Shown one piece after another: positions 1 through 38,894 of a stretch of 38,894 nucleotides of DNA (within the stretch, counting starts at the first letter, position 1; every line of letters starts with the position of its first letter). The notes beneath the pieces are model-generated. The model did no database searches, was not told the origin of the DNA, and saw only the letters and a program-made list of their open reading frames with translations. A program made the translations under genes and the position numbers. The DNA comes from Chitinophagaceae bacterium (GTDB lineage Bacteria; Bacteroidota; Bacteroidia; Chitinophagales; Chitinophagaceae), in contig CANGFK010000005.1 in the NCBI GenBank assembly GCA_947452925.1, positions 1 through 38,894 of the forward strand, written 5' to 3'.

Positions 1-1
1 G

Positions 2-886
2 GGAGGTGGTATCAACTTCGGTAAGCAACTTACCTGGCCAGATGATTATTTTTCAGCTTCTTTGGGCTTGAATTTCTCTCGTTATAAATTGAGTAACTAT
101 TATATAGACCGCGTCAATTTGCCAGGTTATGATAATGGTGATTCATACAACCTAAACTTTAAGGCAGCAATAGAACGTAATTCTATTGACAATCCACAGT
201 TTCCAAGAAGTGGATCTAATCTTTTATTGAGTTTGGCTTTAACACCACCATATTCATCTATCTGGAAGGGAACAGCCAATCAGTCTAATCCTTATCAGTG
301 GATTGAATATTACAAATGGCGTTTTAATGGTGAATGGTATGTTCCATTGAGTAAGCCAACAGGTGCAGAAAGAAATCAGATGTTTGTATTGAAAGCTGCT
401 GCTAAGTATGGTTTCTTGGGAAGATATAATAGCTCATTGAAAATATCTCCATTCGAACGTTTCCAAGTTGGGGATGCAGGTTTGGCTAATCAGTCTGCAT
501 TGTTAGGCTATGAAATTATTTCTCAGAGAGGTTATCCAGTTTATCAAAACTCTAACCCATCGATAAATCCAGAACAATCTGGTGCGTCTGAATATTTTAC
601 CATCTTCAATAAATATAGCCTTGAAGTGAGGTATCCATTAAGTTTAAGTGCAAGTAGCACTATCTACGCCTTAACCTTTTTTGAAGCTGCCAATGGTTGG
701 TATTCAGTACAAGATTACAATCCGTTTCAATTGCGTAGGTCTGTGGGTGTAGGTATGCGTTTCTTCCTTCCGATGTTTGGTTTATTAGGCTTTGATTACG
801 GTATTGGACTAGATAGAATTACACCAGGGGGCAGCCTGAAAGATGCGGCTAGATTCACCTTTATGTTAGGCTACGAACCAGAATAG
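2..886 (+). CDS. bamA: BamA (Omp85) outer-membrane assembly factor, C-terminal part
   Basis: The reading frame is open from the first bases of the window, so this is the 3' end of a gene that starts upstream. It encodes about 294 residues of alternating, aromatic-rich strands typical of the 16-strand Omp85 barrel. It ends in a strand pair containing GFDYGIGLDR and FTFMLGYEPE, which resembles the closing strands of Bacteroidota BamA. BamA folds and inserts outer-membrane beta-barrel proteins. The two OmpH-family genes directly downstream give the bamA-ompH-ompH order common in this phylum and support BamA over other Omp85 proteins such as TamA. The POTRA domains lie outside the window. The identification is strong from context and moderate from sequence alone. 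Confidence 0.85.
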   Translation, partial: GGGINFGKQLTWPDDYFSASLGLNFSRYKLSNYYIDRVNLPGYDNGDSYNLNFKAAIERNSIDNPQFPRSGSNLLLSLALTPPYSSIWKGTANQSNPYQWIEYYKWRFNGEWYVPLSKPTGAERNQMFVLKAAAKYGFLGRYNSSLKISPFERFQVGDAGLANQSALLGYEIISQRGYPVYQNSNPSINPEQSGASEYFTIFNKYSLEVRYPLSLSASSTIYALTFFEAANGWYSVQDYNPFQLRRSVGVGMRFFLPMFGLLGFDYGIGLDRITPGGSLKDAARFTFMLGYEPE

Positions 887-924
887 TTTGTGGGATTTCG
901 TTAATTTGAATAAAATTCTCTGTT

Positions 925-1446
925 ATGAATAAGTTTCTAACCTTAATAATCGCACTCATTCTTCTAACCATAGAAGTCTCTGCGCAGAGATATGCCATCA
1001 TCGATACAAAATATATTCTCAGCAACATGCCAGAATATAAAATACTTGATAAGCGCATTCAGAACATCAGTGAAGGCTGGCAAAAAGATATAGATGCCAG
1101 GCAAGCTGTTTTAGACAGGATGTATAAAGATTATGATGCAGAGCAATACATGTTGACGGATGAATTGAAGAAGTCTAGGCAGTTGGAGATAACAAATAAA
1201 GAAAAAGAGATTCGCGAGTTGCAGAAAAAAAGGTTTGGTTATCAGGGAGATCTTTTTAGAGAAAGAGAAAATTTGGTGAAGCCAATTCAAGATAAGGTTT
1301 ACAATGCTATTTCAAAATTGGCAGTTGCAAGAAGCTATGACTTCATTCTCGACAAAAGTGAAGGCATTACCGTTATATTTGCCGACCCGAAATTGGATAA
1401 GAGTGACGATGTACTTAGAGAACTGGGTATTAAAGTCACTAATTAA
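925..1446 (+). CDS. OmpH/Skp-family periplasmic chaperone (first copy)
   Basis: A 173-residue protein with an N-terminal signal peptide (about residues 1-20, cleavage after VSA) and a mature region rich in charged helix between about residues 45 and 125, as in the coiled-coil tentacles of Skp/OmpH. It begins after the signal with the short beta segment typical of the family (RYAIIDTKYIL) and ends with a beta segment around YDFILDKSEG. Skp-type proteins hold unfolded outer-membrane proteins in the periplasm and hand them to BamA. The gene starts 38 bp after bamA and is probably co-transcribed with it and with the second ompH-like gene. Confidence 0.9.
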   Translation: MNKFLTLIIALILLTIEVSAQRYAIIDTKYILSNMPEYKILDKRIQNISEGWQKDIDARQAVLDRMYKDYDAEQYMLTDELKKSRQLEITNKEKEIRELQKKRFGYQGDLFRERENLVKPIQDKVYNAISKLAVARSYDFILDKSEGITVIFADPKLDKSDDVLRELGIKVTN

Positions 1447-1493
1447 ATTCAATCGTTTATACAATTAATAAATAACAACAAAAAAACAAGTAA

Positions 1494-2123
1494 ATGAAAA
1501 AATGTCTAACAGGTTTTGTGGTGTTGGCAGCAGGATTAATCTTGACTTCAAAAGTTAATGCCCAAAGTTCTCCAATAAAAATTGGAACTTTCGATGAACA
1601 AAGTGTATTGGGGCTAATGCCAGGAATTCAAAAAGTAGATACCTTACTTCAAAGATATGTGAGCGACTCTCTAAAGCCAGAATATGACTACGAAATGAGT
1701 GAATTGATGCGCTTGGACAGTTCTTACAAAAAAGATTCTGCTACTATGCAAGCTAGTACTCGTGGTATTGTTCAAAAAGAAATTAATCAGCACAAATACA
1801 AGATTGTGAACTGGCAGCAATATCAAAATCAAATGGTTCAACAAAAGGAAGAGGAATTGTTGTATCCATACAAGCAGAAAGTTTATGCTTCTTTAGAGAA
1901 AATTATTAAAGAGCAGAAATATACGCACGTTTTCAAGGGTGAACAACTATTAGTTGCACCACCTTCTGACAACTTGGTTATCAAAGTAGCATTGGATTTG
2001 AAATTGAAATTCCCTAAAGATGTGGAAGAGCAATTGAGAGCTCAAGGTTTGTTAGATAGCAGCCCATCTCCAGCTACCGCCCCTAAGCCTAAGCCAAAAC
2101 CAGCAACTGCTCCTAAACCGTAA
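1494..2123 (+). CDS. OmpH/Skp-family periplasmic chaperone (second copy)
   Basis: A 209-residue protein with a signal peptide (about residues 1-23, ending in VNA), the family beta segment IKIGTFDEQSVL, a long charged and glutamine-rich helical middle and a C-terminal beta segment near YTHVFKGEQLL. It is paralogous to the gene 47 bp upstream. It differs in having a low-complexity Pro/Lys/Ala tail over about the last 18 residues (repeats of PKP and ATAPKP), which may bind cell wall or remain disordered. The presumed role is chaperoning outer-membrane proteins. A strong hairpin terminator lies directly after the stop codon. Confidence 0.88.
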   Translation: MKKCLTGFVVLAAGLILTSKVNAQSSPIKIGTFDEQSVLGLMPGIQKVDTLLQRYVSDSLKPEYDYEMSELMRLDSSYKKDSATMQASTRGIVQKEINQHKYKIVNWQQYQNQMVQQKEEELLYPYKQKVYASLEKIIKEQKYTHVFKGEQLLVAPPSDNLVIKVALDLKLKFPKDVEEQLRAQGLLDSSPSPATAPKPKPKPATAPKP

Positions 2124-2131
2124 TATAATTT

Positions 2132-2200
2132 TAAAACAACGGATATAAAAAATGCCTTCAACTAATTAAGTTGAAGGCATTTTTTATATCCGTTGTTTTA
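2132..2200. terminator. Bidirectional terminator: 32-bp perfect hairpin
   Basis: Bases 2132-2163 are the exact reverse complement of 2169-2200, with a 5-nt loop. The stem contains the core ATGCCTTCAACT and A-runs and T-runs on its flanks. It fills the gap between the convergent ompH-like and asnS genes; the asnS stop codon begins at 2201. It can therefore terminate transcripts from both sides. Confidence 0.85.
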
Positions 2201-3649
2201 TTAAAACTCACAATTCTTAGGCGTCCTTGCAAAAGCAATTACATCTCTGATATTGCTCATACCTGTAACAAATTGTACCATACGCTCGAAGCCCAGACCA
2301 AAACCTGCGTGCGGAACAGATCCGAAGCGACGCGTATCCAAATACCAGCTCATCTCTTCTAGAGGGATATGCATCTCGGTCATTCTTTTTTCTAGTCTAT
2401 CCAAACGTTCTTCTCTTTGGCTTCCACCAACGATCTCTCCTATACCTGGAGCCAGAATATCCATTGCAGCAACAGTTTGTCTTCCTTCTTCGCAGTTATC
2501 ATTTAAGCGCATGTAAAATGCCTTTATTGCTGCAGGATAACCCGTCACAATTACTGGTTTCTTAAAATGCTTTTCTACCAGATAACGCTCATGTTCGCTT
2601 TGCATATCTATTCCCCAGCCCACTTCATACTTAAATTTCTTCTTTTTATAAGCAGGGCTATCCAATAATATCTGTATGGCTTCGGTATAAGTGATGCGTT
2701 CAAATTGATTGTCCACCACCATTTTAAGTTTCTCTATCAGTCCAAACTCGTTTCTTTCTGCCAAAGGCTTAGCTTTTTCTTCTTCTGCAAGGCGAGCATC
2801 CAAAAACTCGAGGTCTTCCATATTATGCTTCATGGCATAGCGAATAAGATATTGAATGAACTCCTCAGCTAGATTCATGTTGTCTTCAATATCATTGAAA
2901 GCCATCTCTGGTTCTATCATCCAGAACTCTGCCAAGTGACGAGTTGTGTTAGAATTCTCCGCTCTGAATGTTGGCCCGAAAGTATAGATCTCACTGAAAG
3001 CCATCGCACCCAATTCGCCTTCCAACTGACCACTTACTGTAAGATTGGTACTCTTTCCAAAGAAATCTTCACCAAAATCAATAGAGCCATCTTCACTACG
3101 TGGAGGATTATCTAGCGGTAAAGTTGTTACCCTAAACATTTCACCGGCACCTTCTGCATCACTAGAGGTGATGATGGGTGTATTCAAATAGACGAACCCT
3201 TTTTCATTAAAAAATTGATGAACTGCAAAAGCCAATGAATGTCTTAAACGGAAAACAGAACCAAAGGTGTTGGTACGAAAACGTAAATGAGCCTTCTCTC
3301 TTAAGAATTCTAAACTGTGTTTCTTTGGCTGAAGTGGATATTTCTCAGCATCACTGTCACCCAATACTTCAAGTGTCTTTGCTTTCACTTCTACTTTTTG
3401 TCCTTTTCCCAAGCTAGCAACTACTTCTCCAGTTACTTTTATAGACGCACCAGTAGTCAACCTTTTCAAGGTAGCGTCATCCAATAAACCCAATTCTACC
3501 ACCACTTGCAGGTTATTATTGGTACTTCCATCATTCAATGCAATAAACTGATTGTTACGAAATGTACGTATCCATCCCATTACTGTCACCTCTTGTCCTG
3601 TTTGCTCACTAGCAAGCAATTGCTTAATCTTTACCCTTGTGTTGAACAT
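2201..3649 (-). CDS. asnS: Asparaginyl-tRNA synthetase
   Basis: A 482-residue class II aminoacyl-tRNA synthetase that charges tRNA-Asn. An N-terminal OB-fold anticodon-binding domain (about residues 10-100, with [11 protein letters not shown] and FIALNDGS) precedes the catalytic domain. Class II motif 2 is seen as [15 protein letters not shown] (about 228-242) and motif 3 as GFGLGFERM (about 449-457). The length is usual for bacterial AsnRS. The open frame extends 11 codons further upstream to 3682. I chose the ATG at 3649 because the protein then starts MFNTRVKIK as expected, and because a -7 promoter box lies inside the longer frame, 20 bp before this ATG. Confidence 0.96.
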
Positions 3650-3669
3650 TATTATTTTTTTAGAAGCGG

Positions 3670-3677
3670 CAAATATA
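3670..3677 (-). promoter_or_regulatory. asnS: Putative Bacteroidota -7 box for asnS
   Basis: On the minus strand this reads TATATTTG, an exact match to TAnnTTTG, 20 bp upstream of the chosen asnS ATG. No well-placed -33 TTTG is visible. Confidence 0.5.
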
Positions 3678-3694
3678 AGCATGAGGATTAAGCA

Positions 3695-3770
3695 AGATAT
3701 TAGTTAGTAGATATTAGATATCACGAGGCTTCATAATTAATAACTAATATCTCATATCTACTATCTAAAT
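3695..3770. repeat. AT-rich inverted repeat between asnS and the GNAT gene
   Basis: AGATATTAGTTA (3695-3706) is the exact reverse complement of 3741-3752. The flanks carry further variants of the word TAGATATTAG on both strands, so the whole 75-bp stretch is built from a few AT-rich words. It lies between divergent genes and could hold their promoters. It may also simply be simple-sequence drift. Confidence 0.5.
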
Positions 3771-3788
3771 TGCACCTATTAATTGATC

Positions 3789-4283
3789 ATGATGATTTTA
3801 CGAAACGCAGAAGAGAAGGATTTGCCTACCATTTTAGAAATAATGAATGAGGCAATATTGAATACTACCGCCATTTACGACTATAAAAGTCGCAATAAGG
3901 AGTATGTGGAAGCTTGGTTTGCTAAAAAGCAAGTAGATAATTTTCCAGTAATTGTCTGTGAGATGGATGGAAAAGCGGTCGGCTATGGTTCATTTGGTAC
4001 ATTCAGGGCATGGGAAGCATACAAATTCAGTGTAGAGCATTCCATTTATGTACACAAAGACTATCGGGGAAAGGGTATTGGAAAAAAGTTATTACAAGCC
4101 TTGATAAATGCTGCACGAGAAGGTGGATACCATACTATGATTGCAGGAATAGATGCTTCAAACCAAAAGAGTTGTGATTTTCACGCCCAGTTTGGCTTTA
4201 AAGAAGCCGGGCGAATAATAGATGCAGGATATAAGTTTGACAAATGGCTGGATCTTGTTTTTATGCAGTTAATATTAACTTAA
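3789..4283 (+). CDS. GNAT-family N-acetyltransferase, phosphinothricin acetyltransferase-like
   Basis: A 164-residue acetyl-CoA-dependent N-acetyltransferase. The acetyl-CoA-binding motif A is seen as YRGKGIGKKLL (about residues 92-102). It is followed by the ASNQKSCDFHAQFGF segment (about 123-137), which is characteristic of the Pat/phosphinothricin acetyltransferase branch. The N-terminal LRNAEEKDLPTILEIMNEA is also typical. Members acetylate small amines or amino-acid analogues; the real substrate cannot be read from the sequence. The frame opens with a TTG at 3783; ATGs at 3789 and 3792 are more likely starts, and choosing between them is a guess. It is divergent from asnS and monocistronic. 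Confidence 0.85.
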   Translation: MMILRNAEEKDLPTILEIMNEAILNTTAIYDYKSRNKEYVEAWFAKKQVDNFPVIVCEMDGKAVGYGSFGTFRAWEAYKFSVEHSIYVHKDYRGKGIGKKLLQALINAAREGGYHTMIAGIDASNQKSCDFHAQFGFKEAGRIIDAGYKFDKWLDLVFMQLILT

Positions 4284-4326
4284 ATAACCCTTTTTTAGCG
4301 CACATTAAAATTAGCTCATCTGCTTT

Positions 4327-4557
4327 TTATTGCTCCTTCATTATCTCCTTTTCTTTCTTCCACCATTTCAATCCAATGTAAGCCATTATGGACAATGGCA
4401 TAAACATCAGATAAAGTATCCCCGTATTTAAGGAATGTGCTGGCCCTTCACCTAACTGAGAAGCAGTTTTTGTGCAGATACTGCATTGTGCAAAGCTATT
4501 TTGCACGATAGATAAGAACGTTACTAAAGCTATGAGGAGCGATTTTATTTTATTCAT
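4327..4557 (-). CDS. Small membrane protein with CSIC motif, unknown function
   Basis: A 76-residue protein starting MNKIKSLLIAL. It has a signal peptide ending in SFA, then immediately a CxxC pair (QCSICTKTASQLGEG), a single transmembrane helix (about residues 46-66) and a short basic tail (KWWKKEKE). I believe similar CSIC-type miniproteins occur in other Bacteroidota, but no function is known to me. The CxxC would sit on the periplasmic side near the membrane and could bind metal or be redox-active (inference). A longer frame reaches 4590, but the ATG at 4557 follows a -7 box by 17 bp and leaves a clean signal peptide. Confidence 0.72.
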   Translation of the reverse strand: MNKIKSLLIALVTFLSIVQNSFAQCSICTKTASQLGEGPAHSLNTGILYLMFMPLSIMAYIGLKWWKKEKEIMKEQ

Positions 4558-4574
4558 TTCAAAAACTTGAGGGA

Positions 4575-4582
4575 CAAAGATA
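4575..4582 (-). promoter_or_regulatory. Putative -7 box for the CSIC miniprotein gene
   Basis: It reads TATCTTTG on the minus strand, an exact match to TAnnTTTG, 17 bp before the ATG at 4557. It suggests the gene is transcribed separately from plsC upstream. Confidence 0.45.
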
Positions 4583-4614
4583 GAATACAACTGATTAATG
4601 AAAAAGATTAACCA

Positions 4615-5385
4615 TTAGCTGTTTTTTACATAAAAATCAACCATGGTTGTATATACTTTCTGTTTCAATGCCTCAATAGTCATGTCTTCTGGTTTTATGG
4701 GCGGCAAAAAATGCATTTCTAATTTCGTAGGTAATAGAAAAAGTGTCTCATGAATTGGGCATGCCTTCTTTGTACCCAAGATAACACAAGGGATAATGGG
4801 TGTTTTTGTATCTCTCGACAATTTAAATGCGCCATCTTGAAACTTTGTCATTGGCGACTCGGTTTTATTTCGCGTTCCCTCAGGGAAAATGCACATGTGA
4901 AAACCTTTATTCAACGATGCCTTCATCAGATCGAAACTTTTCTTTCTACTTGCAACACTATCCCGATTTACTAACACCGAACCTCTTGCATAAAACCATC
5001 CAAAAATGGGGACTTTCGTAAAAGTATCTTTTGCAATTGTCTGATTGGGTCCAGGAACAAACGGACACAATAATGGAACATCCAACATGGCATTGTGGTT
5101 GGCGGTGACAATGTAGGTATTCCCCTTTTTAAAATGTTCTTTGCCGTATACCTTCAAAGGAGAGAGTATAAGGTAAAGCCAAGTTGCATTCCACGCTTTA
5201 GAAACTAGTATAAACCACCACATTCCTTTGGGGTCTTTTACTAATTTAGTAGCCATTGATGGAATAAAGATGATCAGAAATGTTATTACAAATGTGAGTA
5301 CGCCCCATATTGCCCAAATACGCGCAAAAATGGCAGTTAGTAAGTTGTATTTCTCTCTTTTTGGGATACTAATTGCTTCGCTCAT
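4615..5385 (-). CDS. plsC: 1-acyl-sn-glycerol-3-phosphate acyltransferase (PlsC family)
   Basis: A 256-residue inner-membrane protein of the LPLAT family. It transfers an acyl group to lysophosphatidic acid in phospholipid synthesis. The catalytic HX4D motif is NHNAMLD (about residues 96-102) and the glycerol-phosphate-binding motif is FPEGTRNK (about 167-174). Two hydrophobic segments near residues 24-42 and 56-74 anchor the N-terminus. Length and motif spacing are normal. Related enzymes that acylate other lysolipids look alike, so substrate specificity is inferred. It is probably transcribed alone. Confidence 0.9.
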   Translation of the reverse strand: MSEAISIPKREKYNLLTAIFARIWAIWGVLTFVITFLIIFIPSMATKLVKDPKGMWWFILVSKAWNATWLYLILSPLKVYGKEHFKKGNTYIVTANHNAMLDVPLLCPFVPGPNQTIAKDTFTKVPIFGWFYARGSVLVNRDSVASRKKSFDLMKASLNKGFHMCIFPEGTRNKTESPMTKFQDGAFKLSRDTKTPIIPCVILGTKKACPIHETLFLLPTKLEMHFLPPIKPEDMTIEALKQKVYTTMVDFYVKNS

Positions 5386-5411
5386 AATGTTATCAGTTTT
5401 ATCTAAAAAAT

Positions 5412-5515
5412 TGCTACTGAAGCACAGAAAAAGAATGAAAAAGGATAATAAAGCATGTCACAAGTTCTATTTTCCCATTATTTTCCTTTTCTGTTTTCTC
5501 AGTGCCTCTGTGGCA
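5412..5515. repeat. Imperfect inverted repeat of the GCCACAGAGGCAC type
   Basis: The arms 5412-5451 and 5478-5515 are imperfect reverse complements, built around TGCYACWGARGCAC followed by an A-rich tract. The right arm read on the minus strand contains GCCACAGAGGCACTGAGAAA. From memory, this word resembles a dispersed intergenic repeat seen in many unrelated bacterial genomes. It fills the gap between plsC and ung and ends 2 bp before the ung stop codon, so it may also act as a terminator for ung. Confidence 0.55.
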
Positions 5516-5517
5516 TG

Positions 5518-6189
5518 TTATATCATCCAATCTATCACTTCCAAACCCTGTTTTGCCAACAGTGCATTTGTCCTGCTAAAGTGTTTACACCCAAAGAAAC
5601 CATTGTAGGCACTCAATGGCGATGGATGTGCTGCTTTTAGAACATGGTGCTTTGTTTCGTCAATCAGCACTTGCTTCTCTTGTGCAAATTTGCCCCAAAG
5701 TAAAAATATTACGCCCTCTTTTTCAGTAGAAATTTTTTTAATCACTGCATTGGTAAAGTCCATCCAACCAATTTTTGCATGGCTTGCAGGCTCATTTGCC
5801 CTTACAGTAAGCACTGCATTCAACAAAAGAACCCCTTGCTCAGCCCATTTGGTCAGGTTTCCCGAAGTGGGTATGGGCATACCTATATCTGTGTTCAATT
5901 CTTTATAAATGTTTACCAAAGAAGGGGGTGGAGGAACACCGTCGGGTACACTAAAGCTTAATCCCATTGCCTGACCAGGATTATGATATGGATCCTGACC
6001 CAGTATTACTACTTTAACCTTATCAAAGGGTGTTTTGTCGAAGGCATTAAAAATTAATCCTCCAGGTGGATAGATAGTTGTTTTGGTGGCACGTTCTGTT
6101 TTGAGATGTGTAGCAACTTGCAGAAAATAGGGCTTTGCAAACTCATCTTGCAGCACCACCTTCCAGCTTTCTTCTATTTTTACATCCAT
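5518..6189 (-). CDS. ung: Uracil-DNA glycosylase (family 1)
   Basis: A 223-residue base-excision repair enzyme that removes uracil from DNA. The water-activating loop GQDPYH is at residues 64-69 (catalytic Asp66), the uracil-binding strand LLLNAVLTV at 121-129, and the leucine-intercalation loop with catalytic His188 is HPSPLSAYNGFFGCKHF. All diagnostic residues are present and length is normal for family 1 UNG. The ATG at 6189 is the only sensible start. It is probably monocistronic. Confidence 0.97.
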   Translation of the reverse strand: MDVKIEESWKVVLQDEFAKPYFLQVATHLKTERATKTTIYPPGGLIFNAFDKTPFDKVKVVILGQDPYHNPGQAMGLSFSVPDGVPPPPSLVNIYKELNTDIGMPIPTSGNLTKWAEQGVLLLNAVLTVRANEPASHAKIGWMDFTNAVIKKISTEKEGVIFLLWGKFAQEKQVLIDETKHHVLKAAHPSPLSAYNGFFGCKHFSRTNALLAKQGLEVIDWMI

Positions 6190-6293
6190 AAGTAAATTTT
6201 GACAACGAAAATAACAATAATCTGACGCGAGTGAAATTTAGGCTCCTCATCAAGTCTTTTATTAAAGGTTAAACCGTAAAAAAGAGTCATAAA

Positions 6294-6440
6294 GTGAGGC
6301 AATTCTTTCCAAAAGTGAGGCAATTCTTTCCAAAAGTGACACGTTTTATCGATGAAACGTGTCACTTTTGGAAAGAATTGCCCTAATAATGGACTCTTTT
6401 GCCTCGATTTTGGATTGAAATGAGGCGATTTTGGAGGGGA
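6294..6440. repeat. 21-bp-period palindromic array, island 1 (7 units)
   Basis: Units start at 6294, 6315, 6336, 6357, 6378, 6399 and 6420. The first two are identical (GTGAGGCAATTC, then TTTCCAAAA). The rest are degenerate or inverted variants sharing TGAGGC/TGCCTC, ATTTTGGA and GAA at fixed phase. Bases 6319-6346 pair perfectly with 6355-6382 (28 bp, 8-nt loop). An outer pair AAAAGAGTC (6280-6288) / GACTCTTTT (6392-6400) extends the fold. The left arm carries one extra 21-bp unit. Confidence 0.85.
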
Positions 6441-6472
6441 AAAGATAAGCTAATACCTTTAAAACAAGTAAA

Positions 6473-6498
6473 CGTCACTGCGAGGAACGAAGCAGCCT
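6473..6498 (+). repeat. REP-like word CGTCACTGCGAGGAACGAAG
   Basis: The word beginning CGTCACTGCGAGGAACGAAG and continuing CAGCCT resembles the widespread intergenic repeat of the form GTCATTGCGAGGAACGAAGC known to me from many bacterial genomes. Only one half-site is present here. It is probably a solitary degraded copy. Confidence 0.4.
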
Positions 6499-6578
6499 AA
6501 ATCATAAAAAAGTAGATTTATTTTGCTAATGCTATAAAGGTTTGCGAGGGGTGTGGGTGTTGTATGGGGTGATGTTCT

Positions 6579-6586
6579 TATTTTTG
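6579..6586 (+). promoter_or_regulatory. Putative -7 box for the 6612 gene
   Basis: TATTTTTG is an exact match to TAnnTTTG, 25 bp before the ATG at 6612. There is no clear -33 element. Confidence 0.35.
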
Positions 6587-6611
6587 GTAAAGGAAAAAAC
6601 GTTAGCGACAA

Positions 6612-7022
6612 ATGAATTTCATAAATAAAGTCTTGCAATGGTTGAAAGAGCCAGGTAATTTAGGAAAAGCCGTATTTTTAATTGCGGTGTTTCTGATAAT
6701 ATTTGGGATATATGGAAATATTACCCATACTAACAAAATAAGGAAAAGTCATCTTGTTTTGTGTGGAACTGTTCTGGACATGATTTCCCATAAAGGTGGT
6801 GTGGATATTAGATATTATTATTACTATGGAGGGAAGAGATATGAGTATCATGAAGGGGCTCCAGAAAAAACTTATAAAGATTATATAGAAAGAAGGATTA
6901 ATAGTTTACTGATAGTAATTGAAAAAGGTAATCCTAGTAATGATGCAATTTTGAGCAAAGATGAGGATTATGAAAAGTATGCCATCAAGCCAGAAGATAC
7001 TTTGAATGTGAAGTGTCCGTAA
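6612..7022 (+). CDS. Hypothetical single-pass membrane protein
   Basis: A 136-residue protein I do not recognise. Residues 20-38 form one hydrophobic helix (AVFLIAVFLIIFGIYG). The rest is soluble, with a beta-type stretch (LVLCGTVLDMI, VDIRYYYYYGGKRYEYHEG) that recalls DUF3592-like domains, in which a short membrane anchor precedes a small beta domain; this is a weak resemblance. It has no signal peptidase site, so the helix is probably an uncleaved anchor. It is flanked by non-coding DNA on both sides and looks like accessory rather than core content. Confidence 0.7.
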   Translation: MNFINKVLQWLKEPGNLGKAVFLIAVFLIIFGIYGNITHTNKIRKSHLVLCGTVLDMISHKGGVDIRYYYYYGGKRYEYHEGAPEKTYKDYIERRINSLLIVIEKGNPSNDAILSKDEDYEKYAIKPEDTLNVKCP

Positions 7023-7228
7023 TTAGAAATTCTATAAGTTTATAGCCAAAATAAATCCATCTGTTTAAACCCAATAAACCCACTTTCAAATGAATAACAT
7101 TTAGGGTAATCAATATTTCAGACCTACAACGCTTCCAAGGCATTGACTAACCTTTTGGGGCAATATCTGGCTACCTAGTTTATCAATCATCGACATCTAT
7201 TACCTTTACCAATCAAAGTTTGCATGAA

Positions 7229-7927
7229 ATGAATCTAACAAAAAAACTACTCGGCATACTATTCTTCTCCCTGCATTTCTTATTTTTAAATGCACAATCA
7301 GACAAGGTATCTATTAAGTTTTCGCCATTGGCACTAATGGACGATGTGAGCATGCCTACCATACAAGGTGGATTGGAAGTGAAACTATCTAAACGGATTT
7401 ACTGGTACAACGAAGTAGGCGTGAAATATAGGAGATGTGTCAATGAATTTTCGGATACCGCCTTTGTTGAATCCAGAGGTTTTAAATTGAAGACCGAAAT
7501 AAGATACTATTTGCGAGGGCTGAATACGGGATTTGTCAAACAGCCTATTAATGGATTTTATGTGGCAGGTAATGCTTTTTTCATCAACGACTACCACAAT
7601 ACCAAGGTTGGCTATTTTGCCATGAAAGATAGTTCCACCTTCAAACAAGATGCGTTTGGAGTGCACAAAAAAATATTTGGCATCAACGTATTGGCTGGCT
7701 TTCAACAACCAATCTACAAAAACTTTCTGATAGATCTTTACTTAGGGATTGGCGTGCGATTGAGAATGGTGAATACGGTAGAAAAAGTATTTAATAAAGA
7801 CACAGACTCATTGGAGCAAACGGTAGATTTCAGCGTGCTAAGCATTAGAGATTACGTAGATGCCTCTGGGGGAAACAGTGTGGTACCAAACTTCACAGGC
7901 GGCATCAGACTTTGTTACCGTTTTTAG
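7229..7927 (+). CDS. Hypothetical outer-membrane beta-barrel protein
   Basis: A 232-residue protein with a signal peptide (about residues 1-23, ending LNAQ). Amphipathic strand-like segments follow throughout (for example GGLEVKLSKRIYWYNEVGVKYR and FLIDLYLGIGVRLRMV), and it ends GGIRLCYRF with a terminal phenylalanine, the usual BamA-recognised end of small barrels. It resembles DUF3575-type lipid-facing barrels of Bacteroidota, but I cannot assign a function. The open frame begins at a TTG at 7220; the ATG at 7229 gives a normal signal peptide and is preferred. Confidence 0.75.
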   Translation: MNLTKKLLGILFFSLHFLFLNAQSDKVSIKFSPLALMDDVSMPTIQGGLEVKLSKRIYWYNEVGVKYRRCVNEFSDTAFVESRGFKLKTEIRYYLRGLNTGFVKQPINGFYVAGNAFFINDYHNTKVGYFAMKDSSTFKQDAFGVHKKIFGINVLAGFQQPIYKNFLIDLYLGIGVRLRMVNTVEKVFNKDTDSLEQTVDFSVLSIRDYVDASGGNSVVPNFTGGIRLCYRF

Positions 7928-8046
7928 TAATTGCACGGTGAGAGAATCAGATGCCAGCGGAGGAGCTAGCATCAAAAGAAGAGGGGATAGGGATTAAGAA
8001 AATGAGGCAATACGCCATAACTTACTACTCTTTGACTGCAGAACTA

Positions 8047-8054
8047 TATCTTTG
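8047..8054 (+). promoter_or_regulatory. lysS: Putative -7 box for lysS
   Basis: TATCTTTG matches TAnnTTTG exactly and lies 20 bp before the lysS ATG. A TTTG at 8031-8034 is too close to serve as a canonical -33 element. Confidence 0.45.
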
Positions 8055-8074
8055 CCACCCACAAAAAACAGTCA

Positions 8075-9631
8075 ATGAGCGCACACTTAAGTGAACAAGA
8101 ACTAGTAAGAAGAGAGAAATTAGCTAAGCTACAAGCGGCAGGAATAGATCCATATCCTGCGGCATTGTACCCGGTTTCGCATTATTCTACTCCCGTAAAA
8201 GAGGCATACAATGAAGCGGTAAAGAAACTGGAGGAAGCAGGCGTGGCAATAGAAAACCCATTGGAAGGCTTTGCCAATGTATGCTTGGCAGGAAGAATAA
8301 TGAGCATTAACGACAAGGGTAAAGTATTTTTTATTAAGATTCAGGATAGCAAAGGCATCATACAACTATACGTAAAACGTGATGACATCTGTCCTGAGGA
8401 AGACAAATCACTCTGGGATAATGTAATCAAGCACGGATTGGACCTTGGTGACTTCATTGGTATTACTGGTTACGTTTTTATTACCAAGACTGGAGAAACG
8501 TCAATTCATACGCAATCTATTACCCTACTAGCAAAGTCGTTGAAGCCTTTGCCAGTGGTGAAAAGAGATGAGGAAGGAAATGTTTTTGATGAAGTAACAG
8601 ACCCTGAATTCCGTTACCGTCAGCGTTATGTAGACTTGGTTATCAATCCTGCCGTAAAAGATACGTTTGTAAAGCGTACGACATTGATGAATACTATCCG
8701 TACATTTTTGAACAATAAAGGGGCTTTGGAAGTGGATACCCCTGTATTGCAAAGTATCCCAGGTGGTGCGGCAGCAAGACCTTTTATTACGCATCACAAT
8801 GCGTTGGATATTCCTTTATATCTGCGTATTGCCAATGAATTGTATTTGAAGAGACTGATTGTAGGAGGATTTGATTGGGTATATGAGTTTAGTCGCAACT
8901 TCCGCAATGAAGGGATGGATAGAACACACAATCCTGAGTTTACGGTGTTGGAATGGTATACTGCGTACAAAGATTATTTCTGGATGATGGAAATAACAGA
9001 GCAATTGTTTGAACAGATTGCTATTGCCTTGCATGGAACAACAGAAGTAACAGTAGGCGATAAAACAATCAGCTTTAAGGCGCCGTTCAAACGTGTGAGT
9101 ATTCATGATGCCATTAAAGAAAATACAGGAATTGACGTAAGCGATAAAGATGAAGCGGGATTGAGAGAAGTATGTAAGCAACTGAATATTGGTGTCCCTA
9201 ATAATATTGGAAAGGGTAAACTGATAGATGAAATATTTGGTGCAACCAGTGAACATACTTACATACAACCCACCTTCATTATTGATTATCCTGTAGAGAT
9301 GAGTCCACTAACCAAGAAGCACCGTAGCAAAGAAGGATTAGTAGAGCGTTTTGAACTGATGGTAAATGGAAAAGAGATAGCGAATGCTTACAGTGAATTG
9401 AATGATCCGTTAGATCAACGTGCACGCTTTGAGGAACAAGTTAAACTAATGGAACGTGGAGATGATGAGGCGATGTTTATAGATAATGATTTCTTGCGTG
9501 CCCTGGAGTATGGTATGCCGCCCACAAGTGGTATTGGTATTGGGATAGACAGACTTTGTATGCTGATGACAAATAGCCCTAGTATTCAGGATGTGTTATT
9601 ATTCCCACAGATGAGACCGGAAAATCTTTAA
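8075..9631 (+). CDS. lysS: Lysyl-tRNA synthetase, class II
   Basis: A 518-residue class II synthetase that charges tRNA-Lys. An N-terminal OB-fold domain (about residues 65-165, with LAGRIMSINDKGKVFF) binds the anticodon. The catalytic core shows motif 2 as FRNEGMDRTHNPEF (about 275-288) and motif 3 as GIGIGIDRLCML (about 486-497). IPGGAAARPF and EIANAYSELNDP are further LysRS signatures. Length is normal for the phylum. It is convergent with rfbA, from which it is separated by a long hairpin. Confidence 0.97.
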   Translation: MSAHLSEQELVRREKLAKLQAAGIDPYPAALYPVSHYSTPVKEAYNEAVKKLEEAGVAIENPLEGFANVCLAGRIMSINDKGKVFFIKIQDSKGIIQLYVKRDDICPEEDKSLWDNVIKHGLDLGDFIGITGYVFITKTGETSIHTQSITLLAKSLKPLPVVKRDEEGNVFDEVTDPEFRYRQRYVDLVINPAVKDTFVKRTTLMNTIRTFLNNKGALEVDTPVLQSIPGGAAARPFITHHNALDIPLYLRIANELYLKRLIVGGFDWVYEFSRNFRNEGMDRTHNPEFTVLEWYTAYKDYFWMMEITEQLFEQIAIALHGTTEVTVGDKTISFKAPFKRVSIHDAIKENTGIDVSDKDEAGLREVCKQLNIGVPNNIGKGKLIDEIFGATSEHTYIQPTFIIDYPVEMSPLTKKHRSKEGLVERFELMVNGKEIANAYSELNDPLDQRARFEEQVKLMERGDDEAMFIDNDFLRALEYGMPPTSGIGIGIDRLCMLMTNSPSIQDVLLFPQMRPENL

Positions 9632-9702
9632 TGATTAGTGATTAACGTTTAGTGATTAATAAGGGTGGCTTGTATTAATCACTAAACGTTAATCACTAAT
9701 CA
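9632..9702. terminator. Bidirectional hairpin between lysS and rfbA (30-bp perfect stem)
   Basis: Bases 9632-9661 are the exact reverse complement of 9673-9702, with an 11-nt loop AGGGTGGCTTG. Each arm contains three copies of the word GTGATTA. It lacks the classical GC-rich core and U-tract, so termination is inferred from position: it fills the gap between convergent lysS and rfbA. Confidence 0.7.
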
Positions 9703-9706
9703 CTAT

Positions 9707-10567
9707 TTATGCTTTCAACTTCCTCAGATATTCGCCATAGCCACTCTTGGCATAACGGTTAGCTAAGTCCATCAATTCGTCTCTATTGATAAAGCCCATG
9801 CGGTAGGCTACCTCTTCTATACAACCAACTTTCTGGCTTTGACGCTTTTCTATCACACGCACAAACTCACTAGCATCAGCCAAAGAATCAAATGTACCCG
9901 TATCCAACCACGCAGTACCACGATTCATTACACCGACATGTAATTTATTATTAGCTAAGTAGACCTTATTTACATCTGTAATCTCATACTCACCACGTGG
10001 CGAAGGGGGAATATTCTTAGCAATCTCTACTACCTCATTATCATAAAAGTACAAGCCAGGAACAGCATAATTAGACTTAGGGGTTGTTGGCTTTTCTTCA
10101 ATAGATAATGCCTTGAAATCTTCATCAAACTCAACCACACCATAACGCTCAGGATCATTTACTTCATAAGCAAAGATGGCAGCCCCCACCACATCATTAA
10201 AAGATTGAACCAATTTACTAAAACCTGCACCGTAAAAGATATTATCACCCAACACAAGCGCAACTTTATCTTTACCAATAAAGTCAGCACCAATTACAAA
10301 AGCTTGTGCCAATCCATTGGGCTTTTCTTGTACTGCATAATTAAAACTGCAACCCAAATCTTTCCCATCACCCAACAAACGTTGAAACTGTGCGGAATCT
10401 TCGGGCGTTGTAATGATGAGTACTTCTTTGATACCCGCAAGCATCAACACAGAGAGGGGATAATAAATCATTGGCTTATCATAGATAGGCATTATTTGTT
10501 TGCTGATTCCCTTAGTGATAGGATACAACCTTGTACCACTTCCTCCTGCTAAAATGATTCCTTTCAT
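9707..10567 (-). CDS. rfbA: Glucose-1-phosphate thymidylyltransferase
   Basis: A 286-residue nucleotidyltransferase that makes dTDP-glucose from glucose-1-phosphate and dTTP, the first step of dTDP-deoxysugar synthesis. The N-terminal signature [17 protein letters not shown] (residues 8-24) and [10 protein letters not shown] (about 108-117) are diagnostic for RmlA, as are [20 protein letters not shown] and GTAWLDTG. It is the last gene of the minus-strand operon, 39 bp after rfbC. Length is typical of RmlA enzymes. Confidence 0.96.
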
Positions 10568-10606
10568 TATTGTGATTATTTGATTAGAATGATTCGATTA
10601 TTAGAA

Positions 10607-11167
10607 TCATTTAAAGTAAACGGTATCTTTTATTTGTTCAAAAGTAGGCTGATTGGCATCTTTCTCAGATAGAATTAGTTCGCTCGCATCAATCTTCCAG
10701 TCGATATTGATAGTTGTATCATTATAAATAAGGCCACCATCACTTGCTTTATTGTAGAAATTATCGCATTTATAAAAGAAAGTTGCTGTTTCACTAAGTA
10801 CTAGAAACCCATGTCCAAAACCACGAGGAATAAAGAACTGTAAATGGTTATCACCTGTTAGTTCTACTGCCACATACTGACCGAATGTTGGCGATTCTTT
10901 ACGCAAATCAACTGCTACATCCAATACTTTTCCTTCTAGTACGCGTACCAATTTAGCTTGGGCATGTTCTCCTTGCTGAAAATGAAGTCCACGCAATACA
11001 CCACGGGTTGATTTTGATTGATTGTCCTGTACAAAATTGATATTCGTTCCTGTTAAGGAATCAAATCTTTGCTTATTAAAGCTCTCAAAGAAATACCCAC
11101 GACTATCTTCAAAAACAGTATCATGGATGATAAAACAACCAGACAATTTAGTTTCTTCTACTCTCAT
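10607..11167 (-). CDS. rfbC: dTDP-4-dehydrorhamnose 3,5-epimerase (RmlC family)
   Basis: A 186-residue cupin epimerase. Seen motifs are GVLRGLHFQ with the catalytic histidine (about residue 62), KLVRVLEGKVLDVAVDLR, FIPRGFGHGFLVLSE and FYKCDNFY with the presumed catalytic tyrosine region. It acts after RfbB on dTDP-4-keto-6-deoxyglucose. Length is normal. It sits between rfbB (49 bp upstream) and rfbA (39 bp downstream). A small hairpin (10588-10595 with 10604-10611) spans its stop codon. Confidence 0.94.
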   Translation of the reverse strand: MRVEETKLSGCFIIHDTVFEDSRGYFFESFNKQRFDSLTGTNINFVQDNQSKSTRGVLRGLHFQQGEHAQAKLVRVLEGKVLDVAVDLRKESPTFGQYVAVELTGDNHLQFFIPRGFGHGFLVLSETATFFYKCDNFYNKASDGGLIYNDTTINIDWKIDASELILSEKDANQPTFEQIKDTVYFK

Positions 11168-11216
11168 TGAGTATGATTAAAATGATTTGAATGATACAAT
11201 GATTAATGATAAACTA

Positions 11217-12269
11217 TTATCTGTCAGAATACATGGCTGTATAATAATTTTGGTAAGCACCACTTGTTACATTGGTCAACCAAGTGGTATTTTCCAGATA
11301 CCAATCAATAGTTTGGCTCAATCCTTCCTCAAAAGTAACAGATGGTTTCCAACCCAACTCTTGATTCAACTTCGTTGCATCAATGGCATAGCGACGATCA
11401 TGCCCTGGACGATCTTTTACATAAGTAATCAATTGCTCACTTTCACCAGCAGTTCTCCCTAGCTTTTCATCCATCAATGTACAAAGAAGCTTCACCAGAT
11501 CAATGTTCTTCCATTCATTAAATCCGCCAATATTATAGGTATCATCCACCTTCCCATTATGGAAGATTACATCAATAGCCGTAGCATGGTCTTTTACAAA
11601 CAACCAATCCCGGGTATATAAACCATCACCATAAACAGGTAATGGTTTTTTTTGTATGATGTTATTAATAAATAAAGGAATCAACTTCTCAGGGAAATGA
11701 AAAGGCCCATAGTTATTAGAACAATTAGAAATGATCGTTCTGATATGATAGGTCTCTGCATAAGCCCTTACAAAATGATCGGAAGCAGCTTTACTAGCAG
11801 AATAAGGAGAATTGGGATGATAAGGTGTTGTCTCGGTAAAGAAACCTTCTGCACCCAAAGCACCATATACTTCATCTGTTGAAATATGATAAAACAAATG
11901 ATTGCTGAAGTCGCCTCCCCATTTTGTCTTGGCAACATTCAATAGATTGACAGTTCCCACTATGTTGGTATACACAAAATCCAACGGACTTTCAATACTT
12001 CTATCTACATGGCTTTCTGCTGCCAGATGAATCACATCCGTAATGTTATGCTTATCAAAAACGCCTTTCAAGGCGGCAGGGTCTAGCAAGTTTACCTTCT
12101 CGAATTGATAGTTAGGCAACTGATCAATATCTTTTAGATTCTCCAGATTACCTGCATAGGTAAGTGCATCTAAGTTAACAATTTTGTAATTAGGATATTT
12201 AGTCACGAATAACCTTACCACATGACTACCTATAAACCCTGCTCCACCTGTAATCAATATATTTTTCAT
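11217..12269 (-). CDS. rfbB: dTDP-glucose 4,6-dehydratase
   Basis: A 350-residue short-chain dehydrogenase of the extended (NAD+-binding epimerase) type. The Rossmann motif is GGAGFIGSH near the N-terminus; the active-site segments are HISTDEVYG and the YSASKAASDH (YxxxK) motif. NNYGPFHFPEKLIPLFI and DWLFVKDHA are specific to RmlB. It converts dTDP-glucose to dTDP-4-keto-6-deoxyglucose. It is co-directional with rfbC and rfbA and 15 bp after the upstream glycosyltransferase. Confidence 0.96.
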   Translation of the reverse strand: MKNILITGGAGFIGSHVVRLFVTKYPNYKIVNLDALTYAGNLENLKDIDQLPNYQFEKVNLLDPAALKGVFDKHNITDVIHLAAESHVDRSIESPLDFVYTNIVGTVNLLNVAKTKWGGDFSNHLFYHISTDEVYGALGAEGFFTETTPYHPNSPYSASKAASDHFVRAYAETYHIRTIISNCSNNYGPFHFPEKLIPLFINNIIQKKPLPVYGDGLYTRDWLFVKDHATAIDVIFHNGKVDDTYNIGGFNEWKNIDLVKLLCTLMDEKLGRTAGESEQLITYVKDRPGHDRRYAIDATKLNQELGWKPSVTFEEGLSQTIDWYLENTTWLTNVTSGAYQNYYTAMYSDR

Positions 12270-12284
12270 ACTATCTTTTTATTT

Positions 12285-13505
12285 CTAGTTACTATTTTTC
12301 TTAAGTTGTTCAGTATACAATTGTTTCAAACTATTTATCTCATGTTGCTTGGAGAACTTACTCCTTGCAAAAACCTTAGCGGCAGTCCCCATTTCCTTTC
12401 TCAATTGCTCATCTTCAATTAATAGGAGTAATTTTTCGGCAAATGTATCCGCATCTGCCGGACTAACAAGAAACCCTGTTTTCCCATCAAGAACTGTATC
12501 TGGCACACCACCAACATTGGTAGCGACAACTGGTTTACCAACATACTGACTCTCTGCAAGTGACAAACCGGTGCCTTCATTATTGGAGGTAAGTACCACA
12601 ATATCCAAAACAGAAAGGGCATCGCCTATATTGGATACCCACGACGTAAAAAGTACCGAAGCATCTGTATTGTGCAACTCATTACTACTCCAAACAATTC
12701 CTTTTTCTGAGAAAAGCTTCTGAATATCAGTTTTCAAATATCCATCCCCAATCACAAAGAAAACAACCTTCTTTGAAGTTTTTTTCAAGACTTTAGCAAC
12801 TACCTCAACAAAAAGAGGAAAATTCTTCACCTTAACGAGTCTTGCAATAATACCTACCGTGATTGTATCTGTACTTAATTGATACTTAGCAGCAAAAGAA
12901 TTACTTTCCTGATTTGCAGAAATCAGAAAAGCATCATCAATTCCCAATTCAATGATGGTCACTTTATTTCGTGGAGCAATTTTGTAATCATCTACCAGGT
13001 CTTTCAACTGACGGCTACTTGTGGCAATGATTACGTCGCTGATATTCGCAAGCATTTTTTCAATAAGAATGATAGCAGTAGAAAGTGTTTTGTTGAAATA
13101 GGAGTGAAAAAAGTGACCGTGGTAAGTATGTACAATTACTGGAATACGGCAAAAAAAAGCAGCTATTCTACCAAGTACACCAGGTACTGCACCATGTGTA
13201 TGAACGATGGAAGGCTTGAAGGATTTTATTATTTTTATGACCGAGAAGAAAACCGAAATATTCAAAAAAGGATTGATAGAACGCCTAAGGCTTGGTATCT
13301 TTTTAAGTTTCAGATTGGCATATTTGCTCAAGAGGTAAGTAGCTTCTACCTCGTGAGATTCTTTTTCGCCATAAATGATTAAGAGTTCGAAATCATTTTG
13401 CAAAAAACCAGCCATCGATATTACATCGATGGCTGGCCCGCCTATTACCAATCTGTTTAAAAACAACAAAACCCTCGGTTTCGCTCCCTCTTTAGTTCCA
13501 GTCAT
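12285..13505 (-). CDS. Glycosyltransferase family 4 (GT-B)
   Basis: A 406-residue GT-B enzyme. The N-terminal acceptor domain has [15 protein letters not shown] and [12 protein letters not shown]. The C-terminal nucleotide-sugar domain has [13 protein letters not shown] and the EX7E element in [20 protein letters not shown], followed by [16 protein letters not shown]. Such retaining transferases add one sugar to a lipid-linked glycan at the cytoplasmic membrane face. It lies inside the nucleotide-sugar operon and overlaps the end of fcl by 14 bp, so a fucose or other deoxyhexose donor is plausible but unproven. Confidence 0.88.
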
Positions 13506-14424
13506 TATCTTTTATATCATCGTAAACAGCTTTGATACCGTTTTCTAATGTAATCGTTGCTTTCCAACCCAAATTTGTCAACTTGGTTACATCCATTAGT
13601 TTTCTAGGTGTCCCATCGGGCTTGCTGGTGTCAAACTTAAGTTCGCCCTCATAGCCTACAACTTGTTTGACTATTTGTGCCAACTCCAATATAGAGACAT
13701 CAGTTCCCCAACCAACATTCACCAATCCTTTTTCATTGTAGGTTTCCATCAAATACAAACAAGCATCTGCCAAGTCATCTACGTGCAAGAATTCACGCTT
13801 TGGTGTACCTGTTCCCCAAAGTTCTACTGCTGGAACATTGTTCTTTTTTGCAGTGATGAATTTGCGAAGTAAGGCTGGTAAAACGTGTGATTTTTCTAAA
13901 TCGTAATTATCATTAGGCCCATATAAATTGGTAGGCATCGCCGAAATGAAGTTGCACCCATATTGTGCCCTATATCCATCGCACAACTCGATGCCTGCAA
14001 TCTTTGCAATGGCATAAGGTTGATTGGTAGGCTCTAAGTAATCACTCAACAGATACTCTTCCTTCAAAGGCTGAGGAGCCATCTTTGGATAGATGCATGA
14101 AGAACCTAGAAACAACAACTTTGTTACTTTATTTACAAAGGCTGCATGAATGATGTTGGACTCAATCATCAGATTTTCATAAATAAACTCAGCTCTATAC
14201 GTGTTGTTTGCAACAATTCCGCCTACTTTGGCAGCAGCAAGAAACACGTAATCTGGCTTTTCAGTTTCAAAAAAGCTATTTACAGCTTGTTGGTTCCGCA
14301 AATCCAGTTCTTTAGAACTGCGTGTAACAATATTTTCGAAGCCATCCTTTCGAAGCCTTCTTTCTATGGCACTGCCCACCATACCACGGTGACCAGCAAT
14401 ATATATTTTAGCTTGCTTCTCCAT
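13492..14424 (-). CDS. fcl: GDP-L-fucose synthase
   Basis: A 310-residue epimerase/reductase that converts GDP-4-keto-6-deoxymannose to GDP-L-fucose. Seen features are [15 protein letters not shown] (Rossmann loop), [20 protein letters not shown], and the catalytic [10 protein letters not shown] (YxxxK). The [21 protein letters not shown] and [17 protein letters not shown] segments are WcaG/Fcl hallmarks. It starts one base into the gmd stop codon (TAATG overlap), so the two are translationally coupled and act in sequence. Confidence 0.97.
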
Positions 14425-15533
14425 TATTCGATCTCATTTTTGTGAGCAAAGCCGTGGTCTCTCAGGTGTTTCTCTTTCTTAAATAAGTCAAGATCACTCG
14501 CCACCATTTCCTTCACCAATGCAGGCAAATCGTAGGTTGGTTTCCAACCCAGTTTCTCATTTGCTTTTGTTGGATCACCAATCAATAAGTCTACTTCTGT
14601 TGGACGATAATAGTGAGGATCTACTTTTACCACAGTCTTTCCTATCAACAAATGATGGTCGCCCTTGATAGCCGTAATATATCCTTCTTCTTGTTCTGCT
14701 TCGCCTCTGAAAGCTATTTCTATCCCTACTTCTGCAAAAGCCATCCGAACAAATTCACGGATTTCGGTAGTGATACCTGTTGCCAATACATAGTCTTCTG
14801 GTGTTTCTTGTTGCAAAATAAGGTACATACCTTCTACGTAATCTTTTGCATGTCCCCAGTCTCTTTTTGAGTTTAGGTTACCCAGATAAACAATATCCTG
14901 CATCCCCAAAGCTATTTTGGCAACAGCACGGGTAATTTTACGTGTAACAAATGTTTCTCCTCTAACCGGACTTTCGTGGTTGAAAAGAATACCATTGCAG
15001 GCGTACATTCCATAAGCCTCCCTATAGTTTACGGTAATCCAATAAGCGTACATTTTTGCTACTGCATAAGGACTTCGCGGATAGAAAGGAGTCGTTTCGC
15101 TTTGTGGAACAGCCTGAACCAATCCATACAATTCAGACGTTGATGCCTGATAGACCTTTGTTTTCTTTACTAAACCCAACAAACGTACTGCTTCCAGGAT
15201 TCTCAGTGTACCAATACCATCTGCATTGGCAGTGTATTCTGGTTCTTCAAAGCTCACATGAACGTGACTCATTGCCGCCAGGTTATAGATTTCATCTGGC
15301 TGAACTTCTTGAATAATACGAATCAGATTGGTGCTGTCCGTCAAATCGCCGTGGTGCAATACCAAATGACGGTCTGGAATGTGTGGATCTTGATAGAAAT
15401 GGTCTATCCTTCCTGTGTTGAAAAGTGAACTACGGCGTTTGATGCCATGAACTTCGTACCCTTTTTTAAGCAGAAGTTCGGCCAAATACGAGCCGTCCTG
15501 CCCAGTGATACCTGTGATAAGTGCTTTTTTCAT
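14424..15533 (-). CDS. gmd: GDP-mannose 4,6-dehydratase
   Basis: A 369-residue dehydratase that makes GDP-4-keto-6-deoxymannose, the substrate of the following fcl gene. It shows [15 protein letters not shown] (NADP binding), [24 protein letters not shown] (YxxxK) and [17 protein letters not shown], all characteristic of Gmd. Length is normal. It is the first gene of the six-gene operon, with a candidate promoter directly upstream. Confidence 0.97.
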
Positions 15534-15559
15534 TGAATGTGTTTATTGATTATTGGCTG

Positions 15560-15591
15560 CAAGGTTAACTTATTTATGGAATTAAATCAAA
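15560..15591 (-). promoter_or_regulatory. gmd: Candidate promoter of the gmd-to-rfbA operon
   Basis: On the minus strand there is a TTTG (15591-15588), a 20-bp spacer and TAACCTTG (15567-15560). This is the Bacteroidota -33/-7 layout with one mismatch in TAnnTTTG. It lies 26 bp before the gmd ATG and is the best-spaced promoter candidate in the window. Confidence 0.5.
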
Positions 15592-15670
15592 TGATAATCA
15601 TTCAGGATAGCTAACTTGATAGAAAAAATGGTTTCTTGGGTTGAAATAGTTTGATTTTTATGAGATGCAA

Positions 15671-15706
15671 AAAAAAATCCGGCAGTTGTTACTGCCGGAT
15701 TTTTTT
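15671..15706. terminator. Rho-independent terminator
   Basis: A 16-bp perfect stem (A-run, then TCCGGCAGT) with TGTT loop and matching ACTGCCGGA plus T-run. It stands 3 bp after the stop of the minus-strand 15710 gene. The A- and T-runs on both sides make it usable in both directions. Confidence 0.92.
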
Positions 15707-15709
15707 AAT

Positions 15710-16363
15710 CTAGTTAATAATTTTAGTCCTAGAAGGACCAGCAGGACCTATTCCTGTTGCATTTTGTGCAAGTGCCAGCACCGTTACTTTGCTGCCAATA
15801 GGTAAAAAAGAAACAGTTTCTTTCGTTTTTCCTCTTGTTACAATAATAGAGTCTGTGGTGGTGCGAACATAGTTTCTACCTATAATCACCTCTCCCACAA
15901 CATCCATAAAAATTATAAAAATATATGAAGTTGCATTTTTCACTTTTGCAACAGACAATTCCAAAAGTCCACCACCCGGCGTATTGGTACCTACGGCACT
16001 TGTAGCACCCGGTTTTGGCTTCTTTACTCTAGCATTAGTGGAGGCATCAAACCCCGACAACAATATTTTTGCTTCATCTCCCTTAGCCGTATAATTCACA
16101 TAGGTGGCTTGTGTGTGCAACAAAGCATCCATTGCTGCTGCGGCTTTTGTATATTCCAATTTCGCGTCTGCACCATTTTTTCTGGCATTATAGGCATCTT
16201 GCAGTCTTTTGGCTGCTGTGGTCAAAACTGTGAGGGGAATGTCAGGCAATGCATAAGTTGCAATGTTTTTCCCCATTACTGTAACAATGTTGGTTGCAAG
16301 TGTAATCATTCCTAATTGCTTGTTCAACGCCCAACTGATAAGTACTACTATTATTTTTGCCAT
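15710..16363 (-). CDS. Conserved Bacteroidota protein of unknown function, fibronectin-III-like C-terminus
   Basis: A 217-residue protein. Residues about 40-100 are an Ala-rich helical part (LTTAAKRLQDAYNARKNGAD, then AAAAMDALLHTQATYVNY), followed by GDEAKILLSGFDAS. A linker rich in Pro and Gly (about 115-135) leads to a beta-rich part ending LALAQNATGIGPAGPS, which has the feel of a fibronectin type III fold. I recall similar proteins, often described only as fibronectin-type-III or hypothetical, across this phylum. There is no signal peptide or known catalytic motif. It has its own terminator. Confidence 0.75.
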   Translation of the reverse strand: MAKIIVVLISWALNKQLGMITLATNIVTVMGKNIATYALPDIPLTVLTTAAKRLQDAYNARKNGADAKLEYTKAAAAMDALLHTQATYVNYTAKGDEAKILLSGFDASTNARVKKPKPGATSAVGTNTPGGGLLELSVAKVKNATSYIFIIFMDVVGEVIIGRNYVRTTTDSIIVTRGKTKETVSFLPIGSKVTVLALAQNATGIGPAGPSRTKIIN

Positions 16364-17018
16364 GATATGAAAATGAAGAGCTTTTTATTCTTCTATATAA
16401 AATTACTCTTTATTCTACTTTTTATCATTTATTAAAAGAACTAATTTCATTTAAAGCATCAATAGTTGTCTTTAATCACCAAAACAACCATCGTTTAACA
16501 CCTTGTTAACTAAAATTAAAAAATATTTATCTTTTTTATAAAATTATTTCAAAAATAAAATAAAATATTTTAAGTAAAAGAGGAAATAAAACAACAAGAA
16601 TGATACAGAATTGCTAATTTATGATTTGTCAGATTCCATTTTTCACCACTCAAAACCTCATTTTTTTAGTAGAAAACAAGTTTTGTTTTAATAAAACAAA
16701 CTCCAATATGTGTTCGACAAACTTTGTTTTAATAAAACAAAGTTTGTGGTGATATAAATAATTTTTGTTTTAATAAAACAAACTCCGTTATGTGTTCAAC
16801 AACTTCTGTTTAGTATTCAACAAGTTTTGTTTTATTAAAACAAACTTTGTCGAGACATAAACAAAGTTTGTTTATGTCTTTTATTTTGTTGGTAAAAAGT
16901 AAAAAATAAAGCTTTATTGTAACATTAAGCATAGACTCCTACTCCATTTATACACCTCAATAACCATTGCTGTTCAAATAACTATATTCGGGGCGAAATA
17001 AAGCAGTGCATCAGTATT
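16364..17018. other. 655-bp AT-rich intergenic region
   Basis: No gene is seen. Bases 16364-16660 are very AT-rich with nothing recognisable. Bases 16678-16884 are the 20/21-bp array described separately. Bases 16885-17018 lead into the flippase gene; a weak -7-like TATATTCG (one mismatch) sits at 16983-16990. Confidence 0.7.
16678..16884. repeat. 20/21-bp-period palindromic array, island 2 (10 units)
   Basis: Units begin at 16678, 16699, 16720, 16740, 16761, 16781, 16802, 16823, 16843 and 16864, alternating mostly 21 and 20 bp. Most begin AASTTTGT or AACTCC and end AACA. The core GTTTTAATAAAAC recurs at 16685, 16726 and 16767 (41-bp steps). Two 40-bp stretches (16681-16720 and 16763-16802) match at 37 positions. 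Hairpins: 16717-16730 with 16734-16747 (14 bp), and the near-palindrome 16854-16878. Confidence 0.85.
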
Positions 17019-18272
17019 ATGAAAAAATTCCTACGGGTATTCTATTCGCAAATTTTCAATTCTTTCTTCCCGATACTTATTGTAGCTATATTGATTAATT
17101 TAAAAAACAAAAGCGATGTTGCCCAGATTTTCCTAATGCTCAACTTTGCCAATGTATATCTGCTGTTTTCAGATTATTCATCCAATATCAACTTCCTGAA
17201 GAATGCAATTGCGGCAGGCGGCATTCACGAAACAACTGCACCCACTATAATTAAGGATATTGAACATTATATAGGCATCAAAACGATAGTTTTCTTTCTG
17301 GGGTTTGTGGCGTGGATTACAATGTGTTGTTATATCCCTTTACTGCACCAGAATATGGTGGCGAGTATATTTTGCTATGCTTTTATTGTTGGGCACAACC
17401 TTAATTTCTATTGGGTGTATATGAGTAGTAGCAAGGAATACCTATTTATCGTCTCCAACTTTTTTGCCCGTCTGTTCCTTTTATTATTGCTGTTGCTTTT
17501 TATCAAACTCCAATTTAGCTTATCTTATCTGATGGCTTTTGTAGGTGTAGGTAATACCTTATTGGCAATCCTGTTTTTTAAAAGCTTTTGCAGACGCTAC
17601 CAACTAAAAATCAACTTTAGTTTAGAAACTATCAAGGAGTCGGTAATAATCATCAAAAAAGACGCTCCGTTGGTAATGAATAGTTTTTTACTGATGAGCC
17701 CAAATACCTGTGCTACCTTCTTTATAGGCTATGTAAAAAATACCGAACTGATATTGGTTTATGGACTGGCAGAAAAAATATTCCTTGCTTTTAGGGCTAT
17801 GTTGGGTGTGTTTGTAAATAGTATCTATCCTGTTTTCTGTTCTAAAGAGGGGGTGAGTAGAAGCAAGGCATTTAAAATATTTGGAGGTTTTTATGCTTGC
17901 ATTGCTCTTGCTTGTGCCAGTATTTATTTCATATCCCCTTTCTTACTAAACTATTTCCACCTACCCGCAACTAGCAACCACACTTTCTATACTTGTCTAT
18001 TCTATTTACTGGCTACCATTATTGCTATCAGTATAAATACACCTTTTTTCATCTGGCTTTTGTTGAAGCATCAATTAAATACAGCTTTTGCAACTGTAGT
18101 TCTTTTAATTACTTCTTTGATAATAGTAGGAGGGTTTATTTACAATACCACCTATAACAATGGGGTAATATCTGTTACACAAAGTTTATTAATTGCAGAA
18201 TCGTTGGTTGTGGTAGCTTATTTTATTATTTACTTTACAATGGATAAAAAAATTACTTTTTTTAAAATTTAA
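17019..18272 (+). CDS. Wzx-like polysaccharide flippase
   Basis: A 417-residue, highly hydrophobic protein with about twelve predicted transmembrane helices and an N-terminal segment (YSQIFNSFFPILIVAIL) of the kind seen in oligosaccharide flippases of the MOP superfamily. The charged/amphipathic N-terminal helix MKKFLRVF and mid-protein IIKKDAPLVMNSFLLMSPN are consistent with Wzx-type lipid-linked glycan transporters. It would move undecaprenyl-linked repeat units across the inner membrane. It is the only + strand gene of the polysaccharide locus and ends 6 bp from the convergent 18279 gene, with no terminator between them. Confidence 0.8.
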   Translation: MKKFLRVFYSQIFNSFFPILIVAILINLKNKSDVAQIFLMLNFANVYLLFSDYSSNINFLKNAIAAGGIHETTAPTIIKDIEHYIGIKTIVFFLGFVAWITMCCYIPLLHQNMVASIFCYAFIVGHNLNFYWVYMSSSKEYLFIVSNFFARLFLLLLLLLFIKLQFSLSYLMAFVGVGNTLLAILFFKSFCRRYQLKINFSLETIKESVIIIKKDAPLVMNSFLLMSPNTCATFFIGYVKNTELILVYGLAEKIFLAFRAMLGVFVNSIYPVFCSKEGVSRSKAFKIFGGFYACIALACASIYFISPFLLNYFHLPATSNHTFYTCLFYLLATIIAISINTPFFIWLLLKHQLNTAFATVVLLITSLIIVGGFIYNTTYNNGVISVTQSLLIAESLVVVAYFIIYFTMDKKITFFKI

Positions 18273-18278
18273 ACTAGT

Positions 18279-19193
18279 CTATCCCCTCGGCAAGACGTCT
18301 ATTTTACCATACTTGCCCTTAAAGCCATCGTTCCATCCTTTAATGATGTAGCGCAGATAGGTCATTCTTTTATCTACAAATAGTAGAAAGATAAATACCC
18401 TGGAAACAGAATAAAAGACCTCACGTACTTTATAACGCCAATCTATATACCCTGTTTTTACCATGAAAACAGAGTTACGGGCTAGATAATACCTGCGTAA
18501 AGGGCTGTGTATTGATATTTCTCTACCAAACATCTTCAACCGATTATCACCAACCTGATGTACCATTTTTGCATTTGGGATGGCAAAGGAGGGTAAGCCA
18601 TGGTGGGTAGCCCTGAAACTCCATTCGATGTCTATATAATCAATAAAAAAGTCCTCACGCATTCCTCCAACCTTTTCGTAAGTCTTGCGAGGAATCAATG
18701 AACCCGATGCAATCAGAAAAGAAGCGGCAATGGGCGTATTATCCCCCGGTATTGGATATTTTTTTATCAGTTTAAAGCCAGAGAAAACAGAAATAGGATA
18801 GTTGTTTTCGGTGCGCGGATCCATATACACTGGGCCTAATGCACCCACAACAGTTCCTTTGCCAGTCATTTCCTCGTAGGCATTACCCAATACAGAAACC
18901 ATATCGGGGCTAGGTTGACTGTCATGGTCAAACAACAAAACGCCCTCTATGCCTGGATCAGCAAACACCGCCTCAATACCTCTGTTCTGGGCATAGCCGA
19001 TGCCCAGATTGTCGTTCAACTCAATGATAGTTACATTAACGTAAGCCGCAGCTAATGTCCTTATAACACTGATATTATTACTGCCATTGTCGGATAATAC
19101 TACGGTCTTCACACTGCCAGTAATACTGCCAATCAATCCCTTTAATACCTCAATTTGTGGGTTGTAGGTTACTATTACTGCTCCTATTAACAT
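18279..19193 (-). CDS. Glycosyltransferase family 2, rhamnosyltransferase-like
   Basis: A 304-residue GT-A enzyme. It begins GAVIVTYNPQIEVL, then has SDNGS (34-38), NLGIGYAQNRGIE (62-74) and the metal-binding LLFDHDSQPS (DHD 89-91). This set is typical of WbbL/RfbF-type dTDP-rhamnosyl or related transferases. The C-terminal SPLRRYYLARNSVFM segment fits the same group. A rhamnose donor would need an rfbD gene elsewhere. It overlaps the upstream polymerase gene by 44 bp. Confidence 0.87.
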   Translation of the reverse strand: MLIGAVIVTYNPQIEVLKGLIGSITGSVKTVVLSDNGSNNISVIRTLAAAYVNVTIIELNDNLGIGYAQNRGIEAVFADPGIEGVLLFDHDSQPSPDMVSVLGNAYEEMTGKGTVVGALGPVYMDPRTENNYPISVFSGFKLIKKYPIPGDNTPIAASFLIASGSLIPRKTYEKVGGMREDFFIDYIDIEWSFRATHHGLPSFAIPNAKMVHQVGDNRLKMFGREISIHSPLRRYYLARNSVFMVKTGYIDWRYKVREVFYSVSRVFIFLLFVDKRMTYLRYIIKGWNDGFKGKYGKIDVLPRG

Positions 19194-20349
19194 GTATATT
19201 CATTTTTGCAACAAGTGCGGTTAAAATAAGGCTGTAAACTATGTTTGAAAGTTGACGGAAGTAATTTTCTTCAAATACTTGCATCAACAAAGGATACATT
19301 AAAACGCTGGTTAGAAACATAAAAGTGAAACTACCTCTTCTTGCCCTGAAATAGAAAAAATGATGAATGAATCCTAGCATTAGTGGCAATAGAAAGATAC
19401 CGGCATAGCCAAAATCCATATAATATGGTTTTATGTAGGAGTAAACATTGGTTGGAAGTGGTGTCATGGTATATTCAGATAGAATTGGAGAGAGGGGATA
19501 AGTAAACCCAAATTTGTTAATCCACACATAAAATACGCGAAAGGAATAGTAACCAAAATATTTTGAGTGAGGAAACTGTGCAATATGTAGTGCTGGCATT
19601 GACGTGATAGTATATACCATCAAAGTTTCGGTAAGCGTCTGCCCATTTGCTTTTGCAGCTCGCAAAATTGTAATTAGGTACATCAATCCCGTTATCAAGG
19701 CAAATGAACCCAATATTTTTTTTGCACTGATTCTTTTCTGCCAAACCAATATGTAAAATAGAGTGATAAAATAGTAAACAAATTGCCCGCGAGAACCCAA
19801 AAGCATGGTATAGTAAATGAACATACCCACCAATACTTTATGCCACATTGTGAACTTTGTTTTGGAAAGGGTGATTAATAGCAGATAAACAGCCATAATC
19901 ATTTGGATGAGACCATAACTACCAAACTTTTTGCCATCATCTTCCACCAATGTATCTCTTACATCTGCAATGGCGAGTATAGAAACATTACCCGTACTCT
20001 TTACATAAACGAGCAATGAAGCCACTTGTAAGAAAAAGAAGACAGGGAAGAGTATTTGAAGATTCCGTTGTGATATATTGATGGATTCTTCTGTGAGCGG
20101 ATTCAGATTCTGGAAAGAAGATTTTCTGGTGAAAAGAAAACAGATAAACCCGCCCAGCGAAAAGCCAACGGACTGATAAAGGATGAACTGGCTTACCTGA
20201 TACAGGTGAATATCATAAGATTTTATATTCAAACACAATAGAGAATAATAAATCAACCATAAAACCGATTGTAGAAAAATGGGGTTCAGGCTGGATTTAT
20301 AAATAATCCTATTAAATATTGCAAGAAAAAGTAGGAAAAAGAAAAGCAT
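19150..20349 (-). CDS. Oligosaccharide repeat-unit polymerase (Wzy-like)
   Basis: A 399-residue integral membrane protein with about ten to eleven hydrophobic helices. A large loop follows about residue 230 (SMPALHIAQFPHSKYFGYYS, then FPLSPILSEY-like segments), as in O-antigen polymerases. LLGSRGQFVYYFITLFYIL resembles the conserved GGRG-type motif of Wzy proteins. It would join lipid-linked repeats on the periplasmic side. It is followed directly by the overlapping GT2 gene. Family assignment rests on topology and a weak motif. Confidence 0.72.
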   Translation of the reverse strand: MLFFFLLFLAIFNRIIYKSSLNPIFLQSVLWLIYYSLLCLNIKSYDIHLYQVSQFILYQSVGFSLGGFICFLFTRKSSFQNLNPLTEESINISQRNLQILFPVFFFLQVASLLVYVKSTGNVSILAIADVRDTLVEDDGKKFGSYGLIQMIMAVYLLLITLSKTKFTMWHKVLVGMFIYYTMLLGSRGQFVYYFITLFYILVWQKRISAKKILGSFALITGLMYLITILRAAKANGQTLTETLMVYTITSMPALHIAQFPHSKYFGYYSFRVFYVWINKFGFTYPLSPILSEYTMTPLPTNVYSYIKPYYMDFGYAGIFLLPLMLGFIHHFFYFRARRGSFTFMFLTSVLMYPLLMQVFEENYFRQLSNIVYSLILTALVAKMNIHVNRSSNSNLQPTN

Positions 20350-20374
20350 TATTAAGTGTTGCGAAGTTTACTGA

Positions 20375-20382
20375 CAAACTTA
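20375..20382 (-). promoter_or_regulatory. Putative -7 box before the Wzy-like gene
   Basis: It reads TAAGTTTG on the minus strand, an exact match to TAnnTTTG, 25 bp before the ATG at 20349, in the 134-bp gap that follows the EpsG-like gene. It suggests an internal promoter. No -33 element is seen. Confidence 0.35.
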
Positions 20383-20483
20383 CTAGTATTGCACGGAATA
20401 CGCTATCATTTCATCAATCAATCCATTTGATACCCCAAAATATAGATTGTATGTACCTATCAGCATCGATTATTGAGTATAAA

Positions 20484-21533
20484 CTATTTGAAAATAAGAA
20501 GTTTGGTGTAAAACAAATTTGTACAGAACAATCCTAGACTTAGCATTATTGTAAATATACTTGCCACTTTTCTTTCTCTGATTGTGTAAATGATCATTGG
20601 AAAAAGTATAATTTCAACAACAGCAAGTAATTCACTTGTTCTAACAGCGAATGTTGGTATATCAGAAAAAATTACCATCGCACAAAGTGCGAAGAAATAA
20701 ATTTTCAACATGATGATAAAATACTTGTTCTCCGCTTGAATTAAATCTCTTTTCCAAAGAAAGAAAAAGCTAAAAAGAATCCGCATTACTTGAAGTAAAT
20801 TGAAGACATTAACACCCTCTTGCAAATTATTCTCAATTAGTTTCTTATTTGCTTCCAGCTTAAACTGCAGATTATCTGCTGGAACTAAATAAAACAATGA
20901 GGTAAAATGTATATTAAGAAAGTGCAGTACATAGGTTACAATTAGAATAGATAGATATAAGAGAACATTTATTTTCTTTGATGATAGAAAATAAAAAGGT
21001 AAAAATACAATGGAGGAATAATGAAAGCAAAGTGCAAGTGTAAGAAAAAACAGAAATTTGAGAAGATTCCTATCGTAAATAGGTTTAATACAAAAAAGAA
21101 GAAACCCTGCTGCAACGCCTCCTCTTATTTGCGTCATTTCATGTAATAAAAAGTAGTTTGATAAATAAATAAGAACAGATAAATAACAAAACTGAGATAA
21201 CTGTTTGATAGCACAAAACTTAACCGTTACGCCCATGAACGCGTATATAAGAAACAGAAAGACTATGTTGTTTTGAAATAAATTTTTTACAATTGATGAG
21301 ACTAATACAAATGTAGGTTCTACTAGCAGAATGCTTATCTGCTTATAATTAGAGTAAAGCATTTCATAGTTTTCATAGTCTCTATCTACTCTAGAACCCC
21401 TAAGACCAGCCGTAAGAATTAGAAGAAATCCAATCGATATTAAGATAATTAACGAAGGCTCTTTTTTATAAAAGACTATACTCGTCAGACTAATAAGAAA
21501 AAAAAGACTAAAAAGAATTAAATAATAACTCAA
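20484..21533 (-). CDS. EpsG-family polysaccharide polymerase
   Basis: A 349-residue membrane protein with about ten helices. The segments GLRGSRVDRDYENYEMLY (near residue 44), YFLLHEMTQIRGGVAAGF (about 127-144) and ALCFHYSSIVFLPFYFLS are the recognised signature of EpsG-type polymerases. It should polymerise exopolysaccharide repeats. The start is a TTG at 21533; an in-frame TAG lies 15 bp further upstream and no ATG is available near the N-terminus. It is 50 bp after the upstream glycosyltransferase. Confidence 0.85.
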   Translation of the reverse strand: MSYYLILFSLFFLISLTSIVFYKKEPSLIILISIGFLLILTAGLRGSRVDRDYENYEMLYSNYKQISILLVEPTFVLVSSIVKNLFQNNIVFLFLIYAFMGVTVKFCAIKQLSQFCYLSVLIYLSNYFLLHEMTQIRGGVAAGFLLFCIKPIYDRNLLKFLFFLTLALCFHYSSIVFLPFYFLSSKKINVLLYLSILIVTYVLHFLNIHFTSLFYLVPADNLQFKLEANKKLIENNLQEGVNVFNLLQVMRILFSFFFLWKRDLIQAENKYFIIMLKIYFFALCAMVIFSDIPTFAVRTSELLAVVEIILFPMIIYTIRERKVASIFTIMLSLGLFCTNLFYTKLLIFK

Positions 21534-21583
21534 GTAAATAATTTTAAACTAACCCAAGCTATACTATTATTTTTTATATCTAA

Positions 21584-22723
21584 CTAATTATGCTTCACCG
21601 AATTAGTTTTGAAAATAGAGTGTTGCAATGCATCCTCTATTACCTCATTCAATTTATTACACACTATGTTGTAGCTATAATGGGTATCATATACCTTTTT
21701 GGCATTGATGGATAGTTGTGGAATCTTGTTGTTCAGATAATAGTCGGACAGGTGCTTTGCCAACGCATCGGCATCTTCTACTGTCAACAAGTTTCCGTTA
21801 ACGCCATCTTTCACAATCTCATTGATACCACCCGTATCTGTAGCAATTACAGGTTTGCCCTTTTGTATGGCCTCCAGCAAAGAGAGCGGCAAGCCCTCGT
21901 AGTATGTTGACAGAATAACCAAATCGCAATGGTCGTAGTATTTGTCTATCTCTTTTGTTTCACCAATAAGGGTAACAAACTTGTTTAGTTGGTTTTCAGT
22001 AATAAACTGCTCAATGCATTCTCGTTTAGGCCCATCTCCAGCAAAAGTGAAATGGATATTGGGCAATTTATTTTCAGAAACAATAATCTTCAATGCTTTC
22101 AATGCTGTTATATGGTCTTTTTGTCCCCTGAATCCAGCCACCATCAAAACATCGTTGGATAAGGTAGAAACAATAGGTAAAGCTTCTTCTTTTTCCTCGT
22201 GCATGTTTGGACAAACATATAACCGACTTTCCTTGAGGGGTAATTGCGATAAACCATACGTTTTGGTGTAGGCAGACACGCACATGTAGCTGTCACTGAA
22301 TGGAATAAGCAAACGTTCAATTGTCTTTGCTATAACTCTTTGAAGAAAAGGAGTTCCCTTTTCAAAAGGCCACCCTTGTACTGTGAAAATGTTGGGCGTC
22401 TTTGTTTTATAGCAGGCAATTCTGGCAATAACACCTGCTTTGGAAGAATGAGAGATAACCAGATCGGGCTTATATTCTTGAATGATAGCCACTACTGCTG
22501 CTACCGCTTTGAAGTCGACCAACAGATTGTAGGTATTTTTTAGGGCAGGCACTGTAATTACATTGATGCCAAGCTTTTTAATTTCTTCTGTGGCGTATCC
22601 ATCAGTTCCTGCTACAGCCAAACATTCATGATTGTTTTTGAGGTGGTCTTTCATGCTTTCAACCGCATGCCGTTGCGCACCATACATCTCGTGCAACTTA
22701 GTAATTATATGAATGATCCGCAT
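21584..22723 (-). CDS. Glycosyltransferase family 4
   Basis: A 379-residue GT-B enzyme. IITKLHEMYGAQRHAVES at the N-terminus contains the glycine-type acceptor loop; SHSSKAGVIARIACY and NIFTVQGWPF follow. The donor domain has VAGFRGQKDHITALKAL, FTFAGDGPKRE and the EX7E element EGLPLSLLEAIQKGKPVIAT. It resembles WbpH/PglA-like transferases that use UDP-activated hexoses or hexosamines, but the donor is not determinable. It lies between the Wzz-like and EpsG-like genes. Confidence 0.88.
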   Translation of the reverse strand: MRIIHIITKLHEMYGAQRHAVESMKDHLKNNHECLAVAGTDGYATEEIKKLGINVITVPALKNTYNLLVDFKAVAAVVAIIQEYKPDLVISHSSKAGVIARIACYKTKTPNIFTVQGWPFEKGTPFLQRVIAKTIERLLIPFSDSYMCVSAYTKTYGLSQLPLKESRLYVCPNMHEEKEEALPIVSTLSNDVLMVAGFRGQKDHITALKALKIIVSENKLPNIHFTFAGDGPKRECIEQFITENQLNKFVTLIGETKEIDKYYDHCDLVILSTYYEGLPLSLLEAIQKGKPVIATDTGGINEIVKDGVNGNLLTVEDADALAKHLSDYYLNNKIPQLSINAKKVYDTHYSYNIVCNKLNEVIEDALQHSIFKTNSVKHN

Positions 22724-22769
22724 TAAATAGAAAACTTAAAAGAAAAATACAATTGAAGAAGTATAAGAA

Positions 22770-23795
22770 TTAGGCTGTTTCTTTCACCCAACGTTTCATT
22801 AAAAGATAAGCAGAACAAAATATTCCACCAAAGAAAGCAAATATGATTCCTGTAAACAACCGTCCTTTTTTCTCATTCTTAAGAGGGAGTTTTGGGGTAT
22901 CTATTATTTGGATAAGTGGCGTTTCTTTTCTTAAGTTCAGCTTAGATAACTCCAAGTTTTTGAGTAGCTCAGTATATAAGGCAGAGTTCACCTGAAGGTC
23001 TACCTGCTTCTTTTGTCCACTTGTTCTCAAAGATTGTTTGATTGGATTAACGTTTAAATCGTTAATTGATGCAACATCCGATATGCCTCCAAATAACATA
23101 GCTTTCACAGAGTCTGTTTGTCTTTGCAAAATTTGTACGTTAGACAAATTCTTTTGTGTTTTATATTCGGTATAGAATTTAATAGCATTATCAGCCAACT
23201 TCTCTACAAACCTTTTGGCAAAGACCATATCCAGATCGGTCATTTTGATATAGATAATGTCTAACTTCTTATCCACTTTATCTACATCCAACTGACCATT
23301 GATGATATCATTTGCAATAACATTAAACATGCTATCTCTTTTGGGAATATACTCTCCTGTAGCTATTGAAGCAAATTGAGCTTTGCTAAGCACCGTGTCC
23401 TTAGCCCATCTTTTATCAAATTTATGGTTGATGATGTATTGATCTATAAACAAATTATTGTTGTAGGTAGATAATAATGTTTTATCAATCAAACGTCTGC
23501 TTTTCAGTAGTTCTACCAGATTGTCTTCTGCAAAAGCACCACCGCCACCGCCACCAATATCAAAACCAAATTGTGCAGCAATACTTGCATAACCACCAAG
23601 GCCACCACTTTTATCCCCTTCAGCTACAAAAGTCATTTCGGCCGTATACTTAGGATCTTGTAACCAAGTTTTTACAATACCAATGATGGCTGCAAAAAAA
23701 GAAACCACTAAAATTACTTTCCACTTTCCTAGCAGGAAAGCAAATGATTCTTTTCCTTTTTTTATTAAATCGACTATAATAATTTCTGAACTCAT
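22770..23795 (-). CDS. Wzz-type polysaccharide co-polymerase
   Basis: A 341-residue inner-membrane protein with transmembrane helices near residues 27-44 and 314-334 and a large periplasmic domain between them, the layout of chain-length determinants. The N-terminal domain shows YTAEMTFVAEGDKSG and NLVELLKSRRLIDKTLL; IQIIDTPKLPLKNEKKGR precedes the second helix. A glycine run lies near residue 80 (IGGGGGGAF). It lacks a C-terminal tyrosine-kinase domain, so any kinase would be separate. It starts 8 bp after the exporter gene and probably contacts it. Confidence 0.9.
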   Translation of the reverse strand: MSSEIIIVDLIKKGKESFAFLLGKWKVILVVSFFAAIIGIVKTWLQDPKYTAEMTFVAEGDKSGGLGGYASIAAQFGFDIGGGGGGAFAEDNLVELLKSRRLIDKTLLSTYNNNLFIDQYIINHKFDKRWAKDTVLSKAQFASIATGEYIPKRDSMFNVIANDIINGQLDVDKVDKKLDIIYIKMTDLDMVFAKRFVEKLADNAIKFYTEYKTQKNLSNVQILQRQTDSVKAMLFGGISDVASINDLNVNPIKQSLRTSGQKKQVDLQVNSALYTELLKNLELSKLNLRKETPLIQIIDTPKLPLKNEKKGRLFTGIIFAFFGGIFCSAYLLMKRWVKETA

Positions 23796-23803
23796 AATAG
23801 TAT

Positions 23804-26266
23804 TTATCTTCTCAAGATTGCAATTACTACCCCCGCCAAAGAAGCAACTGCACTTGTTATTCCAATGATTTCGGCAACAGACATGCCGCCATTCTTTTTC
23901 TCAGGAATCTTAGGTACCAAAATCTCAGCACCCGGTGTTATCCGAGGATACTTTTTAAAGAATAAGAAGTGTTTAATTCTATTGGCATCTCCATTGGGGT
24001 ACAATACATATACCTTTCTCTCTCTCGCATTGTCCGTATATCCACCTGCTTTGTCTATGTAATAGTTGAGAGAAGCCCCTTCTTTATATACGACCTCAGA
24101 TGGTACCATCACTTCACCATTTACCTTTATTTCATTCTTTTGTTTAGGGATGGAGAGTACATCGCCTTCTTGTAATAGAATATCATCTATACTGTTGGGG
24201 TTACTTAATATTTTTGATAGATTCAGCCCAACTTTTATGGTAGGTTTGGTAAAGCTTTCCACCAAGCTACTACTGGTATCTTTCAACTCTTGTTGAATTT
24301 TCTTTACCTTCTCTTCTGTTTTATTATTGTCCTCTTTTTGAATACTCGTATTTACCCTTATCAAGTTTGCCGCCTCAATGAAGGCCTCTTCTGATAATCC
24401 TCCTGCTCTCTTCAACAAGCTACTAACCCTTTCGTCTTTAGAAGCCAATACGTAGTTGCCCGGATACTTTACTTCCCCCTCTACTTTCACACTGATTTGT
24501 TCTCTATAATCTTTTTTCTTACGAACAGAAACCACATCCCAAGGCTGTAACTCTATTTCTTTTCCTACCAGTTTCAAATCTTTTTGGGCAGAGACGTCAA
24601 CAATGGTCGCCATCTCACTCTTTTGAGTTCCGCCATCGCTTTTTATTCTTCGGGCAATTTCAATTTTATCCAAAGCAGCCGCATCTGTAACGCCCTCTGC
24701 CAAAAACAATAAATCGTTCAAAGTAATTCCTTGAAAATATGGGAAAATACCTGGTTTTTTCACTTCGCCTTCTAGTGTAAGCGTGTACTTTTCTCTGTAA
24801 GCAGCAGCTTCGCCAATAATCACTTCATCATTCTTTTGAAGCAGCACATCAGTTGCCTTTCTTGCCACAACATCCTGCAAACTAAAAGGAATGATTCTTT
24901 TTGTTAAGTCAGAATCATTAATTCTTACAATAACGCCCCGTTCTTTAAAAGCATCTTCTTTCAAACCATCAGCTTTCGATATCAGTTCGGATAGCTTAAA
25001 ACCATTCTCTAGTTCATAAGTACCTGGCCTGTAAACAGCCCCAGATATAGTAACCTTATTATCGTATCTGTTCAAAATTTTTCCTACCACAATAGAATCG
25101 CCTTTTTGAGGAACGTACAATGAGAAGCTATTTTTCGCAACATCCTTTATCCTTCTTTCCTTGTCTGTCACTTGCTTTACCTGGATAGAAGCCGTATATG
25201 CTTCATTGGAGAAACCTCCCGAGAAATCAACTAGTTTTTGAAGATTATCGGTTGGTAAGATTTCGAAAATACCCTCTCTTTTTATTTCACCTGCCAAACT
25301 CACCTGTACTTTGGCAGGAGGTATCCTCACCACATCCTGATCGGTGAGGCGAACATTGTTGGTTTGATCGCCTCTCAACAGGAAATCGTAGGCATCCAGT
25401 TTAGTAATTACTTTATTATTTCTAATCAATTCAATTTGTCTGAAAGAACCTTTATTGGTTGGCCCACCAGCAGCATACAGCGCATTGAAAAGGGTGGATA
25501 GAGAAGATATATTATAAGATCCTGGTTTCTTTACTTCTCCAATAACTGTTACTTTAATACTTCGGATTTTACCCACGCTCACCTGCAATTGTGTTTGACC
25601 GTTGGTAAGACTAGCATAACCACTGTGAATCATTTTGTCCTTGATGCGTCTGGTTGCTTGCTCAACTGTAATACCTACAACAGGCACAATGCCTACAACT
25701 GGAATATTGATACTTCCTTCGGGGGAAACAGTCAGGTGATAATTAACTTCCTGATACCCAAAAACATCAATCACCAGTTCATCATCTGGTCCTAAAGTGT
25801 AGTTTTTAGGAGTGGGAATACGGAGATTTGGTTCAAAAATTGGCGTTGGATTATCAAATAATTCACTACCAAATACGGTATTTTTTATTTCTTTTTCTTT
25901 CTCTTTTACGATATTTCTAGGCTGGTAATTACTACTATCATCTTCAATCACACGGCTGATGGCTCTACTTGTAACAGATGAGTTTTTGTTGTAGCTGCTA
26001 TTGCTGGCAGACAAACGGGCTCTCAATTTTGCTAGTTCCGAAGACGGCAAGCCTCTTTGTAATGCCAGTTGTTCTGCTTGTGTTACCGACAATCCACTCT
26101 GTTGTAGTTGTTGTTTGAATTTTACAATATCATCATCCGACAAATCATCAACCTTAAAAGCACTGAGGTCTTTGCTCTTCAATATATCCTGAGCTTTCAG
26201 ACTTTTGGCTGAGAAAAGAAACAGGAAGAGGATGACAACAACCCTGAAAAAAAATCCTTTATTCAT
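23804..26266 (-). CDS. Polysaccharide export outer-membrane protein, multi-SLBB (Wza-like)
   Basis: An 820-residue exporter with a signal peptide (about 1-25) and a helical N-terminal part (about 40-85). The Poly_export domain lies at about 153-235 (YTLGPDDELVIDVFGYQEV). Six SLBB-type units begin near 242, 324, 407, 498, 595 and 715, each opening with a G-x-V-x-x-P-G motif (for example VIGEVKKPGSY and LEGEVKKPGIF). A C-terminal hydrophobic helix is at about 797-817. It is more than twice the size of E. coli Wza (about 380 residues), as is usual for large Bacteroidota exporters. It forms the outer-membrane or periplasm-spanning channel with the Wzz-like partner 8 bp downstream. Confidence 0.93.
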   Translation of the reverse strand: MNKGFFFRVVVILFLFLFSAKSLKAQDILKSKDLSAFKVDDLSDDDIVKFKQQLQQSGLSVTQAEQLALQRGLPSSELAKLRARLSASNSSYNKNSSVTSRAISRVIEDDSSNYQPRNIVKEKEKEIKNTVFGSELFDNPTPIFEPNLRIPTPKNYTLGPDDELVIDVFGYQEVNYHLTVSPEGSINIPVVGIVPVVGITVEQATRRIKDKMIHSGYASLTNGQTQLQVSVGKIRSIKVTVIGEVKKPGSYNISSLSTLFNALYAAGGPTNKGSFRQIELIRNNKVITKLDAYDFLLRGDQTNNVRLTDQDVVRIPPAKVQVSLAGEIKREGIFEILPTDNLQKLVDFSGGFSNEAYTASIQVKQVTDKERRIKDVAKNSFSLYVPQKGDSIVVGKILNRYDNKVTISGAVYRPGTYELENGFKLSELISKADGLKEDAFKERGVIVRINDSDLTKRIIPFSLQDVVARKATDVLLQKNDEVIIGEAAAYREKYTLTLEGEVKKPGIFPYFQGITLNDLLFLAEGVTDAAALDKIEIARRIKSDGGTQKSEMATIVDVSAQKDLKLVGKEIELQPWDVVSVRKKKDYREQISVKVEGEVKYPGNYVLASKDERVSSLLKRAGGLSEEAFIEAANLIRVNTSIQKEDNNKTEEKVKKIQQELKDTSSSLVESFTKPTIKVGLNLSKILSNPNSIDDILLQEGDVLSIPKQKNEIKVNGEVMVPSEVVYKEGASLNYYIDKAGGYTDNARERKVYVLYPNGDANRIKHFLFFKKYPRITPGAEILVPKIPEKKNGGMSVAEIIGITSAVASLAGVVIAILRR

Positions 26267-26303
26267 TTTATGATTAATCTTATTAAAAATTGAACCAATT
26301 CTA

Positions 26304-27065
26304 TTATTTAAAAAACTGGTTAAGCTTGCGTAATGGTTTCAAAAAAAGTGTGTACCAGTTGGGCTTTATATCGTTCAACTTCCAAGCCTTTCTGTCTTCC
26401 ATATTTGCCCGCAATCTATTCAGTATCGATTGATTACTCTGCCCTCCGGTACGCATTTTCACCAAAACTTTGTTCAGATAAGCAGCTTTTGCTTGGTGCT
26501 TGTACAAAAAACGGAGCATCAATTCATAGTCTGCCGCACCCCACAAAGAAATATTAAATAATCCATACTTTTCATACAACTCTCTTTTTACAAAGAAAGT
26601 AGGATGTGGAGGCATCCATCCCTGCAAGAAACTCTCTCGCTTATAATCTCCCGAAACCCACAGACGTGTCACCTTGTTTGTATCTTGCCCATCCACATAA
26701 ACCAAGTCGCCATACACCGCATCGCAACCCGTTTTGTTGAAAAGAGATACTACTTCTTCAATAATCGTTTCTTCCGCATAAAAATCATCCGAGTTCAATA
26801 TTCCTACAATATCCCCTTTAGCCAATCCAATCCCTTTGTTCATCGCATCATAGATTCCATTGTCTTTTCCGCTTTGAATCTCTCCTTTAAACTGAGTGGA
26901 TTTAATGATTTCAATGGTATTATCAGTAGATAATCCATCTATGATGATATGTTCTAAGTGTGGATAGCTCTGATTTTGTAACGAATGCAACGTATCCAAA
27001 ATAGTTTTGGAACTGTTATATGTTGCCGTGATGATAGATACTTTTAAAGTTGAATTTATTGCCAC
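26304..27065 (-). CDS. Glycosyltransferase family 2
   Basis: A 253-residue GT-A enzyme. KVSIITATYNSSKTILDTL opens the fold, EHIIIDGLSTDNT follows, then GKDNGIYDAMNKGIGLAKGD and the metal-binding GILNSDDFY (NSDD about 91-94). GWMPPHPTFFVKRELYEKYG and GAADYELMLRF complete the pattern of WcaA-like transferases. The start codon is a GTG at 27065; no ATG fits. It follows the 268-bp gap that holds repeat island 3 and is 37 bp upstream of the exporter gene. Confidence 0.88.
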   Translation of the reverse strand: MAINSTLKVSIITATYNSSKTILDTLHSLQNQSYPHLEHIIIDGLSTDNTIEIIKSTQFKGEIQSGKDNGIYDAMNKGIGLAKGDIVGILNSDDFYAEETIIEEVVSLFNKTGCDAVYGDLVYVDGQDTNKVTRLWVSGDYKRESFLQGWMPPHPTFFVKRELYEKYGLFNISLWGAADYELMLRFLYKHQAKAAYLNKVLVKMRTGGQSNQSILNRLRANMEDRKAWKLNDIKPNWYTLFLKPLRKLNQFFK

Positions 27066-27333
27066 TATACTTGAATCGTTACTGTTTATCCTCTAATTTT
27101 TAATACAATCCGCAAATAACTGTTAACAGTAAATCTCTAATTGTATACAGTGGAACCTTAATTGTATGCCGCGAAAGAAATACCGCTAACAGTGAGTAAA
27201 TTACGGTTAACAGGTAAGCTTTAATTGTATGAAGTAGAACTTTAATTTCATGCGGTGAAAGAAATACTGCAAGACTGAAGGATGATTTTTAAGCTAAATA
27301 GATAGGGTTATCGCTTTTTTTTAATTCTAAAAA
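27066..27333. other. 268-bp gap within the polysaccharide operon
   Basis: It is the largest non-coding gap between 18.3 and 38.9 kb. It contains repeat island 3 and an A/T-rich stretch next to the WcaF-like stop codon. No exact CAAAnnTA (minus-strand -7) box is visible. Confidence 0.6.
27117..27284. repeat. 21-bp-period array, island 3 (8 units)
   Basis: Units begin at 27117, 27138, 27159, 27180, 27201, 27222, 27243 and 27264. The consensus is roughly TAAYTGTWWRCAGTGRAA. CTGTTAACAG (27120-27129) is a perfect palindrome. A 65-bp block (27122-27186) recurs at 27206-27270 with about 13 differences; its 84-bp offset is exactly four units. Confidence 0.82.
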
Positions 27334-27879
27334 TTACTTAAACTCCCTTTCTCTCACCTTCACCGCCGGGTTTCCTTGATAGATACTGTAGGGGTCTAGG
27401 TTCTTTGTTGCGACTGAACCAACCGATAACACCGAATGACTACTACAAGTAATGCCCGGACAAACAACTGACTGCGCCCCCAACCAAACGCCACCTTCCA
27501 ATACGATTTTACCAACCATCAAATCGAAGGTTGATTTGGTATAATTATGATTGCCGGTAAGCAGCATTACCCCTTGCGAAAGGCAAACATTATTGCCAAT
27601 AGTTACATCCGTTAAGTTATCAATCCATACATTTTCACCTATCCAAACGTGATTTCCGATGGATAAAAACCAAGGATATTTAATGCTTACAGATGGTTTT
27701 ATCACCACTCCAACGCCAATCTTAGCCCCAAAAGCTTTCAATAAACGAATCTTTAGCCCATTAAACAGTGCTAATCCATTATTAAAAAATAAAGCATTTA
27801 CTACCAACCAAAGGGTACGCTTGATTGCGCCTCCGGGTTGATACCATGAGTTATCGTAACGACTTAAATCAGTTGCCAA
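27334..27879 (-). CDS. WcaF-like hexapeptide O-acetyltransferase
   Basis: A 181-residue left-handed beta-helix acetyltransferase. It opens TDLSRYDNSWYQPGGAIKRT, as in WcaF proteins. The hexapeptide repeats run about residues 50-165 (IGVGVVIKPSVSIKYP, IGNHVWIGENVWID, VTIGNNVCLSQGVML). The family histidine appears as LTGNHNY. It would O-acetylate a sugar of the growing polysaccharide with acetyl-CoA. The start is a TTG at 27879, which overlaps the upstream gene by 11 bp; no ATG is possible before the conserved TDLSRY. Confidence 0.9.
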   Translation of the reverse strand: MATDLSRYDNSWYQPGGAIKRTLWLVVNALFFNNGLALFNGLKIRLLKAFGAKIGVGVVIKPSVSIKYPWFLSIGNHVWIGENVWIDNLTDVTIGNNVCLSQGVMLLTGNHNYTKSTFDLMVGKIVLEGGVWLGAQSVVCPGITCSSHSVLSVGSVATKNLDPYSIYQGNPAVKVREREFK

Positions 27880-28735
27880 GGGAATGTTTCTTTTTTATTT
27901 CGTCAATTTTAATATCCACTACCAGCCTAAACCAGAACGCTTGCAGAAAATGAAAAACAAAACCCTGTTTCCCATCCAAAATGCCCAGCTGAATAAAATA
28001 CCGATGGAAGAAATAGATAAAAGGTCTAACATACAAGGGCATTTTCCACCATATACTTTTCAGAAAAGCCTTCTTTTGATCTGGACTTCCAAACAAATCG
28101 GGCTGTAGTGTTTGAGTCCTTAACTGTTGTAGCCTTTCCCACTCTTCTTGCGCCACCAAATCGCTGTAACGGTTGTGTTTATTAATCCAGAAGGAAATTT
28201 CATTCTCTTTCAAATTCTCTTCCACGATAAATCCGTTCTTCCAGATGATGGTTTTTCCTGGAACAATAAACCGATGATCCATATTTTCATTCAGGTCAGA
28301 ATAACCAACACCATACCTGAACATTTTTAACAGATAAACTGGGAAATAGCCGCCATGACGAAGCCATTTGCCTTTAAAAATATTTTTACGATTGAAATAA
28401 ATGCCACTTACATCCTTGAAATCATCATCCCTAAAATTGGAAAGTAAGCCAATCAATTCCGAAGTCACCTGTTGGTCAGCATCTAAGCAAACAACCCAAG
28501 GTGTTTTTATGTCGAAACTTTTTAAAGCTGCATCCCATTGTTTTGGATGATTAATGAATGGGTTGTTTTTTACCTCACATCCAAAGTTTTCAGCAATCTC
28601 TAAGGTCTTGTCAGTACTGCCCGAATCTAGAATGTAGGTGGAAGCATTCAAAGTCTGAATTGACTTTAGCAGTCTCGGTAAATGAATTTCTTCATTAAAA
28701 GTGAGAATAATAATACTGAATTGAGTAGAAGGCAA
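27869..28735 (-). CDS. Glycosyltransferase family 2, WaaE/KdtX-like
   Basis: A 288-residue GT-A enzyme. FSIIILTFNEEIHLPRLL, TYILDSGSTDKTLEIA, NHPKQWDAAL and the metal-binding VVCLDADQQVT (DAD about 85-87) match the WaaE/KdtX group of beta-glucosyl-type transferases. Downstream aromatic and basic segments (IFKGKWLRHGGYFPVYLLKMF) are typical of the same group. The start is a TTG at 28735 immediately after the TAG of the preceding gene, so ribosomes probably re-initiate there. Confidence 0.88.
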   Translation of the reverse strand: MPSTQFSIIILTFNEEIHLPRLLKSIQTLNASTYILDSGSTDKTLEIAENFGCEVKNNPFINHPKQWDAALKSFDIKTPWVVCLDADQQVTSELIGLLSNFRDDDFKDVSGIYFNRKNIFKGKWLRHGGYFPVYLLKMFRYGVGYSDLNENMDHRFIVPGKTIIWKNGFIVEENLKENEISFWINKHNRYSDLVAQEEWERLQQLRTQTLQPDLFGSPDQKKAFLKSIWWKMPLYVRPFIYFFHRYFIQLGILDGKQGFVFHFLQAFWFRLVVDIKIDEIKKKHSLGN

Positions 28736-29896
28736 CTAGTGTAAGTTTAGTTTTTCTGTGTACTGACTGATATACTTCTCCGCTAACATTTTTTGGTTGA
28801 AGTCTGCCAATATTTGATGGTGCATGTTTAAAGATTTCTCTTGCCACAAAGATTTATTAGCTGCATAATCTTTTACAGCTAAAGCAATCTCTTCTGGATT
28901 TGTATCAATAACCCAACCCATATTGTTGGCACTAACGTAGTCATGCAACCCCACATATTTAGTTAAAATCACTGGACGACCAGCATACAATGTTTCTAAA
29001 ATGATGTTCGCAAAGTTTTCATTGTAAGAGGGTAGAACCAAAATATCTGTATTCAGGATATCATCAAATTTAGCTCTCCATTCCACACTTCCTTTCCATT
29101 CAACCCTTTCACTGATACCTAATGTAGTAGCTAGCTTTTTCAACTCTTCAACATATTCTTCTTCACCGCCACCAATAACAGTCAAGGAAACTGGAATCTG
29201 TTCTTTTAATAACTGTACCGCTTTCAACAATAGCTCAATTCCTTTCTTTCTGTCAACCCTAGAAATAAACAATAATTTGATACTATCTTTCTGTTGATGC
29301 GTCTGAATAGCCTCCACTGACAAATCTGGAAATTGTAAGAGATTTGGAAGAGTAAAAACACTTGTATCCTCACCAAATAAATTTTCAATCTCTGTTTGTT
29401 CAGAAAGTGCAGTTGCATGAAAGACTTGATTCTTCAGAACGGGCTTAGTCAATATATCCCAGAAGACTCCTTTTTTAATAGGATTTATATTGTGATTGAA
29501 AGAATAATTAGAAAACATCCCTCTTGGAGAAAAAACAAAACGAACCCCTTTTATTTTCAGTATCCAAGCGCAACCAATCATCAAAACACTCCACCAACTA
29601 TGCAAATGAACCACATCATACTTATGGGCATCTTTCCAAAGTTTCCACCATAGTTTGGGCGAAATATGCGTATGGTCGCCAGTTATTCTTGGAAAATAAG
29701 TAACACTGATATTATTGACAGATTGAACAACTCCAAGAGGCACATTAAGATTTGACGCCCCGTTTGCATTGGTTGTAAATACAGAAACAGTATGCCCCAA
29801 AGCTGCTTGTGCTTCACACAAGGCACTGATTGAATAGATGGGACCACCATAAACAAAAGCAGGTTTATAGGATGGCACTATCTGGAGAATCGTCAT
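28736..29896 (-). CDS. Glycosyltransferase family 4
   Basis: A 386-residue GT-B enzyme. The acceptor domain shows VYGGPIYSISALCEAQAALG and VVHLHSWWSVL; FVFSPRGMFSNYS follows. The donor domain shows LLFISRVDRKKGIELLLKAV, TVIGGGEEEY and the EX7E element in YNENFANIILETLYAGRPVI. The sugar donor is unknown. The ATG at 29896 lies 32 bp inside the upstream polymerase-like gene. Confidence 0.89.
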   Translation of the reverse strand: MTILQIVPSYKPAFVYGGPIYSISALCEAQAALGHTVSVFTTNANGASNLNVPLGVVQSVNNISVTYFPRITGDHTHISPKLWWKLWKDAHKYDVVHLHSWWSVLMIGCAWILKIKGVRFVFSPRGMFSNYSFNHNINPIKKGVFWDILTKPVLKNQVFHATALSEQTEIENLFGEDTSVFTLPNLLQFPDLSVEAIQTHQQKDSIKLLFISRVDRKKGIELLLKAVQLLKEQIPVSLTVIGGGEEEYVEELKKLATTLGISERVEWKGSVEWRAKFDDILNTDILVLPSYNENFANIILETLYAGRPVILTKYVGLHDYVSANNMGWVIDTNPEEIALAVKDYAANKSLWQEKSLNMHHQILADFNQKMLAEKYISQYTEKLNLH

Positions 29897-31283
29897 GTAT
29901 TTTTTCTAAGAAGTTATAAGTGTAAAGTAATCTTTGAATTACATACATCGTTAAAAACGAATAAAGTACAGTATTGAGGATAAACTCAAACGAAAGTCCC
30001 CGCCATAGAATGGGGAACAGCCCATTGAAAACAATAGCGGTTCCTAGGAAGTAACCACCAAACCAGCTCTCGGCTATACCGCATAGCCATTGTAAAGCAT
30101 ACCCATATAAAAACAAACTTAACATAATACCAAATATCCCACCGCTTAGGTATCCATCCACTATGTACATAGGTTTAGCAGATACGTTTGCAAGATTATT
30201 GATTACGCCTGTATCGTACACTCGCTGCATTACAAGTGCTTCGGTTACAGGCTTGTCTTTCCATGCAACTCGAGGGATTAATACTATCAATGCTTGCTCT
30301 ACAATGGTTGTCCCATAATAGGGGATACGTTTAGGTACAGCTTCTATGTAAGTGGTGAACATACCAATTTCGGAAAGCCTCCCCGTCAAAAAATTCCAGT
30401 TACTTTCCTTGCTTTCTAATGCCTTGGTTAATGCCTCATTCCGTATTTCTGTTAAACTCTTGATGCCCTTGTCGCCCACCAATCCTCTGAATGTATTTAC
30501 ATAAATGGGAATGATGAAGAAACAAAAGTAAATAAGTGGCAACCCTGCAATAAGAATTGTTTTTCGGTAGTAAGGATACATAAAGATACAAACCAAAATA
30601 ATACTTATAATAACAGGTTCTTTAAATCCAGATATCAAAGTTGTAAAAAAACTGTAGAAATAAAAGACTCCTGCAAAAATAATCAGACTTCTTTCTTTTC
30701 GAATGATGGCGTAACAGAATGCGTAGGTTCCACTCAAAAAGAACAAGTTATTACACTGTTCAGCCAACTGCGACAAACCAGGAATGAATCTGATCACAAA
30801 TGACCCAACAAAAACCAAAAAAGTAAAGCCTAACAAAAAAACACTCCAATCAAGATCTTCCCGCACTTTGTACTGCTGTTTTACCAAACTGATAGATCGA
30901 CTATACATCCCAATCAACAAAAAAATATGTCCTAATAAGTAATAGCGTTGAGCACCTGCAATCTGATCAACCTTTCTCATGTCTACATAATAATTTTTTG
31001 TCCAGACAAAATCTCGCATTCCCAATGAATCAAGAAAATAAAAGATGGAAGAACAGAAATTAAATCCACAAAAAATGATTTGTATAATGAAAACTGGTCG
31101 CATTAACTGCTGTACAATGGACAAATCAGTTGGAAGAGGCGCAATGAAGCCCGTCAATGAAAGATAGAACAATACAAAACTGCCTACCCAGGCTGTCATA
31201 TAAGAAAGTATAGGATCCGCTTGCAAAAAAAAAGCAAGTGCCAGAGGCAAAAACAGGGTTACATATTTTACACCATTATTCAT
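29865..31283 (-). CDS. Wzy-like membrane protein (putative polymerase or ligase)
   Basis: A 472-residue membrane protein with about twelve hydrophobic helices and a long extracytoplasmic loop (about residues 270-370, around GTTIVEQALIVLIPRVAWKDKP). The late loop followed by YIVDGYLSGGIFGIMLSLFLYGYALQ is the topology of Wzy polymerases and of some Wzy-like proteins that accompany exosortase-linked EPS loci. No exosortase is visible here. Polymerase versus ligase cannot be decided. It overlaps the downstream GT4 gene by 32 bp and is 1 bp from its upstream neighbour. Confidence 0.7.
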   Translation of the reverse strand: MNNGVKYVTLFLPLALAFFLQADPILSYMTAWVGSFVLFYLSLTGFIAPLPTDLSIVQQLMRPVFIIQIIFCGFNFCSSIFYFLDSLGMRDFVWTKNYYVDMRKVDQIAGAQRYYLLGHIFLLIGMYSRSISLVKQQYKVREDLDWSVFLLGFTFLVFVGSFVIRFIPGLSQLAEQCNNLFFLSGTYAFCYAIIRKERSLIIFAGVFYFYSFFTTLISGFKEPVIISIILVCIFMYPYYRKTILIAGLPLIYFCFFIIPIYVNTFRGLVGDKGIKSLTEIRNEALTKALESKESNWNFLTGRLSEIGMFTTYIEAVPKRIPYYGTTIVEQALIVLIPRVAWKDKPVTEALVMQRVYDTGVINNLANVSAKPMYIVDGYLSGGIFGIMLSLFLYGYALQWLCGIAESWFGGYFLGTAIVFNGLFPILWRGLSFEFILNTVLYSFLTMYVIQRLLYTYNFLEKIHDDSPDSAIL

Positions 31284-31284
31284 A

Positions 31285-32457
31285 CTAAATGTTCCTCCAC
31301 TCTTTCAAAATGCAATTGGCTGTTACCTCCAACCCCCAATTTTTTATAATTTCGTTACTTGTTTCCCCCATTTTCCCCAATGCCTCTCTAGAGGGTATTT
31401 TTTCTATCAATTCCCTTAATGCTTGCTTATTTTCGCTTTCAAATATCCAACCATTTATGCCATTCCTCACCAAATCCTTTCCACAGCCCACTTTATTGCT
31501 CACTATTATTGTCCTTCTGCTTGCCATAGCCTCGTTTACTGCTAGTCCCCAAGTTTCTCCTGGTCCTTTTGAGGGTAGACAAAATACATCAGAGAGTTGA
31601 TACCAGATGGGCATCATTGATTGATTTTGAAAGTCGACAAAATGAATGAAAGAACTTTTTGAGGATGATGTCGACAACCCTTTCAGTTTTTGTTCTTCCT
31701 GCCCATTTCCTATAAATAGTAAGTGAATATTTTCTGTAGAGGCCTCCAGGAATGCATTCAACAATAATAGAGGATTTTTTTTAGACTCAAATTTGCCAGC
31801 AAACAAAATCACTCTATCTGTAAGCGAAATAGAAAGAGACTTCCTCAATTCAGTTGCCTGATTGCCATAGTCTGATATAAATCTTTTATTATCTATCGAG
31901 TGAGGGGAAAACACCAATTGCGATTCCTTCAATTTTGCCCACATAAAATAGGCTTTAGATTCCTGCCCTACATAAAATGCTTTGTCAACATGACTATACA
32001 CCCAAGCTAAAAAGAGACGCCTGGCTAAGTTTTTTATTTTCCCTGCAAGACCACTTGAATGATTGTCCAACAAAGTAGAATCACCTCTGAAGTAAAGGGG
32101 GATTTTTCCTTTGAAATACCTCAATACTTTCAAATGGCTATGATACCCCCAACCAATAACTAGGATAGCACTTGGGTTATAGTCGATTATTTCTTTTACA
32201 ATCGTGGGATTCTTAATACCTTTAAAGTGATGACTTCCTGGTTCCTCAGATGTGTTTTCTAAATATTGATAGGTATATCCTTCCAATAACGGAACATCCC
32301 ATTGTACAGTTTTTCCAAACCCAGGGTCATACTTTTCCACAGAATCTTTTCCCCAGGTATAAAACACTTTCAATTCAATTCCTTGAGCAAGCAACTTAAA
32401 TAAGGGTGCATAATACTGAATTGGATGCGACGTAACTATTGCTATCTTCTTGCCCAT
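31285..32457 (-). CDS. Glycosyltransferase family 4
   Basis: A 390-residue GT-B enzyme. KIAIVTSHPIQYYAPLFKLL at the N-terminus is characteristic of a GT4 branch often found in EPS loci; FRGDSTLLDNHSSG follows. The donor domain has ILFAGKFESKKNPLLLLNAF, LLFIGNGQEEQ, LPSKGPGETWGLAVNEAMAS (EX7E) and VGCGKDLVRNGINGWIFE. Its ATG shares one base with the stop codon of the upstream gene, so translation is coupled. The donor is unknown. Confidence 0.9.
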   Translation of the reverse strand: MGKKIAIVTSHPIQYYAPLFKLLAQGIELKVFYTWGKDSVEKYDPGFGKTVQWDVPLLEGYTYQYLENTSEEPGSHHFKGIKNPTIVKEIIDYNPSAILVIGWGYHSHLKVLRYFKGKIPLYFRGDSTLLDNHSSGLAGKIKNLARRLFLAWVYSHVDKAFYVGQESKAYFMWAKLKESQLVFSPHSIDNKRFISDYGNQATELRKSLSISLTDRVILFAGKFESKKNPLLLLNAFLEASTENIHLLFIGNGQEEQKLKGLSTSSSKSSFIHFVDFQNQSMMPIWYQLSDVFCLPSKGPGETWGLAVNEAMASRRTIIVSNKVGCGKDLVRNGINGWIFESENKQALRELIEKIPSREALGKMGETSNEIIKNWGLEVTANCILKEWRNI

Positions 32458-33731
32458 TAATTTACAACCTTATCAAATAATTCAACTTGTCTCTTGGTCA
32501 TTTCCTTGGCGCTATATTTTTCAAATACAGGCCATAAAGTCTCATTGGCGTAGGTATTTTCTTGTATTGACACCAACATGCTACTTAGGGTTTCATATAT
32601 TACCTGAACACTTTCATCAATTGTACATACCAGTCCCGATTTTGTTTCTTCCAGAATGGTTCTGGCACTACTTGCAGGGTGAAGAATACCTAACAATGGC
32701 TTTTTTGCCAATATGTAAGGATATAACTTTGAGGCAGTATAAGCTGGATCATCAGATCCGGGAATAAACAATAAATCCGCTTTTAACAACAATGATAATC
32801 CTTCAAAATAAGGTATTCTGTCAGTGTGTTCTATTACATAGCTTCCGATACCTTCTTTTTCTGCCACAGGTTCAACTGTTTTTTTTCCCTGTCCTTTGGG
32901 TGCATAACTAGTACCGATGAAGATAAACCTAAACTGTTGGTACAAATCAGGTTGTTCTTCTAACCCTGCTTTGAAGGCTGAAAATAGCAAGGATAGGGCA
33001 GGCTGCATATCAAATCCACCCCTTCCTACATAAACAATATTTTTATGAGACCCATTGTCTATAGTAATGGAAGACCTAACCTCTTTTGCAATCTCTAGGT
33101 CCTTAGCAAAAGCCCCAAATGTGATTACACTAGTTGGTTTATTTTTTAAATTAGGATATCTGCTATTAAGTTCTCTACTATAAGCTTCTGAAACACTTAT
33201 CAATCCATCGCACCGCTTCATCGCAATGGGCTCTAACCATTTATTCAGGTTATAGGAAAACCAATATTTAGGAGGTCTTTCATTTTTTGGTTTGTCCTGA
33301 TAATAGGTAGAATGCCATGGATCCTGCATATCTATCACATAAGGAATATTAAAACGCCACTTCCAATATCTACCCAATATCAAAACAGGAAACTGTGTGG
33401 TAGAGAAATAAATAAGCCGGAAAGGCTTCTTTTTGAGAATATTATTTACCTTTTTAAAATAAAAGTATAATGAGCGCAAAGCCAAAGCACCTAAACCTAT
33501 TTTTCTTGTCCACTTTGAAGAAAATGCCTTGACCTTAACTACCTCTAATCCATTTGGTAGTGAGTTCAGCAACATTGTTTCAACAATACCTTCCACATAC
33601 TTTTCATCAACAGAAACAACTGTGGGCTTCCATCCATACGCTTCAAAATACCACACACTTTGCCTTACCCGGTGCATATCTGCAGCATTTACGGGGGGGA
33701 AGTGGGGAGATATGATGAGGACTTTTTTCAA
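32457..33731 (-). CDS. Glycosyltransferase (GT4-like, GT-B)
   Basis: A 424-residue GT-B protein. KKVLIISPHFPPVNAADMHR opens the acceptor domain; PYVIDMQDPWHSTYYQ is the segment seen in many EPS transferases with a DPW motif. In the donor domain the usual EX7E is replaced by GSDDPAYTASKLYPYILAKKP, a pattern shared by transferases whose first acidic residue is followed by YTASK. The start is a TTG at 33731 that overlaps the preceding TGA by 4 bp. The sugar is unknown. Confidence 0.84.
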   Translation of the reverse strand: MKKVLIISPHFPPVNAADMHRVRQSVWYFEAYGWKPTVVSVDEKYVEGIVETMLLNSLPNGLEVVKVKAFSSKWTRKIGLGALALRSLYFYFKKVNNILKKKPFRLIYFSTTQFPVLILGRYWKWRFNIPYVIDMQDPWHSTYYQDKPKNERPPKYWFSYNLNKWLEPIAMKRCDGLISVSEAYSRELNSRYPNLKNKPTSVITFGAFAKDLEIAKEVRSSITIDNGSHKNIVYVGRGGFDMQPALSLLFSAFKAGLEEQPDLYQQFRFIFIGTSYAPKGQGKKTVEPVAEKEGIGSYVIEHTDRIPYFEGLSLLLKADLLFIPGSDDPAYTASKLYPYILAKKPLLGILHPASSARTILEETKSGLVCTIDESVQVIYETLSSMLVSIQENTYANETLWPVFEKYSAKEMTKRQVELFDKVVN

Positions 33732-34948
33732 TTTATCTGGCTATTAACTAATCTGATTAGTTTGCTTGATTCAATCTCCCAATTATATTTTTCTTCTGCC
33801 AACTGGATAGTGCGAGCCTTAAAGTTCATTAAGACAGTTTTGTTTTGAAACAGATAATGTATTTTTTTAGCTAATTCAGCAACACCTCCAATAGAATAAA
33901 CATAACCAATGCCCTCATTTTCTTCCATGAAAGATTTCTGAGCCTCCGTGTCGGATGCTATAATTGCCAACCCTGAAATGAGATAAGAAAAAATTTTATT
34001 GGTCAAACAAATATCTCTATTCATAGGAATATTGGATTCCAAGGCAAGTCCGATATCAAACTTCGCTGAGAAGCTAAAAATTTCTTTAGGAGGAATAGGG
34101 TTGTAGAAATACAATTGTTTTTTTCTTTTGGGCAACAAATTGTAGAAATAATCTTTGCTTTCTTCACTACTATTCCCCAATAAGTGCAATTCAATAGCCT
34201 CATTATCAAGGATATTCAAAGCTTCAACTACATCTTCCAATCCTCTGTTCTTACCAATGGTTTGAGAGAACCAAAAAAGTTTTAACTTGTCATCGACTCT
34301 TTCTCGCTTGTTCTGTAAATGGGTTACCTCAAAAACGTTATTGATAACAACCGGGTTCAACTTAGGATATATTTCCTGATAAGCTTTTGAAATTAACGGA
34401 CTTGCAGCGGTTATATAGTTGCAGTACCGTAAGTATTTATCTTCCAGAAAAGAGGAAATTCTATAGTTGAAATCCAGAGGTGAATCAGATACTTCTTGCC
34501 TATGAAAATCTTCTGCATCAAAGCCACATTTCACCTTGTGGTAGTTTGCCGCCTTTACTGCTACAGGCAAGGCTGCAAGGTTGTGTGCTATATAAAAATC
34601 TGCTTTTATTGACTTTGCTTCATGAAGCAACTCTACTGATGCACGCCCCTTTGCCATTTCTGCTATTCCGAAATCCAGCGTTAACTTTTTAGCGATTAAG
34701 GTTACAAGCTTAAATCTAAGCCTTGTCAAAAAATAGACTGTCTTGTTTTTATAAGGGGATCCGCCTGCAAGTATTGGTTCCCATGAAACGTTTTTGAACA
34801 ATTTTTGATCCATTTCCCAAGCCCAATCTGTCCAGAATGAATAAATAACCGAAACATCATAACCTTCCTCAATTAAGAAATTTGCTTCCTTTACCAAACG
34901 AGGATTTACTGAAGGCTGACCAGAAGATATAAGCACTATTTTTTTCAA
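33728..34948 (-). CDS. Glycosyltransferase (GT4-like)
   Basis: A 406-residue GT-B protein. KKIVLISSGQPSVNPRLVKE at the N-terminus and FYIAHNLAALPVAVKAANY are typical of a Bacteroidota GT branch in polysaccharide loci; CGFDAEDFHRQEV follows. The donor domain shows KLFWFSQTIGKNRGLEDVV, LHLLGNSSEE and DICLTNKIFSYLISGLAIIA in place of a canonical EX7E. The start is a TTG at 34948 overlapping the preceding TGA by 4 bp. Confidence 0.85.
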   Translation of the reverse strand: MKKIVLISSGQPSVNPRLVKEANFLIEEGYDVSVIYSFWTDWAWEMDQKLFKNVSWEPILAGGSPYKNKTVYFLTRLRFKLVTLIAKKLTLDFGIAEMAKGRASVELLHEAKSIKADFYIAHNLAALPVAVKAANYHKVKCGFDAEDFHRQEVSDSPLDFNYRISSFLEDKYLRYCNYITAASPLISKAYQEIYPKLNPVVINNVFEVTHLQNKRERVDDKLKLFWFSQTIGKNRGLEDVVEALNILDNEAIELHLLGNSSEESKDYFYNLLPKRKKQLYFYNPIPPKEIFSFSAKFDIGLALESNIPMNRDICLTNKIFSYLISGLAIIASDTEAQKSFMEENEGIGYVYSIGGVAELAKKIHYLFQNKTVLMNFKARTIQLAEEKYNWEIESSKLIRLVNSQIN

Positions 34949-36120
34949 CTCCGCTTAAAAAATTGATTAATCTTCTTTTGAAAAAAATGTTCCAAAAAGG
35001 TACTTATTGAGAATACGACGATAATAATCAAAGTAATATTGGGAATAACTACATTCGGCATTAGCCTTCCAAACAAAAAAATAATAGGCATGTGGGTCAG
35101 ATACAAGGCATAACTGATTGATGCCACAAAAAGCATTACTCGCTCCCAACTTCGTAGCATTTTTTTTACCAATAGCTCAACTTGATTGTTTAATAAGATA
35201 AGTGATAGAAAAGGGATGGATAAATAGATAACACGACTTATCAATAAAGATCTGGAGTAACGCAATGACAAATAAGCAGCAATAATGTAAACTGGTAAGT
35301 AGTGCCAATGTGATAACTTGATTCTTTTTTGAGACGATGAGATGGGGTTGCCACTATTTAATGCAAAAATAAAAATGGGTATGCATACCAATGCTGTAAC
35401 TAGATACGTAACAATATCATAATAGTTAGGACTTATTTGCAGTCTGTTAATCAGAGGAATCATGCTGAAAGCGAAAACTGAAGTAGAGAAATTGGTCTGA
35501 AATAGATGTTTAAATTCATAGATAAAATAGCCTACAAGCCAAAGAGAAGAAAAAGATAACATCAAGACAAAATAGGCCAAGACATTACTTGAAATGGATA
35601 TGTAGTAAAGAAAAACAGATATGAGTGATAAGAAAATCCAGACTAATAACCACTTTGTTTGATTTTTTCCGATTGTTAAAGAATACATAACATAAAAGAA
35701 AACTTCGAAACTGAGACTCCATGCTACTGCAATAGTTGCCATTGGCAGTGTTAATAAACCGTGGAGTGTGGAAACAAATAAAAAGGTGCCCAAATAGTTG
35801 GCAGCAGTGTTCGTTCGAAAATTAGTTACGTAATCTATACCGACCGCAAGTAAAAGACAAGTATAGTAGATAGGAAGTATCCTGATGGCTCTTTTTTTTA
35901 GAAAGGTTGCAGTGTTTTGTTCACTTTTTTTAACAGTGTGGTTAATTACAACACCAGATAAAAGAAAGAATATGATTACTGCCTCCGTTCCCCAAGCACC
36001 GATCGATTGCAATGCGGCTCCCTTGTGTTTTTCTAAATAAGGCAATTTACCCACAATATGGTTTACAAATACGGCTAAGGCAGCCGAAGCTCTCAGGTAT
36101 TCTAGGTACTTATATTTCAC
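34945..36120 (-). CDS. Acyltransferase 3 family (OafA/YrhL-like) membrane protein
   Basis: A 391-residue membrane protein with about ten helices. YLEYLRASAALAVFVNHIVG contains the conserved Arg and His of acyltransferase 3 enzymes; EAVIIFFLLSGVVINHTVKK, KKRAIRILPIYYTCLL and WSLSFEVFFYVMYSL complete the signature. It would add acetyl or another acyl group to a sugar at the membrane. The start is a GTG at 36120, overlapping the upstream glycosyltransferase gene by 11 bp; the next ATG is far inside the protein. Confidence 0.9.
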   Translation of the reverse strand: MKYKYLEYLRASAALAVFVNHIVGKLPYLEKHKGAALQSIGAWGTEAVIIFFLLSGVVINHTVKKSEQNTATFLKKRAIRILPIYYTCLLLAVGIDYVTNFRTNTAANYLGTFLFVSTLHGLLTLPMATIAVAWSLSFEVFFYVMYSLTIGKNQTKWLLVWIFLSLISVFLYYISISSNVLAYFVLMLSFSSLWLVGYFIYEFKHLFQTNFSTSVFAFSMIPLINRLQISPNYYDIVTYLVTALVCIPIFIFALNSGNPISSSQKRIKLSHWHYLPVYIIAAYLSLRYSRSLLISRVIYLSIPFLSLILLNNQVELLVKKMLRSWERVMLFVASISYALYLTHMPIIFLFGRLMPNVVIPNITLIIIVVFSISTFLEHFFQKKINQFFKRS

Positions 36121-37153
36121 TTGACAGTTTCTTGTTTTTAAATAGATTCAGATAGTCCGCTGCAATCACATCTACATCAAATCTACTTTTGGCCCTCTCT
36201 CTGCAATTTTTTCGATCTATTGAAGGGACTTTTTTCAATGCTGACACAGCCTCTTCGACAGTATCAACCACAAACCCGGTTACACCTTCTTCCACTACTT
36301 CTGGCACAGAACCTCTTTGGAAACCAACTACTGGCGTACCACAAGCCATTGCTTCTGCCATCACCATCCCAAATGGCTCATCCCATTCAATCAACATAAG
36401 CAGGGCGGCACATTTTCCCAGGTAGTCATTTTTTTCCTCATCATTCAATGGCCCAACATATTGTATAAGGTTGCCATCTACATGAGGTTTTACGTCTGTT
36501 TCAAAATAAGTTTGTTCCTCTTTCAAGTGAGAAATATTTCCTGCAATAATCAATTTTCTTCCAGTTTTCTTAGCCAATGCAATTGCATTATGACAACCCT
36601 TTATTTTATCAAGTCTACTCAAAAACATTAATGGAGCATCACTAGATACCTCAGTTCTTAGGGTGTATTTACTAAAGTCAATTGCATTATAGACTGTTTC
36701 CCAGATGCCTGCCACATCGCCTGTAGACACCAGATAATTGCTGCAGCCAGTAAAAATTAAATGCTTATTGGGCTTTGAACATATCTTTTCAATATTTCTT
36801 GCCGTTACAACCCTACCATAAGTCATAATTTTTTGAACGGGCTTATTTAAAATAGGAATCAAATACACCAATCTTCCAAAGTTGTGAATCAAATCGTACT
36901 TGCCATGGTTCAGGTATAAATATTTCCAGGCAATAGCCACTTCCCACAAAGATTGAATCTTGCCTTTGGGTAAACCATTTTTGCCAAAATGAATTGTCCT
37001 GCCAGAGCAATAGGAATCTGGGCCTGCCATGATTGTAACAGAATGTCCCATTTGGATATACTGTTCGGCAAACATATATACCAAGCGTTCGTGACCCCCA
37101 TATAATTTGGGCGGAACAGAAACACCCGGATCCATCAATAACAATATTTTCAT
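36110..37153 (-). CDS. Glycosyltransferase family 4
   Basis: A 347-residue GT-B enzyme. PPKLYGGHERLVYMFAEQYI forms the acceptor loop; DLIHNFGRLVYLIPIL follows. The donor domain shows PLMFLSRLDKIKGCHNAI, LIIAGNISHLKEE and LIEWDEPFGMVMAEAMACGT (EX7E), then GFQRGSVPEVVEEGVTGFV. It is close to the general WcaL/RfaB-like GT4 proteins. The ATG at 37153 is 1 bp after the upstream gene's stop. Confidence 0.9.
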   Translation of the reverse strand: MKILLLMDPGVSVPPKLYGGHERLVYMFAEQYIQMGHSVTIMAGPDSYCSGRTIHFGKNGLPKGKIQSLWEVAIAWKYLYLNHGKYDLIHNFGRLVYLIPILNKPVQKIMTYGRVVTARNIEKICSKPNKHLIFTGCSNYLVSTGDVAGIWETVYNAIDFSKYTLRTEVSSDAPLMFLSRLDKIKGCHNAIALAKKTGRKLIIAGNISHLKEEQTYFETDVKPHVDGNLIQYVGPLNDEEKNDYLGKCAALLMLIEWDEPFGMVMAEAMACGTPVVGFQRGSVPEVVEEGVTGFVVDTVEEAVSALKKVPSIDRKNCRERAKSRFDVDVIAADYLNLFKNKKLSSEI

Positions 37154-37154
37154 T

Positions 37155-38141
37155 TTAGCTAACCGACTTTACAATTTCCAGATATTTCTCCGCACATTTC
37201 TCCAACGTCAAGTTCTCCATAATGTACTTTCTAGGCGAAAACCCATTTGATTCTACCTGTTTAAAGAAGACTTTAAACTTATGCTCAAACTCATCAAAGT
37301 CTCTGAATTTTATTCCGCAACCTTCTTCCCAATACGGAACCGATGAAACAGGTTCATACTTTACTCTCTCTGGATAGTATGTTGGGTCTTGCCAATAGCC
37401 CCCTCTATCCCAAGCAAAAATGGGTATATCGCAAGCCAACACTTGTTGATAAGCCAACCCTTGTGTTTCATGTTCACACAAAAAAATCATTGACTTACTT
37501 ATTTTCAAGCTTTCCAAAAAGTCTTCTTGCTTATAGCTTCCATACTTTATTATACTAAAGGAAAGTTTATTTTTTTCTAAGTAATCAATAATTGGTTGCA
37601 ACAAAATTTCATTGTAATGGTCATGTTTCCATCTTATTTTATTGTAAACCAATACATCAATTGTCTTTTTTTCGTTTGAAGGTATCCATTTATCCGTATC
37701 GATGCCCACAGGCCAAGCTGCAACTTTTTCTCCATAATAGGGTACACACATCTTTCGCATCCATTCGCCTGGCACCAGAAACTTTTTTACGTTTGGATAT
37801 TTTTCAAATAAATCCAGGCAGTCGATAGGATGAGAATAAACCCCTGCACCAAATAAAATGGGGTTTTTTGGAATCTTCTTTTCAAAAATAAGTTGTGGTT
37901 TGCCAATCACACAAGCCAACTCATCAGGGTGCGCTTTGATGTATCTATAATCATTAAACCGATAAGGAACACCTATTTTGTCTAATCCCCTCATCAGTTC
38001 CAAAGCCACCATCATCACACCACCTGGCCTAGCTTTACCCCTAACAATTCTCCTGATTATTTCCCTTGGATACCTGTCATAAGGAAACCATCTGTCATTT
38101 TTAGGTTCTTCGAAAAAAATATTAAGTGTCTTTTGAGCCAT
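37155..38141 (-). CDS. Glycosyltransferase (GT-B-like), variant active-site motif
   Basis: A 328-residue protein. The N-terminal half has RGKARPGGVMMVALELMRGL, FGAGVYSHPIDCLDLFEKYP and FLVPGEWMRKMCVPYYG. The C-terminal half has KTIDVLVYNKIRWKHDHY and FLCEHETQGLAYQQVLACDI, where the second Glu of the usual EX7E is Gln. FAWDRGGYWQDPTYYPE follows. The overall fold is probably GT-B, but the family number is uncertain. It is the first gene of the tightly packed operon portion, after the gap that holds repeat island 4. Confidence 0.75.
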   Translation of the reverse strand: MAQKTLNIFFEEPKNDRWFPYDRYPREIIRRIVRGKARPGGVMMVALELMRGLDKIGVPYRFNDYRYIKAHPDELACVIGKPQLIFEKKIPKNPILFGAGVYSHPIDCLDLFEKYPNVKKFLVPGEWMRKMCVPYYGEKVAAWPVGIDTDKWIPSNEKKTIDVLVYNKIRWKHDHYNEILLQPIIDYLEKNKLSFSIIKYGSYKQEDFLESLKISKSMIFLCEHETQGLAYQQVLACDIPIFAWDRGGYWQDPTYYPERVKYEPVSSVPYWEEGCGIKFRDFDEFEHKFKVFFKQVESNGFSPRKYIMENLTLEKCAEKYLEIVKSVS

Positions 38142-38182
38142 TAAACTGTTCTGATTTGCTTGGAACGAAGCTATTTATAAAT

Positions 38183-38248
38183 AAAGGTGACCACCTTTAT
38201 CGTTTAGGTGGCCACCTTTTTCATTTGGGTGACCACCTTTATTATGTA
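38183..38248. repeat. 21-bp-period palindromic array, island 4 (3 units)
   Basis: GGTGACCACC, GGTGGCCACC and GGTGACCACC begin at 38186, 38207 and 38228, exactly 21 bp apart, each followed by a T-rich spacer (CTTTATCGTTT, CTTTTTCATTT, CTTTATTATG). AGGTGGCCACCT is a perfect 12-bp palindrome; the other two have arms GGTG/CACC with an AC centre. They fill the 145-bp gap between the 38287 and 37155 genes. Confidence 0.85.
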
Positions 38249-38286
38249 AAATCGGATATTTTACAATAGAAATACCTTAATGAGGG

Positions 38287-38894
38287 TTAATTCCATAATC
38301 CGAATTTCAATTTTCGCCTGATTGTTAGTATTTTCTCTGTCGTACCAAAGCCTAATTTACTATACAGCAAACCAATAGCCCCTTTTTCGGGAATTACAAA
38401 ATCGGGGTTCAGTTCTACAATCCAGTTATATACTTCAGTTGCTTCCTTCAAATGTGTTTTTGCTATCCAATGAGCTAAAGGCCACAGTATGTTACACCCT
38501 GCAACAATTCTTCTTTTAGTTAATTTATTTTCAGCCTTTAATATCCTAAAAGCACGTTTATAAATTTCAAGGTGTTGAAAATTTTGAACGGATTGTTTGA
38601 GTCCATCAGGAAATTGCAGCCTTTCATTTTCATGCTTCCTGTGCAGTAAAGCATAGCCATCATGTACCGCTACCACCGGATTTTTTAGAGCGGCTTCAAT
38701 TACAAAAAGCCGGTCATCTCTGTATGCAAAGTCTGGTCTATGGGGAATGTCAGCAATGAAATCTTTTCTAAAAAGGTAGGAAGAGTAATGCGAACTGTCA
38801 CATTCGCCCAATTGTTGGGCTATGAAATCATCGCAATAAATCCATTTTTGTTCTCTTAAAATTTGTTTATCTGCAAAAACTTTATATCCGCTCA
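38287..38894 (-). CDS. Glycosyltransferase family 2-like, C-terminal part
   Basis: The frame is open to the right edge, so the gene is truncated and its N-terminus is outside. The visible roughly 202 residues include REQKWIYCDDFIAQQLGECD, SSYLFRKDFIADIPHRPDFA and YRDDRLFVIEAAL. The last resembles the ED-type acidic motif and acceptor region of GT2 family proteins. The C-terminal ATEVYNWIVELNPDFVIPEK is helical. It is probably a sugar transferase of the same cluster. Its stop is 145 bp before the next gene, with repeat island 4 in between. Confidence 0.65.
   Translation of the reverse strand, partial: SGYKVFADKQILREQKWIYCDDFIAQQLGECDSSHYSSYLFRKDFIADIPHRPDFAYRDDRLFVIEAALKNPVVAVHDGYALLHRKHENERLQFPDGLKQSVQNFQHLEIYKRAFRILKAENKLTKRRIVAGCNILWPLAHWIAKTHLKEATEVYNWIVELNPDFVIPEKGAIGLLYSKLGFGTTEKILTIRRKLKFGLWN

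Follow-up and report, generated by a model that had tools for sequence, protein, structure and literature searches.

The hairpin-forming repeat beside ung, which we call island 1, is one of the genome-wide short arrays with an exact 21-nt spacing, mostly without a common sequence, that we describe here in a Chitinophagaceae bacterium. Sampled members of the genus commonly have this 21-nt array pattern, which is seldom seen in those related genera that were sampled. From our analysis we consider it reasonably probable that island 1 belongs to a fast-turning, mostly non-coding minisatellite-like class, in which duplication proceeds in a 21-nt register and which has partially spread in a MITE-like manner. 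The window, that is the whole stretch of DNA analysed, has a length of 38,894 nt and represents contig C5 of an assembly of 3.37 Mb in 416 contigs (88% complete). Below, "own" refers to this source assembly, G001 and similar labels to other genomes, C to contigs and L to sequence stretches.

The hairpin beside ung

The ung gene occupies positions 5518-6189 of the minus strand (Pfam UDG match), and its best named matches are Chitinophagaceae MAGs, with Sediminibacterium species among the close ones. The gap of 6190-6611 has ung on one side and a plus-strand ORF (6612-7022, no Pfam match) on the other, the two genes being divergent. As ung is read from the minus strand, the gap with island 1 is its 5' (upstream) side, and not the downstream one as was assumed in the preliminary description. 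A polysaccharide gene cluster (nucleotidyl transferase, sugar epimerases and dehydratases, glycosyltransferases) is found at 9707-20349 of the same window. Island 1 comprises the following features:

6280-6288, plus strand: outer element AAAAGAGTC, present too in the left arm of the related island G010:C56
6291-6311 and 6312-6332, plus strand: two identical 21-nt units AAAGTGAGGCAATTCTTTCCA, from the lag-21 self-comparison
6319-6346, plus strand: left arm of a perfect 28-bp stem
6333-6368, no strand assigned: dyad centre, consisting of a half unit AAAGTGACACG, the loop TATCGATG (6347-6354) and the mirror of the half unit
6355-6382, plus strand: right arm of the perfect 28-bp stem
6369-6431, minus strand: three inverted degenerate 21-nt units (6369-6389, 6390-6410, 6411-6431) with 16, 14 and 13 of 21 matches to the unit
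6392-6400, plus strand: outer element GACTCTTTT, present too in the right arms of the islands on own C28 and on G010:C56

The identical units, the 28-bp stem and the outer pair flanking it had all been noticed before and are confirmed here. Lag-21 identity is 100% over 6291-6339 (0.65 over 63 nt and 1.00 over 28 nt), and the stem contains no mismatch around its 8-nt loop. The notion of seven words at exact phase stands only if a mirror register is allowed: the right-arm units start at 6369, 6390 and 6411, and not at 6354, 6375 and 6396, so that a plain phase fails, and the left slot at 6333 is made of a half unit and half of the dyad centre.

Island 1's repeat and stem are not produced by chance. 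Against the observed lag-21 identity of 1.00 over 28 nt, 1000 mononucleotide shuffles of the gap gave at most 0.68, and the longest perfect stems in five shuffles of the whole window were 9-10 bp. Longer perfect stems do exist elsewhere in the window, at 2132-2200 (32 bp) and 9632-9702 (30 bp); it is thus not the stem length alone that is special, but the 21-nt register. Both of these other hairpins lie between the ends of convergent ORF pairs and exceed the usual terminator length.

Folding on both strands, which had been proposed as a check, gives a very stable RNA structure (z = -12.0 for the plus and -11.7 for the minus strand). It would be consistent with a functional RNA hairpin or a bidirectional transcription terminator, a reading that we nevertheless regard as quite improbable. 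There are no T-tract terminator matches in 6150-6650 (0.3 expected) and no Rfam matches at gathering score in the window; the 24 sub-threshold ones, mostly to miRNA hairpin families (E down to 2e-7), reach at most half of the gathering score and are a consequence of the perfect stem. The comparison of ung gaps among relatives, also proposed earlier, was possible for 10 of 12 same-genus genomes (G005 has no ung match, and in G001 the contig ends 12 nt past the ung start), and the island 1 word was in none of these 10 readable gaps. In G010 a different array is seen by eye in the ung gap, and there is a lag-41 match on that contig.

Arrays with a 21-nt step inside and outside the genus

In 430 kb of the own assembly, scanned with a 63-nt window at 67% self-identity or more, 21 matches were found at lag 21 and 21 at lag 42, against 14 at all other lags of 10-60 taken together (four at lag 41, three at lag 14). 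One block shuffle per sequence of the same sample gave no lag matches. The self-identity spectrum of non-coding DNA in own and G006 has peaks at 21, 42, 63, 84, 105 and 126 nt, with lags 3, 4 and 7 raised too. Fewer 21-nt multiples are visible in G003 and G011, G003 having additional peaks at 41, 82 and 123, and the outgroups G016 and G021 have no strong peak at multiples of 21 nt. With the threshold lowered to 62% identity, the four genus genomes sampled first gave 54 matches at lag 21, 61 at lag 42 and 44 at lag 63, compared with 0 to 3 at the control lags 17-20 and 22-25 and 10 at lag 41.

Counted as fixed-threshold matches in sampled contigs rather than in whole genomes, the merged islands number 86 in 1.162 Mb of the genus (61 stretches, 13 genomes) and 2 in 0.785 Mb of other genera (samples of 42 and 20 kb, 22 genera). 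Seven of the 86 are situated in ORFs longer than 150 aa. A further 1.29 Mb of named loci (75 loci, genus unverified) contained four islands, of which three resemble heptamer-type runs. Runs of this kind occur in the genus as well (L132 18424-18606, L346 0-151, L362 8430-8792) and are included in the 86. In the 430 kb sampled from the own genome, 34 islands are located outside long ORFs. This density, 79 per Mb, would correspond to roughly 265 in the whole genome, so that their number can be estimated at a couple of hundred. The samples from three genus members, G008 (24 kb), G009 (10 kb) and G010 (40 kb), gave no lag-21 match, G010 having one at 22/44, and they count as a point against the minisatellite-like class; outside its 40-kb sample G010 does carry 21-nt arrays.

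At the threshold at which island 1 is detected the window holds one further island, the last of the three below; a weak low-complexity match at 16504-16589 was excluded.

16675-16880, no strand assigned: second lattice island, weaker, with AACAAACTTTGTTTTAATAAA words and inverted repeats, seen at the 0.57 threshold only
27114-27267, no strand assigned: third lattice island, weaker, with an 84-nt period (4 x 21), seen at the 0.57 threshold only
38185-38242, no strand assigned: fourth lattice island, AGGTGACCACCTTTATCATTT, 2.8 units, with a similar word on own contig C4 (L119 8739)

Inverted repeats of about 20 nt at regular distances are reminiscent of the ends of IS21- or REP-type elements, and from this resemblance one might take the arrays for terminal repeats of the IS21 family or for REP elements moved by RAYT transposases. 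The gene content makes it very improbable. IstB_IS21 matches at E<=1e-40 are present in 22 of the 117 family genomes, while the best one in the 13 genus genomes is partial (E = 5.7e-11). No Y1_Tnp match at E<=1e-8 is present in the own assembly, at its 88% completeness, or in G010; at this cutoff the genus has 0-5 per genome (17 in 11 genomes) and other genera 0-2 (7 in 9). At 30 IstB loci of other genera the unit motif gave single matches in seven and no arrays, and IS21 terminal repeats were rejected as a candidate.

Words, symmetry and gene context of the islands

Inside islands the identity at lag 21 is 0.583, with about 0.30 at lags 20 and 22 and 0.25-0.30 at all other lags from 3 to 30. 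Lags 10-11 have no excess, and DNA curvature at 10.5 bp was rejected as an explanation. According to simple longest-ORF calls, 48 of 84 islands lie between ORFs, 33 mostly within an ORF and three at contig edges. Coding heptad repeats (21 nt being seven codons) are therefore not a general explanation. For the counts on words and symmetry the 10 islands in ORFs longer than 150 aa were dropped, leaving 74; one of those dropped (L128 3184) is an array in which a reading frame simply happens to remain open.

Most islands have words of their own. At E<1e-6, 13 word groups can be formed, which together take up 29 of the 74 islands; the other 45 stand alone. The similarity that does exist is above expectation, with 34 pairs at E<1e-3 against 7-21 in 10 column-permuted controls, and 16 pairs at E<1e-6 against 0-4. 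A dyad significant on the 21-nt lattice (p<0.05, column-permutation null) is present in 44 of 74 islands, about 60%, and on the 42-nt lattice in 52; islands without a dyad are direct repeats only. The 30 islands that lack a significant 21-nt-lattice dyad speak further against an RNA hairpin as the general function.

The 48 intergenic islands are distributed over 32 co-directional, 11 divergent and five convergent gaps, the background being 216, 86 and 45 among the 347 gaps with a length of 100 nt or more. The two distributions are similar, which indicates no clear preference for promoters or terminators, and the lack of an excess in convergent gaps (5/48 vs 45/347) is not what bidirectional terminators would be expected to give.

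A viral origin was also considered and rejected, since each of 51 viral loci had a single motif match at chance level. One of them, the viral contig L293, has a weak lattice at 108-227, with 21/42/63-nt periodicity (0.70). Another word had no match among viral sequences. The exact two-unit pattern of island 1 gave no matches in the genome contigs and viral contigs searched. Plasmid records likewise yielded no match.

Relatives of island 1 and dispersal of arrays

Words related to that of island 1 occur at three other places of the own genome, namely on C28 (88% over 104 nt), C403 (78-88%) and C39 (71-74%), and outside it on G010:C56, G010:C195, G001:C313 and G002:C50, in three of the other 12 genomes of the genus. 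Judged from their homologous flanks, C28 and G010:C56 are counterparts, and so are C39 and G010:C195. In these sister islands, judged by eye, the dyad centre is the best conserved part and the outer units are variable. The left arm, again by eye, is longer than the right one in C28, C403 and G010:C56 as well, so the asymmetry of island 1 needs no special late event, such as the duplication of one unit after the palindrome had formed to which it was initially attributed. The exact duplicate itself does look recent, as had been supposed, because neighbouring units in C28 and C403 differ.

Recurrence of similar words at different loci raises the question of transposition. Each word family could represent a non-autonomous MITE-type transposon with a minisatellite interior, like BrickBuilt, and island 1 could have arrived by transposition. 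Some families agree with it. On own C23 (L279, around 13047-13068) about 35-nt terminal inverted repeats surround, by eye, an array with a 42-nt step; this element end is found in 2 of 13 genomes, twice in own and three times in G006, and one of these five places, G006:C122, has no array. In L129 (19163-19593) and in L338 and L339 a leader of more than 100 nt is common to own, G010 and G006; the array word after it is the same in own and G010 and a different one in G006:C57, where the leader is near the start of an opposite-strand ORF. Own L129 and G010:C235 have a leader-array-tail element in common.

As a general identity for the class, a MITE was rejected, since it fits some families only. 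End-to-end inverted repeats exceed the null maximum of 12.5 in seven of 69 islands, the match in some of the seven looking like array units, and 62 have none above this level. The 9-bp inverted outer pair of island 1, AAAAGAGTC/GACTCTTTT, scores 9.0, where mismatched pairs give a median of 7, a 90% level of 9 and the maximum of 12.5. The sister islands of island 1 have the centre and not the ends in common, and several arrays look expanded in place. A target-site duplication would have to be sought at a clean empty site, and the relatives appear too far diverged to provide one. We consider it unlikely that the islands are in general MITE-type elements, and return to the minisatellite-like class, within which MITE-like spread would be one component.

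Turnover at orthologous sites

The orthologous sites were chosen for alignability and mostly judged by eye, so the proportions given here are not rates, and gain is not separated from loss. Arrays differ between species in presence and in unit number. At site A (L124 3334), by eye, own has about five units of 42 nt and G006 about 1.5; G010 is without any, and G001 has another sequence there. Site C (L130 7522) has the same word with five units of 42 nt in own vs seven in G006, and at L117 2075 an array in own stands against one unit in G010. The array of site D (L130 16244) is absent in G006 and G010, with no recognisable copy in G002 and G003, and L129 4860 corresponds to a 77-nt gap in G010. 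At site E (L131 9374; 9393-9621) own has an array where G006, G001 and G003 (L268, L269, L270) have a conserved hairpin, GGTCTG...CAGACC, which by eye is terminator-like; this one site favours the RNA or terminator reading. Site B (L124 10368), whose flanks are on different G006 contigs, and the stretches L271, L275, L340, L342 and L343 are outside the comparison.

The word may also be kept or replaced. The same word in register is found at site F (L131 16504) in G006, with equal unit number, G002 and G003 having no array there, and at C28 and C39 in G010. Different words stand at one orthologous site at L126 4312 (vs G006), L125 8135 (vs G003) and L129 19271 (vs G006:C48); for L117 19225 (vs G010) and L123 12947 (vs G006) the words are related or uncertain.

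Identity among units points to homogenisation on the own side, clear in C39, partial in C28 and absent at site F. For C39 vs G010:C195 (four units) the value is 0.85 among own units and 0.73 among those of G010, with 0.75 for orthologous pairs of units and 0.74 for non-orthologous ones; for C28 vs G010:C56 (six units) 0.71, 0.59, 0.64 and 0.54; for site F (seven units) 0.71 within own, 0.64 within G006, 0.77 and 0.66. The idea of a changing array instead of a fixed RNA, put forward in the preliminary description, hence receives support for much of the class, from gain or loss, unit-number change and homogenisation at other islands; the absence of the island 1 word from the readable ung gaps and the related words elsewhere in the own genome agree with it. 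It is not universal, as site F keeps its unit number in two species. This stability, together with the one-sidedness of homogenisation (both within-G010 values are below the orthologous ones), argues also against the minisatellite-like class itself.

The pattern of conserved columns invites another explanation, in which DNA-binding proteins would occupy the arrays at fixed spacing, with a dimer at every second turn of the helix. Indeed, 21 bp are two helical turns and many words are dyadic. Between C39 and G010:C195 the constant columns are 0.89-1.00 identical and the variable ones 0.33-0.38, with no length change over the four units, and at site F constant columns are 0.90-0.97 vs 0.54-0.55. 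The pair C28/G010:C56 does not fit: with constant columns defined from own they are 0.62 identical and the variable ones 0.75 (0.75 vs 0.47 when defined from G010). Hundreds of arrays with unrelated words would, moreover, require as many specificities, the promoter side is not preferred, and some orthologous sites have entirely different words. Because of the two-turn spacing and the conserved constant columns in two of three pairs we keep protein-site arrays in consideration, as a rather improbable general explanation.

Gap openings amount to 3 per 167 substitutions in four island pairs, among them the L129 element, for which the two sequences come from different loci, and to 37 per 531 in other intergenic DNA; the pooled island figure omits a fifth pair, L117 19225 (2 gaps per 106 substitutions), and includes 2 openings of the C28 pair, none of which is inside its longer alignment. 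Scarcer indels within arrays could mean selection on phase, and they too argue against the minisatellite-like class.

A possible course of events

For the minisatellite-like class we propose that arrays grow, shrink and homogenise in whole 21-nt, often 42-nt, steps, probably via replication slippage or recombination between units, whichever direction the change may take. Inverted copies, which probably come from template switching at hairpins, would give the dyad of many arrays. With whole-step change and inverted copying the words would be altered and the 21-nt register would persist. Some arrays would also have reached new loci as copies, in part at least carried within MITE-like elements that have leaders, tails or terminal inverted repeats. 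In island 1 (6291-6431) the most recent step that can be seen would be the duplication or homogenisation of one 21-nt unit. No host function would be needed. A minisatellite class with an inherited register is the simplest account of presence and absence, number changes, recurring words and the lack of gene context.

Plain slippage, however, does not predict one single exact step for unrelated words. Either all arrays derive from ancient ones that already had the 21-nt step, or the length of 21 nt is measured out by some agent. In the latter case a genus-specific molecular ruler, an enzyme or a nucleoprotein with a step of two helical turns, may build, re-word and maintain hundreds of intergenic arrays independently of sequence, and orthologous sites would keep the array while its word is replaced. 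We see it as a minor but real possibility.

Significance and relation to known repeats

Tandem repeats in bacteria usually have many unit lengths or belong to one repeat family. That many arrays of unrelated sequence keep to a single, exact step of 21 nt suggests one shared generator or one shared constraint. In the open-access literature searched we found no publication on such a 21-nt class. Since the arrays are concentrated in one genus and nearly missing from other sampled genera, the responsible gene or process could be sought by comparison. Such arrays may break MAG assemblies (G006:C74 and G006:C88 both terminate in one 21-nt array element), and they might be of use as strain markers.

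REP and BIME sequences are dispersed intergenic palindromic repeats associated with RAYT. The arrays described here are likewise dispersed and intergenic, and many are palindromic, but their units are members of a lattice and not single palindromes, and the own genome is without Y1_Tnp at the cutoff given above. Bacterial VNTR or minisatellite loci change unit number and homogenise in tandem arrays, and the present ones behave in the same way; unlike minisatellites generally, they are predominantly of a single unit length in the genome sampled.

Heptamer direct repeats, TAACTGA among them, are described from Beggiatoaceae, Cyanobacteria and some Bacteroidetes (PMC4679880). The arrays resemble them as abundant intergenic short tandem repeats of patchy taxonomic distribution, and differ in having 21 nt and many words instead of 7 nt and one main word. 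Within the islands there is only a slight rise at lags 7 and 14 (0.296 and 0.295), and seven of the 86 islands are heptamer-like.

Another of the closest known parallels comes from Porphyromonas gingivalis, which belongs to Bacteroidota. BrickBuilt (PMC4596501) is a MITE/minisatellite of one family with a 23-nt unit and 19 copies in one strain. Both are intergenic, consist of spacerless tandem units of about 20 nt and occur in multiple copies, and at least one family here has a leader and a tail. Unlike BrickBuilt, island 1 has a unit of 21 nt instead of 23 nt, and its class comprises many arrays of unrelated words with an exact 21-nt step, most of them without detected terminal inverted repeats and many of them dyadic.
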